A DNA stretch of 64,000 nucleotides from Amycolatopsis pithecellobii. Its GTDB lineage: Bacteria > Actinomycetota > Actinomycetes > Mycobacteriales > Pseudonocardiaceae. Where the stretch lies: the NCBI RefSeq assembly GCF_009707865.1, contig NZ_WMBA01000002.1, positions 62,001 to 126,000 on the forward strand, written 5' to 3'. This document shows, piece after piece, positions 1 through 64,000 of the stretch; position 1 is the stretch's first letter; each line of letters begins with the position of its first letter. Under the pieces are notes generated by a model that saw nothing but the letters and a program-made list of their open reading frames with translations, searched no databases and was not told the origin of the DNA. Position numbers and translations under genes: made by a program.

Positions 1-810
1 CTGCTGCCCGCGCCTTCGCACGAGCGGGTGCGCAACTTCCTCGCGTCGCCGCTGAGCGGGCTCGCGGGAGGTGCGGTGGACGTGCGGCCGCTGGTCGCCG
101 AGCTGGACGCGGCCGTGTGCGCGGAGCCGGCGCTGGCCGGGCTGCCGGGGCGGTTCCTGTTCGCGCTCGACGACGGTCGTGGTGATGTCGCTGCCGAGGA
201 CGCCGACCTGTGCTGGCAGGCGCTCGACGCGCGGACCGGGGTGGTCTTGCGTGCGGGGCAGCCCGGTCCGGCGGTTCCGCTCGGTGAAGCCGTCGCGGTG
301 CTGGTGCGGGAAGCGTTGCGGTTCCTCGATATCCGGGGCAGTGCGTGGCGGATGCGGGAACTGCCAGGCTTTTCCGGCTCGCCCGGCCGCCCGCGGCCGG
401 TGTCGCCCGGTGCCTTCGCACGGGATGACGGCGGACAGGGGATATGCGTGGCACCGTTGTTCGGTGAATTGACCGCCTCGCAGGTGAGGTCGTTCGGTGG
501 TGACGTGGTGGTGACGCCGTGGCGCAGCGTTGTGGTGCCGCAGTTCCGGGCGGACCTGCTGGAGCTGTCGAGCGACACCATGGTGAGCGCCTGCATCGGC
601 CGGCCGGGCTGCGCCAAGTCACGCGCGGACGTGCGGGCCGACGCGCGGCGGGTGTCGGCGCGGGCGCACTTCTCCGGCTGTGAACGGCGGTGCGGTAAGC
701 CGCGTGACGCGGTGGACGTGGTGGCCGCCGACGGGGGTTACCTGGTCGACGGCGCGGTGGTGCCGGTCGACGCGCTGGTGGATGTGTTGGCACAGAAGGG
801 AAACCGGTGA
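1..810 (+). CDS. cobG: Precorrin-3B synthase CobG, 5' end cut by window edge
   Basis: The frame is open from base 1, so the true start lies upstream; about 269 residues are visible. CobG is the O2-dependent ring-contraction enzyme that makes precorrin-3B in aerobic cobalamin synthesis and belongs to the sulfite/nitrite-reductase-like family. The diagnostic region is visible: CIGRPGC at about residues 198-204 (C-x5-C), followed some 20 residues later by a C-x3-C pair in [11 protein letters not shown], the Fe-S/siroheme cysteine arrangement of the family. The stop overlaps the GTG start of cobH by 4 bp (GTGA), so the two are probably translationally coupled. The N-terminal half cannot be judged from this window. 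Confidence 0.9.
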
Positions 811-1430
811 TCGACTACTTGAAGGACGGGCCGGAGATCTACCGTCGCTCGTTCGCCACGATCCGCGACGAGGCCGATGTCGCGATCCTGCCGGAGGACC
901 TCGAACCCGTTGCGGTGCGCATGATCCACTCGTGTGGCATGGTCGATCTGGTCGACGATCTGGCCTACTCGCTGGAGGTGGTCGAGTCGGCGCGCGACGC
1001 GTTGCGGGCGGGCGCGCCCGTGTTGTGCGATGCGCACATGATCGCCAGCGGTATCACGCGTCGCCGGTTGCCTGCGGACAATGAGATCGTGTGCACCCTT
1101 TCCGAACCGCAGGTGCCCGCGCTCGCCGAACGCATGGGCACGACCCGTTCGGCGGCGGCGCTCGAACTGTGGCGGGACCGGCTGGCAGGTTCCGTTGTCG
1201 CGATCGGCAATGCGCCCACCGCGTTGTTCCGGTTGCTGGAAATGCTCGACGAGGGCGCCGGGGTACCGGCCGCGATCATCGGGGTGCCGGTCGGGTTCGT
1301 CGGTGCCGCTGAGTCCAAAGTGGAATTGGCGAAGCGGGCTCCGGCGCCGTACCTTGTGGTGCACGGGCGGCGAGGCGGCAGCGCGATGGCCGTCGCCGCG
1401 GTGAACGCGCTCGCGAGCGAGGCCGAATGA
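807..1430 (+). CDS. cobH: Precorrin-8X methylmutase CobH
   Basis: This 207-aa protein has the normal CobH/CbiC length. It moves the C11 methyl group to C12, turning precorrin-8X into hydrogenobyrinate. Family signatures are [17 protein letters not shown] near the start, MIHSCGM with the His used in methyl migration, [11 protein letters not shown], and the C-terminal [15 protein letters not shown] and [13 protein letters not shown] stretches. The GTG start overlaps the cobG stop and the TGA overlaps the next ATG by 4 bp, placing it in a tight cobG-cobH-cobIJ operon. No key residue appears to be missing. Confidence 0.96.
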
Positions 1431-2911
1431 CCGGCAAACTCTGGGGCGTCGGCCTCGGTCCCGGTGACCCGGAACTGCTGACGGTCAAGGCGGCGCGGCT
1501 GATCAGCGATGCGCAGGTGATCGCCTACCACAGTGCACGGCACGGCCGGAGCATCGCGCGTTCGGTCGCCGAGCCCTACCTTCGTGAGGGGCAGATCGAG
1601 GAGCGACTGGTCTATCCGGTGACCACTGAGACCACCGATCATCCCGGCGGTTACGAAGGTGCGATCGCGGAATTCTATGAGCTGAGCGCGAAACGGCTGG
1701 CCGAGCATCTCGATGCCGGGCGTGACGTGGTGGTCCTGTGCGAGGGTGACCCGTTCTTCTACGGCTCGTACATGTATATGCATGAACGGCTTTGTGACCG
1801 TTACGATGCGGAAGCGGTGCCCGGCGTGACTTCGGTCAGCGCGGCTGCGGCCGTGCTGGGGCGTCCGCTCGTGCAACGGGACGAGGTGCTCACGGTGTTG
1901 CCGGGCACACTGCCGGCGCCGGAACTGGCGCGGCGCCTCGCCGACACGGAGGCGGCGGCGGTGCTGAAATTGGGGCGCACGTTCGGTTCCGTGCGCGAGG
2001 CGCTCGCGGAGTCCGGCCGGCTCGATGACGCATACTATGTCGAGCGCGCAACCTGGCAGGCGCAGCGGGTCGAGCCGTTCGCGGAAGTCGATCCGGAGTC
2101 CGTGCCGTACTTCTCGCTCGCACTCGTGCCCAGTCCTGCTTACGCGGCAAGGAAAACCGGCATCGTCGAGGCGGGCGAACCGGTCGCCGCAGGTGAGGTC
2201 GTGGTTGTCGGGCTGGGCCCGGCGGGTCCACAATGGCTGACGCCCGAAGCCGCGGAAGCGTTGGAGGCGGCGGATCATCTGGTGGGCTACGGTCCTTATC
2301 TGGCGAAGGTGCCCCAACGGGCCGGGCAGCAGCGGCACGCTTCAGGCAACCGCGTCGAAGCCGATCGAGCCCAGGAAGCGCTTTCTCTAGCCAGGTCCGG
2401 TGCGCGGGTGGCCGTTGTTTCCTCGGGCGATCCCGGGGTTTTCGCGATGGCGTCGGCAGTGCTGGAACAGGCCGCACTGCAGGAGGGCGACGTCAAGGTG
2501 CGCGTGCTGCCCGGCGTCACGGCCGCACAGGCGGCGGCGTCCAAGGTCGGCGCCCCGTTGGGGCACGATTATTGTGTACTGTCGCTTTCGGACCGCTTGA
2601 AACCCTGGGAAATCATCGAAAAACGCCTCGACGCGGCGGGCATGGCAGACTTGGTGATCGCGATCTACAACCCGGCTTCCCGCACCCGCACGACACAATT
2701 GGCGCAGGCACAGGAAATCCTGTTGCGCCACCGCGCACCGGCCACCCCCGTCGCCGTGGCGCGCGACGTCGGCGGCCCGGAGGAGTCGGTGCGGATCACC
2801 ACCCTAGGTGAACTGGATCCGTCCACAGTAGACATGCGCTGCCTGCTGATCATCGGCTCCAGCCGCACCAGGGTCACCAACGGTCAGATGTGGACGCCAA
2901 GAACATACTGA
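1427..2911 (+). CDS. cobIJ: Fused precorrin-2 C20- and precorrin-3B C17-methyltransferase CobIJ
   Basis: This 494-aa protein consists of two tetrapyrrole methylases in tandem. Residues 1 to about 235 are CobI-like: [16 protein letters not shown] is the SAM-binding loop and [18 protein letters not shown] is typical of the C20 enzyme. From about residue 250 a second loop, [16 protein letters not shown], opens the CobJ domain, with [14 protein letters not shown] and [12 protein letters not shown] typical of C17 methylation. CobJ completes ring contraction after CobG. The fusion is common in actinobacteria. It starts in a 4-bp ATGA overlap with cobH and is the last gene of this block. Confidence 0.96.
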
Positions 2912-3139
2912 GCCAGCACAACGGCAGCCCCCGCGCCACCCACAAAACCACCGCCTGGCAACAAAAGCCGCCGAGGGACCCACCGCCCACTTACGAGGGC
3001 GCCCCGCGCCCGGTCATCCAGGCGCTGAAAAAGACCAGAGCATCGCGCGGAGCGCGACCCAAAAAGACTGCCTCGCCGGCGGGCTGGCTCCGGGATGACT
3101 GGCCCAACGGGACGTCACCTTGGCTGGGTGGGGGCTTTT
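2912..3139. other. Convergent intergenic region between cobIJ and emb
   Basis: This 228-bp stretch lies between two convergent genes. It contains a short perfect hairpin (TCGCGC, 3-nt loop, GCGCGA at 3043-3057) flanked on both sides by runs of five A on the plus strand, so it could work as a weak terminator for emb on the minus strand. A T6 run follows a G-rich stretch at about 3134 on the plus strand. No convincing ORF was seen. Confidence 0.3.
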
Positions 3140-6100
3140 TTAGCGGGTTTGGGTTGATCCGTTTGGTTGTTGTGGGCCTGGGCCTGGTGACCACCAGCCC
3201 CACACGGTTTTCTCGCCGTGCTCGACATGGGGGGAGGTGCCCTCGGTGTACGGCTCGATCTGCATCAGCTGGCCCCATGACTGCCCGGGGTCGCCCTGCA
3301 AGTAGCTCGGCACCTCGGGTTCGCTCGCGACCTCTTCGAGCCAGCCGTTCGGCCCGCCGCCGACATTGTTCGCCCAGTCTGCCTCCGACGCGAGTGAACC
3401 CGCGGTGAGCCGGTATTGCGGCAGTTCCGAGATCCCATCGTGCGACACAACCGGGTTCATGCACGGATATACGAACGCCGAAGGCCAGTCCATGTAAACC
3501 GGCGCGTTGCCGACCCGTTGGGTGAGTGTGGTGAACGTCGGGACACGCGGTGCGCTGACGGCGACCCAACCTTCCGAGGTGACGTCGTCGTCCTTCGCGA
3601 CCACGCGCACCAGTGTGATGTCCGGTGGCAGGTCACCGATCTCGACCCGCTTGTCGGCCCATTTGCCGGTGACCGTCGGGTCGCTGCCCGAGGTCGTACC
3701 CGCGCCGGGGGCGAGCACCTGGTCGGACTTGACGATTTTGACGCCTTGCGGGGTCTGCGTCCCGAACTCGAGCCAGACTCCCTCAGCCTTGCCGGACTTC
3801 GCCGCAATCGCCACCGCGACCTGCGAGTTCACTCGGTTGTCCGGCAGCTGGTACCAGTCGGTGCGCAGGCGCCCGGTCCGCTCGTCCGAGCCGTAGCTGC
3901 TCCACATCGGCACGGTGCTTGTGGTGAAGCCGTGGGGCGGGCCGCCGAGTGGGTCGTCGCCCGTTTCGGCCGTGGAATGGAAACCGGCCTGAGTCGTGCC
4001 GTTGTCCTCATCGGCAGGCGGGAGTTGCGGCGCGGTCTGCGGCTTCTCCGCGGGCACGGTCGGCACCTGCACCGGCTTGAGCACACTGGAAACCGGGTCC
4101 CGCTCGACCATCACATGGTCCGACAGATTGCAGCTCGTAGTGAAGACATGCGCGACATTCGCCGCGCCGAGGCTGTAGCTGTGCCACTGTTTCTGAATCG
4201 CCTTGCCCATGCTGGCGAACTCGAACGCCACGACCACGCCACAGACCACGACGAGCGAGATCGACCCGAGTTTCAGCGCGCGCAGCCGCCGTTCCGGCGT
4301 CGGTGGTGGCAGCAGGCCCGGCCGTTGCGCCTTGACGTTCTCCACGAACGCGATCACCGCCGCGACGGCCGCGGCGAGCAGTAGCACGGTCGACAGGTGG
4401 TAACCGTGGATGGACGGCGCCTTGTCGAACCACGGCACCCCGATGCCCGACACGAACCAGTACGCGTTCGGCCCCGTCGCCGCGAGTGCGGCCACCACCA
4501 GCAGGCCGGCGGTGAACGCGGCCCGGTTGCGTTTCGACCGCAGCACCGTCGAACTCGTCGCAAGTGCGGTCAGCGCGGCCATCGCCGAGCCGACCGCGGC
4601 GAACGCACCGAAGTGGTGGGTCCACTTGGTCGGGGTCAGCGCCAGCAACAGGAAGAACAACGCCGTGGTGCCGATGAGCCGACGGGCAGGGCCGAGCGCG
4701 GCACCCTGGATGCGGCCACGGCGCAGCAGCACGACCAGGCAGGCGCCGGTGCACAACATCAGCAGCAGCACCGGGAACCGGCGCGTCATCGAGCCGTCGG
4801 CGCTGTCGGCGAACAGCAGCTCGTACCGGGAAAGTTCGTTGTACCAAGGCTCGTTCGGACCGACGATGCCGCGCAACCGGGTCGCTTCCATGACCGTCGC
4901 GAACGTCTGGTCGGCGAACACCACGACGAGCACGATGAACCCGGCGGCGGCGATCGGCGCGAGCACCGGCGCCCAGCCCGCTTCCCGCGCCCGGGAGCGC
5001 AGCATCTGGAACAACGGGCGCGAGGCCACCAGGAACGGCGCCACCGCGATCAGCGCGGTCGGGGTGGCGGCGAGCGCGAACGCGGCGGCCAGCAGACCGA
5101 GACACAACGGCAGCAGGCGCCGCGTGACGAGGGTGCGTTCGACAGCGCACAGCGCGAGCAGCGAACCCAGCGCGGCCCACGGTTCCGGGCGCACCCCGTT
5201 GTTGAACGGCAGCCACCACACGAGGAACACCATCGCCGCGGCCCAGCTCGCCGCCGGGCTCTGCCGGACCTGATTTCCCAGGCGTGGCATGACTTCCCGG
5301 GTGATCAGCAGCCAGCAGATGACGCCGATGAGGAACGACGGCAAGCGGATCCACGGCGGCACCGTGGACACCGTGGACATCAGCTCGTAGATGTGGTCGT
5401 TCCAGCCGAATGGTGCCTCGGCGACGCCGAACCAGCGGTGGTAGTTGGTCAGGTAGCCGACCTGCGAGGCGACCCTGGCCATCGTCAGGATGTAGCCGTC
5501 GTCCGACGTCACCGGCCCGATGAACACCCACGCGCCGAGCACGCCGAAGACCGTGAAGTCACGTTTCGTAAGTTTCCACCAGCCGAGCGGCGCCCACCGG
5601 GGCGCACGACGGGCACCGCCGCGGTCGATCCGGTTGACCGCGAACAGACAACCGATCAGCGACAGCACGCCGAACACACCGAGCCCGACCTTCAGCCCGG
5701 TCGGCGAGGACTGGTATCGGTTGTCCGGCGTGATCGTCACGCGCAGCCCCGTGACCGGGTCGGACGCGGAGGTCAGGTCGGTGTAGATCCCGACGACCCG
5801 GGGCCGCACATCACCGCTCGCGTCAAAGACCGCGGTGCCGCCGACCGTGAGCGTGGTGCGCGTGGCGGTGGAGGAGTAGTGGACATCGCAGCCGGTCGCG
5901 GGCAGCGGCTGGTTGGCGACCTGCTGGCCGCGGTTGAACGCCGTCAGCACCCCGTTCTCGACCCGCAGGAACACGCCGGCGCCGTTCCCGGTGCGCGCGC
6001 CCGGCACGGTGGAGAACAGCAACGCGCCGCCGGGTAGCCGCGAGTTGACGGCCTGGATCGTCGCGCACGGCAGGTCGACCTGCATGTCCTGCGCCCAGTA

Positions 6101-6349
6101 GCCGGTGAGCGGGGCGTTCACCGGGCGCGTGTCGCTGCCGACCGGCCAGGTGATCTGCGCGGTGTCCTGTACCACTGGCATCAGCGGGTAGGCGATGGCG
6201 CAGGCCGCGGAGAACACACCGAGCACGACGGCCAGCCATCGCCACAGCAAGGTGCCGGGCACGCTGGAGGTTGTGGTGTCCGGGCGTGGCTGCTCCGGAT
6301 CGGTCACCTCGTCGGAGGTGACGGTCGGCGTCCTACTGGCCATCCACAT
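3140..6349 (-). CDS. emb: Cell-wall arabinosyltransferase of the EmbA/B/C family
   Basis: About 1069 aa, the usual size for Emb proteins. These GT-C enzymes are polytopic membrane proteins that add arabinofuranose from decaprenyl-phospho-arabinose to arabinogalactan or lipoarabinomannan on the outer face of the membrane. A first TM segment lies near residues 30-50. A periplasmic domain follows, then the acidic GPVTSDDGY motif at about residue 281, where the Asp pair matches the GT-C catalytic site. Many TM helices lead into a large soluble C-terminal domain from about residue 690. The start is uncertain: ATGs at 6349 and 6343 both lie just downstream of the bluB stop (6367), and neither has a strong ribosome site. 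A, B or C cannot be assigned from sequence alone. Confidence 0.92.
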   Translation of the reverse strand: MWMASRTPTVTSDEVTDPEQPRPDTTTSSVPGTLLWRWLAVVLGVFSAACAIAYPLMPVVQDTAQITWPVGSDTRPVNAPLTGYWAQDMQVDLPCATIQAVNSRLPGGALLFSTVPGARTGNGAGVFLRVENGVLTAFNRGQQVANQPLPATGCDVHYSSTATRTTLTVGGTAVFDASGDVRPRVVGIYTDLTSASDPVTGLRVTITPDNRYQSSPTGLKVGLGVFGVLSLIGCLFAVNRIDRGGARRAPRWAPLGWWKLTKRDFTVFGVLGAWVFIGPVTSDDGYILTMARVASQVGYLTNYHRWFGVAEAPFGWNDHIYELMSTVSTVPPWIRLPSFLIGVICWLLITREVMPRLGNQVRQSPAASWAAAMVFLVWWLPFNNGVRPEPWAALGSLLALCAVERTLVTRRLLPLCLGLLAAAFALAATPTALIAVAPFLVASRPLFQMLRSRAREAGWAPVLAPIAAAGFIVLVVVFADQTFATVMEATRLRGIVGPNEPWYNELSRYELLFADSADGSMTRRFPVLLLMLCTGACLVVLLRRGRIQGAALGPARRLIGTTALFFLLLALTPTKWTHHFGAFAAVGSAMAALTALATSSTVLRSKRNRAAFTAGLLVVAALAATGPNAYWFVSGIGVPWFDKAPSIHGYHLSTVLLLAAAVAAVIAFVENVKAQRPGLLPPPTPERRLRALKLGSISLVVVCGVVVAFEFASMGKAIQKQWHSYSLGAANVAHVFTTSCNLSDHVMVERDPVSSVLKPVQVPTVPAEKPQTAPQLPPADEDNGTTQAGFHSTAETGDDPLGGPPHGFTTSTVPMWSSYGSDERTGRLRTDWYQLPDNRVNSQVAVAIAAKSGKAEGVWLEFGTQTPQGVKIVKSDQVLAPGAGTTSGSDPTVTGKWADKRVEIGDLPPDITLVRVVAKDDDVTSEGWVAVSAPRVPTFTTLTQRVGNAPVYMDWPSAFVYPCMNPVVSHDGISELPQYRLTAGSLASEADWANNVGGGPNGWLEEVASEPEVPSYLQGDPGQSWGQLMQIEPYTEGTSPHVEHGEKTVWGWWSPGPGPQQPNGSTQTR

Positions 6350-6366
6350 TGAACGAACGTATCGCC

Positions 6367-7047
6367 CTACTGAGTCGAGGTTTCGTCGGGTTCTGTCGCG
6401 CACGAATTATGCACGCCGGGCTGATCGCCGAAGCGTTCGAGATGGGTTGCGGCCGCCAGCGGGCGGCGCCGGCGCCAGCCGTGGCGTTCCAGATCGGGCG
6501 TTTCGTGCAGCCTGCTGACCGGCCCGACGCACAGCCACGCAATGGGCCGGATGCCGTCGGGAATGCCGATGAGCTGGGAAAGGAATTCCTCACGGTAGAA
6601 GCTCACCCAGCCCACCCCGATGTTTTCGGCGGTCGCGGCGAGCCACAGGTTCTCGATGGCCAGACACACCGAGTACAGCCCGGCGTCACCGATCGCATGC
6701 CTGCCCAGTACGTGCGGTGCGCCGCGCGCCGGGTCGTAGGTGACGACGATGCCGAGACTGGATTCGAGGATGCCTTCGATCTTGATCCGGTCGAACGTGG
6801 CATTCCGTTCGGGGGAGAGCGTTCCGGCGAAAACGGACCGCTCGGCGAGCACATGCTCGCGGAACGCTTTGCGCGTTTCGGTGCTGGACACAAGCACGAA
6901 ATCCCATGGCTGGGTGAGTCCGACACTGGGCGCCGCGTGCGCCGCGGTCAGGATCCGGTCGAGTACGTCTCCGGGAATCGGTTCGCCGGTGAATTCCGCG
7001 CGAACATCCCGGCGCCGCGTGACGAGTTCGTAAAAGGCCTGTGTCAT
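6367..7047 (-). CDS. bluB: 5,6-dimethylbenzimidazole synthase BluB
   Basis: This 226-aa nitroreductase-like flavoenzyme uses O2 to cannibalise FMNH2 into 5,6-dimethylbenzimidazole, the lower ligand of B12. Typical BluB features are RRRDVRAEF near the N-terminus, HAAPSVGLTQPWDFVL, and ENLWLAATAENIGVGWVSF. The ATG at 7047 overlaps the cobK stop by 4 bp (ATGA), and an upstream in-frame extension was rejected on that basis. Its product feeds CobT, encoded at 17847-18872. Having bluB fits the oxygen-dependent route implied by cobG. Confidence 0.94.
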   Translation of the reverse strand: MTQAFYELVTRRRDVRAEFTGEPIPGDVLDRILTAAHAAPSVGLTQPWDFVLVSSTETRKAFREHVLAERSVFAGTLSPERNATFDRIKIEGILESSLGIVVTYDPARGAPHVLGRHAIGDAGLYSVCLAIENLWLAATAENIGVGWVSFYREEFLSQLIGIPDGIRPIAWLCVGPVSRLHETPDLERHGWRRRRPLAAATHLERFGDQPGVHNSCATEPDETSTQ

Positions 7048-7793
7048 CTCGCCAGCCTCGCTGAAACCCAGTCCGCGGCGGCCGTGACGTCTTCGACAAT
7101 TTCGGTGACCGGCCGGGCCGGGCGCCGCACGACCACGACCGGGATGCCGCGCATCCGTGCGGCGACCAGTTTCGCGGCGGTCATGGTACCCCCGCTGTCC
7201 TTCGTGACAAGCACGTCGATGCAGTGTTCGTCCAGCAACCGGAGTTCGCCGGGCACGTCGTACGGGCCGCGGTCGAGCAGGATTTCGATTTTCGGCGGCA
7301 GGGGCGGTTCCGGCGGGTCCACACAGCGGGCGAGGAACCACTGGCCGGTACACCCCGCGAACGCGCTCAGCCCCTGGCGACCGCTCGTCAGGAAGATCCG
7401 CTCACCCAGCTGCGTGGCTTTGGTCGCGGCCTCTTCGAGACTGCCGACCCAGTGCCAGTCGTCGCCTTCGCCGGCCGTCCAGCCCCGGCGTGCCAAGCGC
7501 AGCAACGGAATTCGGGCCACGGCGGCCCCGTGCACGGCGGAGTTACCGATTCGTTGTGCGAACGGATGTGTGGCATCGACGACAACGCCGACCCGGTTTT
7601 CCGTGAGATAACGGGCAAATCCGTCCGGTCCGCCGAAGCCGCCGACGCGGACTTCGCCGACCGGCAGCCGGGGGTTCGCGACACGGCCTGCCAGCGACGA
7701 GACCACGTGGACGCCGCGTTCAGTGAGTTCGGCCGCGAGCGCGCGGGCCTCCGCGGTGCCGCCGAGGACGAGAACGGTCTGCACAGGAGCCAT
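7044..7793 (-). CDS. cobK: Precorrin-6A reductase CobK
   Basis: This protein of about 249 aa reduces precorrin-6A with NADPH. The N-terminal VLVLGGTAEARALA is the CobK/CbiJ Rossmann signature; VVDATHPFAQRIG and the late TKDSGG motif are also family hallmarks. The ATG at 7793 has AGGGAG only 1 nt upstream, so the in-frame GTG at 7784, about 10 nt from that purine run, is a good alternative start. It is read divergently from cbiD, whose ATG is 12 bp from the cobK ATG, and is coupled to bluB by an ATGA overlap. Confidence 0.95.
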   Translation of the reverse strand: MAPVQTVLVLGGTAEARALAAELTERGVHVVSSLAGRVANPRLPVGEVRVGGFGGPDGFARYLTENRVGVVVDATHPFAQRIGNSAVHGAAVARIPLLRLARRGWTAGEGDDWHWVGSLEEAATKATQLGERIFLTSGRQGLSAFAGCTGQWFLARCVDPPEPPLPPKIEILLDRGPYDVPGELRLLDEHCIDVLVTKDSGGTMTAAKLVAARMRGIPVVVVRRPARPVTEIVEDVTAAADWVSARLAR

Positions 7794-7804
7794 ACTCCCT
7801 GTTC

Positions 7805-8851
7805 ATGCGGTACGGGTGGACGACGGGGGCGTGTGCGACCGCGGCGACGACGGCCGCGTACACCGCGCTGCTCACCGGCGAGTTCCCCGATCCCGTCGAG
7901 GTATGGCTGCCGAAGGACCGCCGGCCGGCGTTCGCACTGGCGACCGAGCGGCTCTCGGCGGGGTCGGCGACCGCCGGGGTGATCAAGGACGCGGGCGACG
8001 ACCCCGACGTCACCCATGGCGCGCTGATCCTCGCCACGGTTTCGCCTGGCGAGCCGGGCAGCGGCGTGACTTTCCGGGCGGGCGAAGGGGTCGGCACGGT
8101 CACGCGGCCCGGATTGCCGCTGGCCGTGGGCGAACCTGCGATCAACCCGATGCCGCGCCGGTTCATCGCCGAGGCGGTCGCGCGCGTCGCGGCCTCGCAT
8201 GGCGGGACCGGTGACGTCGTGGTGGAGATCGCGATCCCCGACGGCGAGGAGATCGCGCGGCAAACCTGGAACCCGCGGCTCGGCATCGTCGGCGGCCTGT
8301 CGATCCTGGGCACGACGGGGGTGGTGGTGCCGTACTCATGTTCGGCGTGGATCGACAGCATCCGGCGAGGCGTGGACGTGGCGAGGGCGATGGGCTACAC
8401 CCACGTCGCGGGCGCGACCGGCAGCACGTCGGAGCGGGTGGCCGCGGAGCTGCACGGGCTTCCCGAGGGCGCGTTGCTGGACATGGGGGATTTCGCGGGT
8501 GCGGTGCTCAAGTACCTGCGGCGGCATCCGGTGCCCCGGCTGACGCTGGCCGGCGGGTTCGCGAAGTTCTCCAAGCTCGCCGCCGGGCACCTCGATCTGC
8601 ATTCCAAGCGTTCCCAGGTGGATCTGCGGCTGCTGGCGTCGCTCGCACCGCCGATCGGCGAGCAGATCCTGGCCGCGAACACGGCCTTGCACGCGCTGGA
8701 ACTGGCGCAGGCGGCCGAGCTACCGCTGGGGGACCTGGTGGCGGCGAAGGCGCTGGCCACAGCGGCCGACGTGCTCGGCCCGGCGCCGGTGGAAGTGGAC
8801 GTCTTGGTCATCGACCGCGCAGGCACGATTGTCGGACGGGCGCCGGGGTAA
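7805..8851 (+). CDS. cbiD: Precorrin-5B (C1)-methyltransferase CbiD
   Basis: This 348-aa protein belongs to CbiD, the C1-methyltransferase first described in the anaerobic cobalt-first pathway. The N-terminal RYGWTTGACATAATTAA and the later AINPMPRRFI, GGLSILGTTGVV and LAGGFAKFSKLAAGHLDLHS blocks are diagnostic. It is the only C1-methylating or deacylating candidate here: no CobF homologue was seen, so CbiD probably does that step although the neighbours (CobG, CobK, BluB) are aerobic-type. No good ribosome site precedes the ATG, so the gene may be leaderless or start from the divergent cobK promoter region. Confidence 0.95.
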   Translation: MRYGWTTGACATAATTAAYTALLTGEFPDPVEVWLPKDRRPAFALATERLSAGSATAGVIKDAGDDPDVTHGALILATVSPGEPGSGVTFRAGEGVGTVTRPGLPLAVGEPAINPMPRRFIAEAVARVAASHGGTGDVVVEIAIPDGEEIARQTWNPRLGIVGGLSILGTTGVVVPYSCSAWIDSIRRGVDVARAMGYTHVAGATGSTSERVAAELHGLPEGALLDMGDFAGAVLKYLRRHPVPRLTLAGGFAKFSKLAAGHLDLHSKRSQVDLRLLASLAPPIGEQILAANTALHALELAQAAELPLGDLVAAKALATAADVLGPAPVEVDVLVIDRAGTIVGRAPG

Positions 8852-8930
8852 CCCTTGGTGATGATGTCGTCACGGATGCCGAGTGGGTGCGTCTCACCAC
8901 CGGCCATTCCACGAGGTCGGGGAGTACACG

Positions 8931-9233
8931 ATGAACATCGAACCCGGATCCGATCCGCTGGCGGTGCTGCGCCGCCTGCACACCCAGCTGCGTCTGCTCA
9001 CCCCGGCAGTCACTCTCGCGCCGGACACACCCGAGGTCACCACGATGCTCGCCGGACTGGCCGAAACCGCGGCCGCGGCCACCACTCTGCTGTCCGCCGT
9101 CGAGCCCGGCACGCTGACGGTGCTGCGTCGCGCGTTCGCCTGCGCCAGGGCGCACCAGCACAACGAGACCGCCTCGGAACTGGTCACCGCCCACGGCCGC
9201 ATCTCGGCCCTCCTACGCGGCGAGCCGCACTAA
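8931..9233 (+). CDS. Small helical hypothetical protein
   Basis: A 100-aa protein rich in Ala, Leu and Thr, with no cysteine pattern or membrane segment; it appears almost entirely helical (LAVLRRLHTQLRLLTPA, MLAGLAETAAAATTLLSAV). I do not recognise a family. The ATG at 8931 follows GAGGTCGGGGAG at a workable distance, and this start is preferred over an upstream GTG. It lies 79 bp after cbiD and ends in a 4-bp convergent overlap with the PIN toxin gene. Codon use looks like its neighbours, which supports a real gene, but function is unknown. Confidence 0.55.
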   Translation: MNIEPGSDPLAVLRRLHTQLRLLTPAVTLAPDTPEVTTMLAGLAETAAAATTLLSAVEPGTLTVLRRAFACARAHQHNETASELVTAHGRISALLRGEPH

Positions 9234-9640
9234 ACCGGGACGATCGTGACCGCGCTTTCCAGGCCTTTGAAGTCGTCGGCGTTGCGGGTGTAGAGCGGCA
9301 GGTCCAGTGAGGACGCGATCGCCGCGATCTGGAGGTCCAGCCGCCGGGGGCGGGGGCGGGGACTGCGTCCGGCTTCGACGGTGAGGGCGACGAGGCTTCC
9401 GTACCGGGAGGCCGCCAGATCGTCGAACGGCAGCGCGGTGAACTCGGTCAGCGCCGCACCCAGTTGCTCCATGCGCGCCGCCCGGACGGCGTTATCCCTG
9501 GCGAGCGTGACGCCTTGATGCAGCTCGGCGAACGTGATCGCGGTGAGCTCGGGTTCCCGCGGCAAGTCCGCCGGGTCCAGCTCGTGGAGATCGAGATACG
9601 TGCACGTGTCGAGCACGCCGGATCGCGGCCGCTCAGCCAC
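9230..9640 (-). CDS. PIN-domain toxin (VapC-like ribonuclease)
   Basis: This protein of about 136 aa has the acidic quartet of PIN nucleases: D11 in VLDTCTYLD, E39 in TFAELHQG, D102 in RRLDLQIAA and D122/D123 in TRNADDFKGL. PIN toxins cleave tRNA or mRNA in a metal-dependent way. I chose the GTG at 9640 because GGAG lies 5 nt upstream and the start overlaps the antitoxin stop by 8 bp; an ATG at 9658 is an alternative. Together with the upstream Phd/YefM-type gene it forms a type II toxin-antitoxin module. Confidence 0.88.
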   Translation of the reverse strand: MAERPRSGVLDTCTYLDLHELDPADLPREPELTAITFAELHQGVTLARDNAVRAARMEQLGAALTEFTALPFDDLAASRYGSLVALTVEAGRSPRPRPRRLDLQIAAIASSLDLPLYTRNADDFKGLESAVTIVPV

Positions 9641-9911
9641 GGCGACTCCACGGATCATCGTCACCGATCCGGTCTTCGGAACCGAAGAACGCGTCCGCGT
9701 CCGCACGCATCGCCATCCCATCCACATGCGGCAGCCGACGATGGCGTTCCACCAGCTCTTCCGCGGTCAGCCGGCGCTTGCGCGTGATCGGCCGCAACTC
9801 GGCCACCTCCACTCCGTTGCGCGTGATGTAGTAGATCTCCCCCCTGATCACACCGTCCATCACAGCCGCCGAGTTGTTCCGGAATTCCCGCTGGCTGATC
9901 ACCTGGGTCAT
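9633..9911 (-). CDS. Phd/YefM-type antitoxin
   Basis: This 92-aa protein opens with MTQVISQREFRNNSAAVMD, typical of the Phd/YefM DNA-binding fold, followed by YYITRNGVEVAELRPI. The C-terminal third is charged and probably neutralises the PIN toxin encoded just downstream with an 8-bp overlap. The ATG at 9911 has no Shine-Dalgarno; instead a -10-like TACACT (9918-9923, read on the minus strand) ends 6 nt before it, suggesting a leaderless transcript. An inverted repeat over that element is a likely autoregulatory operator. An in-frame upstream extension into cobM was rejected. Confidence 0.9.
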   Translation of the reverse strand: MTQVISQREFRNNSAAVMDGVIRGEIYYITRNGVEVAELRPITRKRRLTAEELVERHRRLPHVDGMAMRADADAFFGSEDRIGDDDPWSRRG

Positions 9912-9917
9912 GAAATC

Positions 9918-9947
9918 AGTGTAGTCCAGCGTAGCACGCGGGACTAC
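9918..9947 (-). promoter_or_regulatory. Putative toxin-antitoxin promoter and operator
   Basis: A perfect 7-bp inverted repeat (GTAGTCC at 9921-9927, GGACTAC at 9941-9947, 13-bp spacer) overlaps a minus-strand -10 candidate TACACT (9918-9923) that lies 6 nt from the antitoxin ATG. The right arm overlaps the end of cobM (stop at 9944). Phd/YefM antitoxins bind palindromes in their own promoters, so this is the obvious autoregulation site. No good -35 box was found. Confidence 0.55.
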
Positions 9948-10708
9948 GTTGCGCGCGGGGTTTTCGCCGACCGGTCCCGTGCGGCCGAATAGAGAAAACT
10001 GTCCGGAAAACTGCCCGCGGACAGCACCCGGCCGACGAAGATGACCGCCGCGCTGGTGATTCCCGCCGCGCGGACCTGCGGTGCGATATCGCCGAGTGCG
10101 CCGCGCAGGATCCGTTCCTCCGGCTGGCTCGCGCGGGCGACGACCGCGACCGGGCAGTCCGGCCCGTAGTGCGGCACCAGTTGCTCGACCACCTGCTCGA
10201 TCCGGTTGATCGCCAGGTGCACGGCCAGCGTCGTGCCCGTCGCGGCGAAAGCGGCAAGGGTTTCGCCGGGCGGCATTGCGGTCGAGCGTGCCTGGACACG
10301 GGTGACGACCAGGCTCTGCCCCACGGTCGGCACGGTCAGTTCCCGGCCCAGTACCGCGGCCGCCGCGGCGAACGCGGGCACGCCCGGCACCACCGAATAC
10401 GGCACGCCCGCCGCGTCGAGCCGCCGCATCTGCTCGGCCACCGCGCTGTAGATCGACGGGTCGCCCGAGCAAAGCCGCGCCACGTCGTGACCGGCCTCGT
10501 GCGCCGCCACGAGTTCGCCGGTGATCTCCTCCAGTGACAGCTCGGCCGTGTCGACGCGCCGAGCGCCCGGCGGGCAGTGTGCCAGCAGGTCAGGTGGAGT
10601 GAGACTGCCCGGATACAGGCATACCGGGCAACGCATGAGCAGGTCACGGCCCCGCACGGTGATGAGATCGGCGGCGCCAGGGCCGGCGCCGATGAAGTAC
10701 ACGGTCAT
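9944..10708 (-). CDS. cobM: Precorrin-4 C11-methyltransferase CobM
   Basis: This 254-aa SAM-dependent tetrapyrrole methylase has the usual family length. Signatures are VYFIGAGPGAADLITVRG at the start, CSGDPSIYSAVAEQM in the middle and HLAINRIEQVVEQLVPHYG toward the C-terminus. The ATG at 10708 overlaps the cobL stop by 4 bp, which decides it over an ATG at 10723. It is read with cobL away from the riboswitch-bearing intergenic region. The toxin-antitoxin genes begin only 32 bp downstream on the same strand. Confidence 0.95.
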   Translation of the reverse strand: MTVYFIGAGPGAADLITVRGRDLLMRCPVCLYPGSLTPPDLLAHCPPGARRVDTAELSLEEITGELVAAHEAGHDVARLCSGDPSIYSAVAEQMRRLDAAGVPYSVVPGVPAFAAAAAVLGRELTVPTVGQSLVVTRVQARSTAMPPGETLAAFAATGTTLAVHLAINRIEQVVEQLVPHYGPDCPVAVVARASQPEERILRGALGDIAPQVRAAGITSAAVIFVGRVLSAGSFPDSFLYSAARDRSAKTPRAT

Positions 10709-11871
10709 TTCCGGATGCTCCATTGGGTCACGGTGCGGGCGGGGGTCCAGCCGGTGAAGCCGCCGAGCGGTGCGGCGTGTTCGACGGCGATCCGGGTCAG
10801 TTCGCCGCCGCGGTCGCGGTAGGCGGCGGCGAGTACTTGTTCCGATTCGAGGGTCACGGCATGCGCGACAAGCCACCCGCCGGGAGTGAGCGCGTCGAAA
10901 CACCGGCGCCACACGGACAACGCGCCGCCGAGGAACACCGCGTCGGGCGCTGGCAGCCCGTCGAGCGCGTCCGGGGCGGCGCCGGTGACGACCCGAAGAT
11001 CAGGCACCCCAAGGCTTTCCGCGTTGCGACCGATCCGCGCCGCGCGTCCGGCGTCACGCTCGATCGCGATCGCGCGGTTCGCCGGATGCGCCCGCGACCA
11101 TTCGATCGCGACGCTCCCCGCGCCGGCCCCGACGTCCCACAGCAGCCGGCCGGGTAACGGCGCGAGCCGGGCGAGGGCGAGCGCACGCAGGTCTCGCTTG
11201 GTCAGCTGGCCGTCGTGCTCGAAGGCGTCATCGGGCAGGCCGGTCAACGGCAGCCCGGGACCACCGGCGCATTCGATCGCGACCAGGTTCAGCGGCCCGA
11301 TCTCCGCCGACCAGGTCCCCGCTACCCCGTCGACGCGGCGTTCGTCCGGCGAGCCGAGCTCCTCGAAGACGCTCAGCGTGCTGTCGCCGAAGCCTTGTGC
11401 GGTAAGCAGTTCCGCGACCGCGGCCGGGCTCGACGCGTCGGAGCTGAGCACCAGCAGCCGCGCGCCCGGTGTCAGCACCCTGGCGACACGATGGACGTTC
11501 CGCCCGACGACGCTCACCACTTCGGTCTCCTCGAAGGACCAGCCGAGCCGCGCGCGGGCGAGCGTCACCGACGAGACCGTCGGCACGATCCGGACGTCGT
11601 CGAACTTTTTCACCAGTGTCGTGCCGATCCCGGACAACAGCGGGTCGCCGCTGGCGAGGACGCCGAACCGCTTCCCGGCGTGGTCGGCCAGCAGCTCGCC
11701 CAGCGCGGGCAGCAGTGGGCTCGGCCACGCCCGCTTCGGTTTGCCCAACGGCACCAGCGCCAGCTGCCGCGTGCTGCCGAACAGCACGTCACAGCTGGTC
11801 AGCTCCGCCCTGGCGGCTTCGGTCAACCCGGCCCAGCCGTCGGCGCCCACGCCCACAACGACAATCGTCAC
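10705..11871 (-). CDS. cobL: Precorrin-6B C5,15-methyltransferase (decarboxylating) CobL
   Basis: This 388-aa two-domain enzyme has an N-terminal CbiE-like tetrapyrrole methylase (VVVGVGADGWAGLTEAA, then LASGDPLLSGIGTTL) and a C-terminal CbiT-like Rossmann methyltransferase with [16 protein letters not shown] and VFLGGALS. It methylates C5 and C15 and decarboxylates the acetate side chain at C12. I used the GTG at 11871 because the protein then begins directly with the first beta strand; a 56-codon upstream extension runs through the riboswitch on the other strand and looks spurious. It couples to cobM by an ATGA overlap. Confidence 0.93.
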   Translation of the reverse strand: MTIVVVGVGADGWAGLTEAARAELTSCDVLFGSTRQLALVPLGKPKRAWPSPLLPALGELLADHAGKRFGVLASGDPLLSGIGTTLVKKFDDVRIVPTVSSVTLARARLGWSFEETEVVSVVGRNVHRVARVLTPGARLLVLSSDASSPAAVAELLTAQGFGDSTLSVFEELGSPDERRVDGVAGTWSAEIGPLNLVAIECAGGPGLPLTGLPDDAFEHDGQLTKRDLRALALARLAPLPGRLLWDVGAGAGSVAIEWSRAHPANRAIAIERDAGRAARIGRNAESLGVPDLRVVTGAAPDALDGLPAPDAVFLGGALSVWRRCFDALTPGGWLVAHAVTLESEQVLAAAYRDRGGELTRIAVEHAAPLGGFTGWTPARTVTQWSIRK

Positions 11872-11884
11872 AATCGGCAACCGT

Positions 11885-12000
11885 ATGCGATGATGCCGGG
11901 GACGGTCGTCGTGGAACCCGGTGCGAATCCGGGGCGGTCCCGCCACTGTGACCGGTCGTCCGCGGCCGGCAGCCAGAGCTTCGGCGCCCGTTACGCGTGT
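11885..12000 (+). promoter_or_regulatory. Cobalamin (AdoCbl) riboswitch
   Basis: The conserved core of the B12 riboswitch is readable: GGAACCCGGTGCGAATCC at 11913-11930, then GGTCCCGCCACTGTGACC to 11953, and a B12-box-like segment, GCAGCCAGAGCTTCGGCGCC, near 11969-11988. It lies in the leader of the chelatase gene, whose TTG start is 12063. A short GC hairpin (GCGGG...CCCGC, about 12027-12044) and the GAAGGAG ribosome site at 12051-12057 probably form the expression platform. Boundaries are approximate. High B12 should lower expression of the chelatase-cobO-cobB-cobC operon. Confidence 0.9.
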
Positions 12001-12062
12001 TTCCGTGCGCGTGCCCTGTTTTCCAGCGGGCGAGGACACCCGCGCGTGGCGAAGGAGTCTTC

Positions 12063-14018
12063 TTGAGGCCGTACCCGTTCACCGCTGTCGTCGGCATGCC
12101 GGACTTACGGTTGGCGCTGGTCCTTTCCGCGATTTCGCCCGCGATCGGCGGGGTGCTCGTGCGTGGGGAGAAGGGCACGGCGAAGTCCACGATGGTCCGT
12201 GCGCTCGCCGGCCTGCTGCCCGAGGTGGAGGTCATCGAGGGCTGCCGTTTTTCCTGTGATCCCAACGCCGTCGACCCGGCCTGTCCCGACGGGCCGCACA
12301 CCGGGCCCGCCGCCCGCAGGCCCGCGCGGCTGGTCGAACTGCCGGTGGGTGCGGCCGAGGACAGGGTGGTCGGCTCGCTGAACCTCGAACGCGCGCTCGC
12401 CGAGGGGGTCACCGACTACCAGCCCGGCCTCCTCGCGGCGGCGCATCGCGGCCTGCTGTATGTCGACGAAGTCAACCTCCTGCATGACCATCTGGTCGAC
12501 ACGCTTCTCGACGCCGCGGCGATGGGTCGGGCGACCGTCGAGCGCGAGGGTGTCTCGGTTTCGCACGCGGCACGGTTCGTGTTGATCGGCACGATGAATC
12601 CGGAGGAAGGGGAGCTGCGGCCGCAGCTGCTCGACCGGTTCGGGCTCACCGTCGAGGTCGCCTCCAGTCGTGACCCGCAGCAACGCGCCGAAGTCATCCG
12701 CCGCAGGCTGGCGTATGAAGCCGATCCAGAGGCCTTCGCGTCCAAATACGACTCCGAGGACGCGGCGCTGGCGGCGGAAATCGAAGCAGCGCAACGGCTT
12801 CTGCCTTCCGTGGTGTTGACCGACGAGGCGTTGCGGCAGATCGCCGAGGTGTGTGCGTCCTTCGATGTAGACGGTATGCGCGCGGATATCGTCACCGCCC
12901 GCACGGCCGTCGCGCACGCCGCGTGGGCCGGGCGTGCCGAAGTGTCCACTGAGGACATTCGGGTCGCCGCGCGGCTGGCCTTGCCGCATCGCCGTCGCCG
13001 CAATCCGTTCGACGCGCCGGGAATCGACGAGGACCAGCTGGAGCAGGCCTTACAGGACGCCGAACCGCCGGAGCCGGACGACGACGGTCCTGGCTCGGGT
13101 GCGCCGGAACCGTCCGAAGAGGACTCGACCGCCGGCGATGGCGAACCGCAGGCTGCCGGGAGCGGTGCCGAACAGCGGACGGGTGCGGGGAAACCGTTCC
13201 AGGCGCGCGTTTTCCGGGTCGCCGGGGTCGGCGAGGGCGAGCGTGGCCGCCGGTCGCGGGCGGTGACCGACTCGGGCCGGACGGTCGGTGTGCAGCCACC
13301 GAGTGTGGGCGAGGGCAAGCCGCATCTCGTCGCGACGATCCGTGCCGCGGCGCCGCATCAAGGCAAGCGTGGGCGGTCTGGGCCGGGCTTGGTGCTGCGC
13401 AAGGGAGATCTGCGGTACGCGCGGCGCGAAGGCAACGAGGGTAACCTCGTGCTGTTCTGTGTGGACGCATCCGGCTCGATGGGCGCGAAGGCGCGGATGC
13501 GTGAGGTCAAAGCGGCGGTGCTGTCGTTGTTGCTGGACGCTTACCAGCGGCGGGACAAGGTCGGGCTGGTCACGTTCCGGGCCGCCGCGGCGGAGCTGGC
13601 GTTGCCGCCGACGATCAGCGTGGAGGCCGCGGCCGCCCGCCTGGAAGCGCTTCCTACCGGCGGTCGCACCCCGCTCGCCGAAGGACTTCTGGAAGCGGCA
13701 CGGGTGCTGCGGGTCGAACGGCTACGGGACCCGCGCCGACGCCCGTTGCTGGTGGTGGTGACCGACGGGCGGGCGACGAGCGGGCCGGATGCCGTGCGGC
13801 GCTCGCAGGCGGCGGCGGAACTGCTGACCGGGGTGACGTCCGTGGTGATGGATTGCGAGAGCGGGCGGATGCGGCTCGGCCTCGCCGCCGAACTGGCCGG
13901 CCACCTCGGCGGCGAACACGTCCCGCTGGGTGAGGTCGCCGCGGATTCCCTCGCCCGCGCGGTGAAATCCCGCCTCCGGCGGCCCCCGCGAGTCGAACGT
14001 TGGGAGCGCGCGAGTTGA
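12063..14018 (+). CDS. Fused ChlI/ChlD-type cobaltochelatase subunit (AAA+ plus VWA)
   Basis: About 651 aa. The N-terminal AAA+ domain carries a Walker A-like GEKGTAKS at residues 36-43, Walker B in LLYVDEVNLL and a GTMNPEEGELRPQLLDRFG block. A Pro/Glu/Asp-rich linker (about 335-430) leads to a VWA domain with the MIDAS motif DASGS at about residue 468. Such ATPase fusions replace separate CobS and CobT chelatase subunits and work with CobN, which is not in this window. The TTG at 12063 is chosen because GAAGGAG lies 5 nt upstream. Expression should be under the preceding riboswitch. The stop codon lies inside the first unit of a 22-bp repeat array. Confidence 0.9.
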   Translation: MRPYPFTAVVGMPDLRLALVLSAISPAIGGVLVRGEKGTAKSTMVRALAGLLPEVEVIEGCRFSCDPNAVDPACPDGPHTGPAARRPARLVELPVGAAEDRVVGSLNLERALAEGVTDYQPGLLAAAHRGLLYVDEVNLLHDHLVDTLLDAAAMGRATVEREGVSVSHAARFVLIGTMNPEEGELRPQLLDRFGLTVEVASSRDPQQRAEVIRRRLAYEADPEAFASKYDSEDAALAAEIEAAQRLLPSVVLTDEALRQIAEVCASFDVDGMRADIVTARTAVAHAAWAGRAEVSTEDIRVAARLALPHRRRRNPFDAPGIDEDQLEQALQDAEPPEPDDDGPGSGAPEPSEEDSTAGDGEPQAAGSGAEQRTGAGKPFQARVFRVAGVGEGERGRRSRAVTDSGRTVGVQPPSVGEGKPHLVATIRAAAPHQGKRGRSGPGLVLRKGDLRYARREGNEGNLVLFCVDASGSMGAKARMREVKAAVLSLLLDAYQRRDKVGLVTFRAAAAELALPPTISVEAAAARLEALPTGGRTPLAEGLLEAARVLRVERLRDPRRRPLLVVVTDGRATSGPDAVRRSQAAAELLTGVTSVVMDCESGRMRLGLAAELAGHLGGEHVPLGEVAADSLARAVKSRLRRPPRVERWERAS

Positions 14019-14164
14019 GCGTTGGGTGTGCGCGAGTTGAGCGTTGGGTGTGTGCGAGTTGAGCGGTGCGTGCGGTGGGAAGGTACAACTCGCGCCTCGG
14101 GAACGCGCAACTCGCGCGGCGGGAAGGCTCAACTCGCGGGGCGGGAACGCTCAACTCGCGGGGA
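14008..14164. repeat. Mirrored 22-bp repeat array, copy 1
   Basis: Three units in one orientation start at 14008, 14030 and 14052 (type GCGCGAGTTGAGCGTTGGGT). After a 3-bp centre (14074-14076), four units of the opposite orientation start at 14077, 14099, 14121 and 14143 (type GGGAACGCGCAACTCGCG). Every unit is 22 bp. The array covers the last codons and stop of the chelatase gene and ends 18 bp before cobO. It could fold into a long imperfect hairpin in RNA or a cruciform in DNA. A second array with the same plan is at 62294. Confidence 0.9.
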
Positions 14165-14182
14165 TATAGGGAGGGCAGATTG

Positions 14183-14797
14183 ATGCCGCAGGGAAAACCC
14201 GAGGTCGTCCCTGAGGACGGGCTCACTACGCGCCAGCGGCGTAACCGGCCGATCTTCGCTGTCCACACCGGACCGATGAAGGGCAAATCCACCGCGGCCT
14301 TCGGGATGGCGTTGCGGGCGTGGAACCAGGGCTGGTCCATCGGGGTGTTCCAGTTTGTCAAGTCCGCGAAATGGCGGGTCGGGGAGGAAAGCGCCTTCCG
14401 CGCGCTGGGCGAACTGCACGAGCGAACCGGGCAGGGCGGACCCGTCGAGTGGCACAAGATGGGCGAGGGCTGGAGCTGGTCACGCAAGGCCGGTACCGAA
14501 GAGGATCACGCCGCGAACGCGCGTGAGGGCTGGGCGGAGATCAAGCGCCGCCTCGCCGCGGAAACGCACGACTTCTACGTCCTCGACGAGTTCACTTACC
14601 CGCTGAAATGGGGCTGGATCGACGTTTCCGACGTGGTGTCTGCTATCCGTGACCGGCCGGGGCGTCAGCACGTGGTCATCACCGGCCGGGACGCGCCGCC
14701 CGCGCTCGTCGAGGCCGCTGATCTGGTCGTCGAGATGACCAAAATCAAGCACCCCATGGACGCCGGGCAAAAAGGCCAGCGGGGGATCGAATGGTAG
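14183..14797 (+). CDS. cobO: Cob(I)yrinate a,c-diamide adenosyltransferase CobO
   Basis: This 204-aa BtuR/CobA/CobO-type enzyme transfers the adenosyl group of ATP to the reduced corrinoid cobalt. The P-loop GPMKGKST lies at about residues 30-37; FYVLDEFTYPLKWGW and VVITGRDAPPALVEAADLV are family blocks. The ATG at 14183 follows GGGAGGGCAG at a workable distance, and an upstream extension through the repeat array was rejected. It overlaps cobB by 7 bp, so cobO, cobB and cobC form one coupled unit downstream of the chelatase and riboswitch. Confidence 0.96.
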   Translation: MPQGKPEVVPEDGLTTRQRRNRPIFAVHTGPMKGKSTAAFGMALRAWNQGWSIGVFQFVKSAKWRVGEESAFRALGELHERTGQGGPVEWHKMGEGWSWSRKAGTEEDHAANAREGWAEIKRRLAAETHDFYVLDEFTYPLKWGWIDVSDVVSAIRDRPGRQHVVITGRDAPPALVEAADLVVEMTKIKHPMDAGQKGQRGIEW

Positions 14798-16119
14798 CCC
14801 GTGTCGTCATCGCGGCCCCGGGGTCGGGGCACGGCAAGACGACGATCGCGGCCGGGCTGATGGCCGCACTTCGGGCACGCGGGCTCGACGTGTCCGGGCA
14901 CAAGGTCGGGCCGGATTTCATCGATCCGAGCTATCACGCGCTGGCCACCGGCCGCCCGCCCCGGAACCTGGACCCCTTTCTGCAGAGCGAAGAACTGCTC
15001 GTGCCGCTGCTGCTGCACGGCGCCGCGGAGCTCGCGGTCATCGAGGGGGTCATGGGACTGTTCGACGGTGCGCTGGGCACGGAAGGTTTCGCCTCCACAG
15101 CGCATGTGGCCCGGCTGCTCGACGCGCCGGTGGTGCTCGTCGTCGACGCGAGCGCGGCCAGTCGCAGCGTCGCCGCGACCGTGCTGGGTTTCGCGCGCTA
15201 CGACCCGCGTCTCGAACTGGCCGGGGTGATCCTCAACAAGCTCGGTTCACAGCGTCACGAGGACGAGATCCGCGCCGCGGTGGCACCAACCGGGATTCCC
15301 GTGCTGGGCGCGTTGCGGCGCAGCGAGGACATCCACGCGCCGAGCCGCCATCTCGGCCTGGTGCCCGCCGGTGAGCGGGCCGCGGAATCGCAGCGGCTGC
15401 TGCCGGAGCTGGCCTCCTGGGTCGCGGGCGGGGTGGACCTGGACGCCGTGGTGCGGGTCGCGCGGGACGCTTCCCGGTTGAGCGGAAAGCCTTGGGAGCC
15501 AACGGGTTCCTGGGATGGTCGGCGCAAGGTCATCGCCGCGGCGGCCGGGCAGGCCTTCACGTTCCGCTATACCGAGACCGCCGAGTTGCTGTCCGCGCAC
15601 GGGATCGACGTGGTGGATGTGGACCCGTTGCGGGACAAGGAACTTCCCGACGGATGTGCCGGGTTGTACTTCGGCGGCGGGTTCCCGGAAGCGCATGCCG
15701 AAGGACTCTCGGCGAATGCGCCGTTGCGCGAGGAGATCGCCACCGCTGTCCACAAAGGAATGCCCGTGGTCGCCGAATGCGCCGGGCTGTTGTACTTGTG
15801 CCGCGAACTGGACGGGCAGCCGATGGTGGGCGTGCTGGACGCTCAAGCCCGGATGACGAAACGGGGCGCGCTCGGCTACCGGAAGGCATCCGTGCCGTCG
15901 ACGCATCTGCTGGGCGGGGCCGGCATGAGCGTCACCGGGCATGAGTTCCACCGCACGGAAGTCCTTCCCCGGCAAGGAAAGACGCCCGCCTGGGAGTGGG
16001 ACGGGCGCGCCGAGGGGTTCGCGACCCGGACCCTGCACGCGTCCTATCTGCATGTCCACTGGGCCGGGCATCCGGGGCTGGCCAAGAGTTTCGCGGACGC
16101 GGTGCACGCGTATGAGTGA
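14791..16119 (+). CDS. cobB: Cobyrinate (hydrogenobyrinate) a,c-diamide synthase CobB
   Basis: This 442-aa glutamine-dependent ATP amidase acts on the a and c side chains of the corrin ring. It has an N-terminal dethiobiotin-synthetase-like domain with P-loop GSGHGKTT (residues 11-18), HKVGPDFIDPSYH and VIEGVMGLFDG. A C-terminal class-I-like glutaminase domain follows, with its nucleophile Cys in VVAECAGLLYLC (about residue 330) and a late His in TGHEFHRTE. The start lies inside the end of cobO and the stop overlaps cobC by 8 bp, which indicates translational coupling. Confidence 0.96.
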   Translation: MVARVVIAAPGSGHGKTTIAAGLMAALRARGLDVSGHKVGPDFIDPSYHALATGRPPRNLDPFLQSEELLVPLLLHGAAELAVIEGVMGLFDGALGTEGFASTAHVARLLDAPVVLVVDASAASRSVAATVLGFARYDPRLELAGVILNKLGSQRHEDEIRAAVAPTGIPVLGALRRSEDIHAPSRHLGLVPAGERAAESQRLLPELASWVAGGVDLDAVVRVARDASRLSGKPWEPTGSWDGRRKVIAAAAGQAFTFRYTETAELLSAHGIDVVDVDPLRDKELPDGCAGLYFGGGFPEAHAEGLSANAPLREEIATAVHKGMPVVAECAGLLYLCRELDGQPMVGVLDAQARMTKRGALGYRKASVPSTHLLGGAGMSVTGHEFHRTEVLPRQGKTPAWEWDGRAEGFATRTLHASYLHVHWAGHPGLAKSFADAVHAYE

Positions 16120-17131
16120 CTACGACCTCCACCATCACGGCGATCGCGAGGTCGGCGAAGGGCTCATCGATCTTGCGGTCAACGTCCGGTTGCCCGAACC
16201 GCCGGAGTGGTTACGCCGCGAACTCGCGGGGGCGCTCACGGAGCTGGCTGCCTATCCGGACCCCACGGCCGCGGTGGAGGCTCTTGCCGCCCGTCACCGG
16301 CGCAGCACCGCCGAGGTGCTCGTCACCGCCGGCGCCGCCGAAGCGTTCACGTTGCTGGCAACGGCTTTCCGTGACCGCGACGCCGTTGTCGTGCATCCGC
16401 AGTTCACCGAACCGGAAGCCGCGCTGCGAGCGGCCGGGAACCAGCCACGGCGGGTGATCCTCGAGCCGGACTACGCCCTCGACCCGGGCCTGATACCGGA
16501 GGACGCCGAGCTCGTTTTCGTCGGTAACCCCACGAATCCCACCTCCGTGCTCAATCCGGCCTCGACGCTCGAAGCGTTGCGGAAACCGGGCCGCATCGTG
16601 GTCGTCGACGAGGCGTTTCTCGACGCGGTGCCCGGCGAACCGGAATCTCTGGCCGGGAAAGCGCTTTCCGGCGTTGTCGTGATCCGCAGCCTCACCAAGA
16701 CTTGGGGAATCGCCGGCCTGCGCGCCGGTTACCTACTCGCGGAGGCGGAGATCGTACGCCGGCTGCACGCGATCCAACCGCCGTGGTCTGTGTCCACATT
16801 GGCCGCTCGCGCCGTCGTCGCGTGTTGTCGCCCTGCCGCACTCGACGAGGCCGACAAGATCGCGGTCTCGGCCGAGCGCGATCGTGAGCGGCTCGTCGCT
16901 GGCCTGCGTGACCTCGGTTTGGCAGTGGCAGGCAGCCCGCGGGCGCCGTTCGTGCTGGTGAAAACCCCGCGGGGAACCAGAGAAAAACTGCGCGAGGCAG
17001 GATATGCCGTCCGCCGGGGTGATACCTTTCCGGGCTTGACCGATCAGCACGTCCGCATCGCCGTCCGCGACGAGGCCACGACAACGGGTTTTCTCCGTAC
17101 GCTGGCACGGGTTCTCGGTCGGTCAGACTGA
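16112..17131 (+). CDS. cobC: Threonine-phosphate decarboxylase-like aminotransferase CobC
   Basis: This 339-aa fold-type I PLP enzyme is related to histidinol-phosphate aminotransferase. In the cobalamin context it should make (R)-1-amino-2-propanol phosphate, the linker attached by CobD. The N-terminal DLHHHGDREV segment, VGNPTNPTSVL, the PLP Asp in VVDEAFLDAVPGE and the Schiff-base Lys in SLTKTWGIAGLRAGYLL (about residue 196) are visible. The ATG at 16112 overlaps the cobB stop by 8 bp and defines the start. Its 3' end overlaps the convergent cobS by 9 bp. Confidence 0.9.
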   Translation: MSDYDLHHHGDREVGEGLIDLAVNVRLPEPPEWLRRELAGALTELAAYPDPTAAVEALAARHRRSTAEVLVTAGAAEAFTLLATAFRDRDAVVVHPQFTEPEAALRAAGNQPRRVILEPDYALDPGLIPEDAELVFVGNPTNPTSVLNPASTLEALRKPGRIVVVDEAFLDAVPGEPESLAGKALSGVVVIRSLTKTWGIAGLRAGYLLAEAEIVRRLHAIQPPWSVSTLAARAVVACCRPAALDEADKIAVSAERDRERLVAGLRDLGLAVAGSPRAPFVLVKTPRGTREKLREAGYAVRRGDTFPGLTDQHVRIAVRDEATTTGFLRTLARVLGRSD

Positions 17132-17854
17132 GGCGAGCAGCGCGGCGGCGGTCGCGACTTCGACGCACGCGCCGAGCACGTCACCGGTGATCCCGCCGAG
17201 CCGGCGCGTGCAGCGCCACAGCAGGAACGCGGCGGCCGCGTAGCCGGCGGTGACCGCGATGGGCCCGCGCCACCACGGCAGCCCCGGCGCCGCGGCGGAG
17301 GCTGCGGCGGCGAGCAGGAAGACCAATGCCGCCAACGAAATCGGCACGGATCCCGCGACGGTGGCACCGAGGCCTTCCGGTCGCGCCGAGGGCACACCCC
17401 GCGCGCAGCACAGCGAAAGCACGCACCGGCCGGTAAGCACGCCGATGACCGCGGTGACGGCGTCGCCGGCGGAGAGCGCTCCACATTGGACGATCAGGAT
17501 CAGGACGAGCGTGGCCACCCCGGTCGGCCCGGAATCACCACGCCGCATGATTTCCAGCGCGCGGTCGCGGTCGTACGACGCGCCGAGCCCGTCGGCGGTG
17601 TCGGCGAGCCCGTCGAGGTGCAGGCCGCGGCTGGCGAGCGCGACCGCGCCGATGGCGAGCCCGGCCACGGCGAGTGCGGGCAGGCCAAGCGCATGCCCGC
17701 CGTACACGATCACCCCGGCGAGCGCGGCCAGCGGCACGGCCGCGATGGGCGCGAGCACCATCGCCCCGCGGGCCACCCGGCTGTCGATCTTCCGTGGCGG
17801 CGGCACCGGCAGCGCGGTCAACGTCCCGACCGCCATCCGCAAGGCGTCAAGCAA
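17123..17854 (-). CDS. cobS: Adenosylcobinamide-GDP ribazoletransferase CobS
   Basis: A polytopic inner-membrane protein of about 243 aa that joins adenosylcobinamide-GDP to alpha-ribazole in the last assembly step. The CobS signature ASRGLHLDGLADTADGLGAS with its acidic pair is present, followed by MRRGDSGPTGVATLVLIL. Several hydrophobic Ala/Leu/Val segments span the protein. I prefer the TTG at 17854, which overlaps the cobT stop by 8 bp like other junctions in this locus; the ATG at 17836 is an alternative. It is convergent with cobC. Confidence 0.93.
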   Translation of the reverse strand: MLDALRMAVGTLTALPVPPPRKIDSRVARGAMVLAPIAAVPLAALAGVIVYGGHALGLPALAVAGLAIGAVALASRGLHLDGLADTADGLGASYDRDRALEIMRRGDSGPTGVATLVLILIVQCGALSAGDAVTAVIGVLTGRCVLSLCCARGVPSARPEGLGATVAGSVPISLAALVFLLAAAASAAAPGLPWWRGPIAVTAGYAAAAFLLWRCTRRLGGITGDVLGACVEVATAAALLASV

Positions 17855-18872
17855 GGTCGGCCAGCAACCCCATGTCGGAAATGACCGCTTGCGCCGCGCG
17901 CAGCGTCGGAACCGCCTGTACCGCACCACTGCCTTCGCCGAGGCGCAGGCCGAGGTCGAGGATCGGGGTCAACCCGAGTGCCTTGAGCGCAAACGCTTGC
18001 GAAGGCTCCGTCGAGCGGTGCCCGGCCAGCCACCACCGCACCGCGTCGGGGGCGATTTCCCGCGCCACCAAAGCAGCCGCGCCCGAGAACACGCCGTCGA
18101 GCAGCACCGGCACCCCCCGCACGGCGCCTTCCACGAGGAAACCCGCCGTCGCGGCGGCGCACGCGCTGCCCAGCGCCGTCACCAGCTCGAATGGTCCCGA
18201 GCCACGCGGCCGTGCCAGCGCCCGCGCGACCACCTCGACCTTCCGCGCCCGCCCGGCTTCGTCCACCCCGGTGCCCGTCCCGACGACATCTTCCGCCGGC
18301 AGGCCCAGCACGGCACCGACCAGTGCGGCCGCGACCGCGGTGTTGCCGATGCCCATATCGCCGGGAATCAGCAGATCCGCGCCCGAAGAAATCTCCTCAT
18401 CGGCAAGCGAACGCCCGACTTCGAAGGCACGCGACGCCTCGCCCGGCGCTAGCGCGTCCTCGACATCGATCGCACCCGAACCGCGGCGGATCTTGTGCGC
18501 CCGGACCGGAGCCGGCACGTCCGCCAGGTCGTCGTCCACCGCGATGTCGACCACGCGCACCTGCGCCCCGACCTGCCGCGCCAGCACGTTCACCCCGCTG
18601 CGGCCGGACAGGAACACGCGCACCATCGCGGCGGTGACCTCGCGCGGATACGCCGACGTCGCCGACACCCCGTGGTCACCGGCGAACACGACCACGCGCA
18701 CGTCGTCGAGCGGCCGCGGCGGGACCGTGCCGTGCGCGGCGCTGAGCCACGCGGCGAGTTCCTCCAGCCGCCCCAGCGCACCCAGCGGCTTCACCAGCGC
18801 GTCGAGCCGGGCGAGCGCCTCTTCGCGCGCGCGGGAGTCGGGAAGCGGAACCTCGATCACAGCAGTGCCCAT
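17847..18872 (-). CDS. cobT: Nicotinate-nucleotide-dimethylbenzimidazole phosphoribosyltransferase CobT
   Basis: This 341-aa protein has the normal CobT length. It activates dimethylbenzimidazole (the BluB product) to alpha-ribazole 5'-phosphate. Family markers are KPLGALGRLEELAAWL near the N-terminus, VVVFAGDHGVSATSAYP, GDMGIGNTAVAAAL, GTGTGVD and the FLVEGAVRGVPVLLDG stretch. It lies between cobU (16-bp overlap upstream) and cobS (8-bp overlap downstream), so these three nucleotide-loop genes form an operon read leftward. Confidence 0.96.
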   Translation of the reverse strand: MGTAVIEVPLPDSRAREEALARLDALVKPLGALGRLEELAAWLSAAHGTVPPRPLDDVRVVVFAGDHGVSATSAYPREVTAAMVRVFLSGRSGVNVLARQVGAQVRVVDIAVDDDLADVPAPVRAHKIRRGSGAIDVEDALAPGEASRAFEVGRSLADEEISSGADLLIPGDMGIGNTAVAAALVGAVLGLPAEDVVGTGTGVDEAGRARKVEVVARALARPRGSGPFELVTALGSACAAATAGFLVEGAVRGVPVLLDGVFSGAAALVAREIAPDAVRWWLAGHRSTEPSQAFALKALGLTPILDLGLRLGEGSGAVQAVPTLRAAQAVISDMGLLADLA

Positions 18873-19483
18873 TCGTTGAGGCGCACGATGCGCCCGGCCA
18901 CCACGAGCTGGACGCTGTCCGACTCCGCGGCGACGCGGCTGTTCAGTGCGCCCAGCACATCACGAAAAACCCGGCCGGACATCGTCGCGGGCACCACACC
19001 CATGCCGACCTCGTTGCTGACCGCCACGATCGGTACATGCGCGTTCACCCAGGCGGCAAGGAAATCCTCGAGCCGCTCGTCGAGGCGCAGCTCCCAGCCC
19101 GCGGTCTGGTCCCACGCGCCGACCTCACCGAGGACCCGGCTCACCCACGTGCCGAGGCAGTCGATCAGCAGCGGGCGCGAAGCCTTGCGCACGGTCGCGG
19201 CGAGATCGGTGCACTCCACCGTGCGCCAGTTCGCCGGGCGCCGGGCCTGGTGCAACGCGATCCTGGCCGCCCACTCGGGATCGTCCTCGGTCGCCGGATA
19301 GCCGGGCGCCACGTACACGACCTCGGCATGTCTGCTCATCAGCTGTTCCGCGTGCCGAGACTTGCCGGAGCGCACACCGCCCAGGACGAGCACCTTGCCG
19401 TCACCGGCGTGCCGGCGCAGCAGCCGGGCGGTGACCTCCAATGCGGCTGCCAGCCGCCGGGTCAGCTTGGTCATACCCGGCAT
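18857..19483 (-). CDS. cobU: Adenosylcobinamide kinase / guanylyltransferase CobU
   Basis: This protein of about 208 aa phosphorylates adenosylcobinamide and transfers GMP to it. The P-loop GGVRSGKSRHAEQL starts at about residue 35. VYVAPGYPATEDDPEWAARI, LLIDCLGTWVSRVL and VSNEVGMGVVPATM are the family blocks. The first 30 residues precede the usual CobU start, so translation may begin further in; ATGs at 19483 and 19474 both lack a clear ribosome site. It is divergent from cobD with only about 26 bp between the start codons. Confidence 0.93.
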   Translation of the reverse strand: MPGMTKLTRRLAAALEVTARLLRRHAGDGKVLVLGGVRSGKSRHAEQLMSRHAEVVYVAPGYPATEDDPEWAARIALHQARRPANWRTVECTDLAATVRKASRPLLIDCLGTWVSRVLGEVGAWDQTAGWELRLDERLEDFLAAWVNAHVPIVAVSNEVGMGVVPATMSGRVFRDVLGALNSRVAAESDSVQLVVAGRIVRLNEWALL

Positions 19484-19509
19484 TCTCGTGCAAGCGCTAC
19501 CGTCCCTGC

Positions 19510-20436
19510 GTGGTGGATACGAGATCGTTGACCCGGTTCGGCCTCATCGCCGGGTACGCGCTGGATTTCGCCGCCGGCGACCCGCGGCGCGGGCACCCGG
19601 TGGCGCTGTTCGGGCGCGCGGCCGGCGCGCTGGAGCGCCGGGTGTGGGCGGATTCGCGCGCCCGGGGCGCCGCGTTCACCGCGATCTGTGCTGGTACGGC
19701 GGCCGGGCTGGGGCTGGTCGCCCAGATCGCGACGCGGCGGCGGCCGGTGGCGCGCTTCGTGACGACCGCACTCGCCACGTGGACCGTGCTCGGCGGTCGC
19801 GGGCTCGCCGGCGAGGGGGCGGCCATGGCGGGGTTGCTGGAGTCGGCTGATCTTCCCGGTGCGCGGGCGCGGTTGTCGCACCTGTGCGGCCGCGACGCGA
19901 CTGGCCTGGATGCCGGGGAACTGGCCCGCGCCACGACCGAGTCCATTGCCGAGAACACGTCGGATGCCGTTGTGGCGCCGTTGTTCTGGGGCGCGGTGGC
20001 GGGGCTCCCCGGGCTGCTCGGGTACCGGGCGCTCAACACGCTCGACGCGATGGTCGGGCACCGCTCGCCCCGCTACGAACGGTTCGGCTGGGCCTCGGCG
20101 CGCGCCGACGACGTGGCCAATCTGGTGCCCGCCCGGCTCGGCGCGCTGGCCGCCGTGCTGTGCGCACCGCTTGCCGGAGGACGTCCTGCCTCGGCGTGGC
20201 GGGTGTGGCGACGCGACGGTTCGCGGCATCCGAGTCCCAACGCCGGCCAGGTCGAGGCGGCGTTCGCGGGAGCGCTGGACGTGCGGCTCGGCGGCGTCAA
20301 CACCTATGGCGGGCTGACCGAGGACCGGGGGACACTCGGTGACGGCCCCGCACCGAAGACGGCGGACGTACGACGGTCGATCACGCTGTCGCGCGCGGTG
20401 GGGCTCGCCGCGCTGGCCGTGGCGGTAATGCGATGA
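19510..20436 (+). CDS. cobD: Adenosylcobinamide-phosphate synthase CobD (CbiB family)
   Basis: An integral membrane protein of about 308 aa that attaches the aminopropanol phosphate arm to adenosylcobyric acid. Typical CbiB features are YALDFAAGDPRRGHPVALFG, the acidic TESIAENTSDAVVAPLFW motif, YRALNTLDAMVGH and HPSPNAGQVEAAFAGAL, with hydrophobic helices between. GTG codons at 19510 and 19513 are both possible starts. The stop overlaps the cobQ ATG by 4 bp. The short divergent gap to cobU must hold promoters for both directions or rely on overlap into coding sequence. Confidence 0.94.
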   Translation: MVDTRSLTRFGLIAGYALDFAAGDPRRGHPVALFGRAAGALERRVWADSRARGAAFTAICAGTAAGLGLVAQIATRRRPVARFVTTALATWTVLGGRGLAGEGAAMAGLLESADLPGARARLSHLCGRDATGLDAGELARATTESIAENTSDAVVAPLFWGAVAGLPGLLGYRALNTLDAMVGHRSPRYERFGWASARADDVANLVPARLGALAAVLCAPLAGGRPASAWRVWRRDGSRHPSPNAGQVEAAFAGALDVRLGGVNTYGGLTEDRGTLGDGPAPKTADVRRSITLSRAVGLAALAVAVMR

Positions 20437-21899
20437 CGGGGCTGCTGGTCGCCGGGACGACGTCCGATGCGGGCAAAAGCCTTGTCACCGCTGGGATCTG
20501 CCGGTGGCTGGCGCGGCAGGGGCTGCGGGTCGCGCCGTTCAAGGCGCAGAACATGTCCAACAACTCGATGGTGTGTGCCGACGGGGCGGAAATCGGGCGG
20601 GCGCAATGGCTCCAGGCGCTGGCGGCCGGTGCGGAGCCGGAAGCCGCGATGAATCCCGTGCTGCTCAAACCGGGCAGCGATCACCGCAGTCACGTGATCG
20701 CGCTCGGGAAACCGTTCGGCACACTCGAAGCCGGTGAGTACGCGACCGGGCGGGCGGGGCTGGCCGAGATCGCGTTCGGCACACTCGCCGAGCTGCGGAC
20801 GCGGTTCGACGTCGTCGTGTGCGAGGGCGCGGGAAGCCCCGCGGAGATCAACCTGCGGGCAGGCGACTACGTGAACATGGGGCTGGCGCGCCGGTTCGGG
20901 TTGCCGGTGGTCGTCGTCGGGGACATCGACCGCGGCGGGGTGCTGGCGGCGATGTACGGCACGCAGGGGCTGCTGTCGGGCGAGGATCAGGCGTTGCTGT
21001 CCGGGTGGATCGTCAACAAGTTCCGGGGCGATGTCGGTCTGCTGCGGCCGGGCCTCGACCGGATCGAGGAGCTGACCGGACGGCCGGTGCTGGGTGTGCT
21101 GCCGTGGCTCGACGGAGTATGGATCGACTCGGAGGACGCGCTGGCTGCCGCCGGGTGGGCAAGCGAGCACGGTGGTGGCACGTTGACCGTCGCCGTGGTC
21201 CGTTTCCCGCGCGCGTCGAACGCGACCGATGTGGACGCACTGGCGGCCGAGCCAGGCGTGAGCGTGCGGCTCACCGCGGAGCCGGATGTGGTGCGTACCA
21301 GCGATATCGTGGTGCTCCCCGGCACCCGGTCCACCGTGGACGATCTTCGCTGGCTTCGGTCGCGCGGTCTGGAGAAAGCGCTTTCCGAACGGGTCGTCGC
21401 GGGACGTCCGGTGCTCGGGATCTGCGGCGGCTACCAGATGCTGGCGCGGGAAATCCACGACGAGGTCGAGTCCGGTGCCGGGGTGGTGCCCGGGCTCGGA
21501 TTGTTGCCGACGAAGGTGGTCTTCTCCGCGGAGAAGGTACTGGGCCGGCCGGCCGGGAAGTGGCGGGGGCATCCGGTCGCGGCATACGAGATCCATCATG
21601 GAAGCGCTTTCTCGGACGGCGAAGCGGAACCATTCCTCGACGGCTGGCGACTGGGCTCGGTGTGGGGCACGACGTGGCACGGCACGCTCGACAATGACGG
21701 GTTCCGCCGCGCATGGCTCGCCGAAGCGGCGGCTCAGGCCGGGGTGACGTGGACCCCGAGTCCGGGCGCGCCAGGGTTCGCGGCGTTGCGTGAATCGATG
21801 CTCGACCGGCTTGCGGACGCCGTCGAGGAATGCCTCGACACGGAAGTCCTCTTGCGACTCATCAGGTCTGGACCTCCTACGGGGCAGCGGATCTTGTGA
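20433..21899 (+). CDS. cobQ: Cobyric acid synthase CobQ
   Basis: This 488-aa glutamine-dependent amidotransferase amidates the b, d, e and g side chains. The N-terminal GTTSDAGKSLVTAG resembles a P-loop. Other signatures are FKAQNMSNNSMVC, GDIDRGGVLAAMYGT and VNKFRGDVGLLRPGL. The C-terminal glutaminase domain has its Cys in LGICGGYQMLA (about residue 331) and a His in YEIHHGSAF. ATGA overlap with cobD. The gene ends 2 bp from the convergent deoR-family gene and closes the cobalamin locus. Confidence 0.97.
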   Translation: MTGLLVAGTTSDAGKSLVTAGICRWLARQGLRVAPFKAQNMSNNSMVCADGAEIGRAQWLQALAAGAEPEAAMNPVLLKPGSDHRSHVIALGKPFGTLEAGEYATGRAGLAEIAFGTLAELRTRFDVVVCEGAGSPAEINLRAGDYVNMGLARRFGLPVVVVGDIDRGGVLAAMYGTQGLLSGEDQALLSGWIVNKFRGDVGLLRPGLDRIEELTGRPVLGVLPWLDGVWIDSEDALAAAGWASEHGGGTLTVAVVRFPRASNATDVDALAAEPGVSVRLTAEPDVVRTSDIVVLPGTRSTVDDLRWLRSRGLEKALSERVVAGRPVLGICGGYQMLAREIHDEVESGAGVVPGLGLLPTKVVFSAEKVLGRPAGKWRGHPVAAYEIHHGSAFSDGEAEPFLDGWRLGSVWGTTWHGTLDNDGFRRAWLAEAAAQAGVTWTPSPGAPGFAALRESMLDRLADAVEECLDTEVLLRLIRSGPPTGQRIL

Positions 21900-21901
21900 G
21901 C

Positions 21902-22681
21902 TCAGGCCACGATCACCTGCACGCCCGCGTCCTCGAACGCGGTGACGTGCTGGGGATCCGCGCTGCTGTCGGTGATCAGGATGTCGATATCGGACGGTGC
22001 GCAGATGCGGGCGAAGGCGGACGCGCCGAGTTTGGAGCTGTCCGCGACCGCCACAACCTCTTTGGCCTGTGAGGCGAACAACCGGTTCAGGTTCGCCTCG
22101 GCTTCATGATGGGTGTACAGGCCGCGTACGGGATCGATCGCGTCCAGTCCGATGAACGCGAGGTCGAGGCTGACCTCGTGCAGGACCAGCGCCGCCAGTG
22201 GTCCGGTGAGTTCGAACGAGCGGACGCGAGGAACGCCACCGGTGATCACGATCTTGATGCTCTGCCGCAACGCGAGTTCGTGTGCGATGTTGAGCGCGTT
22301 CGTGACCACCGTCAGCGTGGCGTCCGTGTCGTTGAACTCCGGGCGGGTGGCCAGCGCGCGGCTCACTTCGGTCGCTGTGGTGCCACCATTGATGCCGACG
22401 ATCATTCCCCGTTGCACCAGCCGCGCCGCCGCCGCGCCGATCCGCGTCTTTTCCGGCGCGTTGCGCACGGTTTTGTGCCGCAGTGGCAAATCGTAGGCGA
22501 GATTGCTCGTCACGGCGCCACCCCGGGTGCGGGTCAGCAATTGCCGGCCCGCCAGGTGGTCGAGATCACGCCGAATCGTCGCAGGGGACACCTTGAGTTC
22601 CCGTGCGCTTTCTTCGACGTCGATCCTGGTGCGCTGCCCGACCATTTCCAGCAACGCGTTCAGGCGTTCGTGACGATCCAC
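21902..22681 (-). CDS. DeoR/GlpR-family transcriptional regulator
   Basis: This 259-aa protein has an N-terminal DeoR helix-turn-helix (RHERLNALLEMVG, VEESARELKVSPATIRRDLDHL) and a C-terminal DeoR sugar-phosphate sensor domain with INGGTTATEVSRAL, TNALNIAHEL and VADSSKLG. Such proteins usually repress sugar or nucleoside catabolic genes and respond to phosphorylated sugars. The GTG at 22681 is the only good start. No sugar operon lies beside it: it is flanked by cobQ and a decayed peroxidase, so its target is unknown and its partner operon may have been lost in the adjacent rearrangement. Confidence 0.92.
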   Translation of the reverse strand: MDRHERLNALLEMVGQRTRIDVEESARELKVSPATIRRDLDHLAGRQLLTRTRGGAVTSNLAYDLPLRHKTVRNAPEKTRIGAAAARLVQRGMIVGINGGTTATEVSRALATRPEFNDTDATLTVVTNALNIAHELALRQSIKIVITGGVPRVRSFELTGPLAALVLHEVSLDLAFIGLDAIDPVRGLYTHHEAEANLNRLFASQAKEVVAVADSSKLGASAFARICAPSDIDILITDSSADPQHVTAFEDAGVQVIVA

Positions 22682-22754
22682 GCCTAACTACTACCTGTTC
22701 TTCCGAGCAAAAGGAAATCGGCTATCCGGGGTATTCTTTTTGTTGGAGGTTCAC

Positions 22755-23290
22755 TTACAAGCTTCGCAAGAAGGCGAGCGAGGGCATGAAGAAGTATTCG
22801 CCGCCCTTGAGTGTCACCGCCTGCGGAATCGCGTCGACCGGCTGCGTGCCGCTGTGCCCCCAGTCGCGGGAATAGTTCGAACCGGGCCGTTCGCCCTGTC
22901 CGATCACGGGGTCCAGTCCAGGCTGCGAACCGTCCGGCGTGATCGGGAAACCGGGATTGTTCGCCCATAGTCGCTGGGTGAATTCGAACTGGTTGCCCAG
23001 ATTGCTGTTGAAAGCCATGAACAACAGCCCGACGTCCTTTGTGGGCCGGCCGGCGGGTGGCAGGTCGGCGGCGGGGTCGTCGTAGCGCCGGCCGTAGGTC
23101 TGGCCACGGCGCGCCATCAAATGCAGGCGCTCGGCCTCCGGCGGTTCGGCACCGCCCGAGCCACGCGGGTTGGTCTTGCGGATATGTGCCTGGAACGGAC
23201 ATTTCTGTCCGAGTTTGTCGCTGTCGTAACTGAAATCGTTTTCCACCGGGTTGTGTGAGCCGGCCGCGCTTTGCACGGTGAGCGGGGTTC
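22755..23290 (-). pseudogene. DyP-type peroxidase, 3' fragment
   Basis: About 175 C-terminal residues of a dye-decolorising heme peroxidase remain, including KCPFQAHIRKTNPRGS, which holds the proximal heme His, and late blocks RDWGHSGTQ and GGEYFFMPSLAFLRSL at the proper C-terminal end. The N-terminal half with the distal GxxDG motif is missing. The reading frame continues upstream without a stop into transposase sequence, so the visible frame is a chimaera; the junction is near 23290 and is approximate. It is almost certainly non-functional as a peroxidase. Confidence 0.82.
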
Positions 23291-24020
23291 CATCTTCGAA
23301 ACGTTTTTGGTGTGTCTGTGCTGGTAGTGGGCTTGTTGGACGCGGTGTTGGTGGCGTCGGCGCGGTCACGGCCAGGTAGGTGTGAGCGAGCATGGCCAGG
23401 GTGGTGTGCCGGTACCAGGCGTCGTAGCGGCGAACCTGATATTGGACCAGACCGACTTCCGTCTTCGCGGTCTGGAAACAGTCTTCGATCTCGTACTCAC
23501 CTTTGCTGTTGCGGGTCATCGAACGACGCGCCAGCAGTCACCGTTCCCACCCCGGCGGGGTGGTGTCGGAGTAGTTCGGCGACTCGGCGACGGCCCAGTC
23601 GAATATCCGTGGTCTTGGGCGCCGGCACCGCAACTGAGACGCTTCCACGCTGGTGTCGGGGCGTGGGCCACCAGGCGTCGGCGCGGGAGGTGCCAGCCAC
23701 CGCGGGGATGGTCTGGTTACTGGGCACGGAAACCAGGCAGCCGATACGCCGCTGTTCCAGCCAGCGGCGGAATTTCGAGTCTCCGCCGTAGGCTTCGCCG
23801 GTGATGACCCACGTGGTGGGCACGCCGGCATCCAGGGCCCGCGCGAGCATCCGCTGGGCCAGAACCGGCTTTGTCGCGAACTCCGCCCCTCAGGAACACC
23901 GGCCTCGCCACAGCGCCTCTGGTCGCTGATCGGCCTTTCGTTGTGGCATAAGCACAAAACACGCCGAGCTGACCAATTCTCGATACGGCCGGCGGTGCCG
24001 GAGTACGGCGCTGGACGCCG
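23291..24020 (-). pseudogene. Degraded IS701-family-like transposase
   Basis: IS701-type blocks appear in order on the minus strand but in different frames: YSGTAGRIEN and GVFCAYATTKGR (about 24020-23920), then ALDAGVPTTWVITGEAYGGD and SKFRRWLEQRRIG and VPSNQTIP (about 23850-23690), then EIEDCFQTAKTEVG and YQVRRYDAWYRHTTLAMLAH (about 23500-23350). At least two frameshifts separate them, so no intact transposase can be made. The last block runs in frame into the DyP fragment. Terminal inverted repeats were not identified. It marks an old insertion or recombination that removed the 5' half of the peroxidase gene. Confidence 0.8.
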
Positions 24021-24130
24021 GCGGATTTGGTGCCTCGCTCGCCCTTGGATCCCTTGGCCTTGCGGTGCGCGTCCTGGTCGGCCTTGCTGGAAATCACCGC
24101 CTTGATCCCACGACCAGGAAGGTGTCAAGA
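24020..24130 (-). mobile_element. Short IS5-family-like transposase fragment
   Basis: On the minus strand about 30 residues read GRGIKAVISSK, then ADQDAHRKAKGSKGERG, close to the KADQ-HR-KGS-G stretch of IS5-family DDE transposases. The match ends where IS701-like sequence begins near 24020, so two different element remnants abut. The fragment is far too short to be active. The stretch from 24130 to the next gene at 24338 has no convincing ORF. Confidence 0.5.
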
Positions 24131-24337
24131 ACGCCATTCACCGCACAGACCTGATGCGCAAAGCGGATCAAAGCGTGCGTGCGTTGGATACTTCAAAGCT
24201 GCCGCGGCCCGATAACGTGCGTAGGTCGCCCAATGAAGGATGACTTCTGACGCCCGCGGGATTGCAGCCCGGGCTGTCATCTCTATCCAGTTCCGTGACC
24301 GGACGCGATCTTCCGGCCAAAAAGGAGATCTTGGTTG

Positions 24338-25258
24338 ATGCATGCTGATGCGCTCGTTTGGTTCGATCGCAAGACGTGGCAGCACCCTTCGTGGACCGTG
24401 GACGACTTGTTGGCACTCAAGGGAAGCCGCACGATCAGCGTCGTCCTTCCCGCACTGAACGAGGAAAAGACTGTTGGCGATGTGGTTCGTTCCATCGCGC
24501 CGTTGCACGGCACGCTGGTCGACGAACTCATCGTGATGGACTCGGGATCGACTGACGCCACTACACGCGAGGCCACACGCGCCGGCGCCCAGGTTGTTGG
24601 CCGCGGCGATGTCGTGACGCACCTGGCACCGTTGCCTGGTAAGGGGGAAGTGCTCTGGCGCTCGCTCGCGGCCGCGACTGGTGATCTCGTTGTTTTCATT
24701 GACTCCGACTTGGTGGAGCCTAGCCCGGAGCTGGTGCCTGGCCTGCTCGGGCCTTTGCTGGAACACCGGGAGGTTCAGCTGGTAAAAGCCTTTTATCGGC
24801 GCCCCTTGCGTATTTCGGATTCCGATACGGGACACGGTGGTGGGCGGGTCACCGAGCTGCTCGCACGCCCAGCCCTTGGCGCGTTGTGGCCGGAGTTGGC
24901 CGGAGTTGTACAGCCCCTGGGCGGGGAATATGCCGCCACTCGTTCTTTTCTGGAGAAGGCTGCCTTTCCGGTGGGTTATGGGGTGGAAATAGGCCTGCTC
25001 ATCGATGCTTTCCGGTCTTACGGGCTAGACGGTATAGCCCAGGTGAATCTCGGCGTTCGCAAACATCGGAATCGGGATCTTTCCGAATTGGGTCGCATGT
25101 CCCGGCAGATTCTGGAGACCATACTCGAGAAGGCCGGGACCAGAAGCCAATCCGGCTCCTTCACCCAGTTCGTTCAGGTCGCCGAGGAGTGGGTGCCCAA
25201 CACCGTCGATGTCGAGCTCGCCGTTCGCCCGCCGATCCGGGAGGTCATCGGTGCCTGA
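24338..25258 (+). CDS. gpgS: Glucosyl-3-phosphoglycerate synthase-like GT81 glycosyltransferase
   Basis: This protein of about 306 aa transfers glucose from an NDP-sugar to 3-phosphoglycerate in characterised GpgS enzymes, giving the precursor of glucosylglycerate and of methylglucose lipopolysaccharides. VVLPALNEEKTVGDVV is the donor-binding strand-loop, DSD at about residues 123-125 is the metal motif (FIDSDLVEP), and YGVEIGLLIDAF plus GVRKHRNRDLSELGRM are typical of the family. AAAGGAG lies 10 nt before the ATG at 24338; a TTG one codon upstream is possible. No GpgP phosphatase is adjacent. It heads a four-gene operon with a CitE-like lyase, an acyltransferase and an exporter, an unusual setting for gpgS. 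Confidence 0.9.
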   Translation: MHADALVWFDRKTWQHPSWTVDDLLALKGSRTISVVLPALNEEKTVGDVVRSIAPLHGTLVDELIVMDSGSTDATTREATRAGAQVVGRGDVVTHLAPLPGKGEVLWRSLAAATGDLVVFIDSDLVEPSPELVPGLLGPLLEHREVQLVKAFYRRPLRISDSDTGHGGGRVTELLARPALGALWPELAGVVQPLGGEYAATRSFLEKAAFPVGYGVEIGLLIDAFRSYGLDGIAQVNLGVRKHRNRDLSELGRMSRQILETILEKAGTRSQSGSFTQFVQVAEEWVPNTVDVELAVRPPIREVIGA

Positions 25259-26072
25259 CGTACTGGAAGAGCACATCGCCAACGTTCGTTCGTGGCTCTA
25301 TGTTCCGGGTTCCCGCCCGGATCGATTTGCGAAAGCCGCCGCAAGCGCGGCCGACGACGTCGTCCTCGACTTGGAAGACTCGGTCGCTCCTGGTGGCAAG
25401 CGGGAAGCTCGGGAGCACGTGCTCGATTGGTTGGCCGACGGGCACACGGGCATCGTCCGGATCAACGGCAGCGGTACCGAATGGCATGACGAGGATCTGG
25501 AGATGGTGGTCAGCCACCGGTGTCCGGTCATCCTTCCCAAGGCGACCAATGCGGCTCAAGTGTCGGCGGTCATCGAACGGCTCGGGCAGAAGGCCTGCGT
25601 CATTCCGCTGATCGAGACAGCGGTGGGTGTCGCGGCGGCCCAGGAGATCTGCGGAGTGCCAGGAGTTCGTCGGGTCATCTTCGGCAGCGCGGACTTCGCT
25701 CGCGATATCGGTATCGATCACCTGAACAGGACTGCGCTGGTCCATGCACGCTGCGCGGTGGTGCTCGCGTCGGCGGTCGCCGGTATCGCCCCGCCCATGG
25801 ATGGTGCTTGTACTGCGATCTATGACGACGACAAGTTGAGGGAGGATGCGGAACACGCCGCCTCCTTGGGGTTTGGTGGCAAGTCATGCATTCACCCGCG
25901 TCAAATCCCCATCGTCCAGACGGCATTCTCGCCCTCCACCGAAGAGGTCGAGTGGGCGCGCGGCATTGTTGCCGCCAGCGGAGACGGCTCTATCAGTCGG
26001 CTGGGCGGGGAACTCGTCGGTAGACCCGTCGTCGAACGTGCCCGCCGCCTTCTGGCGAGGTGCGCGGGATGA
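25251..26072 (+). CDS. HpcH/HpaI aldolase / citrate-lyase beta-like protein (first of two)
   Basis: This 273-aa TIM-barrel protein belongs to the CitE-like group, which cleaves or forms C-C bonds in acyl-CoA or oxo-acid substrates with Mg2+. DLEDSVAPGGKREAR, RINGSGTEWHDEDL, LPKATN, the metal Glu in IPLIETAVG and the Asp in SADFARDIG are all present, so the active site looks intact. The GTG at 25251 follows GGGAGG by 6 nt and overlaps the gpgS stop by 8 bp. Lone CitE-like proteins act as malyl-, citramalyl- or beta-methylmalyl-CoA lyases or thioesterases; the substrate here is unknown. Confidence 0.88.
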   Translation: MPDVLEEHIANVRSWLYVPGSRPDRFAKAAASAADDVVLDLEDSVAPGGKREAREHVLDWLADGHTGIVRINGSGTEWHDEDLEMVVSHRCPVILPKATNAAQVSAVIERLGQKACVIPLIETAVGVAAAQEICGVPGVRRVIFGSADFARDIGIDHLNRTALVHARCAVVLASAVAGIAPPMDGACTAIYDDDKLREDAEHAASLGFGGKSCIHPRQIPIVQTAFSPSTEEVEWARGIVAASGDGSISRLGGELVGRPVVERARRLLARCAG

Positions 26073-27280
26073 CCGAGTGCCGCTACCTCGATGACATCGA
26101 ATCCCACATGCTCGGCGCCGCTCCTGGTCACCTCGTTGAGTACATCGGCAAAGTGGATGACGATGCGCTGGGCCGGGCGCTGGAGCTCCTTTCGCGGCAG
26201 TACTCGATTCTCCGGTCGACTGTCCGGCACGATGGGCACGGGTACCTGTTGCAGGTGCAACCCGGCGCTCGGCTGCCCCTTGTTTCGGTCGCCGGCGGTG
26301 AGGACGAAGCCTCGGCAGTGATCGCGCGTCCATGGGAGCCGGAGTCGGGTCTCGCGCGTGTGGTGCACTGCCGTCACGATCATGGCGGGTTCCTGGGCCT
26401 GCAGATCGATCACGCCGTGGTCGATGGAACCAGCCTGCGCGCGATTTTCGACGACCTCCTGGCGATTTACTCGGCGGTGGCCGCGGGAGGCGACCCTGAC
26501 GTCGACAAGCCGGTCCTCCTCCCGGCCTCACCCCGAAGCGTGTTCGCCGTCGGGCAAGGAAGCCCGGATCCGACCGGGGATGAGCGCCCGCCGCGGACGA
26601 CAGGGAGAATGGTGCCCCCCGTGTTGCGGCGGATCGAGTTCGACGAGCAGGCAACGGCCGACCTCGTTGCCGCGTCTCGGCGTCATGGCACGTCGGTCCA
26701 TGCACTGCTCTGCGGGGCCGTGCTGCTCGCCCAGCGTGCACAAGCCCCGGCGACGGCCGGCCCCGCGCGCATGGCCTGCCTCTCCCCAGTCGGGCTGCGG
26801 AACAGGGTGATCCCCCCGGTCGGCGCGACCGCCACGACGAATTTCCTTGGCCTGCACCGGTACGAGCTTGAACTTGAGCAGGATGATGACGCGGTCGCGG
26901 TCGGCGTGGCTGTCAAGAGCGATCTCGACGAGGCCCTGGCCGCGGGAGAGATTCCACCGATCGATCTCCCCCGGAACCGGCGCACCGCGTTCCGTTCGTC
27001 GCTCCTCCCGCAACTCGCCATGGCGCAGATCAGCAACAACGGTGTCCTCAAACGTAAAACACGCCACGGCGAGCTCACCCTCACCCGCGTGTTGACCGTG
27101 CCGCACGTGGTCCGTGCGACCTATCCGGTGTACTCGGCCTACACGTTCGATCGGCGCCTGACCCTCGCCTGCGTATTTCCCAGTGACCTGTTTTCGCAAT
27201 CGGAAGCGGCCACCGTGGCAACTTCTGTCCGGACCGTCCTGACCGGTATGACGCGTCGTGTCGCCGAACTCGTCGAATGA
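26069..27280 (+). CDS. PapA/condensation-domain-type acyltransferase
   Basis: This protein of about 403 aa has the two-lobed chloramphenicol-acetyltransferase-like fold of NRPS condensation domains and polyketide-associated PapA acyltransferases. The catalytic motif HxxxD is in LQIDHAVVDGTSL. The C-terminal half, with AQISNNGVL and YPVYSAYTFDRRLTL, resembles the C-terminal region of PapA-type proteins. These enzymes esterify lipid or sugar hydroxyls from carrier-protein or CoA thioesters. The ATG at 26069 overlaps the previous stop (ATGA) with GAGG upstream. No PKS or NRPS gene is in view, so the acyl donor is unknown. Beside GpgS, acylation of a glucosylglycerate-like product is a reasonable guess. 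Confidence 0.82.
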   Translation: MTECRYLDDIESHMLGAAPGHLVEYIGKVDDDALGRALELLSRQYSILRSTVRHDGHGYLLQVQPGARLPLVSVAGGEDEASAVIARPWEPESGLARVVHCRHDHGGFLGLQIDHAVVDGTSLRAIFDDLLAIYSAVAAGGDPDVDKPVLLPASPRSVFAVGQGSPDPTGDERPPRTTGRMVPPVLRRIEFDEQATADLVAASRRHGTSVHALLCGAVLLAQRAQAPATAGPARMACLSPVGLRNRVIPPVGATATTNFLGLHRYELELEQDDDAVAVGVAVKSDLDEALAAGEIPPIDLPRNRRTAFRSSLLPQLAMAQISNNGVLKRKTRHGELTLTRVLTVPHVVRATYPVYSAYTFDRRLTLACVFPSDLFSQSEAATVATSVRTVLTGMTRRVAELVE

Positions 27281-27289
27281 GGTGACAGA

Positions 27290-28561
27290 ATGCTGCGGGT
27301 CGGAGTGCCGGAGGATATCGGGCCGGACCGGGCACGGATGTTCGTTTCGTTGAAGGTGCGGAACTTCGGGCTGTTTCTCGGCGGGCAGATAGTTTCAAAT
27401 GTCGGCACGTGGATGCAGCGGATCGCGCAGGACTGGTTGGTGTATCAGCTGTCCGGGCACGACGCTGTGGCACTCGGGGTGGCTGTGGCCCTGCAGTTCA
27501 CACCGACTTTGGTGCTGTCGCTGTGGGCCGGCTTGCTTGCTGATCGGCTGCCCAAGCGTCGGCTGTGTTCGGTGATCCAGTGCGGGATCGCCGTACAGGC
27601 ATTGGCCTTGGGGCTGTTGGACGTCGCCGGTGTCGTGGCGTTGTGGCAGATCTATGTGCTGTGCGTCGTCCTGGGCTGTCTCAGCGCGGTGGACGTCCCT
27701 GCCCGGCAGGCGTTTGTCGCCGAGCTGGTGCCGCCACCGCTGATCGCGAACGCCGTGGCGCTGAACGCAACCGTGTTCAACCTCGCGCGGGCCGCCGGTC
27801 CGGCGCTCGCCGGATTCGCGATCACCATGTTCGGGACCGGGTGGATGTTCATCGTGAACGCCGGGACGACGGTTGTCGCGATAGTTAGCTTGCTGGCGGT
27901 GGACGCTAGGAAGCTGGTGTGCCCGGTCCGTGTTCCCCGGGGGCGTGGCCAGCTCCGCGCCGGACTGGCGTACGTGCGCGAACGCCCACAGCTGGTGCGG
28001 GTCATGGTAATCGCTTTCCTCGTGAGCACCTTCAGTCTGACGTTCAGTACTTCGCTGACGGTGATGGCGGGCGCGGTGTTCCGGATGGGAGCCGGTGGCT
28101 ACGGCATCCTTTCCACGGTGCTCGCTGTCGGGACCCTGCTGGGCGCGTTGGGTACCGCTCGGTGGCTGCCCCGGACGGAACCGGCGCAGACGCGTGTCCT
28201 TCTACTGGCCGCACTGGCGGTCGGGGCTGTCGAGGTCGGCGCAGCGCTGTTGCCGACACCGGCGGTGTTCGGGGCTGCCCTCGTGCCACTCGGCGTCGCG
28301 ACGATCACGTTCCTCAACACCGCCAACTCCATTGTCCAGACCACTGTGGAACCTGGAATGCGTGGGCGAGTCATGAGTCTCTACGTGCTCGTGCTGATCG
28401 GGGGAAGTCCGGTTGGCGGGCCGTTGGCGGGCTGGCTGGCCGATGCCTGGGGTGGACGCGCACCCCTGGTCGCCGGAGGTCTCGTCGCCGCTCTCGCCGC
28501 CGTCGGCTGCCGTTGGCTACTCCACCGGCGGAACACACGCGAATTCCGGTACCTGGCGTAG
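27290..28561 (+). CDS. MFS transporter, EntS/DHA3-like exporter
   Basis: A 423-aa membrane protein with about 12 predicted helices. Early motifs are NFGLFLGGQIVSNVGTWMQR and WAGLLADRLPKRR, the conserved loop 2-3 motif of the drug:H+ antiporter group. PARQAFVAELVPP, NAVALNATVFNLARAAGPA and GMRGRVMSLYVL are typical of the enterobactin-exporter-like MFS_3 group. The ATG at 27290 has GAGGTG about 5 nt upstream and lies 9 bp after the acyltransferase gene. It probably exports the product of the preceding three enzymes, or confers resistance to it. Confidence 0.88.
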   Translation: MLRVGVPEDIGPDRARMFVSLKVRNFGLFLGGQIVSNVGTWMQRIAQDWLVYQLSGHDAVALGVAVALQFTPTLVLSLWAGLLADRLPKRRLCSVIQCGIAVQALALGLLDVAGVVALWQIYVLCVVLGCLSAVDVPARQAFVAELVPPPLIANAVALNATVFNLARAAGPALAGFAITMFGTGWMFIVNAGTTVVAIVSLLAVDARKLVCPVRVPRGRGQLRAGLAYVRERPQLVRVMVIAFLVSTFSLTFSTSLTVMAGAVFRMGAGGYGILSTVLAVGTLLGALGTARWLPRTEPAQTRVLLLAALAVGAVEVGAALLPTPAVFGAALVPLGVATITFLNTANSIVQTTVEPGMRGRVMSLYVLVLIGGSPVGGPLAGWLADAWGGRAPLVAGGLVAALAAVGCRWLLHRRNTREFRYLA

Positions 28562-28638
28562 AACCCGCCGTTTCGTTGAATCGCGCGCGGCATTCACCGG
28601 CGGCCGTTGCGCCTGTTTCCCACCGCCCGGCGGAGCGG

Positions 28639-29379
28639 CTAGACGGGTGTAGTGGTGGCCGGGCTACAGACGCGGTGGCGTTCCCGCTCGCCGATCGCCG
28701 ACTCGATGTGCTCGGCCATCAGTCGCTGGGCGGCGGGCGCGTCACCGCGTTCCAGTGCGACCAGGATCTGCGCGTGGTACCGGAGCGTGTTGTCCGCGAC
28801 GTCGTCGAACTGCCACACCGACTCGGTGTGCGGCACGGGGTAGTTCTCCCAAATCCAGCGCAGATGGCCGGCCAGGAACGCCGGCCCGCCGATGCGTGCG
28901 ATCCGTGCATGGAACAGCCGGCTTCCATTCGCCAGCCGCACGGTGTCGGATTCCCGGTGGGCCACCTCCATGGACTCGTGCATGCCGCGTAGTTCCGCGA
29001 GTTCCTCAGGGGTGATGCGCCCGGCCGCCAGCCGTGCGGCGACGCCTTCGACCGCCGCTCGCACCTGGTACAGCTCCGCGGCCGCTTCTGCGCTGAGCTG
29101 ACTCACGGTCGCACCGTAATGGGTTTGATACGACACCAGCCCAGCGCTTTCCAAGCGCCGCAGTGCCTCACGCACGGGAGTGATCGACACGCCGAGGCGT
29201 GAGCCGATCTCGTCCTGCAGGATCGGCGCGCCCGGCAGCAGCACACCAGTGAGAATCTCCCGGCGCAATACGGAGTGGACATAGTCGGCACGGCTGCCCG
29301 GGGGCTTGACCGCCGAGTAGTGCTGGGGCCCTTCGGGCTGCGTACTTCTGCCCACGGGCGAGCCCTTGCGTCGAGCCAC
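28639..29379 (-). CDS. GntR-family (FadR/FCD) transcriptional regulator
   Basis: This protein of about 246 aa has a winged-helix domain (YVHSVLRREILTGVLLPGAP, EIGSRLGVSITPVREALRRL) and a C-terminal all-helical FCD ligand domain with His residues (LFHARIARIGG, YHAQILVALERGD, LMAEHIESA) that usually bind a metal and a carboxylate. The GTG at 29379 follows a strong AGGGAGGG site. It is divergent from the CoA-transferase operon, and a perfect palindrome over that operon's -10 element is its likely operator. It probably represses the operon until a carboxylate or CoA-ester intermediate appears. Confidence 0.92.
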   Translation of the reverse strand: MARRKGSPVGRSTQPEGPQHYSAVKPPGSRADYVHSVLRREILTGVLLPGAPILQDEIGSRLGVSITPVREALRRLESAGLVSYQTHYGATVSQLSAEAAAELYQVRAAVEGVAARLAAGRITPEELAELRGMHESMEVAHRESDTVRLANGSRLFHARIARIGGPAFLAGHLRWIWENYPVPHTESVWQFDDVADNTLRYHAQILVALERGDAPAAQRLMAEHIESAIGERERHRVCSPATTTPV

Positions 29380-29440
29380 CGCGCTCCCTCCCTGTTCCTG
29401 GTCTCCATAACGATAGCGTTCTCGACAATGAAATAGGGTC

Positions 29441-29476
29441 TTGCATGGATGAAACAAGTAACTTATAAGTTAAGGC
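29441..29476 (+). promoter_or_regulatory. Leaderless promoter with palindromic operator for the CoA-transferase operon
   Basis: A -35 candidate TTGCAT (29441-29446) is followed after 17 bp by -10 TATAAG (29464-29469), which ends 7 nt before the ATG at 29477. Spacing is ideal and there is no usable ribosome site, so the transcript is probably leaderless. The perfect 14-bp palindrome TAACTTATAAGTTA (29459-29472) covers the -10 box and would block polymerase when bound by the divergent GntR protein. A second inverted element, AACG-4-CGTT at 29409-29420, lies nearer gntR. Confidence 0.7.
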
Positions 29477-30664
29477 ATGACCTCCCTACTAGGACTGCGA
29501 GTGATCGACGCGGCGACGTTGTTCGCGGGCCCGACAGCGGCAACGATGCTGGCGGACTTCGGCGCCGACGTCATCAAGATCGAGCACCCACGGAATGGTG
29601 ACCCGGCGCGCGGGCACGGTCCGGCCAAGTGGGGAGTCGGCCTCCTGTGGAAACAGCTCGCTCGGAACAAGCGCGCGATGGCGGTCGACCTGTCGACCAA
29701 CCCAGGTCAGGAGGTCGTCCGGCGTCTGGTCGCGGACGCCGACGTCCTCGTCGAAAACTTCCGGCCAGGCACACTCGAACGCTGGAACCTCGACCCGGCG
29801 GCACTCGTCGAGGAGAATCCGCGGCTCGTGGTGGCGCGGGTGACCGGTTTCGGACAGGTCGGGCCACGCCGGCACGACCCTGGATTCGGCACCCTCGCCG
29901 AAGCCATGAGCGGATTCGCCGCTATGACGGGCGAGCCCGGCGGTCCGCCGACGCTTCCCCCACTTGCACTGGCGGACGGCGTCGCCGGCCTCGCGACCGC
30001 TTACGCGATCATGGTCGCTCTCGCCGCGCGGGAGCGCACCGGCCGCGGGCAAATCATTGATGTCGCGATCATCGAGCCGATTCTCGCCGTCCTTGGCGCT
30101 CAAATCACCACCTACCGTGCGCTCGGAGTCGTGCCGGCTCGCACAGGTAACAGGTCAGACAAGAATGCCCCACGCAACACTTATCGCAGCCGTGACGGAC
30201 GATGGCTGGCCGTGTCCACCAGCGCGCAGGCGATCGCGGAACGGGTCATGCGCCTTGTCGGCCGTCCCGATCTCGCCGAACAGGATTGGTTCGCGTCCGG
30301 ATGGCAGCGCGCCGAACACGCGGACGAATTGGACGCCGCGGTCGGCGGCTGGATTGCCGAACGCGACGCCGACGATGTCATCGCCGCGTTCACCGAAGCA
30401 CAAGCCGCGATTGCGCCGGTATACGACGTGCGCGACATCGTGGCGGACCCGCAGTACCGCGCACTGAACACCGTCGTCGAGCTGCCCGATCCCGAACTCG
30501 GCCAGGTCTCGCTGCAGAACGTCCTCTTCCGCCTCAGTGACACCCCGGGCTCGATCCGCTGGGCAGGACCCCAGCTCGGGGCACATACCGATGAGGTTCT
30601 CGCAGAACTCGGTTACAAGCCCGAGGAGATAGCCAGGCTGCGCAGCGAGGGCGCGGTGAAATGA
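29477..30664 (+). CDS. Class III CoA-transferase (CaiB/BaiF/Frc family)
   Basis: This 395-aa protein has a typical family length. Such enzymes move CoA between carboxylic acids through an aspartyl-CoA thioester. LRVIDAATLFAGPTAATMLADFGADVIKIEHP is represented by its LADFGADVIKIEHP core; DVLVENFRPGTLERW, the Asp-containing DPGFGTLAEAMSG and GRGQIIDVAI blocks are clear. It is the first gene of the GntR-controlled operon and probably activates the imported or hydrolysed acid for the downstream lyase. The substrate cannot be told from sequence. Confidence 0.92.
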   Translation: MTSLLGLRVIDAATLFAGPTAATMLADFGADVIKIEHPRNGDPARGHGPAKWGVGLLWKQLARNKRAMAVDLSTNPGQEVVRRLVADADVLVENFRPGTLERWNLDPAALVEENPRLVVARVTGFGQVGPRRHDPGFGTLAEAMSGFAAMTGEPGGPPTLPPLALADGVAGLATAYAIMVALAARERTGRGQIIDVAIIEPILAVLGAQITTYRALGVVPARTGNRSDKNAPRNTYRSRDGRWLAVSTSAQAIAERVMRLVGRPDLAEQDWFASGWQRAEHADELDAAVGGWIAERDADDVIAAFTEAQAAIAPVYDVRDIVADPQYRALNTVVELPDPELGQVSLQNVLFRLSDTPGSIRWAGPQLGAHTDEVLAELGYKPEEIARLRSEGAVK

Positions 30665-31488
30665 ACGCTCCAGCCGAGAGCACCGCGGCGGTGCTGACCC
30701 GTACGCTGTCGTCGGGTACGGTTGTCGATCTTTCGCAGCCCTGGGAAAACGGGATGCCGTGCTCCCCGAGCCATCCCGGGTTCCGGTTCGCACTGCTCCG
30801 GAGGCATGGTGACGGCACCAATGCCCACGGAATGTCCGGCGCTACCGAACTCATCGTGACCGGCGGGCACGTGGGTACCCACGTGGACGCGCTGTGTCAC
30901 GTCGGGCAGGATGGCAAACTCTTCGGTGGCGTCGACGCTCTGGAGGCGAGTCGCGGCGGCCGGTTCAGTGTCCACGGCGTGGACACCCTGGCTCCCTTCT
31001 TGTGCCGGAGTGTGCTGGCGGATATCCCACGCGCCCAAGGGAAAACGCGGCTTGATGCCGGATACGCCATATCCGCGGACGACATCGCAACCGCCCTCTG
31101 CGGCACTCCCGTCCATCCCGGTGACGCCGTGCTGGTCCGTACAGGTTGGCCACAGCTCTACACCGATCCGGTGGCCTATGTTGGTCATGCCACCGGCGTG
31201 CCGGGACTCGGCCCGGACGCTGCGGAGTACCTGGCCTCCCTCGAGGTTCGCGCCGTCGGCTGCGACACCATCGCCGCCGATCGGATCGCGCCGGGACAGG
31301 GGCACTCCTACCTTCCCGCCCACGAGGTGCTTCTCGTCCGCCACGGAATCCCGTTGCTGGAAGTGCTCGACCTCGAACACCTCGCGCAGCTCGGCCCCCA
31401 CGACTTCATTTTCGTCGCGGTACCGCTGAAGATCACTGGCGGTACCGGATCCCCCATCCGTCCCCTCGCCGTGCTGTTCGACGGCTGA
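30661..31488 (+). CDS. Cyclase-family metal hydrolase (kynurenine-formamidase-like)
   Basis: This 275-aa protein has the cyclase/formamidase signature GGHVGTHVDALCHV (HxGTHxDxxxH), which binds a divalent metal. VVDLSQPWENGMP precedes it, and a late EVLDLEHLAQLGPHDFIF segment matches the family C-terminus. Known members hydrolyse N-formylkynurenine, isatin or cyclic amides and lactones. The ATG overlaps the CoA-transferase stop by 4 bp. In this catabolic setting a ring-opening amidase or lactonase role is more likely than kynurenine metabolism; kynA is 24 kb away. Confidence 0.85.
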   Translation: MNAPAESTAAVLTRTLSSGTVVDLSQPWENGMPCSPSHPGFRFALLRRHGDGTNAHGMSGATELIVTGGHVGTHVDALCHVGQDGKLFGGVDALEASRGGRFSVHGVDTLAPFLCRSVLADIPRAQGKTRLDAGYAISADDIATALCGTPVHPGDAVLVRTGWPQLYTDPVAYVGHATGVPGLGPDAAEYLASLEVRAVGCDTIAADRIAPGQGHSYLPAHEVLLVRHGIPLLEVLDLEHLAQLGPHDFIFVAVPLKITGGTGSPIRPLAVLFDG

Positions 31489-31508
31489 CCGCAGATCGCG
31501 AGTTCATC

Positions 31509-33377
31509 ATGACCGCTGTCCACGACGTCGTGAACATCCGTCGCAATGTTCGGGTCCCGACAAAGGATCCCGATGTCACCCTGTCCGCCGAGCTATTCCT
31601 TCCACCGGCCCCGGCACCGGTCCTGCTCATGGCAACCGGATTCCGCAACGACCTCGCGGTGGGCTGGGAGAGCACACTCCGTTGGTTCGCTCTCCGCGGC
31701 TACGCGTGTGTGCTGGCCAACCTGCGCGGCACCGGCGCCTCGGACGGCACCGAGCGACCGCGGCTCGACCCTGGAGAGGGGGAGGACCTTCTGGCGCTTA
31801 TCGACTGGGCCGCACACGAGCCGTGGAGCACCGGTGACGTCGGCATGTGGGGGGTTTCCTATGGCGGAGCGATGGCGCTACGCGCTGCGAGCCTGGAACC
31901 AGCCGCCCTCAAGGCGATCATGCCCATAGTCTGCTCCCCCGATCCCGAGCGGTACAACGGCGCTCGCAGCGACTTCGGCATGCTCGTGCACCGCGGTGGT
32001 CTCGGCCTGCTCGACCAGCTCGTGCCGCCGCTCACCGAGAACACGAGCGAACAGGCACAACGCCGCTGGCGCGCACGGCTCGACGACGAGCCGTTCCTGA
32101 TGGACCTGGCACGCTCCGCGGCAGGGTCGCCTACCTGGCGCGAACGGGCCTTCGATCCGGCGGCAATCTCCGTCCCCGCCTTTTGTGTGGGCGGGTGGCA
32201 CGATCTTTTCTCGGGCGTCATGACGCGGGTCTACGACCAGTTGCAGGGACCAAAGAAACTGCTCGTCGGTCCGTGGATGCACAGTATGCCGAACGACGCC
32301 CGCAGCAATCCGATCGATTTCCTGCTGATCGCACTGCGGTGGTGGGATCACTGGCTACGTGGCAAGGACACCGGGGTGCTCGACGAGCCGCCTGTTGCCC
32401 TGTATGTGGAAGGACACGCGCCGGGGTGGCGGTCCTACGAGTCGTGGCCGCCGACCAAGGAAGAGATCGTGCTGACCGGAATGCACGACGCGAGCCTGCA
32501 GGAGGGCAGCCAGGACACAACACAGCCCGGACATGTTCTGGGTGAATACCAGCCCGATCCCACCATCGGCGCGCTGAGCGGGCTGTGGGGATACGGCAAC
32601 GTGTTCGACGCGGTCCTGGATCAGCACGACGACGAGGCCCGTTCACTGTCGTTCACTACAAAACCTTTCGAGGCACCGGTTCTCGTATGCGGAGACCCGT
32701 CGGTGTCGGTGCGACTGTCCTCGACCGATTGGACGCCACGGCTGGTCGTCAAACTGTCCGTTGTGGACCATCAGGGACGCTCGACCTTACTGACCACCGG
32801 TATCGCCTGCCCGCACGGCGAAGCCGACTCCGTGTCCGTACTGTTGCGGTCCATCGCCTACCGAGTACCGGCCGGACACCGGCTGCGACTGTCGCTGAGT
32901 GACTCCGACTTCCCCCTTTTGACCCCGCTTCCGGACCCCACACCATTCACCCTTGCCGAACTCTGCCTCGAGCTACCGATCGCCGAAGAGGACCATGGCG
33001 CTGACGTGGCCGTGTCGGCGCTGCCCGACAAACGGTCCACAACCGACTGTGAGAGCTGGACGATTTCTCGCGACGCGTTGCACGACGGTATCGAGGTCGT
33101 CCTGGCTTGGGGCAAGCCGCTCATCCGCACCGCGGAGGGACACCGATACACCCGCCATTCCGACACGCGCGCGGCTGTCCGGCGCGCCTACCCGGCCGCG
33201 GCGACGGCGTCAGGAATACACACCGCGACGGTCCATCTGGCTACCGGGGAGGTGATCGAAGCGAGAGCCACAGTCCGTGCGTCCCAGACCGCCCTGTGGG
33301 CACGGGGAGAGCTCACCATCGACGGACACTCGATCTTTGCCCGGACCTGGGAAACCACCCTGTCCCCATCTGTTTGA
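31509..33377 (+). CDS. CocE/NonD-family alpha/beta hydrolase (X-Pro dipeptidyl-peptidase-like)
   Basis: This protein of about 622 aa has an N-terminal alpha/beta-hydrolase domain whose nucleophile Ser lies in WGVSYGGAMALR (about residue 116). The Asp candidate is in VGGWHDLF and the His in GPWMHSMP. A C-terminal jelly-roll domain follows, as in cocaine esterase and S15 peptidases. No signal peptide is seen, so it is cytoplasmic. The ATG at 31509 is preferred to a long upstream extension that would overlap the cyclase gene. Its role is probably hydrolysis of an ester or amide taken up by the adjacent ABC importer. Confidence 0.88.
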   Translation: MTAVHDVVNIRRNVRVPTKDPDVTLSAELFLPPAPAPVLLMATGFRNDLAVGWESTLRWFALRGYACVLANLRGTGASDGTERPRLDPGEGEDLLALIDWAAHEPWSTGDVGMWGVSYGGAMALRAASLEPAALKAIMPIVCSPDPERYNGARSDFGMLVHRGGLGLLDQLVPPLTENTSEQAQRRWRARLDDEPFLMDLARSAAGSPTWRERAFDPAAISVPAFCVGGWHDLFSGVMTRVYDQLQGPKKLLVGPWMHSMPNDARSNPIDFLLIALRWWDHWLRGKDTGVLDEPPVALYVEGHAPGWRSYESWPPTKEEIVLTGMHDASLQEGSQDTTQPGHVLGEYQPDPTIGALSGLWGYGNVFDAVLDQHDDEARSLSFTTKPFEAPVLVCGDPSVSVRLSSTDWTPRLVVKLSVVDHQGRSTLLTTGIACPHGEADSVSVLLRSIAYRVPAGHRLRLSLSDSDFPLLTPLPDPTPFTLAELCLELPIAEEDHGADVAVSALPDKRSTTDCESWTISRDALHDGIEVVLAWGKPLIRTAEGHRYTRHSDTRAAVRRAYPAAATASGIHTATVHLATGEVIEARATVRASQTALWARGELTIDGHSIFARTWETTLSPSV

Positions 33378-33406
33378 TCCAGACCCTTCGACAATGAGGT
33401 CGACCG

Positions 33407-34954
33407 ATGCACACTTCAGCTTTGGGTTCTCGCCGACTCGTTTCGTTATTGAGCACCTTCGCCGTCCTTCTCGCGCTCGCGGCCTGCGGCAGTCCGACCA
33501 GCTCCAGTCGAGCCCGGGGTTCGACATTGACACTCACGCAGCCGGGTGCCCCCAACAGTCTCGATCCCGGTACCTTCAACCAAGCTTTCGAATGGTTCTT
33601 CGACCTTGCCTACGAACCTCTGATCTACTGGGACGCGTCCGGTAAGGCTGCCCCTGGGCTGGCTCAGTCGTGGGGTTATGTCGGTGAAGGCAACCGTACG
33701 TTCGAGATCGTTCTTCGTCCCGGCGCGAAGTTCAGCGATGGCACAGATGTGACGGCCGAGTCGGTCAAGGCGAGTATCGAGTACACGCGGACGGCGGGTG
33801 GTGGGGCCGCGACCCGGTGGTCGGACAAAACCATTACCGTGACCGGGCCGCTGACGCTGCGCATTGAGGCGAAAAACCCTGACCCGATGCTCGACCGAGA
33901 GCTCAGCCAGAACTTCGCCGGCAGCCACATCATCAGCGCGGCCGGCCTGAAAGATCCGAAGCAACTGGGCACGACCACCGCTGGCGCAGGCCCCTACGTT
34001 CTGGTGCCAGGGGACACGGTCGCCAGCGACCACTACACCTACGCGCCCAACCCGCACTATTGGAACAAGGCTGCCATTCACTACGACAAGGTGGTCATCA
34101 AGGTCATTCCGAACACCAACTCTGTGCTGAACGCCCTCAAGACCGGGCAGGTCGACGTCGGCCCTGCCGACTACACGGTCGTCGACGCGGCACAGAGCGC
34201 CCGGCTGCAGGTCAAGCAAACGCCGCTGCTGTTCCTCGGACTCAACTTGATCGACCGCAACGGCAGCATGCTTCCGGCACTGCGCGACGTGCGGGTGAGG
34301 CAGGCGCTCAACTTCGCCGTCGACCGGGCGACGATCACCAAGGCCTTGTTCGGACAGTGGGGCGTCCCGACCGAGCAAACCGTGCTGCCGAAAGACAGTG
34401 GTTCCTTCGCCGACACCGTTTACCCCTACGACCCGGAGAAGGCGAAGCAACTGTTGGCACAGGCCGGCTATGGCGGCGGGCTGGAAATTCCCGTGCTCAC
34501 CACCAGCTACAACGGCCAGAGCCAGGTCACGCAGGCGATCGCTGGTGACCTCGAAAAGGTCGGAGTCAGCCTCAAGCTCACCAACCTCGGCAACTACGAC
34601 CAATACCGAGACCAGCTCACTGCCAAGAAGTTCCCCGTCGCGAGCGTCGGTTTCGGCTGCTTACCCACCTATCTCGAGGGCCCGTCGCTGTTCCTGCCCA
34701 ACGCCGCGACCTTCAACCCCTTCAAGACCTCCGACCCCGAGCTCACGGCGTTGTTCGGCCAGGCCGCCGCGGCGAACGAGACGGACCGCGCCCGGCTCGA
34801 AACGCAGGTCCAGCGTCGCCTCGTGGAACAGGCATGGTTCGTGCCGGTGACATTGGCCCCGAAGTTCTACTTCGCACGGTCCACTGTGGCCGGTGTCGAG
34901 CCCAGCACCGGGCAGCCGTTGCCGAACCCCGTGTGGTTCACCCCGGCGGCGTGA
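33407..34954 (+). CDS. ABC importer substrate-binding lipoprotein (family 5, Dpp/Opp-like)
   Basis: This 515-aa protein starts with a lipoprotein signal (RR, hydrophobic core, LAAC with Cys27), so it is anchored outside the membrane. The body matches family 5 solute-binding proteins for peptides, nickel or other organic ligands: ANPDPMLDRELSQNF-type central sequence, VRVRQALNFAVDRATITKALFG and ENAGPYVLVPGD-like blocks. It delivers ligand to the permeases encoded immediately downstream. The operon context suggests the same acyl, ester or amide compound handled by the preceding hydrolases. Confidence 0.9.
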   Translation: MHTSALGSRRLVSLLSTFAVLLALAACGSPTSSSRARGSTLTLTQPGAPNSLDPGTFNQAFEWFFDLAYEPLIYWDASGKAAPGLAQSWGYVGEGNRTFEIVLRPGAKFSDGTDVTAESVKASIEYTRTAGGGAATRWSDKTITVTGPLTLRIEAKNPDPMLDRELSQNFAGSHIISAAGLKDPKQLGTTTAGAGPYVLVPGDTVASDHYTYAPNPHYWNKAAIHYDKVVIKVIPNTNSVLNALKTGQVDVGPADYTVVDAAQSARLQVKQTPLLFLGLNLIDRNGSMLPALRDVRVRQALNFAVDRATITKALFGQWGVPTEQTVLPKDSGSFADTVYPYDPEKAKQLLAQAGYGGGLEIPVLTTSYNGQSQVTQAIAGDLEKVGVSLKLTNLGNYDQYRDQLTAKKFPVASVGFGCLPTYLEGPSLFLPNAATFNPFKTSDPELTALFGQAAAANETDRARLETQVQRRLVEQAWFVPVTLAPKFYFARSTVAGVEPSTGQPLPNPVWFTPAA

Positions 34955-34996
34955 CGGCGCCGAAGCATCAACCTGAAATCGTGAAAGGAGGCAACG

Positions 34997-35941
34997 GTGG
35001 GCCGACTGATCCGGCGCCGGCTGCTGCTATCCGTGCCACTCGTGCTCGTGGTGTCGATACTGACGTTCGTCCTGCAGTCCCTGACGCCGGGCGATGCGGC
35101 ACGCACGATTCTCGGCACGGACTTCGACCCGGCGCAGTACGCCATGCTCCGGCAGAAGCTCGGGCTCGACGAGCCGCTCTGGGAACGCTACTGGAACTGG
35201 CTACAACAACTGTTCCACGGTTCGCTCGGTGACTCTCTGTTCAGCGGTCAAGCGGTGACCGAGGCGCTCAACGAACGGCTAGGCGTGACGCTGTCATTGA
35301 TAGTGGCGACAGTCCTGCTCGCCGGGATGACGGGAATCGGGCTTGGCGTGCTGAGCGCGACCCGGCGGAACGGTTTGCTGGCCCGCACCGTCGACGTGCT
35401 TTCCCTGGTCGGTGAGGCGCTACCCAGCTTCTGGGTCGGACTCCTGCTGATCGCCGGGTTCGCCGTGCTGTGGCAGATCTTCCCGGCCACCGGCTACATC
35501 GCTCCGGCGGATTCGATCGGGGGGTGGGCGTGGAGTCTGGTGTTACCCGTGGTGACGCTGTCCCTCGGTGCGGTCGCGGTGATCGCCAAACAGACCCGCG
35601 ACTCGATGATGGACATACTGGACCGAGAGTTCGTCTCGGCCTTGCGAGCGAGGGGAATCGCCGAATCGTCGATCGTATTCCGGCACGCCCTGCGGGCTGC
35701 TGCGATCCCCGTCGTCACGGTGCTCGGACTGCTGTTCGTCCATCTGCTCAGCGGCACCGTGCTCGTGGAGACCGTTTTCGGGTTGCCCGGACTCGGCGGT
35801 CTCGCCGTGCAGGCGACCACGCAGCATGACATGCCCATGATCCAGGGCGCCGCCGTTTACTTCACGCTCATCGTGGTCGTGGTCAACCTCCTGATCGACA
35901 TCACCTACGGCTGGCTCAACCCGAAAGCGAGGACGTCATGA
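34997..35941 (+). CDS. ABC importer permease, DppB-like
   Basis: This 314-aa membrane permease has six predicted helices. IRRRLLLSVPLVLVVSILTF opens the protein and LTPGDAARTILG follows, as in DppB/OppB. The EAA-loop region (ALRARGIAESSIVFRHALR) that contacts the ATPase is present near residues 213-232. The GTG at 34997 has AAAGGAGG five nt upstream. The 4-bp overlap with the next gene (ATGA at 35938) couples it to the permease-ATPase fusion. Confidence 0.92.
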   Translation: MGRLIRRRLLLSVPLVLVVSILTFVLQSLTPGDAARTILGTDFDPAQYAMLRQKLGLDEPLWERYWNWLQQLFHGSLGDSLFSGQAVTEALNERLGVTLSLIVATVLLAGMTGIGLGVLSATRRNGLLARTVDVLSLVGEALPSFWVGLLLIAGFAVLWQIFPATGYIAPADSIGGWAWSLVLPVVTLSLGAVAVIAKQTRDSMMDILDREFVSALRARGIAESSIVFRHALRAAAIPVVTVLGLLFVHLLSGTVLVETVFGLPGLGGLAVQATTQHDMPMIQGAAVYFTLIVVVVNLLIDITYGWLNPKARTS

Positions 35942-37860
35942 CCGTGGCGCTGCTCCCAGTCGCCACCGCGCCTACGGCGCGGCGGGACAACACCTGGCTT
36001 CGGGTGCTCCGCCGCCCACTGGGCGCTGTTTCATTGGTGTTTCTGGCCTTGCTCGTGCTCGCTGTGGCGGCGGCTCCGCTGATCGCCCCGTACGGCCCGC
36101 TCACCCAGGACTTGCAGGCGACGTTCGCGGGCCCGTCCGCACAGCATCTGCTCGGCACCGACAACTTGGGCCGTGACATTCTGAGCAGGCTGCTGCACGG
36201 CGGTCAGGTGTCGCTGCTGGGCGTCGCCTATGCGGTCGCCGTTCTGCTGATCGGCGGTGTCCCGACCGGGCTCGTCGCCGGCTACCACCGAGGTCGCATC
36301 GACGCCGTCGTCGTTCGCGTGACCGACGTGGTGCTGGCGATCCCGGTGATCATCACGCTGCTCGTCGTGCTCGCGACCTTCGGACAGAACGAAGTCGCGG
36401 CAATGATCACCTTTGGGTTGCTGGGAACCCCCGGAATGATCCGAGTGGTACGGGCCGCCACGATCGCCATCCGCGCCGACCTGTACTTGACGGCAGCCCG
36501 CGTCGCGGGACTGTCGACGACACAGATCATCCGCCGGCACGTCCTTCCGCGGGTGGCCGGCCCGATCATCGTTCGCGCGTTTCTCTTCGCAGGCGCGGCG
36601 CTGCTCACCGAATCGGGGCTGGCGTTTCTCGGTCTTGGTGTGCAGGAACCGGAACCCAGCTGGGGTGGCATGGTCGCCTCCGCATCGATCTACATCAACC
36701 AGCACCCCAGCCTCCTGATCCCGGCGGGCGTCACGATTGCGTTGACAGTGCTCGCTTTTGGACTCGTGGGTGACGCCGTCCGAGACGCCATAGGCGGACG
36801 GCACCTCAGGTATGCCGGCTCGGCACGTCCGGCGCCGCATCCGGTGGACAGCGGCACAGACGAGGAAACGCCATCGGCCCTCCTGTCGGTGCGAGGGCTG
36901 TCCGTCGGATTTCCCGGTGAAACCGGCTTCACAACGGTGGTCAACGACGTGAGCTTCGAGGTACGCGCCGGAGAGACCGTGGGACTGGTTGGCGAGTCAG
37001 GGTGTGGCAAGAGCGTGACCGCACGGGCGGTGTTGGGTCTGCTCGCGTCCGGCGGTGCTGTGACGACGGGCCGGTGCTGGTTCGACGGCGAGGACTTGAG
37101 GATCACCGGGCGGAACCGGTGCGCCGACATTCGTGGCTCCCAGGTCGGCCTCATCTCTCAGGAGCCCTCCGCCAGCCTGGACCCGAACCTCACCGTCGGA
37201 CGGCAACTGGCCGAGATCGTGCGCCGCCATCGCACAGTCAGTCGCAGCCAGGCCCGGGTCGAGGCGCTCGACCTGCTGCAGAAGGTGCAGATGCCCGAGC
37301 CCGTCGCCGTCGCGGGCCGGTACCCGCATGAATTGTCGGGCGGCATGGCGCAGCGTGTGTGCATCGCGGCTGCGCTCGCGGGACGCCCACGGCTTCTGAT
37401 CGCGGACGAGCCCACGACCGCGCTGGATGTCACTGTGCAGGCCGAGATCCTCGATCTCCTTCGGCACTTGCAGGAGACCACCGGCATGGCGATCCTGCTC
37501 GTCACACACGACTGGGGTGTGGTGGCCGACCTGTGTCACCGCGCCGTCGTGATGTATGCGGGGCAGGTCGTCGAGTCCACCGAGGTGGAGCCGATGTTCC
37601 GGAGACCGCTGCACCCGTACACCGACGGACTGCTGAAATCCAACCCGCATCGCGTGGTGGTCGGCGAACGACTCCCGGCGATCGCGGGCACCGTTCCACC
37701 ACCGCACGAATGGCCTCGAGGCTGCCACTTCCACCCGCGGTGTCCGCTCGCCGGGCCGGACTGCATGGAGACCGCCGTGCCGATCTTCGAGCCGACCCCG
37801 GGACGGCTGACCCGGTGCCTGCACCATGACCGCCTCGCCGTGGGAGCCCGACATGCCTGA
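35938..37860 (+). CDS. ABC importer permease-ATPase fusion (DppC-DppD)
   Basis: This 640-aa protein joins two parts normally made separately. Residues 1 to about 300 are a DppC-like permease with LLGTDNLGRDILSRLLHGG and an EAA loop in AARVAGLSTTQIIRRHVLPR. Residues from about 315 are a DppD-like ATPase with Walker A GESGCGKS, signature LSGGMAQRV, Walker B LLIADEPTTALD and a C-terminal oligopeptide-type HFHPRCPLAGPDC cysteine region. Such fusions occur in actinobacterial Opp-like systems. It overlaps its neighbours by 4 and 8 bp. Confidence 0.92.
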   Translation: MTVALLPVATAPTARRDNTWLRVLRRPLGAVSLVFLALLVLAVAAAPLIAPYGPLTQDLQATFAGPSAQHLLGTDNLGRDILSRLLHGGQVSLLGVAYAVAVLLIGGVPTGLVAGYHRGRIDAVVVRVTDVVLAIPVIITLLVVLATFGQNEVAAMITFGLLGTPGMIRVVRAATIAIRADLYLTAARVAGLSTTQIIRRHVLPRVAGPIIVRAFLFAGAALLTESGLAFLGLGVQEPEPSWGGMVASASIYINQHPSLLIPAGVTIALTVLAFGLVGDAVRDAIGGRHLRYAGSARPAPHPVDSGTDEETPSALLSVRGLSVGFPGETGFTTVVNDVSFEVRAGETVGLVGESGCGKSVTARAVLGLLASGGAVTTGRCWFDGEDLRITGRNRCADIRGSQVGLISQEPSASLDPNLTVGRQLAEIVRRHRTVSRSQARVEALDLLQKVQMPEPVAVAGRYPHELSGGMAQRVCIAAALAGRPRLLIADEPTTALDVTVQAEILDLLRHLQETTGMAILLVTHDWGVVADLCHRAVVMYAGQVVESTEVEPMFRRPLHPYTDGLLKSNPHRVVVGERLPAIAGTVPPPHEWPRGCHFHPRCPLAGPDCMETAVPIFEPTPGRLTRCLHHDRLAVGARHA

Positions 37861-38860
37861 ACCACTGCTGGAAATCGACCAAGTGTCAGTTGAGTACCAC
37901 CGGGGACGCCGTACCCCACCGTTGCGAGCTGTGGACAACGTGACCCTCAGTGTCGCACCGGGGGAGACGCTGGCGATCGTCGGCGAGTCCGGATCGGGCA
38001 AATCCACGCTGGGCAACGCCGTGCTCGGACTCGCCCCGGTGCTCGGGGGCGCAATCCGCTTCCGCGGCAGAGACATCACGCACGCCGACCACCGGGAACG
38101 GCGGGCATTGAGCCGGCACATCCAAGTTGTGTTCCAAGACCCCTACGGTTCACTGAACCCCGTGCGGACCATCGGGCAGACCTTGGCTGAGCCATTTCTC
38201 GTCCATCGGAACCTCGATTCCGCCGCCGCCCGTGCGGAAGTGACCGCGATGTTGCGGCGGGTTGGCCTGCCCGCCGACGCCGCCGACCGTTACCCGGCGA
38301 AGTTTTCCGGAGGACAGCGCCAGCGGATCGCGATCGCCCGAGCACTCATGCTGTCTCCGCAACTCATCATCTGTGACGAAGCGGTCAGCGCGTTGGATCT
38401 GTCCGTCCAGGCACAGATCCTCAATTTGCTTTCCGACCTGCAACGGGAGTTTGGACTGAGCTATCTGTTCATTTCCCACGATCTCGATGTCGTCCGGCAC
38501 ATCTCCCACCGGGTCGCGGTCTTGCTACACGGGCGTCTCGTCGAGCAGGGCCCCACGGCGGTCGTGACCACCGATCCGACGCACCCCTACACCCAGGCGC
38601 TGTTGGCGGCCGTCCCCGTGCCCGATCCACAGGAACAGCTCCGCCGCCGAACGCGACGGAACTTGGAAAAGCGGCCGCGGCCAGGGGAGTCGAGCGGGCG
38701 GTCAGGTGGGTGCCCTTTTTCCGGTCGATGCATGCACACGATGGAGATCTGCATCACCGAGACGCCACCGCCATCGAATGTTTCGTCGGGCGGCATGGTG
38801 GCCTGTCACCTGCATGCCGGGCACGTCTTACTCGAAACTCCCACCCAGCAGGCGGTCTGA
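37853..38860 (+). CDS. ABC importer ATPase, DppF-like
   Basis: This 335-aa ATPase has Walker A GESGSGKS, Q-loop VFQDPYGSLNP, signature FSGGQRQRIAIARAL, Walker B LIICDEAVSALD and switch His in YLFISHDLDVV. The oligopeptide-transporter C-terminal extension carries CPFSGRCMHTMEIC. The ATG at 37853 is preferred because GGGAG lies 6 nt upstream and the start overlaps the previous stop by 8 bp; an ATG at 37826 is possible. With the fusion's ATPase half it forms the two-ATPase motor of the importer. Confidence 0.93.
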   Translation: MPEPLLEIDQVSVEYHRGRRTPPLRAVDNVTLSVAPGETLAIVGESGSGKSTLGNAVLGLAPVLGGAIRFRGRDITHADHRERRALSRHIQVVFQDPYGSLNPVRTIGQTLAEPFLVHRNLDSAAARAEVTAMLRRVGLPADAADRYPAKFSGGQRQRIAIARALMLSPQLIICDEAVSALDLSVQAQILNLLSDLQREFGLSYLFISHDLDVVRHISHRVAVLLHGRLVEQGPTAVVTTDPTHPYTQALLAAVPVPDPQEQLRRRTRRNLEKRPRPGESSGRSGGCPFSGRCMHTMEICITETPPPSNVSSGGMVACHLHAGHVLLETPTQQAV

Positions 38861-39744
38861 TGGGCGGCACAGCGATGCTCTTCGTGCCCGCTGCGGAAGA
38901 GCGGAAAATCAGGAAGATCCCCCACTTGCCCGGCGATTCGGTGATCCTGGACCTCGAGGATTCCGTCGCCAGGTCGGCCAAGGAATCCGCCCGTCACGCC
39001 GCCGCGAGCGTGCTGGAACGGCCCACCGACGGGAAGTCGATCTGGGTCCGGGTGAACCCCGTGGGCAGCGAGGAACTCGACGAGGACCTGTCGGCGGTTG
39101 TTCGGCCAGGGTTGGCTGGACTGACCCTACCCAAGGTGGAGTCGGCGAGGGACCTGCACATCGTCGATTACCTGGTGGGCAGGAAGGAGCGAAAACTGAA
39201 CCTGCAGCCGGGTTCGGTGCCGCTGATGGCCACGATCGAAACGGTGGCCGGGCTGCGAAACCTGGAAATGATCGTGACAGCGACGCCACGCTTGCGGCTG
39301 CTGTGCTTCGGTGCGGGCGACTTCAGCCTTGATGCGGGCGTCGAGTGGGCCGGTGACGATCCCGAAGCGCCGCCGTCGGAGACTCTGACCTACGCTCGGG
39401 CACAGATAGTTCTGTGGTCTCGTTCGGCCCACCTCTATGCGCCACACGACGGCGCCTATCCGCGTCACGGTGACCACGAGGGCCTGCGCACCGAAGCTGA
39501 ACATGCCCGTCGCATGGGATTCGGTGGCAAGCACGCGATACACCCGGACCAGGTCGCCCAGATCGGACGCATCTTCGGGCGGCCATCGAAGTCCGAACTG
39601 GACAAGGCGCAACGGACGGTCGAAGCCTTCGACCGGGCTGAGGCGGCTGGCCAGGCGGCCATCACAGTGGATGGAAAGCTGGTCGACTACCCGATCGCGG
39701 CGCGCGCCCGTCAACTGCTTGCGGCACACGACGTGGCGACTTGA
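38860..39744 (+). CDS. HpcH/HpaI aldolase / citrate-lyase beta-like protein (second of two)
   Basis: This 294-aa CitE-like TIM-barrel protein is clearly a distant paralogue of the one at 25251. It has LDLEDSVARSAKESAR, VRVNPVGSEELDEDL, LPKVES, the metal Glu in MATIETVAG and the Asp in FGAGDFSLDAG. Start and stop codons of neighbours share bases (TGATG at 38858-38862), so it is the last gene of the GntR-controlled operon. With the class III CoA-transferase in the same operon, cleavage of a 3-hydroxyacyl-CoA such as malyl- or citramalyl-CoA is plausible. Confidence 0.88.
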   Translation: MGGTAMLFVPAAEERKIRKIPHLPGDSVILDLEDSVARSAKESARHAAASVLERPTDGKSIWVRVNPVGSEELDEDLSAVVRPGLAGLTLPKVESARDLHIVDYLVGRKERKLNLQPGSVPLMATIETVAGLRNLEMIVTATPRLRLLCFGAGDFSLDAGVEWAGDDPEAPPSETLTYARAQIVLWSRSAHLYAPHDGAYPRHGDHEGLRTEAEHARRMGFGGKHAIHPDQVAQIGRIFGRPSKSELDKAQRTVEAFDRAEAAGQAAITVDGKLVDYPIAARARQLLAAHDVAT

Positions 39745-39964
39745 CAGTACACACCCCGCAAGGCGGGAGGTCCAGACCGTCGTCGCCGCTCAGTGGTGAG
39801 CTATTCGGACAACGTTTAGAGGCGGGCGGCCAATTTTAGACCCTGGGCGGTTTTGCAGCGGCTGATGAGTTCGTGCCAGCCGCCGCTCGTCGGCCATGCG
39901 CCGCATCACGACGAGATGTCCGAGTTTCAGGTTCACCCGAATGTCGTATTCGCGTGCAGCGCGA

Positions 39965-39997
39965 GCCGCCGGGCGGGATTTTGCCCCGCCCGGCGGC
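39965..39997 (-). terminator. Strong hairpin after gltD
   Basis: A perfect 13-bp stem (GCCGCCGGGCGGG at 39965-39977, its complement at 39985-39997) with a 7-nt loop lies 22 bp after the gltD stop on the minus strand. There is no long T run, as is common for actinobacterial terminators. The rest of 39745-40018 shows no convincing gene. Confidence 0.65.
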
Positions 39998-40018
39998 TAC
40001 TCCGTCCAGCGTGACCCG

Positions 40019-41473
40019 TTAACCGAGCGGGCGGTCCGTCGGCGCGATGGGCGCAGGCAGCAAATCGCGGTCCGGTACCAGGAAACGGTCCACCGCGGCC
40101 GCCGCGGAGCGGCCTTCCGCAATGGCCCACACGATCAGCGACTGCCCGCGGCCCATGTCGCCCGCGACGAACACGTTGTCCAGGCTCGTGCGGAAAGCCT
40201 TGTCCCGCGCGACATTTCCCCGTGCGTCCAGCTCGACGCCGAGCGATTCGAGCAGACCTTCCCGCTGTGGCCCCACAAAACCCATTGCCAGCAATACCAG
40301 CTGCGCGGGCAATTCCCGGTCGGTGCCTTCGACGGGAACGAACTTGCCGCTCTCGTTGCGCACCTCCACCAGCCGCAGCGCCCGTAGGTTGCCGGAATCA
40401 CCCGCCAGGAATTCCTGCGTGTTCACCGAATACAGCCGCTCGCCGCCCTCTTCGTGCGCCGACGAGACGCGGTAGATCATCGGGTACGTCGGCCACGGGT
40501 GTGCGTCCGAACGCGCCCGCGGTGGCTGCGGCATGATTTCCAGCTGGGTCACCGAAGCGGCGCCCTGCCGGTGCGCGGTGCCGACGCAGTCGGCGCCGGT
40601 GTCCCCGCCTCCGATCACGACGACATCCTTGCCCTCGGCGGAAATCGGCGAGGACTCCAGGGCGCCGGCCGCCACGCGGTTGGCCGGGGGCAGGTACTCC
40701 ATCGCCTGGTACACCCCGGGAATCTCGCGGCCGGGGATCGGCAGGTCACGCCACGCCGTCGCGCCACCGGCGAGAACCACGGCGTCGTAGGAGGAACGCA
40801 GCTCCTCCGCCGTGACGTCCACCCCGACATCGACCCCCGTGCGGAATTCCGTGCCCTCCGCGCGCATCTGCTCGATGCGCTGGTCCAGCCGCCACTTCTC
40901 CATCTTGAACTCGGGGATCCCGTAGCGCAGCAGCCCGCCGATCGCGTCGGCCCGCTCGAACACGACCACGTCGTGCCCGGCGCGAGTCAGTTGCTGGGCG
41001 GCGGCGAGCCCGGACGGTCCCGAACCGACGACGGCCACCTTCTTGCCGGTGCGCGTCCGCGGCGGCTGCGGCGTGACCCAGCCCTCTTCCCACGCACGGT
41101 CCACAATGGATATCTCGACCCGTTTGATGGTCACCGGATCGTCGTTGATCCCGAGCACGCACGCGGTCTCACACGGCGCCGGGCACAGCGTGCCGGTGAA
41201 CTCCGGGAAGTTGTTCGTCGCGTGCAGCCGCTCGATCGCCTCCTGCCAGTCTTCCCGCCATACCAAGGTGTTCCACTCCGGGATCAGGTTCCCCAGTGGA
41301 CAACCCTGGTGACAGAAGGGAATACCGCAGTCCATACAACGACCGGCCTGCTTCTCCAGGCGGGAGGTCGCGAAGTCCTCGTACACCTCGCGCCAGTCCA
41401 TGATGCGGAGGTCGACCGGCCGGCTCTTCGGAGTCTCCCGCGCTGTCGTGAGAAACCCTTTGGGGTCAGCCAT
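40019..41473 (-). CDS. gltD: Glutamate synthase (NADPH) small subunit GltD
   Basis: This 484-aa flavoprotein passes electrons from NADPH to the large subunit. The N-terminal Fe-S cysteines are in [17 protein letters not shown] and [13 protein letters not shown]. The FAD-binding [17 protein letters not shown] and the NADPH-binding [17 protein letters not shown] are both intact, and a C-terminal [18 protein letters not shown] closes the FAD site. The ATG at 41473 overlaps the gltB stop by 8 bp, so the subunits are co-translated from the same message. Confidence 0.97.
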
Positions 41474-44400
41474 GTGCGGCCTCCATGATCGCCTCGTTCA
41501 CGTCGCGGCCGTCCCGTTCAGCGGCGGCCTGCGCGTGCAGTACTCGTTTGTAATCCCTCGGCATGACCTTGCCGAACCGTTCCACCGCGACATCCCAGTC
41601 GGCCAGCAGCGCATGTGCCACGGCCGATTCGGTTTCCGAGTAGTGCCGCTCGACCGCGTCACGCAGGAACTCGGTGTCCTCGTCGTCCAGCGGATCCAGG
41701 TCGACCATCTCGCGGTTCACTCGCAGTGCGGGCAGATCCAGCACGTACGCGACGCCACCGGACATCCCGGCCGCGAAGTTCCGCCCGATCTGGCCGAGGA
41801 CGACCACCCGGCCGCCGGTCATGTACTCGCAGCCATGATCGCCGACGCCCTCAACCACCGCGAGCGCGCCCGAGTTCCGCACGCAGAACCGCTCGCCGAC
41901 CTTGCCACGCAAGAAGATCTCACCACCGGTGGCGCCGTAGCCGATCACGTTGCCCGCGATGACGTGCTCCTCCGCGACGAAATGTGCCTCGCGTGGCGGC
42001 CGGATGATCACCCGTCCGCCGGACAGACCCTTTGCCACGTAGTCGTTTCCGTCACCGATGAGCCGCAAGGTGATGCCCCGGGGCAGGAACGCGCCGAACG
42101 ACTGACCCGCCGTACCGGTGAAGGTCACGTCGATCGTGTTGTCGGGCAACCCTTCGCCGCCCCAGCGTTTCGTCAGCTCCGAACCGAGCATCGTGCCGAC
42201 GGTCCGGTTCACGTTGCGTACCGGCAGGTCCAGCTTCACCCGGTCACCGGCCGAAAGCGCGCCTTCGGCCAGCTGGATCAACGTGTTGTCGAGCGCCTTG
42301 TCCAGCCCGTGGTCCTGCGCGACCACCTGGTGCCGGGCGGCGCGCGGCGGCAGCTCGGGCACGTGGAAGATCGGCGTCAGGTCCAGACCGGCCGCCTTCC
42401 AGTGCTCGACCGCCCGCCGCTTGTCCAGCAGCTCGGCGTGCCCGACGGCCTCCTCGATCGACCGGAAACCCAGCTGCGCCAGGTACTCCCGGACCTCCTG
42501 TGCGATGAACTCGAAGAAGTTCACCACGTATTCGGCCTTGCCACTGAACTTTTCGCGCAGCTTCGGGTTTTGCGTCGCGACGCCGACCGGGCACGTGTCG
42601 AGGTGGCACACCCGCATCATGATGCAACCGGACACCACCAGCGGCGCGGTCGCGAAGCCGAACTCCTCGGCACCGAGCAGAGCCGCGATCACGACGTCCC
42701 GGCCGGTCTTGAGCTGACCGTCGGTCTGGACCACGATGCGATCGCGCAACCTGTTGGCGAGCAACGTCTGCTGCGTCTCGGCAAGGCCGAGCTCCCACGG
42801 CCCGCCGGCGTGCTTGATCGACGACAGCGGCGAAGCGCCGGTTCCGCCGTCGTGCCCGGAGATGAGCACGACATCGGCGTGTGCCTTCGAGACTCCAGCA
42901 GCCACCGTCCCCACACCGACCTCGGAAACCAGCTTCACGTGGATCCGGGCCGCCGGGTTGGCGTTCTTGAGATCGTGGATCAGCTGGGCAAGGTCCTCAA
43001 TGGAATAGATGTCGTGGTGCGGTGGCGGGGAAATGAGCCCGACGCCCGGTGTGGAGTGCCGGGTCTTCGCGATCCACGGGTACACCTTCGCACCCGGCAG
43101 CTGCCCGCCTTCACCCGGCTTCGCGCCCTGCGCCATCTTGATCTGGATGTCGTCGGCGTTGACGAGGTATTCGCTCGTCACCCCGAACCGTCCACTTGCG
43201 ACCTGCTTGACCGCCGACCGCCGCCCGAGGTCGTACAGCCGTTCCGGGTCTTCGCCGCCCTCGCCGGTGTTCGACTTGCCGCCCAGCTGGTTCATCGCGA
43301 TCGCCAGGGTTTGGTGCATCTCCTGGGAAATCGAGCCGTAGGAGATCGCGCCGGTGGCGAACCGCTTGACGATTTCGGAGACCGGTTCGACCTCGTCAAC
43401 AGGCACAGCTTGGCGCTCGTCTGTTTTGAAGTCGAACAGGCCGCGCAGTGTCATCAGCTTCTCGGCCTGGTCGTTGACCGCCTGCGTGTATTCCTTGAAG
43501 ATCTCGTACTTCCCGCTGCGGGTGGAGTGCTGCAACTTGAACACGGTGTGCGGGTTGAACAGGTGCGGCTCACCTTCGCGACGCCACTGGTAGTCGGCGC
43601 CGGTCTCCAATTCGCGGTGTGACGCGTGCATGCCGTCCCGCGGGAAAGCGCGCTTGTGCCGCTGCGAAACCTCCTCCGCGAGCGTGTCGAACCCGACCCC
43701 GCCCAGCCGTGAGGTGGTGCCCGCGAAACAGGTGTCGATGACTTCGGCGCCGAGCCCGATCGCCTCGAAGATCTGCGCGCCGGTATAGGAGGCCACTGTG
43801 GACACTCCCATCTTCGACATCGTCTTGCGTACGCCCTTGCCGAGCGCCTTGATGAGGTTCCGGGTGGCCTGCTGCGGCGTGACACCGGGGATCTTGCCCT
43901 GGTGCGCTAGTTCCTCGACGGTGGCCATCGCGAGGTAGGGGTTGACCGCCGCCACGCCGTAGCCGACGAGCAGCGCGATGTGGTGCACCTCGCGGGCGTC
44001 CCCGGCTTCGACGACGAGACCGACCTGGGTGCGGGTCTTCTGCCGCACCAGATGGTGGTGCACGGCACCGGTGAGCAGCAGCGACGGGATCGCCGCGTGC
44101 CGTTCGTCGACACCGCGGTCGGACAGCACGATCAGCCGGGCACCGTCCTCGATGGCCTCGGACACCTCGGCGCAGATCTCGTTGAGCCGCGCGACAAGCG
44201 CCTCGCCGCCACCGTCCACTTCGTACCGTCCGAGCACGGTGACGGCCTGGAACTCCGGCAGATCGCCGTCATCGTTGATGTGCACGAGCTTGGCCAGCTC
44301 GTCGTTGTCCAGCACGGGAAACGGCAGCACGATCTTGCGGCAGTGCTCCGGGCCCGCGTCCAGCAGGTTGGGTTCGGCGCCCAGCTGCGTGCCGAGCGAG

Positions 44401-45995
44401 GTCACCAGCTCCTCGCGGATCGCGTCCAGCGGTGGGTTCGTCACCTGCGCGAACAGCTGCGTGAAGTAGTCGAAGATCTGCCGTGGCCGGCTCGACAACG
44501 GCGCGAGCGGGGAGTCGTTGCCCATCGAGCCGGTCGGCTCGGCCCCGGTGCGGGCCATCGGTTCGAGCAGGGTTTCCAGTTCCTCTTCGGTGTAGCCGAA
44601 GGACTGCTGACGCCGGACCAGCGAGGCGTGGGTGGGTACCTCGCGTTCGCGCTCGGGAAGTTCCTCCAGGCGCACCAGTCCGCTGTCGATCCACTCGGCG
44701 TACGGGTGCTGCGCGGCCAGCTCGCCCTTGATCTCCTCGTCGTCGATGATCCGGCCTTCCGCGGTGTCCACCAGGAACATCCGGCCGGGCTCGAGCCGCC
44801 CCTTGCGCACGATGGTCGCCGGATCCAGTTCGAGCACCCCGACCTCGCTGGCGAGCACCACGAGACCGTCCTCGGTGACCCAGTACCGGGCGGGCCGCAA
44901 GCCGTTGCGGTCGAGCACGGCGCCGATCTGCGTGCCGTCGGTGAACGACACCAGCGCGGGCCCGTCCCACGGTTCCATCAGCGTGGAGTGGAACTCGTAG
45001 AACGCCCGGCGCGCCGCGTCCATCTCGTCATGGTTTTCCCACGCTTCCGGGATCATCATCAGCACCGCGTGCGGCAGGCTCCGGCCGCCGAGGTGCAGCA
45101 TCTCCAGCACCTCGTCGAACGTCGCGGAGTCGCTCGCGTCGCGGGTGATGACGGGGAAGATCCGCTTGAGGTCACCGGGAATCAGGTCGGTGGCGAGCAT
45201 GGACTCGCGCGCGTCCATCCAGTTCCGGTTGCCCCGCAAGGTGTTGATCTCACCGTTGTGCGCCACGTACCGGTACGGGTGGGCCAGCGGCCACGACGGG
45301 AAGGTGTTGGTGGAGAAGCGGGAGTGCACCAGCCCGATCGCACTCACCACGCGCTCGTCGGTCAGGTCGGGGTAGAACAGTTCGACCTGACCCTCCGTGA
45401 GCATTCCTTTGTAGACGATCGTCCGTGACGACAGGCTGGGGAAGTACACACCCTCCGGTGCCAGCACGTGCTCGGCGCGTTTGCGCACGCAGAACGCCAT
45501 CCGCTCCAGCGCGAGCCCGGTCACACCCTCCTCGCGGGCGGCCAGGAAGAGCTGAGCGAAATGGGGCATGACGCTTTTCGCGGTCGGCCCGACGTGTTCG
45601 GGATCGATGGGCAGCTCACGCCAGCCCAGCACGGACATGCCCTCTTCCGCGGCGATGCCTTCGATCGCGCTCATCGCGCGCCCGCGCTGCAGGCTGTCTG
45701 CCGGTAGAAATGCCGTCCCCACGGCGTATCCGCCGGGTTCGGGCAGCGCGAAATCGACGACCTCGCGGAAGAACGCGTCCGGAACCTGGATGAGAAGGCC
45801 CGCCCCGTCTCCGGTGTCCGGTTCGGCTCCTCTTGCGCCACGATGTTCGAGATTGCGCAGTGCGACAAGGGCTTGCCGCACGATCCCGTGATCTCGCCGT
45901 CCGGCGAGATCGGCGACGAAGGCGACGCCGCAGGCGTCGTGTTCATAGTGCGCGTCGTACAGACCTTCCGGCCTGGTCGAACTGTGGCGGGTCAC
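41466..45995 (-). CDS. gltB: Glutamate synthase large subunit GltB
   Basis: About 1509 aa. The N-terminal class II glutaminase domain starts at the catalytic Cys of [12 protein letters not shown]; with the GTG at 45995 this is Cys22, leaving a 21-residue propeptide to be removed. AAGGAGG lies 9 nt before that GTG, which decides it over a longer frame starting at 46034. The FMN synthase barrel carries the 3Fe-4S cysteines in [14 protein letters not shown] (about residue 1130), and the C-terminal beta-helix GXXGXXXG repeats are present ([25 protein letters not shown]). It makes two glutamates from glutamine and 2-oxoglutarate. Confidence 0.97.
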
Positions 45996-46044
45996 GGCTG
46001 GCCGCCTCCTTGGGCGTCGGCGGCACGAGTTCACCCGAATGATC

Positions 46045-46061
46045 CAGGTCTGGCAGACCTG
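46045..46061 (-). promoter_or_regulatory. Inverted repeat in the gltB upstream region
   Basis: CAGGTCT-GGC-AGACCTG is a perfect inverted repeat with 7-bp arms, lying 50 bp before the gltB GTG. It may be an operator or a leader hairpin. A GTTAAC palindrome follows directly. No regulator can be named from the sequence. Confidence 0.45.
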
Positions 46062-46107
46062 TTAACGGTGTTGTCCCGGGCCGCGATGGTCAGTCGAGAG
46101 AGGAAAA

Positions 46108-46145
46108 CGGGCGTGATGGCTCCTGGGCAGGAACCATCACGCCCG
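46108..46145 (-). terminator. Intrinsic terminator-like hairpin upstream of gltB
   Basis: The outer stem is 12 bp (CGGGCGTGATGG / CCATCACGCCCG). It continues after one mismatch into a 5-bp inner stem (TCCTG/CAGGA) with a 2-nt loop. On the minus strand it is followed at once by GTTTTCC. It would stop a leftward transcript about 110 bp before the gltB start, so it is either an attenuator in the gltB leader or the end of a small RNA. Confidence 0.6.
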
Positions 46146-46466
46146 GCCACACATCAGCGGGTGGCCGCTTCGGTCGTAGGGCAGCACGTCGTTGGGCATC
46201 GGTTACGGGTGCGCGAGGAAGAAGCCGGGTGTTCGGGCTTGTTCCGCGGCGCGCTGTTAGTCCCGGGGTCACCCGGGTCTTATGACAGTAGTGTGAATTG
46301 GCGGTTATCGACATACGTTGATCGCACCGCGTGGGAAATGCCACGCGCCCGTTGACTACCGGGTTTCTTCCGCTATGCACCCTCCGCAAGTGGTCTGAGC
46401 AGCCATAATGCCGATTTTCACCGGCTATGTCAGCGCTTCACCCGGCTGGTCTAGCTGAGGACCTTG

Positions 46467-46482
46467 GTAACCGTAGTGTTAC
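46467..46482. promoter_or_regulatory. GlnR-box-like inverted element
   Basis: GTAAC-6-GTTAC is an inverted repeat that also satisfies the loose AC-n9-AC spacing reported for actinobacterial GlnR sites. It lies about 470 bp upstream of gltB and 68 bp before the MBL-hydrolase start. Control of glutamate synthase by the nitrogen regulator would make sense, but the site is distant from gltB and the match is short. Confidence 0.3.
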
Positions 46483-46549
46483 TAAAGCCACTCCCTTCGT
46501 GGTCTGCGAGCGTCCCGGGGGACATCCGCGGCTGAGGGATAATGACCAA

Positions 46550-47326
46550 GTGGACGGACTCGTGATGCGCTTTCTGGGCCACTCGACAGTCCGTCTGGAG
46601 ACGGCGGGGCGGGTGGTACTGACCGACCCGGTACTCACCGCGAATGTGGGTGCCCTCAACCGAGTTGCGCCCCCACTGGCGCCGGAAGCCTGGCGTGACA
46701 CCGATCTCGTCCTCATTTCGCATCTGCATGGTGACCATCTGCACCTGCCTTCGCTGCGGCTCCTCGGCCCGGATGTCCGGATCGTCGTGCCGCGCGGGGC
46801 CGGGGATTGGTTACGGCGCCGGGGTTTCTCGCGGGTGGACGAGCTCGGCGCCGGTGAACGGCTCGAAACCGGTGGACTGACGGTCACCGCGTTGCGCGCG
46901 GATCATGCCGGCCATCGCTGGGGTCCGCGGTTCACTCATGGCCCGCACGCGCCCGCGGTCGGGCATCTCGTCGAGACCGGTGATCACCGTGTGTATGTCG
47001 CCGGTGACACGGATCTGTACCAGGACATGGCAAAGCTGGCGCCGGTCGACGTCGCGCTGCTGCCGGTTTGGGGCTGGGGCCCGAATCTCGGGCCGGGGCA
47101 CCTCGATCCCGTGCGTGCGGCCGACGCCGCCAGGCTGGTCTGCGCCTCCGTGGCGGTTCCGGTCCACTGGGGAACGCTGGCCCTGCCGGGTTTGGCGCGT
47201 ACCAAGCGGATGCGCCGCCTGCTGGTCGAGCCACCGCACGAGTTCGCCGCCGCGGCGGCCGCGCACACTGAAGTCCTTGTCACCCAGCCCGGAGAGCGGG
47301 TACGGCTCGCCGAGGTGACCGGGTGA
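46550..47326 (+). CDS. MBL-fold metal-dependent hydrolase (UlaG-like)
   Basis: This protein of about 258 aa has the metallo-beta-lactamase-fold motif LISHLHGDHLHLPSL and later metal ligands in RADHAGHRWGPR, VYVAGDTDLY and VPVHWGTL. The first strand, MRFLGHSTVRLETAG, resembles UlaG-like lactonases and phosphodiesterases. A -10-like GATAAT ends 6 nt before the GTG at 46550, suggesting a leaderless start; the ATG at 46565 is the alternative. It is coupled to the DedA-like gene by a 4-bp overlap. The substrate is unknown. Confidence 0.82.
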   Translation: MDGLVMRFLGHSTVRLETAGRVVLTDPVLTANVGALNRVAPPLAPEAWRDTDLVLISHLHGDHLHLPSLRLLGPDVRIVVPRGAGDWLRRRGFSRVDELGAGERLETGGLTVTALRADHAGHRWGPRFTHGPHAPAVGHLVETGDHRVYVAGDTDLYQDMAKLAPVDVALLPVWGWGPNLGPGHLDPVRAADAARLVCASVAVPVHWGTLALPGLARTKRMRRLLVEPPHEFAAAAAAHTEVLVTQPGERVRLAEVTG

Positions 47327-47919
47327 CCCTTGCGTTCGACTGGACCGGTACGTCGTCGATCGGTTACCCCGCCCTGTTTCTCGGTGTCCTGATCGGATCG
47401 ATCGTGCCGGTGGTGCCGACCGGTGCAGTCGTCGGCGCCGCGGCGGCGGTCGCGATGACGACGGCCCAGCTGTCGCTGCCCTTGGTGCTGCTGCTCGCCA
47501 CGCTCGGTGCGGCCATCGGTGATCTCGTCACGTTCGCTGTCGCCCGCCTCGGCAGCGCGGCCGCGGTGCGCTGGCTGGCCCGCGGCCAGCGGCCGGATCG
47601 GCTGGTGGCCGCGCAGGAACGGTTCCGGCGGCGGGGCTGGCAACTCATCGTGATCGGCAGGCTGGTGCCGGCGGGCCGGATCCCGGTGCTGCTGGCCGCC
47701 GGCGCGGTCACGTATCCGTGGCGGCGCCTCGTTCCCGCGACGCTCGCCGCGTGTGTGCTGTGGGCGGGCGCGTACGCGCTGCTCGGGGTGGTCAGCGGGG
47801 GGATCTTCGACTCGCCGCTGATCGCCACCGTACTGGCCGCGGTGCTGGTGCTGCTGGTCACGATCGTGCTGAATCTGGTGGCGAAATGGCGCCGGGACCG
47901 GGTGAAGGTGGATTCATGA
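47323..47919 (+). CDS. DedA-family membrane protein
   Basis: This 198-aa integral membrane protein has about five hydrophobic segments. GDLVTFAVARLGSAAAVRWL and the Arg-containing RFRRRGWQLIVIGRLVPAGRIPVLLAAGA region match the DedA/VTT fold, whose re-entrant loops carry an essential Arg in a GR-PAGR-like motif. DedA proteins flip lipids such as undecaprenyl phosphate or affect membrane potential. The GTG at 47323 overlaps the previous stop by 4 bp, and its own TGA overlaps the next ATG. Confidence 0.85.
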   Translation: MTLAFDWTGTSSIGYPALFLGVLIGSIVPVVPTGAVVGAAAAVAMTTAQLSLPLVLLLATLGAAIGDLVTFAVARLGSAAAVRWLARGQRPDRLVAAQERFRRRGWQLIVIGRLVPAGRIPVLLAAGAVTYPWRRLVPATLAACVLWAGAYALLGVVSGGIFDSPLIATVLAAVLVLLVTIVLNLVAKWRRDRVKVDS

Positions 47920-49922
47920 CGGAGGCGGAACGGGGGCGCCTGCTCCGTGGTGGGCGCACGATCGCCCGCACCGCACTGGTGTTGCTGACCGTGGTACTCG
48001 CGCTGCGGGTGATGGATGTCCTGCTGCGCGGGTTCTCGATGTCCAGCTGGTGGCAGCCGATCATCGCCGCGCTGCTGCTTTCCTTGCTCACCAACGTGGT
48101 CTGGCCGCTGGTGCTGCGCGTTGCCTTGCCGTTCGCGCTGTTCACCCTCGGCGTCGGCAGTTTCCTGTTGCTGGGCGCGGGCGCGTTCGGTGTGCTGGCG
48201 GCGGTGCCCGGGGTCCAGGTGTCCAGCCTGCGCACCGCGATCCTTGTGGTGCTGGGCATTTCCGTGGTGAACGCGCTCGTCAGCACCGCGCTGGCGATCG
48301 ACGAGGACGAGATCTTCTTCCGTCGGGCGCTGGGCCGCAGCCGCTGCGGTCCGGACCAGGTGGACGAGCGGGAGCCTCCCGGGGTGATCTTCCTGCAGGT
48401 CGACGGGCTCGGCTATGACGTCGTGCGCCGCGCCGTGCGCGACGGTGACATGCCGACACTCGCGCGCTGGCTCGCCGCGGGCAGCCACACGCTGACCGGC
48501 TGGCAGACCGACTGGAGCTCCCAGACCGGTGCGAGCGTGAGCGGCATCCTGCACGGGTCCAATCACGACATTCTCGGCTTCCGGTGGTACGAAAAGGATC
48601 GCGATCACGTGATGGCGTGCGCGCATCCCCGTGACGCGGCCGAGATCGAACGCCGGCATTCGGACGGCCGCGGGCTGCTGGCGGTGGACGGCGCGAGCCA
48701 CGGCAACCTGTTCACCGGGGACGCGCCGCATTTCACCATGACCATGAGCGCGGTTTCGATGTTGCTGCCCAAGGGATTGCGGCGCCGGCACACCGATCGC
48801 GTCGGCGCCGGTTACTACGCGTACTTCGCCAACCCGGTCAATGCCGTGCACACGCTGGGGGCGGCGCTGATGGACGTGTTCCGGGAGCTGTCGGCGGCGG
48901 CGAAGCAGCGCCGCGCCGGCGTGCGGCCCCGGGTGAAACGCGGTGGTATCTACCCGCTTGCGCGGCCGGGCACGACGGTGATCGCCCGCGACATCGTGGT
49001 ATCCGCGGTGCTGGAGGACATGCTCGCCGGCCGTTCGGTGGTCTATGCGGATTTCCTCGGCTACGACGAGGTCGCGCACCACTCCGGGATCGAGCGGTTC
49101 GACTCGCTGGCCGTACTACGGGCGATCGACCAGCAGATCGGGCGGCTGTACCGGGCGGCAAAGCTCGCGCCACGGCCCTATCACCTCGTCGTGCTCTCCG
49201 ATCACGGGCAGACGCAGGGCTGGGCGTTCGCGGACCGGTTCGGCGAGTCGGTCGAGCAACTCGTCGGGCGGCTGTGCGGCGGGCCGGCGGAGGAGGTCAC
49301 GGGCGGCGGGCCGATCGCGCAACGCCTGCGAGACAGGGCGACCCGCGCCGGCCGCATCGAACACCGCCCGCGCACGGACGGCCCGACCGAAGTGACGCGC
49401 GTCGCGCCCGGAGTGGTGGTCACGGTGTCCGGGCACCTGGCGATGGTGTCGTTCACCGACCACGAGGGCCGGGTCGAGCTGGAGACGATCGAGCGCGAGT
49501 ATCCGGAGTTGCTGCCCGCGCTGGTCGATCACACCGGGGTCGGGTTCATGCTCGTGCGCAGCAAGGAGTTCGGGCCGGTGGTGCTCGGCCGCGACGGGCT
49601 GCGCCGGCTGGACAGCGGGTTCGTCGTCGGCGAGGACCCGTTGACGCAGTTCGGACCGCATGCCGCGGAGCTGATCCAGCGGGTCGACTCGTTTCCGCAC
49701 TGCGCTGACGTCATGATCAACAGCCGGTACGACCCGGAGACCGACGAGGCTTCCCCATTCGAGCCGCATGTCGGCTCACACGGGGGTTTCGGCGGCCCGC
49801 AGGAGCGAGGTTTTCTCATCCACCCCCGCGAGTTCGAACCGCCGGGTGAACTCGTCGGCGCCGAGTCGCTGCACAAGCTGTTCCGGCTGTGGCTGACGAA
49901 GCTGGGCCACCCGCAGCCGTAA
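47916..49922 (+). CDS. Holin-like membrane domain fused to alkaline-phosphatase-superfamily phosphodiesterase
   Basis: This 668-aa protein begins with a four-helix hydrophobic region (about residues 15-125, including SMSSWWQPIIAALLLSLLTN) of the phage-holin-like group. The rest is an alkaline-phosphatase-like phosphodiesterase: FLQVDGLGYDVV with the first metal Asp, TDWSSQTGASVSGI with a Thr/Ser nucleophile region, YADFLGYDEVAHHSGI and VVLSDHGQTQGW with metal ligands. The catalytic part probably faces the cytoplasm or periplasm at the membrane. ATGA overlap with the DedA gene suggests joint work on a membrane-linked phosphate or glycan. Confidence 0.82.
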   Translation: MTEAERGRLLRGGRTIARTALVLLTVVLALRVMDVLLRGFSMSSWWQPIIAALLLSLLTNVVWPLVLRVALPFALFTLGVGSFLLLGAGAFGVLAAVPGVQVSSLRTAILVVLGISVVNALVSTALAIDEDEIFFRRALGRSRCGPDQVDEREPPGVIFLQVDGLGYDVVRRAVRDGDMPTLARWLAAGSHTLTGWQTDWSSQTGASVSGILHGSNHDILGFRWYEKDRDHVMACAHPRDAAEIERRHSDGRGLLAVDGASHGNLFTGDAPHFTMTMSAVSMLLPKGLRRRHTDRVGAGYYAYFANPVNAVHTLGAALMDVFRELSAAAKQRRAGVRPRVKRGGIYPLARPGTTVIARDIVVSAVLEDMLAGRSVVYADFLGYDEVAHHSGIERFDSLAVLRAIDQQIGRLYRAAKLAPRPYHLVVLSDHGQTQGWAFADRFGESVEQLVGRLCGGPAEEVTGGGPIAQRLRDRATRAGRIEHRPRTDGPTEVTRVAPGVVVTVSGHLAMVSFTDHEGRVELETIEREYPELLPALVDHTGVGFMLVRSKEFGPVVLGRDGLRRLDSGFVVGEDPLTQFGPHAAELIQRVDSFPHCADVMINSRYDPETDEASPFEPHVGSHGGFGGPQERGFLIHPREFEPPGELVGAESLHKLFRLWLTKLGHPQP

Positions 49923-49926
49923 GGCG

Positions 49927-50712
49927 CTACTCCGAGAAGACCGCGGTGACCGTGCCCAGCTCGCCCATCTCGGCGAACACCGTGTCGCCTGCCTTGACCG
50001 GGAAGGCACGCGTCATCGAGCCGGGCAGGATGACGTGGCCCGGCTCCAGGTCGATGCCCAGCGGGCCGACCGTGTTCGCCAGCCACACCAGCGCGTTGAT
50101 GGGTGAGCCGAGCACCGCGGCGCCTGCGCCGGTGGCCACCAGCTCGCCGCCGAGCTGCAGCGTGCAGCCGGCCAGCCGAAGGTCCACATCGGACAGTGCA
50201 GTCGGTTTGCTGCCCAGCACCACCCCGCCGGAGGAGGCGTTGTCCGCGATCGTGTCGACGATCGAGATCTTCCAGTCGGTGATCCGCGATGCCACGATCT
50301 CCAGTGCCGGTACGACGAAATCCACGGCGCGGATCGCGTCCGCGACAGTCACGCCGGGACCGCTCAGGGGCCGCCCGAGGACGAACGCGATTTCCGGTTC
50401 GATGCGCGGTTGCAGCAGGGACCCGGCGCTGATCGGCTGGTGTTCGAGGTGGAACATGCCGGCGAGCAGGTGCCCGTAGTCCGGCTGGTCCACGCCCAGC
50501 TGCTGCTGCATGGCCTTCGACGCGAGCCCGACCTTGTGCCCCTTGATGACGTCGCCCTGCTCGACCCAGCTGCGGACCTGTTCCTGCTGGATCCGGTAGG
50601 CGTCGGCGATCGTCGCCTCGGGGAATGTCTCGACGACCGGCGCGGTCGTCTCGCCCTTCTCGTAGGCGAGCAGGAGGCGCGCGGCGGCGTCGTTGACCGC
50701 GGAGGTATCCAT
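49927..50712 (-). CDS. 2-keto-4-pentenoate hydratase-like (MhpD/FAH family)
   Basis: This 261-aa protein has the hydratase/decarboxylase form of the fumarylacetoacetate-hydrolase fold. KGHKVGLASKAMQQQLGV, RIEPEIAFVLGRPL with the metal-binding Glu pair, and LEIVASRITDWK are the MhpD/XylJ/DmpE signatures. Such enzymes hydrate 2-oxopent-4-enoate in meta-cleavage of aromatics or decarboxylate oxo-acids. The ATG at 50712 is the natural start; a long upstream extension is spurious. It stands alone, divergent from the FAD/Fe-S dehydrogenase gene and convergent with the phosphodiesterase gene, so its pathway partners are elsewhere. Confidence 0.9.
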   Translation of the reverse strand: MDTSAVNDAAARLLLAYEKGETTAPVVETFPEATIADAYRIQQEQVRSWVEQGDVIKGHKVGLASKAMQQQLGVDQPDYGHLLAGMFHLEHQPISAGSLLQPRIEPEIAFVLGRPLSGPGVTVADAIRAVDFVVPALEIVASRITDWKISIVDTIADNASSGGVVLGSKPTALSDVDLRLAGCTLQLGGELVATGAGAAVLGSPINALVWLANTVGPLGIDLEPGHVILPGSMTRAFPVKAGDTVFAEMGELGTVTAVFSE

Positions 50713-50793
50713 GCGCACAGCTAAGCCGCGCGCCAGTGCGGGGGCAAGGCCGCCGTCCCGGTGGGCGGCACGCGACGGTGTTTCAATGGGGGA

Positions 50794-53565
50794 GTGCGTG
50801 ACACCCTCCATGAGCTGCTGGCCGGGCAGGACGCGGCGTTCGACGCCGGCACGCTCGCGCTGTACACGACCGACGCCTCCAACTACCGGCACCCGCCGCT
50901 CGGTGTGGTGCTGCCGAGAACGGCCGAGGATGTGGTCGCCGCGGTCGCCGCCTGCCGGGAGGCGGGTGCGCCGGTGATCGCGCGCGGCGGCGGCACGAGC
51001 ATCGCGGGCAACGCCTGTGGTCCCGGGCTCGTCATCGACACCTCCCGTCACTTCCGTGGGGTGCACGAGCTGGACGGCCGGATCGCCCGCGTCGCCCCCG
51101 GCACCGTCCTCGACGACCTGCAGACCGTCGCTGCCCCGCACGGTCTGCGGTTCGGGCCAGACCCGTCCACGCACTCGCGGTGCACGATCGGCGGAATGAT
51201 CGGCAACAACGCGTGTGGTTCGCATTCCGTCGCCTGGGGCCGCACCGCCGACAACCTGGAGAGCATGGAGGTCCTGCTCTACGACGGCACCCGGATGACC
51301 GTCGGCGCGACGTCCCGGTCCGAAGTGGACCGTCGTGCCGGTCTGCCGGGTACCGAAGGGCGCGTGTTCCGTGAGCTACGTGAACTCGTCGACGGCAATC
51401 TCGCCTTGCTGCGTAACGAACTTTCCGCCTGGGGGCGCCGCGTCTCCGGCTACGGGCTCGAACATCTGTTGCCGGAGAACGGGTTCAACGTCGCCCGTGC
51501 GCTCGTCGGCAGCGAGGGCACCTGCGTGACGGTGCTCGAAGCAACGGTCGGTCTCGTGGATCTTCCCCGGCATCGGGTGCTCGCGGTGTTCGGTTTCGGC
51601 AGTGACATCGACGCGGCGGACGCGGTGCCCGCCATCCTGGCCAGGAATCCGCTCACCGTGGAGGGAATCGACATCGGCCTGCCCGGTGCAGGTGGTTCAG
51701 ACCTTCCCGATGGGCGGGCGTGGCTCATGGTCGAGCTGGCAGGGGAGGACGCGCGACCGCGTGCCGAGGAACTGGCACGCGAGCTGCACCGGCCGCACGT
51801 GGTGCTCACCGATCCCGCGGCGCAGCGCCGGTTGTGGCGGATTCGTGAGGAAGGGGCCGGGCTGGCCACCCGGATGTCCGACGGCGCCGAGGCCTGGCCG
51901 GGCTGGGAGGACGCGGCGGTGCCGCCGGAGCGGCTCGGCTCGTATCTGCGTGAGCTGAAACAGCTGCTGGCCCGGTACGGCCGGAAAACGGTGGTGTACG
52001 GGCATTTCGGCGAAGGCTGCCTGCACATGCGCATCGACTTCGATCTGCTGACGAAACCGGGCGTGGCGAATTTCCGGTCGTTCATGGTGGAAGCGGCCGA
52101 TCTCGTCGCCGCACACGGCGGTTCACTGTCCGGCGAGCACGGCGACGGGCAGGCCCGGTCGGAACTGCTGCCCCGGATGTACAGCGCGGACATGATGGCG
52201 TTGTTCGAGCGGTTCAAGGGGATCTTCGATCCGGAGAACCGGATGAACCCCGGCATCATGGTGAAACCCCGGCCCGTCGACGCGGACCTCCGGCTGCGGG
52301 CCGCGAACATCCCGGTGATGCTGGGATATCCGCACGACCACGGCAACTTCGGCGAGGCCATGCGCCGGTGCGTCGGGGTCGGCAAATGCCGCAACACCGA
52401 CGGTGGCGGCGTGATGTGCCCGAGCTACCGGGCCACCCGCGAGGAGAAGCACTCGACCCGTGGGCGCGCGCACCTGCTCGCGGAGATGATCAACGGTGAG
52501 CTGATCACGGACGGCTGGCGGTCGGAAGAAGTACGGGATGCCCTCGACTTGTGCTTGTCCTGCAAGGGATGCCTGTCCGACTGTCCGGTTGATGTCGACA
52601 TGGCGACCTACAAGGCGGAGTTCCAGTACCACCACTACCGCGGCCGCCTGCGACCGCTGTCGCACTATTCGATGGGCTGGCTTCCCTTGTGGCTGCGGTT
52701 CTCCGCGCTGGCGCCGAGGCTCGCGAACGCCGCACTGCGCAGGCCGCGGATCGCCGCACTCGTCAAGCGGCTCGGCGGTATCGCGGCCGAACGCGAGCTG
52801 CCGACGTTCGCCCGCAAGCCGTACACGCGCTCGCGTAAGCGGAATTCCCGCGGCGGCAAGCCTGTCGTGCTGTGGCCGGACACGTTCAACAACTACCTCA
52901 CGCCCCAGGTACTGCACGCGGCGACCGAAGTACTCGAAGCCGCGGGGTACCGGGTGGTGGTCCCGGAAGAGAATGTCTGCTGTGGACTGACGTGGGTCTC
53001 CACCGGACAGCTGGGTGCCGCGAAACGCGTGCTGGCACGGACATTGTCGGTGCTGAAACCGTATCTCGACGCGGGCTACGAGGTCGTCGGTCTCGAACCC
53101 AGCTGCACGGCACTGTTCCGCGGCGACCTCGGGCACCTCATGCCCGGCGACGAGACCGCGTCGTTGCTCGCGCAGCGCACGCGGACGTTCGCCGAGCTGC
53201 TCGCCGACGCCGAACTTCCCTTGCGGGACCTGGACATCGACGCGATCACCCAGGTGCACTGTCACCAGCACGCCGAACTGGGCTTCGCCGCCGACGAACG
53301 GCTCATGGCCGGCGCGGGTATCCGGAACTCCACAATGGACTCCGGTTGTTGTGGTCTCGCCGGCAACTTCGGGTTCGAGCATGGACACTACGACGTATCG
53401 GCCGCCGTGGCGGAGGACAGGATGCTCCCGGCGATCCGTGCGGCCGCACCGGACACCGTGGTGATCTCCGACGGCTTCAGCTGCCGCACGCAGATCGCGC
53501 AGCAATCCGAGCGCACCGCCGTCCATCTCGCGGAACTGATCCGCGACGCGCTCCAGCGCCCATGA
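50794..53565 (+). CDS. FAD-linked oxidase fused to Fe-S/CCG domains (D-2-hydroxyacid dehydrogenase type)
   Basis: About 923 aa. The N-terminal FAD-binding type 4 (PCMH) domain has PVIARGGGTSIAGNACG and GGMIGNNACGSHS; the FAD-linked oxidase C-terminal domain ends with SGEHGDGQARSELLP. A ferredoxin-like segment follows with VGKCRNTDGGGVMCPSYR and CLSCKGCLSDCPVD for two 4Fe-4S clusters. Two CCG repeats (ENVCCGLTW, DSGCCGLAGNFGF) come last, as in GlpC and lactate dehydrogenases. It probably oxidises a D-2-hydroxyacid (lactate, glycolate or 2-hydroxyglutarate) and passes electrons to the quinone pool. The GTG at 50794 is the best start, although its purine run is too close to be a standard ribosome site. 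Confidence 0.93.
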   Translation: MRDTLHELLAGQDAAFDAGTLALYTTDASNYRHPPLGVVLPRTAEDVVAAVAACREAGAPVIARGGGTSIAGNACGPGLVIDTSRHFRGVHELDGRIARVAPGTVLDDLQTVAAPHGLRFGPDPSTHSRCTIGGMIGNNACGSHSVAWGRTADNLESMEVLLYDGTRMTVGATSRSEVDRRAGLPGTEGRVFRELRELVDGNLALLRNELSAWGRRVSGYGLEHLLPENGFNVARALVGSEGTCVTVLEATVGLVDLPRHRVLAVFGFGSDIDAADAVPAILARNPLTVEGIDIGLPGAGGSDLPDGRAWLMVELAGEDARPRAEELARELHRPHVVLTDPAAQRRLWRIREEGAGLATRMSDGAEAWPGWEDAAVPPERLGSYLRELKQLLARYGRKTVVYGHFGEGCLHMRIDFDLLTKPGVANFRSFMVEAADLVAAHGGSLSGEHGDGQARSELLPRMYSADMMALFERFKGIFDPENRMNPGIMVKPRPVDADLRLRAANIPVMLGYPHDHGNFGEAMRRCVGVGKCRNTDGGGVMCPSYRATREEKHSTRGRAHLLAEMINGELITDGWRSEEVRDALDLCLSCKGCLSDCPVDVDMATYKAEFQYHHYRGRLRPLSHYSMGWLPLWLRFSALAPRLANAALRRPRIAALVKRLGGIAAERELPTFARKPYTRSRKRNSRGGKPVVLWPDTFNNYLTPQVLHAATEVLEAAGYRVVVPEENVCCGLTWVSTGQLGAAKRVLARTLSVLKPYLDAGYEVVGLEPSCTALFRGDLGHLMPGDETASLLAQRTRTFAELLADAELPLRDLDIDAITQVHCHQHAELGFAADERLMAGAGIRNSTMDSGCCGLAGNFGFEHGHYDVSAAVAEDRMLPAIRAAAPDTVVISDGFSCRTQIAQQSERTAVHLAELIRDALQRP

Positions 53566-53567
53566 GA

Positions 53568-53598
53568 AGGGCCGGCCTCCGCGTGGGAGGCCGGCCCT
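53568..53598. terminator. Bidirectional hairpin between convergent genes
   Basis: A perfect 13-bp stem (AGGGCCGGCCTCC at 53568-53580, complement at 53586-53598, 5-nt loop) lies 3 bp after the FAD/Fe-S gene and 16 bp from the S53 peptidase stop. It has no T run but is placed to end both convergent transcripts. Confidence 0.75.
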
Positions 53599-53613
53599 GG
53601 ACAGCGAATCCCG

Positions 53614-55548
53614 TTACGGCGACAGCAGGAACCCCACGCCGTTCGGCGTGCCGAGCCCGGTGACATTGTCGTAGCCGCCCGTGGTGTGGATCGTCAGGTT
53701 CGGGTAGTCGAACGTCCGCACCGAGGTGATCAACCCGTTCGTGGCGTCCACCGAGTTGGCGTAGTCCACGCGGGTCACCGCCCCGTCCACATGGCGGACG
53801 TCGGTGATCGCCGGTGTGCGCGAAGCGATCTGGTACGCCAGCGGGTTCAGGAACCCGTGGTGGAAACGGGTCAGGCTGTCCGACACCGCCACGATCCCGG
53901 CGAGGATCGGCGAAGACAGGCTCGTCCCGCCGATGCGGTACTGGTCGTAGTGCACGCCGTCGGGGAACGTCTGCGTCTGGCCGATGAGGAAACCGGTGTT
54001 GGGGTCACCGACCGCCGAGATGTCGGGCAGGACGCGGCCCTTGTGGTTGCCGTTCTGGTTCACAGTGGACAGTGCGTCCGGCACGATTCCCCTCTGGTAG
54101 AAGGGCTGGTCGAACAGGACACTCGTGCCGCCACCGGAACCCGAGGTGTACGCGCCGGGCGAGCCGGGCACGTACGCCCCGTTGGTCAGCGTGCTCTTGC
54201 CCGTCTCCCAACCGGTTTCGAACAGCCGCTTGCCGTCCTTGCCGATCGCGAGACTGGTGCCACCGACCGCGGTGACCCACGGGTCCGACGATGGGAAGTC
54301 GACGGCCGGGGTGCCCAGCCGCGCGGCCTCATCACCGTTGTCACCGGAGGAGAAGTAGACGCCGATGCCCTCCAGCGCGGCCTGGATCGCGATCTGGTTC
54401 CACACCCGCACTTCGGCGGCCGGGATGTCCTCGCCGGCGTCACTGTAGGAGTTGCTGACGATGTCCGCGGTGTGCCCCGCGACGACCCAGTTCAGCGCTT
54501 CGTCCAAAGACGAATCCTGGCAGTCGGAGCCGCCGACATAGAGGATCCTCGCGCCAGGCGCCATGGCGTGCACCGCTTCGACGTCCAGTGTCTGCTCGCC
54601 GTACCAGCCGGCGGCGTCACACTGGTCCGGCGGCTCCAGTTCCGGGTTCGCCGGGAAGACCTTCTCCGCGAACTGGGACTGCTTGAGCGGGTGCCCCGGG
54701 TCGTTACGCCGCGCGTACTCGGACGCGTCCGCGTACAGCGTCGGCGAGGCGAAAGCGTCCACAATGGCCACTGTGGTCCCGCTGCCGTCCGCGCGTGCAC
54801 TGTCGATGCCGTACGCCGAGCGCAGCTGGCCCGGCGTGTAGCCGCATGGCGCGTACGGCAAGACCTTGCCGCCGTAGGCCGGGTCGGTGGTGTCGGTTTT
54901 CTGGCCGTAGAAGCTGCTGCACGGCGGTGCGTTGTGGAAGCCCGGCCCCGGCGGCACGTCGTTCGGGGTGCCGTCGGTGTGGTCGGGCTTGAGCAGCTGC
55001 GCGGCCTGGTCGACGCCGACCACCCCGAGCACGTCGCTCGCCAGCGCCGCGGGCACCGACAGCTCCCTGTCCGAGGCCCGCAGGACCTGACCGTCGATCT
55101 TGTACTTGGCGAGATCGACCGAGAACGCCTTCTCCACCTGGTCGGCCGTGCCGGTCGCCTCGACGTAGGCCCTGTTCGACGGCACGTCGCCGATCGAGAA
55201 CCCGCTGCCGGCGAGCCAGTCGCGCACCGACGCGACCGTTGCGTCGTTCGCGGCGAACCGGTCACGGACCTGGTCGGGGCTCAGATACTGATGATACGTC
55301 TGGCCTGCCGGGTCGCTCACCGCCTGCGCGGCGGCCTCTGCGCCAGCCTGATCGCGCATCGACAGGTACACGCGGAAGTCCAGCTTCGACGACGGCGTGG
55401 TGTCGGCGACCTTGGCCTGCGGGGTAGCCCAGCGTGGGTGGGACAGCGGGATCACCGCGCGGCCTTGCGCGGTCGCGACCGCCGGGATCGCGGCCGCCGC
55501 ACCACCCGCCACGGCCAGCGAAACGAACAGGGTAAGGGCTCTTCGCAC
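53614..55548 (-). CDS. Secreted S53 (sedolisin/kumamolisin) serine-carboxyl peptidase
   Basis: This 644-aa secreted protein has a signal peptide (VRRALTLFVSLAVAGGAAAA), a pro-kumamolisin activation domain to about residue 220 (YHQYLSPDQVRDRFA) and an S53 catalytic domain. The Glu and Asp of the triad are in GEQTLDVEAVHAMAPGA (E-x3-D), the oxyanion Asp is expected near SNSYSDAGED, and the Ser is in GGTSLSSPILAG. The C-terminal GYDNVTGLGTPNG provides the calcium site. The GTG at 55548 follows GAGGGGAAG. It is an acid-active exopolymer-degrading protease released by self-cleavage of the propeptide. Confidence 0.94.
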   Translation of the reverse strand: MRRALTLFVSLAVAGGAAAAIPAVATAQGRAVIPLSHPRWATPQAKVADTTPSSKLDFRVYLSMRDQAGAEAAAQAVSDPAGQTYHQYLSPDQVRDRFAANDATVASVRDWLAGSGFSIGDVPSNRAYVEATGTADQVEKAFSVDLAKYKIDGQVLRASDRELSVPAALASDVLGVVGVDQAAQLLKPDHTDGTPNDVPPGPGFHNAPPCSSFYGQKTDTTDPAYGGKVLPYAPCGYTPGQLRSAYGIDSARADGSGTTVAIVDAFASPTLYADASEYARRNDPGHPLKQSQFAEKVFPANPELEPPDQCDAAGWYGEQTLDVEAVHAMAPGARILYVGGSDCQDSSLDEALNWVVAGHTADIVSNSYSDAGEDIPAAEVRVWNQIAIQAALEGIGVYFSSGDNGDEAARLGTPAVDFPSSDPWVTAVGGTSLAIGKDGKRLFETGWETGKSTLTNGAYVPGSPGAYTSGSGGGTSVLFDQPFYQRGIVPDALSTVNQNGNHKGRVLPDISAVGDPNTGFLIGQTQTFPDGVHYDQYRIGGTSLSSPILAGIVAVSDSLTRFHHGFLNPLAYQIASRTPAITDVRHVDGAVTRVDYANSVDATNGLITSVRTFDYPNLTIHTTGGYDNVTGLGTPNGVGFLLSP

Positions 55549-55687
55549 TGAGGACTTCCCCTCTTGATGTGAAAGGTGGAACTGCGCCGAGGTTAGAGCC
55601 GAAAACCGGCCAGGGGAAGGAAAACAGCGCACAAAGAAGGAAAGTCCGATTCCCGCAGATGGTCGGTAAACGGGCATTTCGCCGACG

Positions 55688-55699
55688 TAATCTGACCGT
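55688..55699 (+). promoter_or_regulatory. Possible leaderless -10 element for kynA
   Basis: TAATCT (55688-55693) ends 6 nt before the kynA ATG at 55700 and there is no ribosome site, which is the usual arrangement for actinobacterial leaderless genes. No matching -35 box was found. Confidence 0.35.
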
Positions 55700-56425
55700 A
55701 TGGCACAAGACGCCTCGCTCACCTACACGTCCTATCTTGCGCTCGACGAGATCCTCGGCGCGCAACGGCCGCGCTCGGATGAGCACGACGAACTGCTGTT
55801 CATCGTGATTCACCAGGTGTACGAGCTGTGGTTCAAACAACTGCTGCACGAACTCGTGTACCTGCAGGAGCGGCTCGAGGCGGGCGACACCGCACACGCG
55901 ATCCGCACGCTGCGCCGGGTTCTGACGGTGTTGAAGGTGGTGGTCATCCAGATCGACGTGCTGGAAACCATGACGCCCAGCCAGTTCGCCGGCTTCCGCG
56001 CCCGGCTCGACGCGGCCAGCGGGTTCCAGTCCGCGCAGTTCCGGGAGCTGGAGGTGGTGCTGGGCCGGCGAGACGCCGCGGCGTTCGAGCACTATCCGGA
56101 GGGCAGCACGGGGCGGCAGCGGATCGTGTCGGCGATGGCGCGGCCGACGCTGTGGGACTCTTTCCAGGCCTATCTGCGCACGCAGGGTCATGACGGAGAC
56201 CTGTCACGGGTCTACACGGAGGACGGCGGTGCGGCGCTGATCGCCGAGCATCTCGTGGACCTCGACGAGGGCATCCAGGAGTGGCGATACCGGCACGTGA
56301 AGATGGTCGAGCGCACGATCGGTGACAAGTCGGGCACGGGCGGTTCATCCGGCGCCGGGTACCTGCGGGCCACACTCTTCCAGCCGGTCTTCCCCGAGTT
56401 GTGGGCGATTCGCCGCGATCTCTAG
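55700..56425 (+). CDS. kynA: Tryptophan 2,3-dioxygenase
   Basis: This 241-aa protein is somewhat short but has all core blocks. TDO opens the indole ring of tryptophan to N-formylkynurenine using heme and O2. LTYTSYLALDEILGAQ, the distal-side His in DELLFIVIHQVYELWFKQ, LETMTPSQFAGFR and FQSAQFRELE are present. The proximal heme His is in WRYRHVKMVERTIG, and the substrate-binding GTGGSSGAGYL loop is intact. It is followed 118 bp later by valine dehydrogenase; no kynureninase or formamidase gene adjoins it. Confidence 0.95.
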   Translation: MAQDASLTYTSYLALDEILGAQRPRSDEHDELLFIVIHQVYELWFKQLLHELVYLQERLEAGDTAHAIRTLRRVLTVLKVVVIQIDVLETMTPSQFAGFRARLDAASGFQSAQFRELEVVLGRRDAAAFEHYPEGSTGRQRIVSAMARPTLWDSFQAYLRTQGHDGDLSRVYTEDGGAALIAEHLVDLDEGIQEWRYRHVKMVERTIGDKSGTGGSSGAGYLRATLFQPVFPELWAIRRDL

Positions 56426-56543
56426 GCGCGGCGTCCGATCCCGGTTAAGTTGCTCTTGAGCGGAAACGACCTTTCCACTCGACCACAACCGGAATCGGCC
56501 GGCGCCACGAACCGCCGTCCGCCGTCGACGAGGAGTCACCACC

Positions 56544-57617
56544 GTGACCGAAGGGATATTCGGCCGCGAAAGCGGTCATGAGCAGGTCGTGTTCTGCCAG
56601 GACGAGCCGAGCGGCCTGAAGGCGATCTTCGCGATCTACTCCACCGCGCTGGGGCCCGCGCTCGGTGGCACCCGATTTTACCCGTACGCCTCCGAGGACG
56701 ACGCCATCGCCGATGTGCTGGCGCTGTCGAAGGGGATGGCCTACAAGAACGCGCTCGCCGGGCTCGATCTCGGCGGAGGCAAGGCCGTGATCATCGGCGA
56801 CCCCGCGACCGTCAAGACGGAGGCGCTGCTGCGGGCGTACGGACGTTTCGTGCAGTCGCTTTCCGGCCGGTACATCACCGCGTGTGACGTGGGCACCTAT
56901 GTCCAGGACATGGACGTCGTGGCGCGGGAAACGCGGTTCGTGACGGGCCGCTCGCCCGATGACGGCGGGGCCGGTGACTCCTCGGTGCTGACCGCGTTCG
57001 GTGTGTTCCAGGGCATCCGGGCGTGCGCCTCTTACCGTTGGGGCACAACGGATCTGACCGGACGGCGGGTCGGTGTTTCGGGGGTCGGGAAGGTCGGGCA
57101 CATCCTCGTCGAGCATCTCGTCGAGGCGGGGGCGCAGGTCGTGATCAGCGATGTGTCGCCGGCGGCGATCGAGCGGGTGCTGGCCGCGCACCCGGATGTC
57201 GATGTCGCCACTGATGCGGACGAGCTGATCGCCACCACGCTGGATGTCTTCGCGCCGTGTGCACTGGGCGGGGCGCTGAACGACCGGACGGTGCCCAAGC
57301 TGCGCGCCGAGGTTGTCTGCGGCGCGGCGAACAACCAGCTGGCGACGCCGGATATCGAGAAGCAGCTGGTGGACCGCGGGATCCTGTACGCGCCGGACTA
57401 CCTGGTGAATGCCGGCGGCGTGATCCAGGTCAGCGACGAGCTGCACGGTTTTGACTTCGCCCGCGCCAAGCGCAAGGCGACGGCGATCTTCGATACGACA
57501 CGGGATGTCTTCGCATTGGCGGACACGGAAGGCGTCCCCCCAGCAACGGCCGCCGACCGGCTCGCGGAACGCCGCATGTCAGAGGTCGGCCGCCTGCGGA
57601 GCATCCTGACGCGCTGA
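56544..57617 (+). CDS. vdh: Valine/leucine dehydrogenase
   Basis: This 357-aa NAD-dependent amino acid dehydrogenase of the Glu/Leu/Phe/Val family deaminates branched-chain amino acids to 2-oxo acids. [19 protein letters not shown], the catalytic Lys in [25 protein letters not shown] and the Rossmann [16 protein letters not shown] are typical. In actinomycetes Vdh supplies acyl-CoA starter units from valine. The GTG at 56544 follows GAGGAGTCACC. With kynA upstream it suggests a local amino-acid catabolism pair, though they are probably separate transcripts. Confidence 0.93.
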
Positions 57618-57670
57618 CGCCCGCGACCTCGCCGCCCGTGACGGGCGGCGAGGTGCGCTGGCCCGTCACG

Positions 57671-57786
57671 GGGCGGCGAGCGCGAGCCGGGCTCGTGGCG
57701 GCGAGCGCCAGTCGAACTCGCAGCGGCGGGCGCGAGTCGGGTTGGTGGCGGCGAGCGCCAGCCGGGTTCGTTAGCGGCGAGCGCCG
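57671..57786. repeat. Degenerate 25-bp direct repeat array
   Basis: About 4.5 units of 24-27 bp begin near 57671, 57696, 57722, 57746 and 57773, each starting with a GCGGCGAGCGC-like core followed by CAGTC/GAGCC and GGGT. The array begins about 55 bp after vdh. Parts (GAACTCGCAGCGGCGGG, GCGCGAGTCGGG) resemble the 22-bp repeat family at 14008 and 62294, so it may be a decayed relative. Confidence 0.6.
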
Positions 57787-57831
57787 ACGTCCGTCGGCAG
57801 TAGGGCTCATCGGCAGTACCGGGGGCGCCGC

Positions 57832-58850
57832 CGACAGCTTTCCCCACCGGAGCAGGGAGTTCGCGCGGACCTCACGGCCCGCTCAGCTGCCGTCGCCCCC
57901 GGGCCAGAAGGTGAAGCGGCGCGGTAAAGCTGTCACCGGGAAGTTGTTTCCGCGCGAGAGGTTTCCGCTCGTGTTACTTCCGCGCGCGGTAAGGACCTGC
58001 TCGGACAAACGCGCGATCGCGGCTTGCCGGGCCGGTGCGGCCGGGTGGTCGACCCAGCCGGTGAAACTCGGTCGGGGCGGCGCTGTCGTAGCAAAACGGC
58101 GATCTTGGCGCCCGTGGCCGGTAGCGGCTGGAGCGGCCCCGGCAGCTTTCCCCGCCGGCGCAGGGGGTTTCGCCGGCTCGCTGCTGCGAACCTCGCAGCC
58201 CGCTCAGCTCCCGTCGGTGCTGCGAAGGTGAAGCCGTGCGGTAAAACCGTCGTCCGGGAAGTTGTTTCCGCGCGAGAGGTTTCCGCTCGCGTTATTTCCG
58301 CGCGCGGTAAAGACGTGGTCGGACGGAGGCGCGCCCGCGGCCTGCCGGGTCGGCGCGGACCAAGAGTCGTCGACCCAACCGGTCAAGCTCGCCAGCCCGG
58401 GCGGCGCCGTCGGAGTCAAACGGCGATCTTGGCGCCCCTTGCCCGTAGCGGCTCGAACGGCCCCGGCAGCTTTCCTCGCCAGCGCAGGGAGTTCGCGCGA
58501 ATCTCGCGGCTCGCTCAGCTCTCGTCGGCTCCGGGTCAGAAGGTGAAGCCGTGCGGTAGAGCCGTTGCCCGGGAAGTTGTTTCCGCGCGAGAGGTTTCCG
58601 CTCGCGTTATTTGCGTGCGTGGTAAAGACGTGGTCGGGCAGAGGCGTGACCGCGGGCTGCCGGGTCGGCGCGGACCGAGAGTCGTCGACCCAGCCGGTGA
58701 AGCTCGCCAGCCGGGGCGGCGCCGTCGGAGTCAAACGGCGATCTTGGCGCCCCGTGCTCGTAGCGGCTCGAACGGCCCCGGCAGCTTTCCGTGCCAGCGC
58801 AGGGAGTTCGCGTGAGCCCCGCGGCCTGCTGAGCTCCCGCCCGCCAGAAT
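57832..58850. repeat. Tandem array of about 315-bp units, three full plus one partial
   Basis: Units begin at about 57832, 58140, 58464 and 58779 with a CGGCAGCTTTCC-like start, giving periods of about 308, 324 and 315 bp; the last is truncated near 58850. The best-conserved core, GGGAAGTTGTTTCCGCGCGA, recurs at 57938, 58256 and 58571, followed by a 6-bp hairpin (CGCGAG, 9 nt, CTCGCG). A second conserved end holds AAACGGCGATCTTGGCGCC. Long frames are open in several phases on both strands, none with family features. The whole interval 57618-58853 between vdh and the DUF5302 gene consists of this array and the 25-bp array. Confidence 0.85.
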
Positions 58851-58853
58851 CCG

Positions 58854-59039
58854 TCAGCCGGACTTGCGGCGGAACGTGCGTTTCGCGGCAGCGGGACCGT
58901 GTGCGTGCTGGCTGCGGTCACCGCCCTTGCCGTGTTGATCACCGGAGCGGGCCTGGGCCTGCTTCCGTTCCAGCGCCTCGCGGAACCGGCGCTTCTGGTC
59001 GTCCTCCGTGGGCTCGGACGAAGGTGCGGGATCGGACAT
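58854..59039 (-). CDS. Small DUF5302-family protein
   Basis: This 61-aa charged protein (TEDDQKRRFREALERKQAQ and a C-terminal AAAKRTFRRKSG) fits the actinobacterial DUF5302 family, whose members are short and end in a similar RRxFRRKSG tail. An excellent AGGAGGG site lies 4 nt before the ATG at 59039, and a longer frame extending to 60050 was rejected because it runs through the TetR gene on the other strand. Function is unknown; high charge and a likely disordered tail suggest nucleic-acid or ribosome contact. Confidence 0.85.
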   Translation of the reverse strand: MSDPAPSSEPTEDDQKRRFREALERKQAQARSGDQHGKGGDRSQHAHGPAAAKRTFRRKSG

Positions 59040-59174
59040 GAGACCCTCCTGGCTGCGGACGACAGTGTCACCCTTCCACGTCCCGAGTCCTGTGGCCAAC
59101 CGGATTTCCGTCACCCCCCCGCCCGAAACTGGCAGGCTGCCAGTAAGGCGGAGCAGGCCAGCTAGGGTAACGCC

Positions 59175-59891
59175 ATGGCGAACTCTGCTGCGGTACCCGG
59201 CCGTCCTCGTTCCCGGGACGCGGCGGGCCTGCCTGCCGTCACGCCGGACGGGATCGTGGACGCGGCGCTGGAGCTGACCGCCCGCCACGGGCTCGAAGAC
59301 TGGACCCTGCGCCAGCTCGCCGCCGCCGTGCAGGCCTATCCCGCCGTCGTCTACCACCACGTCGGCGATCGCGACGCGGTTGTCACCGCCGTCGTCAACC
59401 GGGTCATCGGCATGTTCCCGCTGCCACCGGAGGACCTGCACTGGCGCGACTGGTTCCGCAGCCTTGCTCGCGAGCTGCGCACCGTCCTGCTCCGCTACCC
59501 CGGCGTCGCGCGCCGGATCGTCGTGTACGGGGTGACCGTCCTGGCCGCGGCCCCGTCGATCGACCGCGGCATCCGCGTCCTGCAGCAGGCGGGATTCGGC
59601 GACGAAAGCCCGGAGCTCTACCAATTCCTGGCCAACGTCATCTGCCACTTCGTCTCCGTCGAGGACGAGCAGGTGCGCCACGCCGACGTCCGTGCCCGCA
59701 ACCTCGCGCTGTGGAGCAACTACCGCGACGACCAGACGATGCCAGGCCTCGCCGCGCTCAGCGCCTCGGTGTACACGATTGCCACGGACCCCGAACGCCG
59801 CGCCAGCTACTTCGCCGACATCTTCGACTATTCGATCGAGCGTTGCCTCGACGGCGCCGGAGTGCGGCTGGACGTCATCCGCCGCACGTGA
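59175..59891 (+). CDS. TetR-family transcriptional regulator
   Basis: This 238-aa protein has an N-terminal TetR helix-turn-helix (IVDAALELTARHGLEDWTLRQLAAAVQAYPAVVYHHVGDRD; only the LRQLAAAVQAYPAVVYHHVG core is the recognition part) preceded by a 25-residue basic tail. The C-terminal helical domain resembles the TetR_C group found in TetR-like drug or lipid sensors. Its ATG at 59175 is the only clear start. The gene ends inside the convergent VanW-family gene with a 17-bp overlap. Target genes are not evident; the divergent DUF5302 gene is a candidate. Confidence 0.9.
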   Translation: MANSAAVPGRPRSRDAAGLPAVTPDGIVDAALELTARHGLEDWTLRQLAAAVQAYPAVVYHHVGDRDAVVTAVVNRVIGMFPLPPEDLHWRDWFRSLARELRTVLLRYPGVARRIVVYGVTVLAAAPSIDRGIRVLQQAGFGDESPELYQFLANVICHFVSVEDEQVRHADVRARNLALWSNYRDDQTMPGLAALSASVYTIATDPERRASYFADIFDYSIERCLDGAGVRLDVIRRT

Positions 59892-61659
59892 TCTTCGGCT
59901 GCGGGTTGTAGTGCACGGTCCGCTTGTCCGAGCGCACGACCTGGCCGGTCGCGACATCCCGCAGCACCCGCGTGTTGGACGTGGTGAATCCGGGCGCACC
60001 GTTCGACGCGTGGCAGTTCTGCGGCGGACCCGGTTTCGGTTGCGGGTCAACGGGATTCGTGCGCTCGCCCGGCACCGATTCGACGTTGTACCGCTTGGTG
60101 CCCCACAGTTTCACCGTGATCGACGAGGGCGTCCAGATGGTCTGGATCGCCACCCCGGTCGGCGAGTCGTTGGTGAACTTCAAATCGATGACGCTGGACC
60201 CGTCGGGGTTCTGGAACACCGTCGCCTCGCGCGCGGCTGGGTAGCGGCTGATGTAGTAGCTGTGCTCGCGGTGCCCGGCGTCCTTCAACCCGGCGAAGTA
60301 CGACGCGTTGTACAGCGTGGTCGCGAACTGCGAGATGCCGCCACCGACTTCGCGTCCCGGCGCGCCGTTCTCGATGACCCCGGCCTCGACGTATCCCTGC
60401 GCCGCGCCACGGGGACCGGTGAAACCGTTGAGGCTGAACGTTTCCCCTGGTTTCACGATCGCCCCGTTGACCTTCTGCGCGACCATGCGGATGTTGACAC
60501 CCGAGTCCGCGGCGAACCCGCCGGTGGTGAACTCGCCGATGACTTCGGTGATGCCGAGCTGGTCGGCCTGGTCCGTGGTGACCTTCGCCGGCATGTCGAC
60601 GTACTTCGCCGTCAGCTCACGCCGGTCGCTGTGCTTGAGCAGCTCGGGCAGCGGCTCGAGGGTCGGGTTCCAGTCCACGCCACGGCCGTCCACCGACGGG
60701 TCCACGGTCGGCCGCCCGCCCGCGAACACGATCTGCGCGTCCTTGCCTTGTTTCTCGGTGGTTTTCAGCTGCGGACCCGCGACCTGGACGATCTTCGCGT
60801 TGTCCACCTTCATCGCGAGCGTGCCGTCCGGGGCGGGCTCGAAACGCAGTGCGGCCGCGATCGCCGCCGGGCTGAGGGTCGCGTTCACACCGTCGCCGTG
60901 GACCACGACGGGTCCGGACACCGCGGGCTGGGCGAGCTGGGTGAGCGCGGTCTGGACCGCTTCGGCCGACACGTTCACCGGCGTCTGGTGCACCGGCAGC
61001 GTCACCGGCTGCCCTGACGCCCAGTTCGCCAGAATTGTGATCGCCGCGTCGTCGATCTGCAGCTGCTGACCCGCGCGCGGCTGCACGGCGACCGGGGTCG
61101 CGCCCTCGAAGCGGATCGCACCCTCCGCGGGCGCGCGATCCGTTTGTGAGCGCAGGTTTTGCAGTGCGTTGACCAGTTGCGGTTTGTCCGCACGCGTCAC
61201 CACACCGACCTCGCGGGTGGTAAAGAATGACGTGAGCCGGGTGAACGGGTTGGTGGGCTGCGCACCCGCCTGGTCCAAAGTGGACGCCCAATCGAGGCTC
61301 AGCCCGGCGCGGGCGGGGTCGATGGTCGCGCTGACGTCACCAGCGCGCACCGACACCGGTTTGACCAGCCGCGGCTCGATCTGCGAGCGGAGTCGTTCCT
61401 CCGCGTCCGCGCGCTTGAGCCCGCCGACATCCACTCCCGCGACCGTCACCCCGCGCGGCACATTGCCTTGGCTCACCAGCAAATCGACCGCGTACAGCGC
61501 GGCGAGGACGCCCAGCACCGAGCCCGCGATGATGCCGGCGCGGCGCAGTGCCCGGCGGGGCTTGTGCGGAGGTTCGACTCGGGGGATGACCACGGTCGGC
61601 GGGTCGAAGACGTCGGTCTGCTCGGCGTCGGCCGTGGGCCACACGGGTTCCTGCGGCAA
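59875..61659 (-). CDS. VanW-family protein with peptidoglycan-binding repeats
   Basis: This protein of about 594 aa is membrane-anchored by one TM helix (IIAGSVLGVLAALYAVDLLV, near residues 42-61) after a proline-rich cytoplasmic tail. Two or more PG_binding_4-type domains precede the VanW domain, which contains KPGETFSLNGFTGPRG, YVEAGVIENGAPGREVGGG and ISQFATTLYNASYFAGL. The role is probably cell-wall related, as in vancomycin-resistance-associated VanW, although the biochemical activity is not established. The TTG at 61659 follows GAAGG and fits best; an upstream ATG at 61695 is possible. It overlaps tetR convergently by 17 bp. Confidence 0.88.
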   Translation of the reverse strand: MPQEPVWPTADAEQTDVFDPPTVVIPRVEPPHKPRRALRRAGIIAGSVLGVLAALYAVDLLVSQGNVPRGVTVAGVDVGGLKRADAEERLRSQIEPRLVKPVSVRAGDVSATIDPARAGLSLDWASTLDQAGAQPTNPFTRLTSFFTTREVGVVTRADKPQLVNALQNLRSQTDRAPAEGAIRFEGATPVAVQPRAGQQLQIDDAAITILANWASGQPVTLPVHQTPVNVSAEAVQTALTQLAQPAVSGPVVVHGDGVNATLSPAAIAAALRFEPAPDGTLAMKVDNAKIVQVAGPQLKTTEKQGKDAQIVFAGGRPTVDPSVDGRGVDWNPTLEPLPELLKHSDRRELTAKYVDMPAKVTTDQADQLGITEVIGEFTTGGFAADSGVNIRMVAQKVNGAIVKPGETFSLNGFTGPRGAAQGYVEAGVIENGAPGREVGGGISQFATTLYNASYFAGLKDAGHREHSYYISRYPAAREATVFQNPDGSSVIDLKFTNDSPTGVAIQTIWTPSSITVKLWGTKRYNVESVPGERTNPVDPQPKPGPPQNCHASNGAPGFTTSNTRVLRDVATGQVVRSDKRTVHYNPQPKITCGG

Positions 61660-61756
61660 GGGGCACCTTCCCGGGGGCAGGCGGAATCCGGACAACAGGG
61701 AGAAAGGTTACGGCGGTCGGGTGGCGTGCCGGACAGCGGGTGTGTACAGCTGAGGC

Positions 61757-62248
61757 ATGCGTCTCGTCATCCTCGCGGACACCCATGTACCCCGGCGCGC
61801 GCGGCGCCTGCCGGCGCAGGTCTGGCGGTCGGTGGAGGAGGCGGATGTCGTGATCCATGCGGGAGATTGGGTCGAAGTGAGCCTGCTCGACGAACTCGAA
61901 GCGCGCAGCAGCGAGCTCATCGGTGTGTACGGCAACAACGACGGTCCGGAACTTCGCGCACGTCTGCCCGAGATCGCTCGCGCGGAGCTGGACGGGCTGC
62001 GCTTCGCGGTCGTACATGAGACGGGGGCGGCGAAAGGGCGCGAGCAGCGTTGCGCGGCCGCCTTCCCGGACACCGATGTGCTGGTGTTCGGGCACAGCCA
62101 CATTCCGTGGGATTCCTTGGCGGACAACGGATTGCGCCTGCTCAACCCTGGGTCGCCGACCGACCGTCGCCGCCAGCCGCACTGTACTTATCTCACCGCG
62201 CTCATCGCGGATGCGGAGTTGACCGACGTGCGGCTGCACCGCCTCTGA
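61757..62248 (+). CDS. YfcE-type metallophosphoesterase
   Basis: This 163-aa calcineurin-like phosphoesterase contains the full metal-site set: LADTHVPRRA, VIHAGDWVE, GVYGNNDGPE and VFGHSHIPW, with NPGSPTDRRR at the C-terminus as in YfcE/MJ0936 proteins. These hydrolyse phosphodiesters of unknown physiological type. The last 15 bases, including the stop codon, are duplicated exactly in tandem (62238-62252 and 62253-62267). A 22-bp repeat array follows 46 bp downstream. Confidence 0.92.
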   Translation: MRLVILADTHVPRRARRLPAQVWRSVEEADVVIHAGDWVEVSLLDELEARSSELIGVYGNNDGPELRARLPEIARAELDGLRFAVVHETGAAKGREQRCAAAFPDTDVLVFGHSHIPWDSLADNGLRLLNPGSPTDRRRQPHCTYLTALIADAELTDVRLHRL

Positions 62249-62293
62249 CTCAACCGCCTCTGACTCAGGCGACGACCCGGAAGATCAGCCTGC

Positions 62294-62472
62294 GCGCGAG
62301 TCGCACGTTGCGTGCGGCCGAGTCGCACGTTGCGTGCGGCCGAGTTGTGCGTTCCATGCGACGGGAACGCGCAACTCGCGCGGCGGGAACGCGCAACTCG
62401 CGCGACGGGAACGCTCGACTCGCGTGGCGGGAACGCGCAACTCGCGCTGCGGGAACGCGCAACTCGCGTGGC
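62294..62472. repeat. Mirrored 22-bp repeat array, copy 2
   Basis: Three units in one orientation start at 62294, 62316 and 62338 (type GCGCGAGTCGCACGTTGCGT). After a 3-bp centre (62360-62362), five units of the opposite orientation start at 62363, 62385, 62407, 62429 and 62451 (type GGGAACGCGCAACTCGCG). All units are exactly 22 bp and the direct ones differ at only a few positions. The plan is the same as at 14008. It fills most of the 315-bp gap between the phosphoesterase gene and the MaoC-like gene; nothing else was seen there. Confidence 0.92.
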
Positions 62473-62563
62473 GGCGCGCCGGTGAACCCCGTCGCGCCGA
62501 AAGAACCAGGTCAAGGCCGGTCATGCCGGTACCGTGACCGGTTGGTGTGGGAGGCTGCTCGTC

Positions 62564-63022
62564 ATGAGCGATCGCTACTTCGAGGACTACGTCGAGGGTT
62601 CGACGGAAGAATTGGGCAGCATCAAGGTGAGCGAGGACGAAATCCTCGAGTTCGCCACCAAGTACGACCCGCAGCCGTTCCACGTCGACCCCCCGGCGGC
62701 CGCGGCCGGCCCGTACGGCGGCCTCATCGCGAGTGGCTGGCACACCGCGAGCCTGATGATGAAGCTGGTCGTGCGGAACTACCTGTCCGCTGCGTCGAGC
62801 CTCGGCAGCCCCGGCATCGACGAGTTGCGCTGGCTCAAGCCGGTGCGCCCCGGTGACGAGCTGCGCGCCCGGGTTCAGGTGCTCGAAGCGCGGCCGTCGA
62901 AATCCAAGCCGGACCGTGGTTTGCTGCGCAGCCTCGTCGAGCTACGCAACCAGGATGACGAGACCGTGTTCACCGCCGTCGCGCTCAACTTCGTCCTCCG
63001 CCGGTGGGCGACCGCAACTTGA
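62564..63022 (+). CDS. MaoC-like (R)-specific enoyl-acyl hydratase
   Basis: This 152-aa hot-dog-fold protein has the hydratase-2 motif in YDPQPFHVDPPAAAAGPYGG (catalytic Asp and His) and LIASGWHTASLMMKL. It would hydrate or dehydrate acyl-CoA or acyl-ACP thioesters. The ATG at 62564 follows GGGAGG at 9 nt; a 10-codon upstream extension is less likely. It stands alone between the repeat array and whiB, so the pathway is not indicated. Confidence 0.9.
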   Translation: MSDRYFEDYVEGSTEELGSIKVSEDEILEFATKYDPQPFHVDPPAAAAGPYGGLIASGWHTASLMMKLVVRNYLSAASSLGSPGIDELRWLKPVRPGDELRARVQVLEARPSKSKPDRGLLRSLVELRNQDDETVFTAVALNFVLRRWATAT

Positions 63023-63101
63023 GTCACACAAAAAGGCAGGTGTAGCCGCGAATCGGGCGGGGTAGTTCCCTTGCGACAGCGTCACGTGAGGGAGTCTGAC
63101 C

Positions 63102-63422
63102 ATGGCCGATACGTCACGGCTGCCCACCCCGGTCGCCGAAATCTGGGAGTGGCAGCGCAACGGCAACTGCCGGAACCTCGACAGCTCCGTCTTCTTCCAT
63201 CCCGACGGGGAGCGCGGTTTCGCCCGCGCGGACCGGGTGGCCAGGGCCAAGCGGATCTGCCAGTCCTGCCCCGTCATCGTCGAGTGCCGGCACCACGCGT
63301 TGACCGCCGAGGAACCGTTCGGGGTCTGGGGCGGTCTGGACGAGTCGGAGCGCCGTGCCGCGATCTCGCGTCGCAAGCAGCGTGAGGAGGACAGCGAGAA
63401 GTGCGTTTCGGTTACACACTGA
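63102..63422 (+). CDS. WhiB-family Fe-S transcription factor (WhiB3/WhiD-like)
   Basis: This 106-aa protein has the four cluster cysteines C23, C53, C56 and C62 (GNC...CQSCPVIVEC) that bind a redox- and NO-sensitive 4Fe-4S cluster, followed by the FGVWGG turn and a basic tail (AAISRRKQREE). IWEWQ and FFHPDGERG before the second Cys match WhiB3/WhiD more than WhiB1 or WhiB2. Such proteins act with sigma-A region 4 in redox and developmental control. GAGGGAG lies 8 nt before the ATG. Its 3' end overlaps the next gene by 22 bp. Confidence 0.94.
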   Translation: MADTSRLPTPVAEIWEWQRNGNCRNLDSSVFFHPDGERGFARADRVARAKRICQSCPVIVECRHHALTAEEPFGVWGGLDESERRAAISRRKQREEDSEKCVSVTH

Positions 63423-64000
63423 TGACCGAGCAGGCCGGGCCGAAGGATCTGGTCCGGTTCGCGAAAGCCGCTGAGGACAGCGGGTTCCGGTTCGAGGTCT
63501 GCAGTGACCACTACTCGCCATGGCTCGACGAGCAAGGGCATGCGCCGTATGCCTGGAGTGTGCTCGGCGCAGTCTCCCAGGTGACGGATCGGGTGGAGCT
63601 GCTGAGCTTCGTGACGTGCCCGATCATGCGATACCACCCGGCGGTCGTCGCACAGAAGGCGGCGACCGTGTCCCTGCTGTCGGACAACCGGTTCATCCTG
63701 GGTCTCGGCGCGGGGGAGAACCTCAACGAGCATGTCGTGGGCCGCGGCTGGCCGCCGGTCAACGTGCGGCACGAGATGCTCAGCGAGGCCGTGAAGATCA
63801 TCGGCGACCTGTTCGACGGCGGCTATGTCAACTTCTCCGGCGAGCATTACCGCGTGGATTCGGCGAAGCTGTGGGATCTCCCCGATCGACGCACCCCGAT
63901 CGCGGTCGCGGTGTCCGGGCGGCAGTCGGTCGAACGGTACGCGCCGGTCGCGGACGCGATGATCACCACCGAGCCGGACCCGGAGCTGATCAAGTGGTGG
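63401..64000 (+). CDS. F420-type LLM-class oxidoreductase, 3' end cut by window edge
   Basis: 200 residues are visible and the frame runs off the window. It begins with the beta-1 strand FGYTLMTEQAGP, followed by CSDHYSPWLDEQGHAPYAWS, VTDRVELLSFVTCPIMRYHP and ILGLGAGENLNEHVVGRGWPP, typical of F420-dependent luciferase-like reductases of the TIGR03557 type. I chose the GTG at 63401 because it keeps the first strand and has GAGGAGG about 10 nt upstream; the in-frame ATG at 63422 shares bases with the whiB stop (TGATG) but would cut that strand. Either way it is coupled to whiB. Confidence 0.88.
   Translation, partial: MRFGYTLMTEQAGPKDLVRFAKAAEDSGFRFEVCSDHYSPWLDEQGHAPYAWSVLGAVSQVTDRVELLSFVTCPIMRYHPAVVAQKAATVSLLSDNRFILGLGAGENLNEHVVGRGWPPVNVRHEMLSEAVKIIGDLFDGGYVNFSGEHYRVDSAKLWDLPDRRTPIAVAVSGRQSVERYAPVADAMITTEPDPELIKWW

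Follow-up and report, generated by a model that had tools for sequence, protein, structure and literature searches.

DNA uptake sequences form dialects of species-specific words, often arranged as inverted pairs at gene ends. The MIRU-type intergenic repeats of mycobacteria, which belong to the same phylum as the organism studied here, are known near stop codons only as direct repeats, with no orientation switch. The closest described systems are the REP-type elements. Sections of three papers on these elements describe REP/REPIN doublets near gene 3′ ends that are tagged with GTAG or CGTC; RAYT transposases are proposed there for the GTAG kind and the CGTC kind is reported without a dedicated one (PMC3116915, PMC2817692, PMC3733652). 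The position close to gene 3′ ends is also described in a part of one of these papers that does not include Actinobacteria among the phyla named, and the string 'actino' occurs 0 times in its main text (PMC3733652). The BIMEs, as presented in a section of another, are clusters in which the orientation of the units alternates (PMC2817692). No description of such repeats in the Pseudonocardiaceae was found in the open-access literature, among the matches listed and judged by title or start of the abstract.

The window, namely the whole 64-kb stretch of Amycolatopsis pithecellobii DNA that was analysed, carries two arrays with an identical switch and step, one at 62297-62466 (3+5 units; array 2) and one at 13989-14158 (4+4 units; array 1) (Table 1). 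A first-pass annotation had described array 2 as eight 22-bp units with one change of orientation at a 3-bp centre, and this layout is confirmed by the core positions and a shuffle control. Array 1 is not described there, though the closing line mentions 'these two' copies. The 13-bp core CGAGTTGNNCGTT (≤1 mismatch) starts at 62297, 62319 and 62341 on the + strand and at 62366, 62388, 62410, 62432 and 62454 on the - strand. The steps are thus 22 bp inside the arms and 25 bp over the inward switch, the latter being the '3-bp centre' of the annotation. The longest same-strand 22-bp chain is 5 units as observed versus 1 in 500 dinucleotide shuffles of 62200-62560, and TRF detected the two arms as separate repeats. 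The annotation had further held that the array is neither a CRISPR nor an ordinary tandem repeat, which stands: instead of unique spacers there are linkers that repeat at the 22-bp step, and the single switch recurs genome-wide. The array is set apart from CRISPR on repeat layout.

Table 1. Window arrays and their neighbouring genes, with arrays of the TGTGTTTGCCCG / TGAGTTGGC type in the sister species G012
Feature	Coordinates	Strand	Remark
Array 1, left arm	13989..14067	+	4 units
Array 1, centre	14068..14079		spacing as in array 2
Array 1, right arm	14080..14158	-	4 units
Chelatase-like AAA/VWA gene	12096..14018	+	present stop codon falls within array 1
cobO-like adenosyltransferase	14183..14797	+	beyond array 1
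Array 2 (the array first annotated), left arm	62297..62353	+	3 units, 22-bp step
Array 2, centre	62354..62365		12 bp separating the innermost 13-bp cores; 25 bp start to start
Array 2, right arm	62366..62466	-	5 units, 22-bp step
Metallophosphoesterase (Metallophos_2)	61757..62248	+	upstream of array 2
Probable 3′-end remnant of a convergent saccharopine-dehydrogenase-like gene	62265..62292	-	likeness and extent judged by eye
5′-end remnant of the same saccharopine-dehydrogenase-like gene	62474..62524	-	far side of array 2; start of the aligned stretch
MaoC-like dehydratase	62564..63022	+	downstream of array 2
TGTGTTTGCCCG / TGAGTTGGC type array, G012	L160:4768-4957		
TGTGTTTGCCCG / TGAGTTGGC type array, G012	L232:14256-14520		
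TGTGTTTGCCCG / TGAGTTGGC type array, G012	L242:5567-5621		

Array 2 occupies the place of a 1.15-kb convergent gene of the sister species G012, both ends of which seem to be retained in A. pithecellobii. It is immediately preceded, at 62238-62267, by a 15-bp perfect direct duplication (ACCGCCTCTGACTCA) of the metallophosphoesterase stop region. The chelatase and cobO genes, one base apart in G012, are separated by array 1 in A. pithecellobii; a Cobalamin riboswitch (Rfam RF00174, 36.6 bits) lies upstream of this pair at 11858-12061. Elsewhere in the window, a 315-bp tandem repeat of about 3.2 copies (82% matches) lies in a gap between called genes at 57831-58839 and is adjoined by 25-bp repeats at 57672-57785.

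The whole A. pithecellobii genome (7.9 Mb in 144 contigs) was searched with two patterns. The centre pattern, core-N12-inverted core with ≤3 mismatches, has 57 matches and the backwards-read control 0, indicating that centre and switch are conserved in other copies of this genome. The tandem pattern (≤3 mismatches) has 196 forward and 191 reverse matches, compared with 10 and 1 in the control. Sixty arrays of ≥3 units were parsed, 53 two-armed and 7 one-armed. The exact 25-bp switch is present in 52 of the 53, with both inner cores at ≤1 mismatch in the 52, a figure biased by the fact that most loci were chosen through the centre pattern. Counted independently of the centre, among the tandem matches listed, 27 of 35 arrays switch at exactly 25 bp; of the other eight, 7 have a single arm and 1 a different gap. 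Arms of the centred arrays vary from 1 to 10 units. One of the one-armed arrays (L097:6123-6530) has 19 units and stands at a contig end; arrays perhaps break the assembly. All 57 arrays that were classed are intergenic, some overlapping a gene end, and the genome thus has many extragenic copies of a short inverted pair, as REP/REPIN elements do.

Comparison of individual copies revealed how alike they are. Nine elements with two units per arm (2+2) were compared over 98 bp, including 8 flanking nucleotides at each side; eight of them are 84-93% identical and the ninth is 69-76%. Eight of the nine, located at unrelated loci, therefore represent an inverted doublet copied as a unit, as in REPINs. 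Eight arrays, again at unrelated loci, share an outer-unit variant (GAGTTGACCTTT) at their edge. The array edges are sharp and the flanks differ from array to array; by eye, many of the outer edges read CCGCGCGAG. GAGT and CGYTC (also CG.TC) are the conserved letters, surrounding variable bases. In 36 of the 52 centred arrays, the base after one inner core is G (consensus linker GCGTGCG) and the base after its partner is C (CCCGCCG); both orders of these two sides relative to the genes occur.

The corresponding sites were inspected in G012, whose aligned flanks are mostly 80-94% identical to those of A. pithecellobii. Eight of 24 candidate matches were left out as paralogous, repeated or weak, and 16 of 27 flank pieces yielded a usable site; the weaker or partial matches L051, L095 and L103 were left out of the initial flank comparisons. 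Among 13 sites with both flanks aligned, 11 have no array in G012. The empty G012 site is tight, with 0-28 unaligned nucleotides, in eight cases (array 1, L061, L078, L065, L080, L058, L066 and L070). At L061 and L070 it reads as the overlapping stop codons (CTAG) of convergent genes. Of the remaining three, at L051 two genes abut, at L081 an unrelated 539-nt spacer has no array and contains a hairpin with a T-run, as judged by eye, and at array 2 G012 has the 1.15-kb convergent gene. Array 1 (chelatase/cobO) and the array at L078 come between genes that are separated by 1-5 nt in G012. The arrays at L058:2731-2774 and L080:2945-2998 directly follow an older hairpin (by eye) that is common to G012, with partly changed stem letters. 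The other two of the 13 sites (L074 and L097:3020) have an array of other units in G012. Where a single flank was usable (nine sites), a G012 array of other units lies beside the gene in three (L054, L079, L097:6123 about 200 nt off) and the remaining six have no array nearby. Where G012 has other units at the corresponding gene end, replacement in place, a functional site and fresh insertion fit equally well.

The near-identical 2+2 elements at unrelated loci, together with the tight empty sites in G012, demonstrate that the element has been dispersed by copying and that whole elements were copied to unrelated loci. Both observations, and the outer-unit variant common to unrelated loci, contradict ordinary minisatellite growth at each site without mobility. 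Such growth would account for the variable unit number and for the homogeneity of linkers within an arm (7.09 of 9 positions alike, versus 4.64 between arms); as an explanation of the arrays as a whole it is scarcely credible.

The two arms of an array were then compared with each other. The lengths of the two arms do not correlate (Spearman 0.09, P 0.53, n=52). Mirrored core units of A. pithecellobii agree at 10.66 of 13 positions versus 10.58 for other left-right pairs, a slight nominal excess (permutation P 0.041). No mirrored excess was found in the cores of G013, another species of the genus (P 0.69), or in the linkers of A. pithecellobii (P 0.96) and G013 (P 0.92). A mixed set, 19 arrays taken from other species, does have a mirrored excess (core P 0.005, linker P 0.023), possibly arising from a distinct innermost unit. 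Given the uncorrelated arm lengths and the at most slight mirrored matching, the arms change largely separately after copying.

The innermost stem is complementary across species. At variable positions 5-8, the two sides of the stem pair in 28-32 of 38 centres taken from other genomes, versus shuffled means of 12-21 under a shuffle that ignores the kinship of these related sequences; at position 6 the count falls inside the shuffled maximum. These 38 centres are among the matches listed (≤5 per genome), one strand each, and at least three are singles and maybe chance matches. Because positions 5-8 pair above the shuffled means, the innermost stem looks either kept or recently formed. Among the A. 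pithecellobii centres, pairing at position 7 is limited to 8 of 52, and recurrent mismatches are opposed at several positions. Past the outer core, flank complementarity is as in shuffled flanks, save at 1 of 16 positions that is about 2.7 sd above.

The symmetric plan had been interpreted in the first-pass annotation as pointing to selection for a long hairpin or cruciform, or for paired protein sites. With regard to the hairpin, the inverted plan with its fixed centre, the complementary innermost stem and the nominal mirrored excess in A. pithecellobii and in the mixed set are what such selection would produce. Since the arms lengthen independently, the hairpin interpretation is not supported; the barely greater likeness of mirrored units, the lack of a mirrored excess in G013 and in the linkers of both species, the recurrent opposed mismatches and the existence of one-armed arrays argue against it as well. 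Selection for one long hairpin or cruciform is therefore very improbable.

The arrays are located beside stop codons. Position was judged with a home-made, simple gene caller based on codon usage, and background gaps were taken from the same loci as the arrays. The 57 classed A. pithecellobii arrays comprise 24 between convergent genes, 29 between codirectional genes and 4 between divergent genes, with 3 more at contig edges; the background gaps number 30, 173 and 44, and the enrichment of arrays in convergent gaps is significant (Fisher P 1e-6). Codirectional arrays are a median of 7 nt from the stop and 58 nt from the next start, and 26 of the 29 are closer to the stop. G013, in which 35 arrays with a different core (GAGTCCCACGTTC) were parsed, gives a similar picture: 18 convergent, 15 codirectional and 2 divergent arrays versus a background of 19, 91 and 26, and codirectional arrays 14 nt from the stop and 100 nt from the start, with 14 of 15 closer to the stop. 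Proximity to gene 3′ ends, a property of REP/REPIN elements, thus holds in both species. The polarity of the arms relative to gene direction is 11 one way and 7 the other among codirectional arrays.

The stop codons at the arrays also differ in kind. TGA is scarcer at array-side stops than elsewhere in the same loci, both in A. pithecellobii (29/74 versus 169/220) and in G013 (21/44 versus 82/117). This shift may stem from the choice of target or from subsequent repair at the end of the gene. Array-side stops are richer in TAG in both species and in TAA in A. pithecellobii, and CTAG occurs at 14/74 array-side stops versus 11/220 elsewhere in A. pithecellobii, an enrichment that is not significant in G013.

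The stop-codon position in two genomes could also be explained by function, in that the arrays would act as two-way transcription terminators or 3′-end mRNA barriers whose stem-loop ends or protects the transcripts of both neighbours and which selection keeps at stops. The window arrays do fold stably as RNA compared with shuffles (array 2, z -3.6 on each strand; array 1, z -6.2 on the + strand), and such better-than-shuffle folding is as for any inverted repeat. The hairpin with a T-run in the array-less L081 spacer of G012 (by eye) and the arrays of other units at the same G012 gene end, at 5 of 22 sites examined, would fit this explanation. Several observations oppose it: arrays split gene pairs that are nearly contiguous in G012, at L058 and L080 the array comes after the older hairpin, one-armed arrays exist, arm lengths are uncorrelated, and T-runs are missing at array exits (≥6 T of 8 in 1/64, ≥5 of 8 in 8/64). 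The last point weighs little against other kinds of terminator because hairpin-plus-T-run ends are rare in A. pithecellobii anyway, a strict scan finding them at 2 of 228 other genes. Taken together, a terminator or barrier function as the reason for the arrays is unlikely. A canonical intrinsic terminator, a hairpin followed by a U-run, was ruled out by the single exit with ≥6 T. With T-runs lacking at the exits, a two-way 3′-end RNA barrier is a possible role and a canonical terminator is not.

Bacterial repeats of the REP type have been well studied; here, 90 of 390 species in a single actinobacterial family carry related tandem units. The generic tandem pair (GAGTYNNNCGYTC, step 21 or 22 bp) was detected in these 90 of 390 Pseudonocardiaceae genomes and in 18 of 46 genera, with up to 324 pairs per genome and 4 control matches in 3 genomes. 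G014 and G088 have many tandem pairs; within the genus of A. pithecellobii, carriers include G007, G012 and G014, and non-carriers include G003, G005, G008, G011 and G016. The generic inward centre was found in 21 of the 390 genomes, some single matches being maybe chance, and reading the sequence of the pattern matches in G016 revealed no array. At class level, no genome besides A. pithecellobii has a tandem pair among 355 sampled, which include one other Pseudonocardiaceae genome; among 396 phylum genomes, the generic centre pattern is present in A. pithecellobii and as 2 singles. These searches show that the element is restricted to Pseudonocardiaceae in the samples searched.

Within the family, word and step vary. 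A. pithecellobii, G013 and Prauserella flavalba agree in the spacing of the inward centre, as do most of the other family arrays that were read. A. pithecellobii and G013 have a 22-bp step and P. flavalba and G012 one of 21 bp; exceptions within an array are rare. The repeated word differs among species of one genus (A. pithecellobii, G012 and G013). The G012 genome has 1 match to the generic inward centre (≤1 mismatch), yet in 954 kb of it 27 arrays of two other unit families with the 21-bp step were read (16 convergent, 10 codirectional, 1 divergent). The switch is not strict in G012, where one-armed, inward and outward arrays are all present. The inverted pair thus cannot be the sole spreading unit, as the one-armed and outward arrays indicate. 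The second 21-bp family of G012, with units of the TGTGTTTGCCCG / TGAGTTGGC type, coexists with the GAGTCCGACG family; its 10 arrays in the 954 kb lie mostly at gene ends (6 convergent, 3 codirectional, 1 divergent).

A strict step that differs between species, words that differ likewise, and GAGT and CG.TC conserved around variable bases are features that a putative protein-binding array (nucleoid, gyrase or uptake-type) would have, the word tracking the binding protein and the 21- or 22-bp step placing the sites on one helix face. The number of tandem pairs ranges from 0 to 269 per genome within the genus of A. pithecellobii, and an essential binding site would be odd with copy numbers running from none to hundreds. 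Given this range and the mixed switches of G012, we regard protein binding as an improbable explanation.

The arrays are best explained, and we think probably, as a dispersed non-coding REP/REPIN-like non-autonomous element of an untagged kind with no evident RAYT. The core of the element would be the inverted pair of 13-bp words around the fixed centre, with further copies flanking it at a strict 22-bp step (elsewhere 21-bp). The inverted pair may be recognised by an enzyme, probably in the form of a single-strand hairpin, and moved by it. Whole elements are copied to new places, and those found are almost only intergenic, beside stop codons, presumably because copies are tolerated at gene ends and purged elsewhere. 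There the arms lengthen or shorten independently, presumably through slippage-like tandem copying. Either RNA strand is predicted to form a strong stem-loop with imperfect pairing, by which copies may reduce read-through or shield 3′ ends, as a by-product or as a function acquired later.

A search for Y1_Tnp (PF01797) gave no match in 26 of 28 genomes, A. pithecellobii included, and the two matches, in G024 and G013, have no array within the surrounding 3.1-3.4 kb. Of the 28 genomes, 23 carry tandem pairs, and 21 of these 23 carriers are without a Y1_Tnp match. A broader proposal, which we put forward tentatively and consider rather less likely than the element itself, is that the arrays form a new class of mobile DNA, non-autonomous and confined to the Pseudonocardiaceae. 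Its putative mobiliser would recognise GAGT-N4-CG-YTC inverted pairs and insert them beside stops, and word and helical step would be exchanged from one species to the next, in some cases at one and the same gene end, giving species-wide dialects. Because the repeated word differs between species of one genus, these species offer natural replicate bursts. This makes it testable what moves such elements without a RAYT and whether the stop-codon position results from target choice or from selection, with the TGA shift as a lead on target choice, and arrays that split close gene pairs, such as the one before cobO, are ready test cases for expression effects.

Among known systems, MITEs resemble the A. 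pithecellobii arrays in being small non-coding elements with inverted ends and many copies. Different from MITEs, the arrays show no more target-site duplication than expected by chance (the best flank repeat averages 1.92, versus 2.17, sd 0.22, in shuffled flanks; 52 arrays). DNA uptake sequences differ in that the words of A. pithecellobii stand in longer tandem arms. The arrays share with BIMEs the clustering of regularly spaced intergenic units; orientation changes once per two-armed array rather than alternating. The likeness is greatest to REPINs, which also consist of a short inverted pair with a short spacer, have many extragenic copies, are copied as a unit and adjoin gene 3′ ends, mostly between convergent or codirectional genes. 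Unlike REPINs, the A. pithecellobii arrays have no GTAG or CGTC tag at one end, and their arms are tandem series of 21/22-bp units that share one direction, with a single switch; unlike the GTAG kind, no RAYT/Y1 transposase was found in the genome. The element is accordingly not filed as a REPIN, lacking the tag and a detected RAYT, and it works like one. The first-pass statement that no named family has this plan was close to right, and what it missed is that the behaviour of the arrays matches that of REP/REPIN elements.
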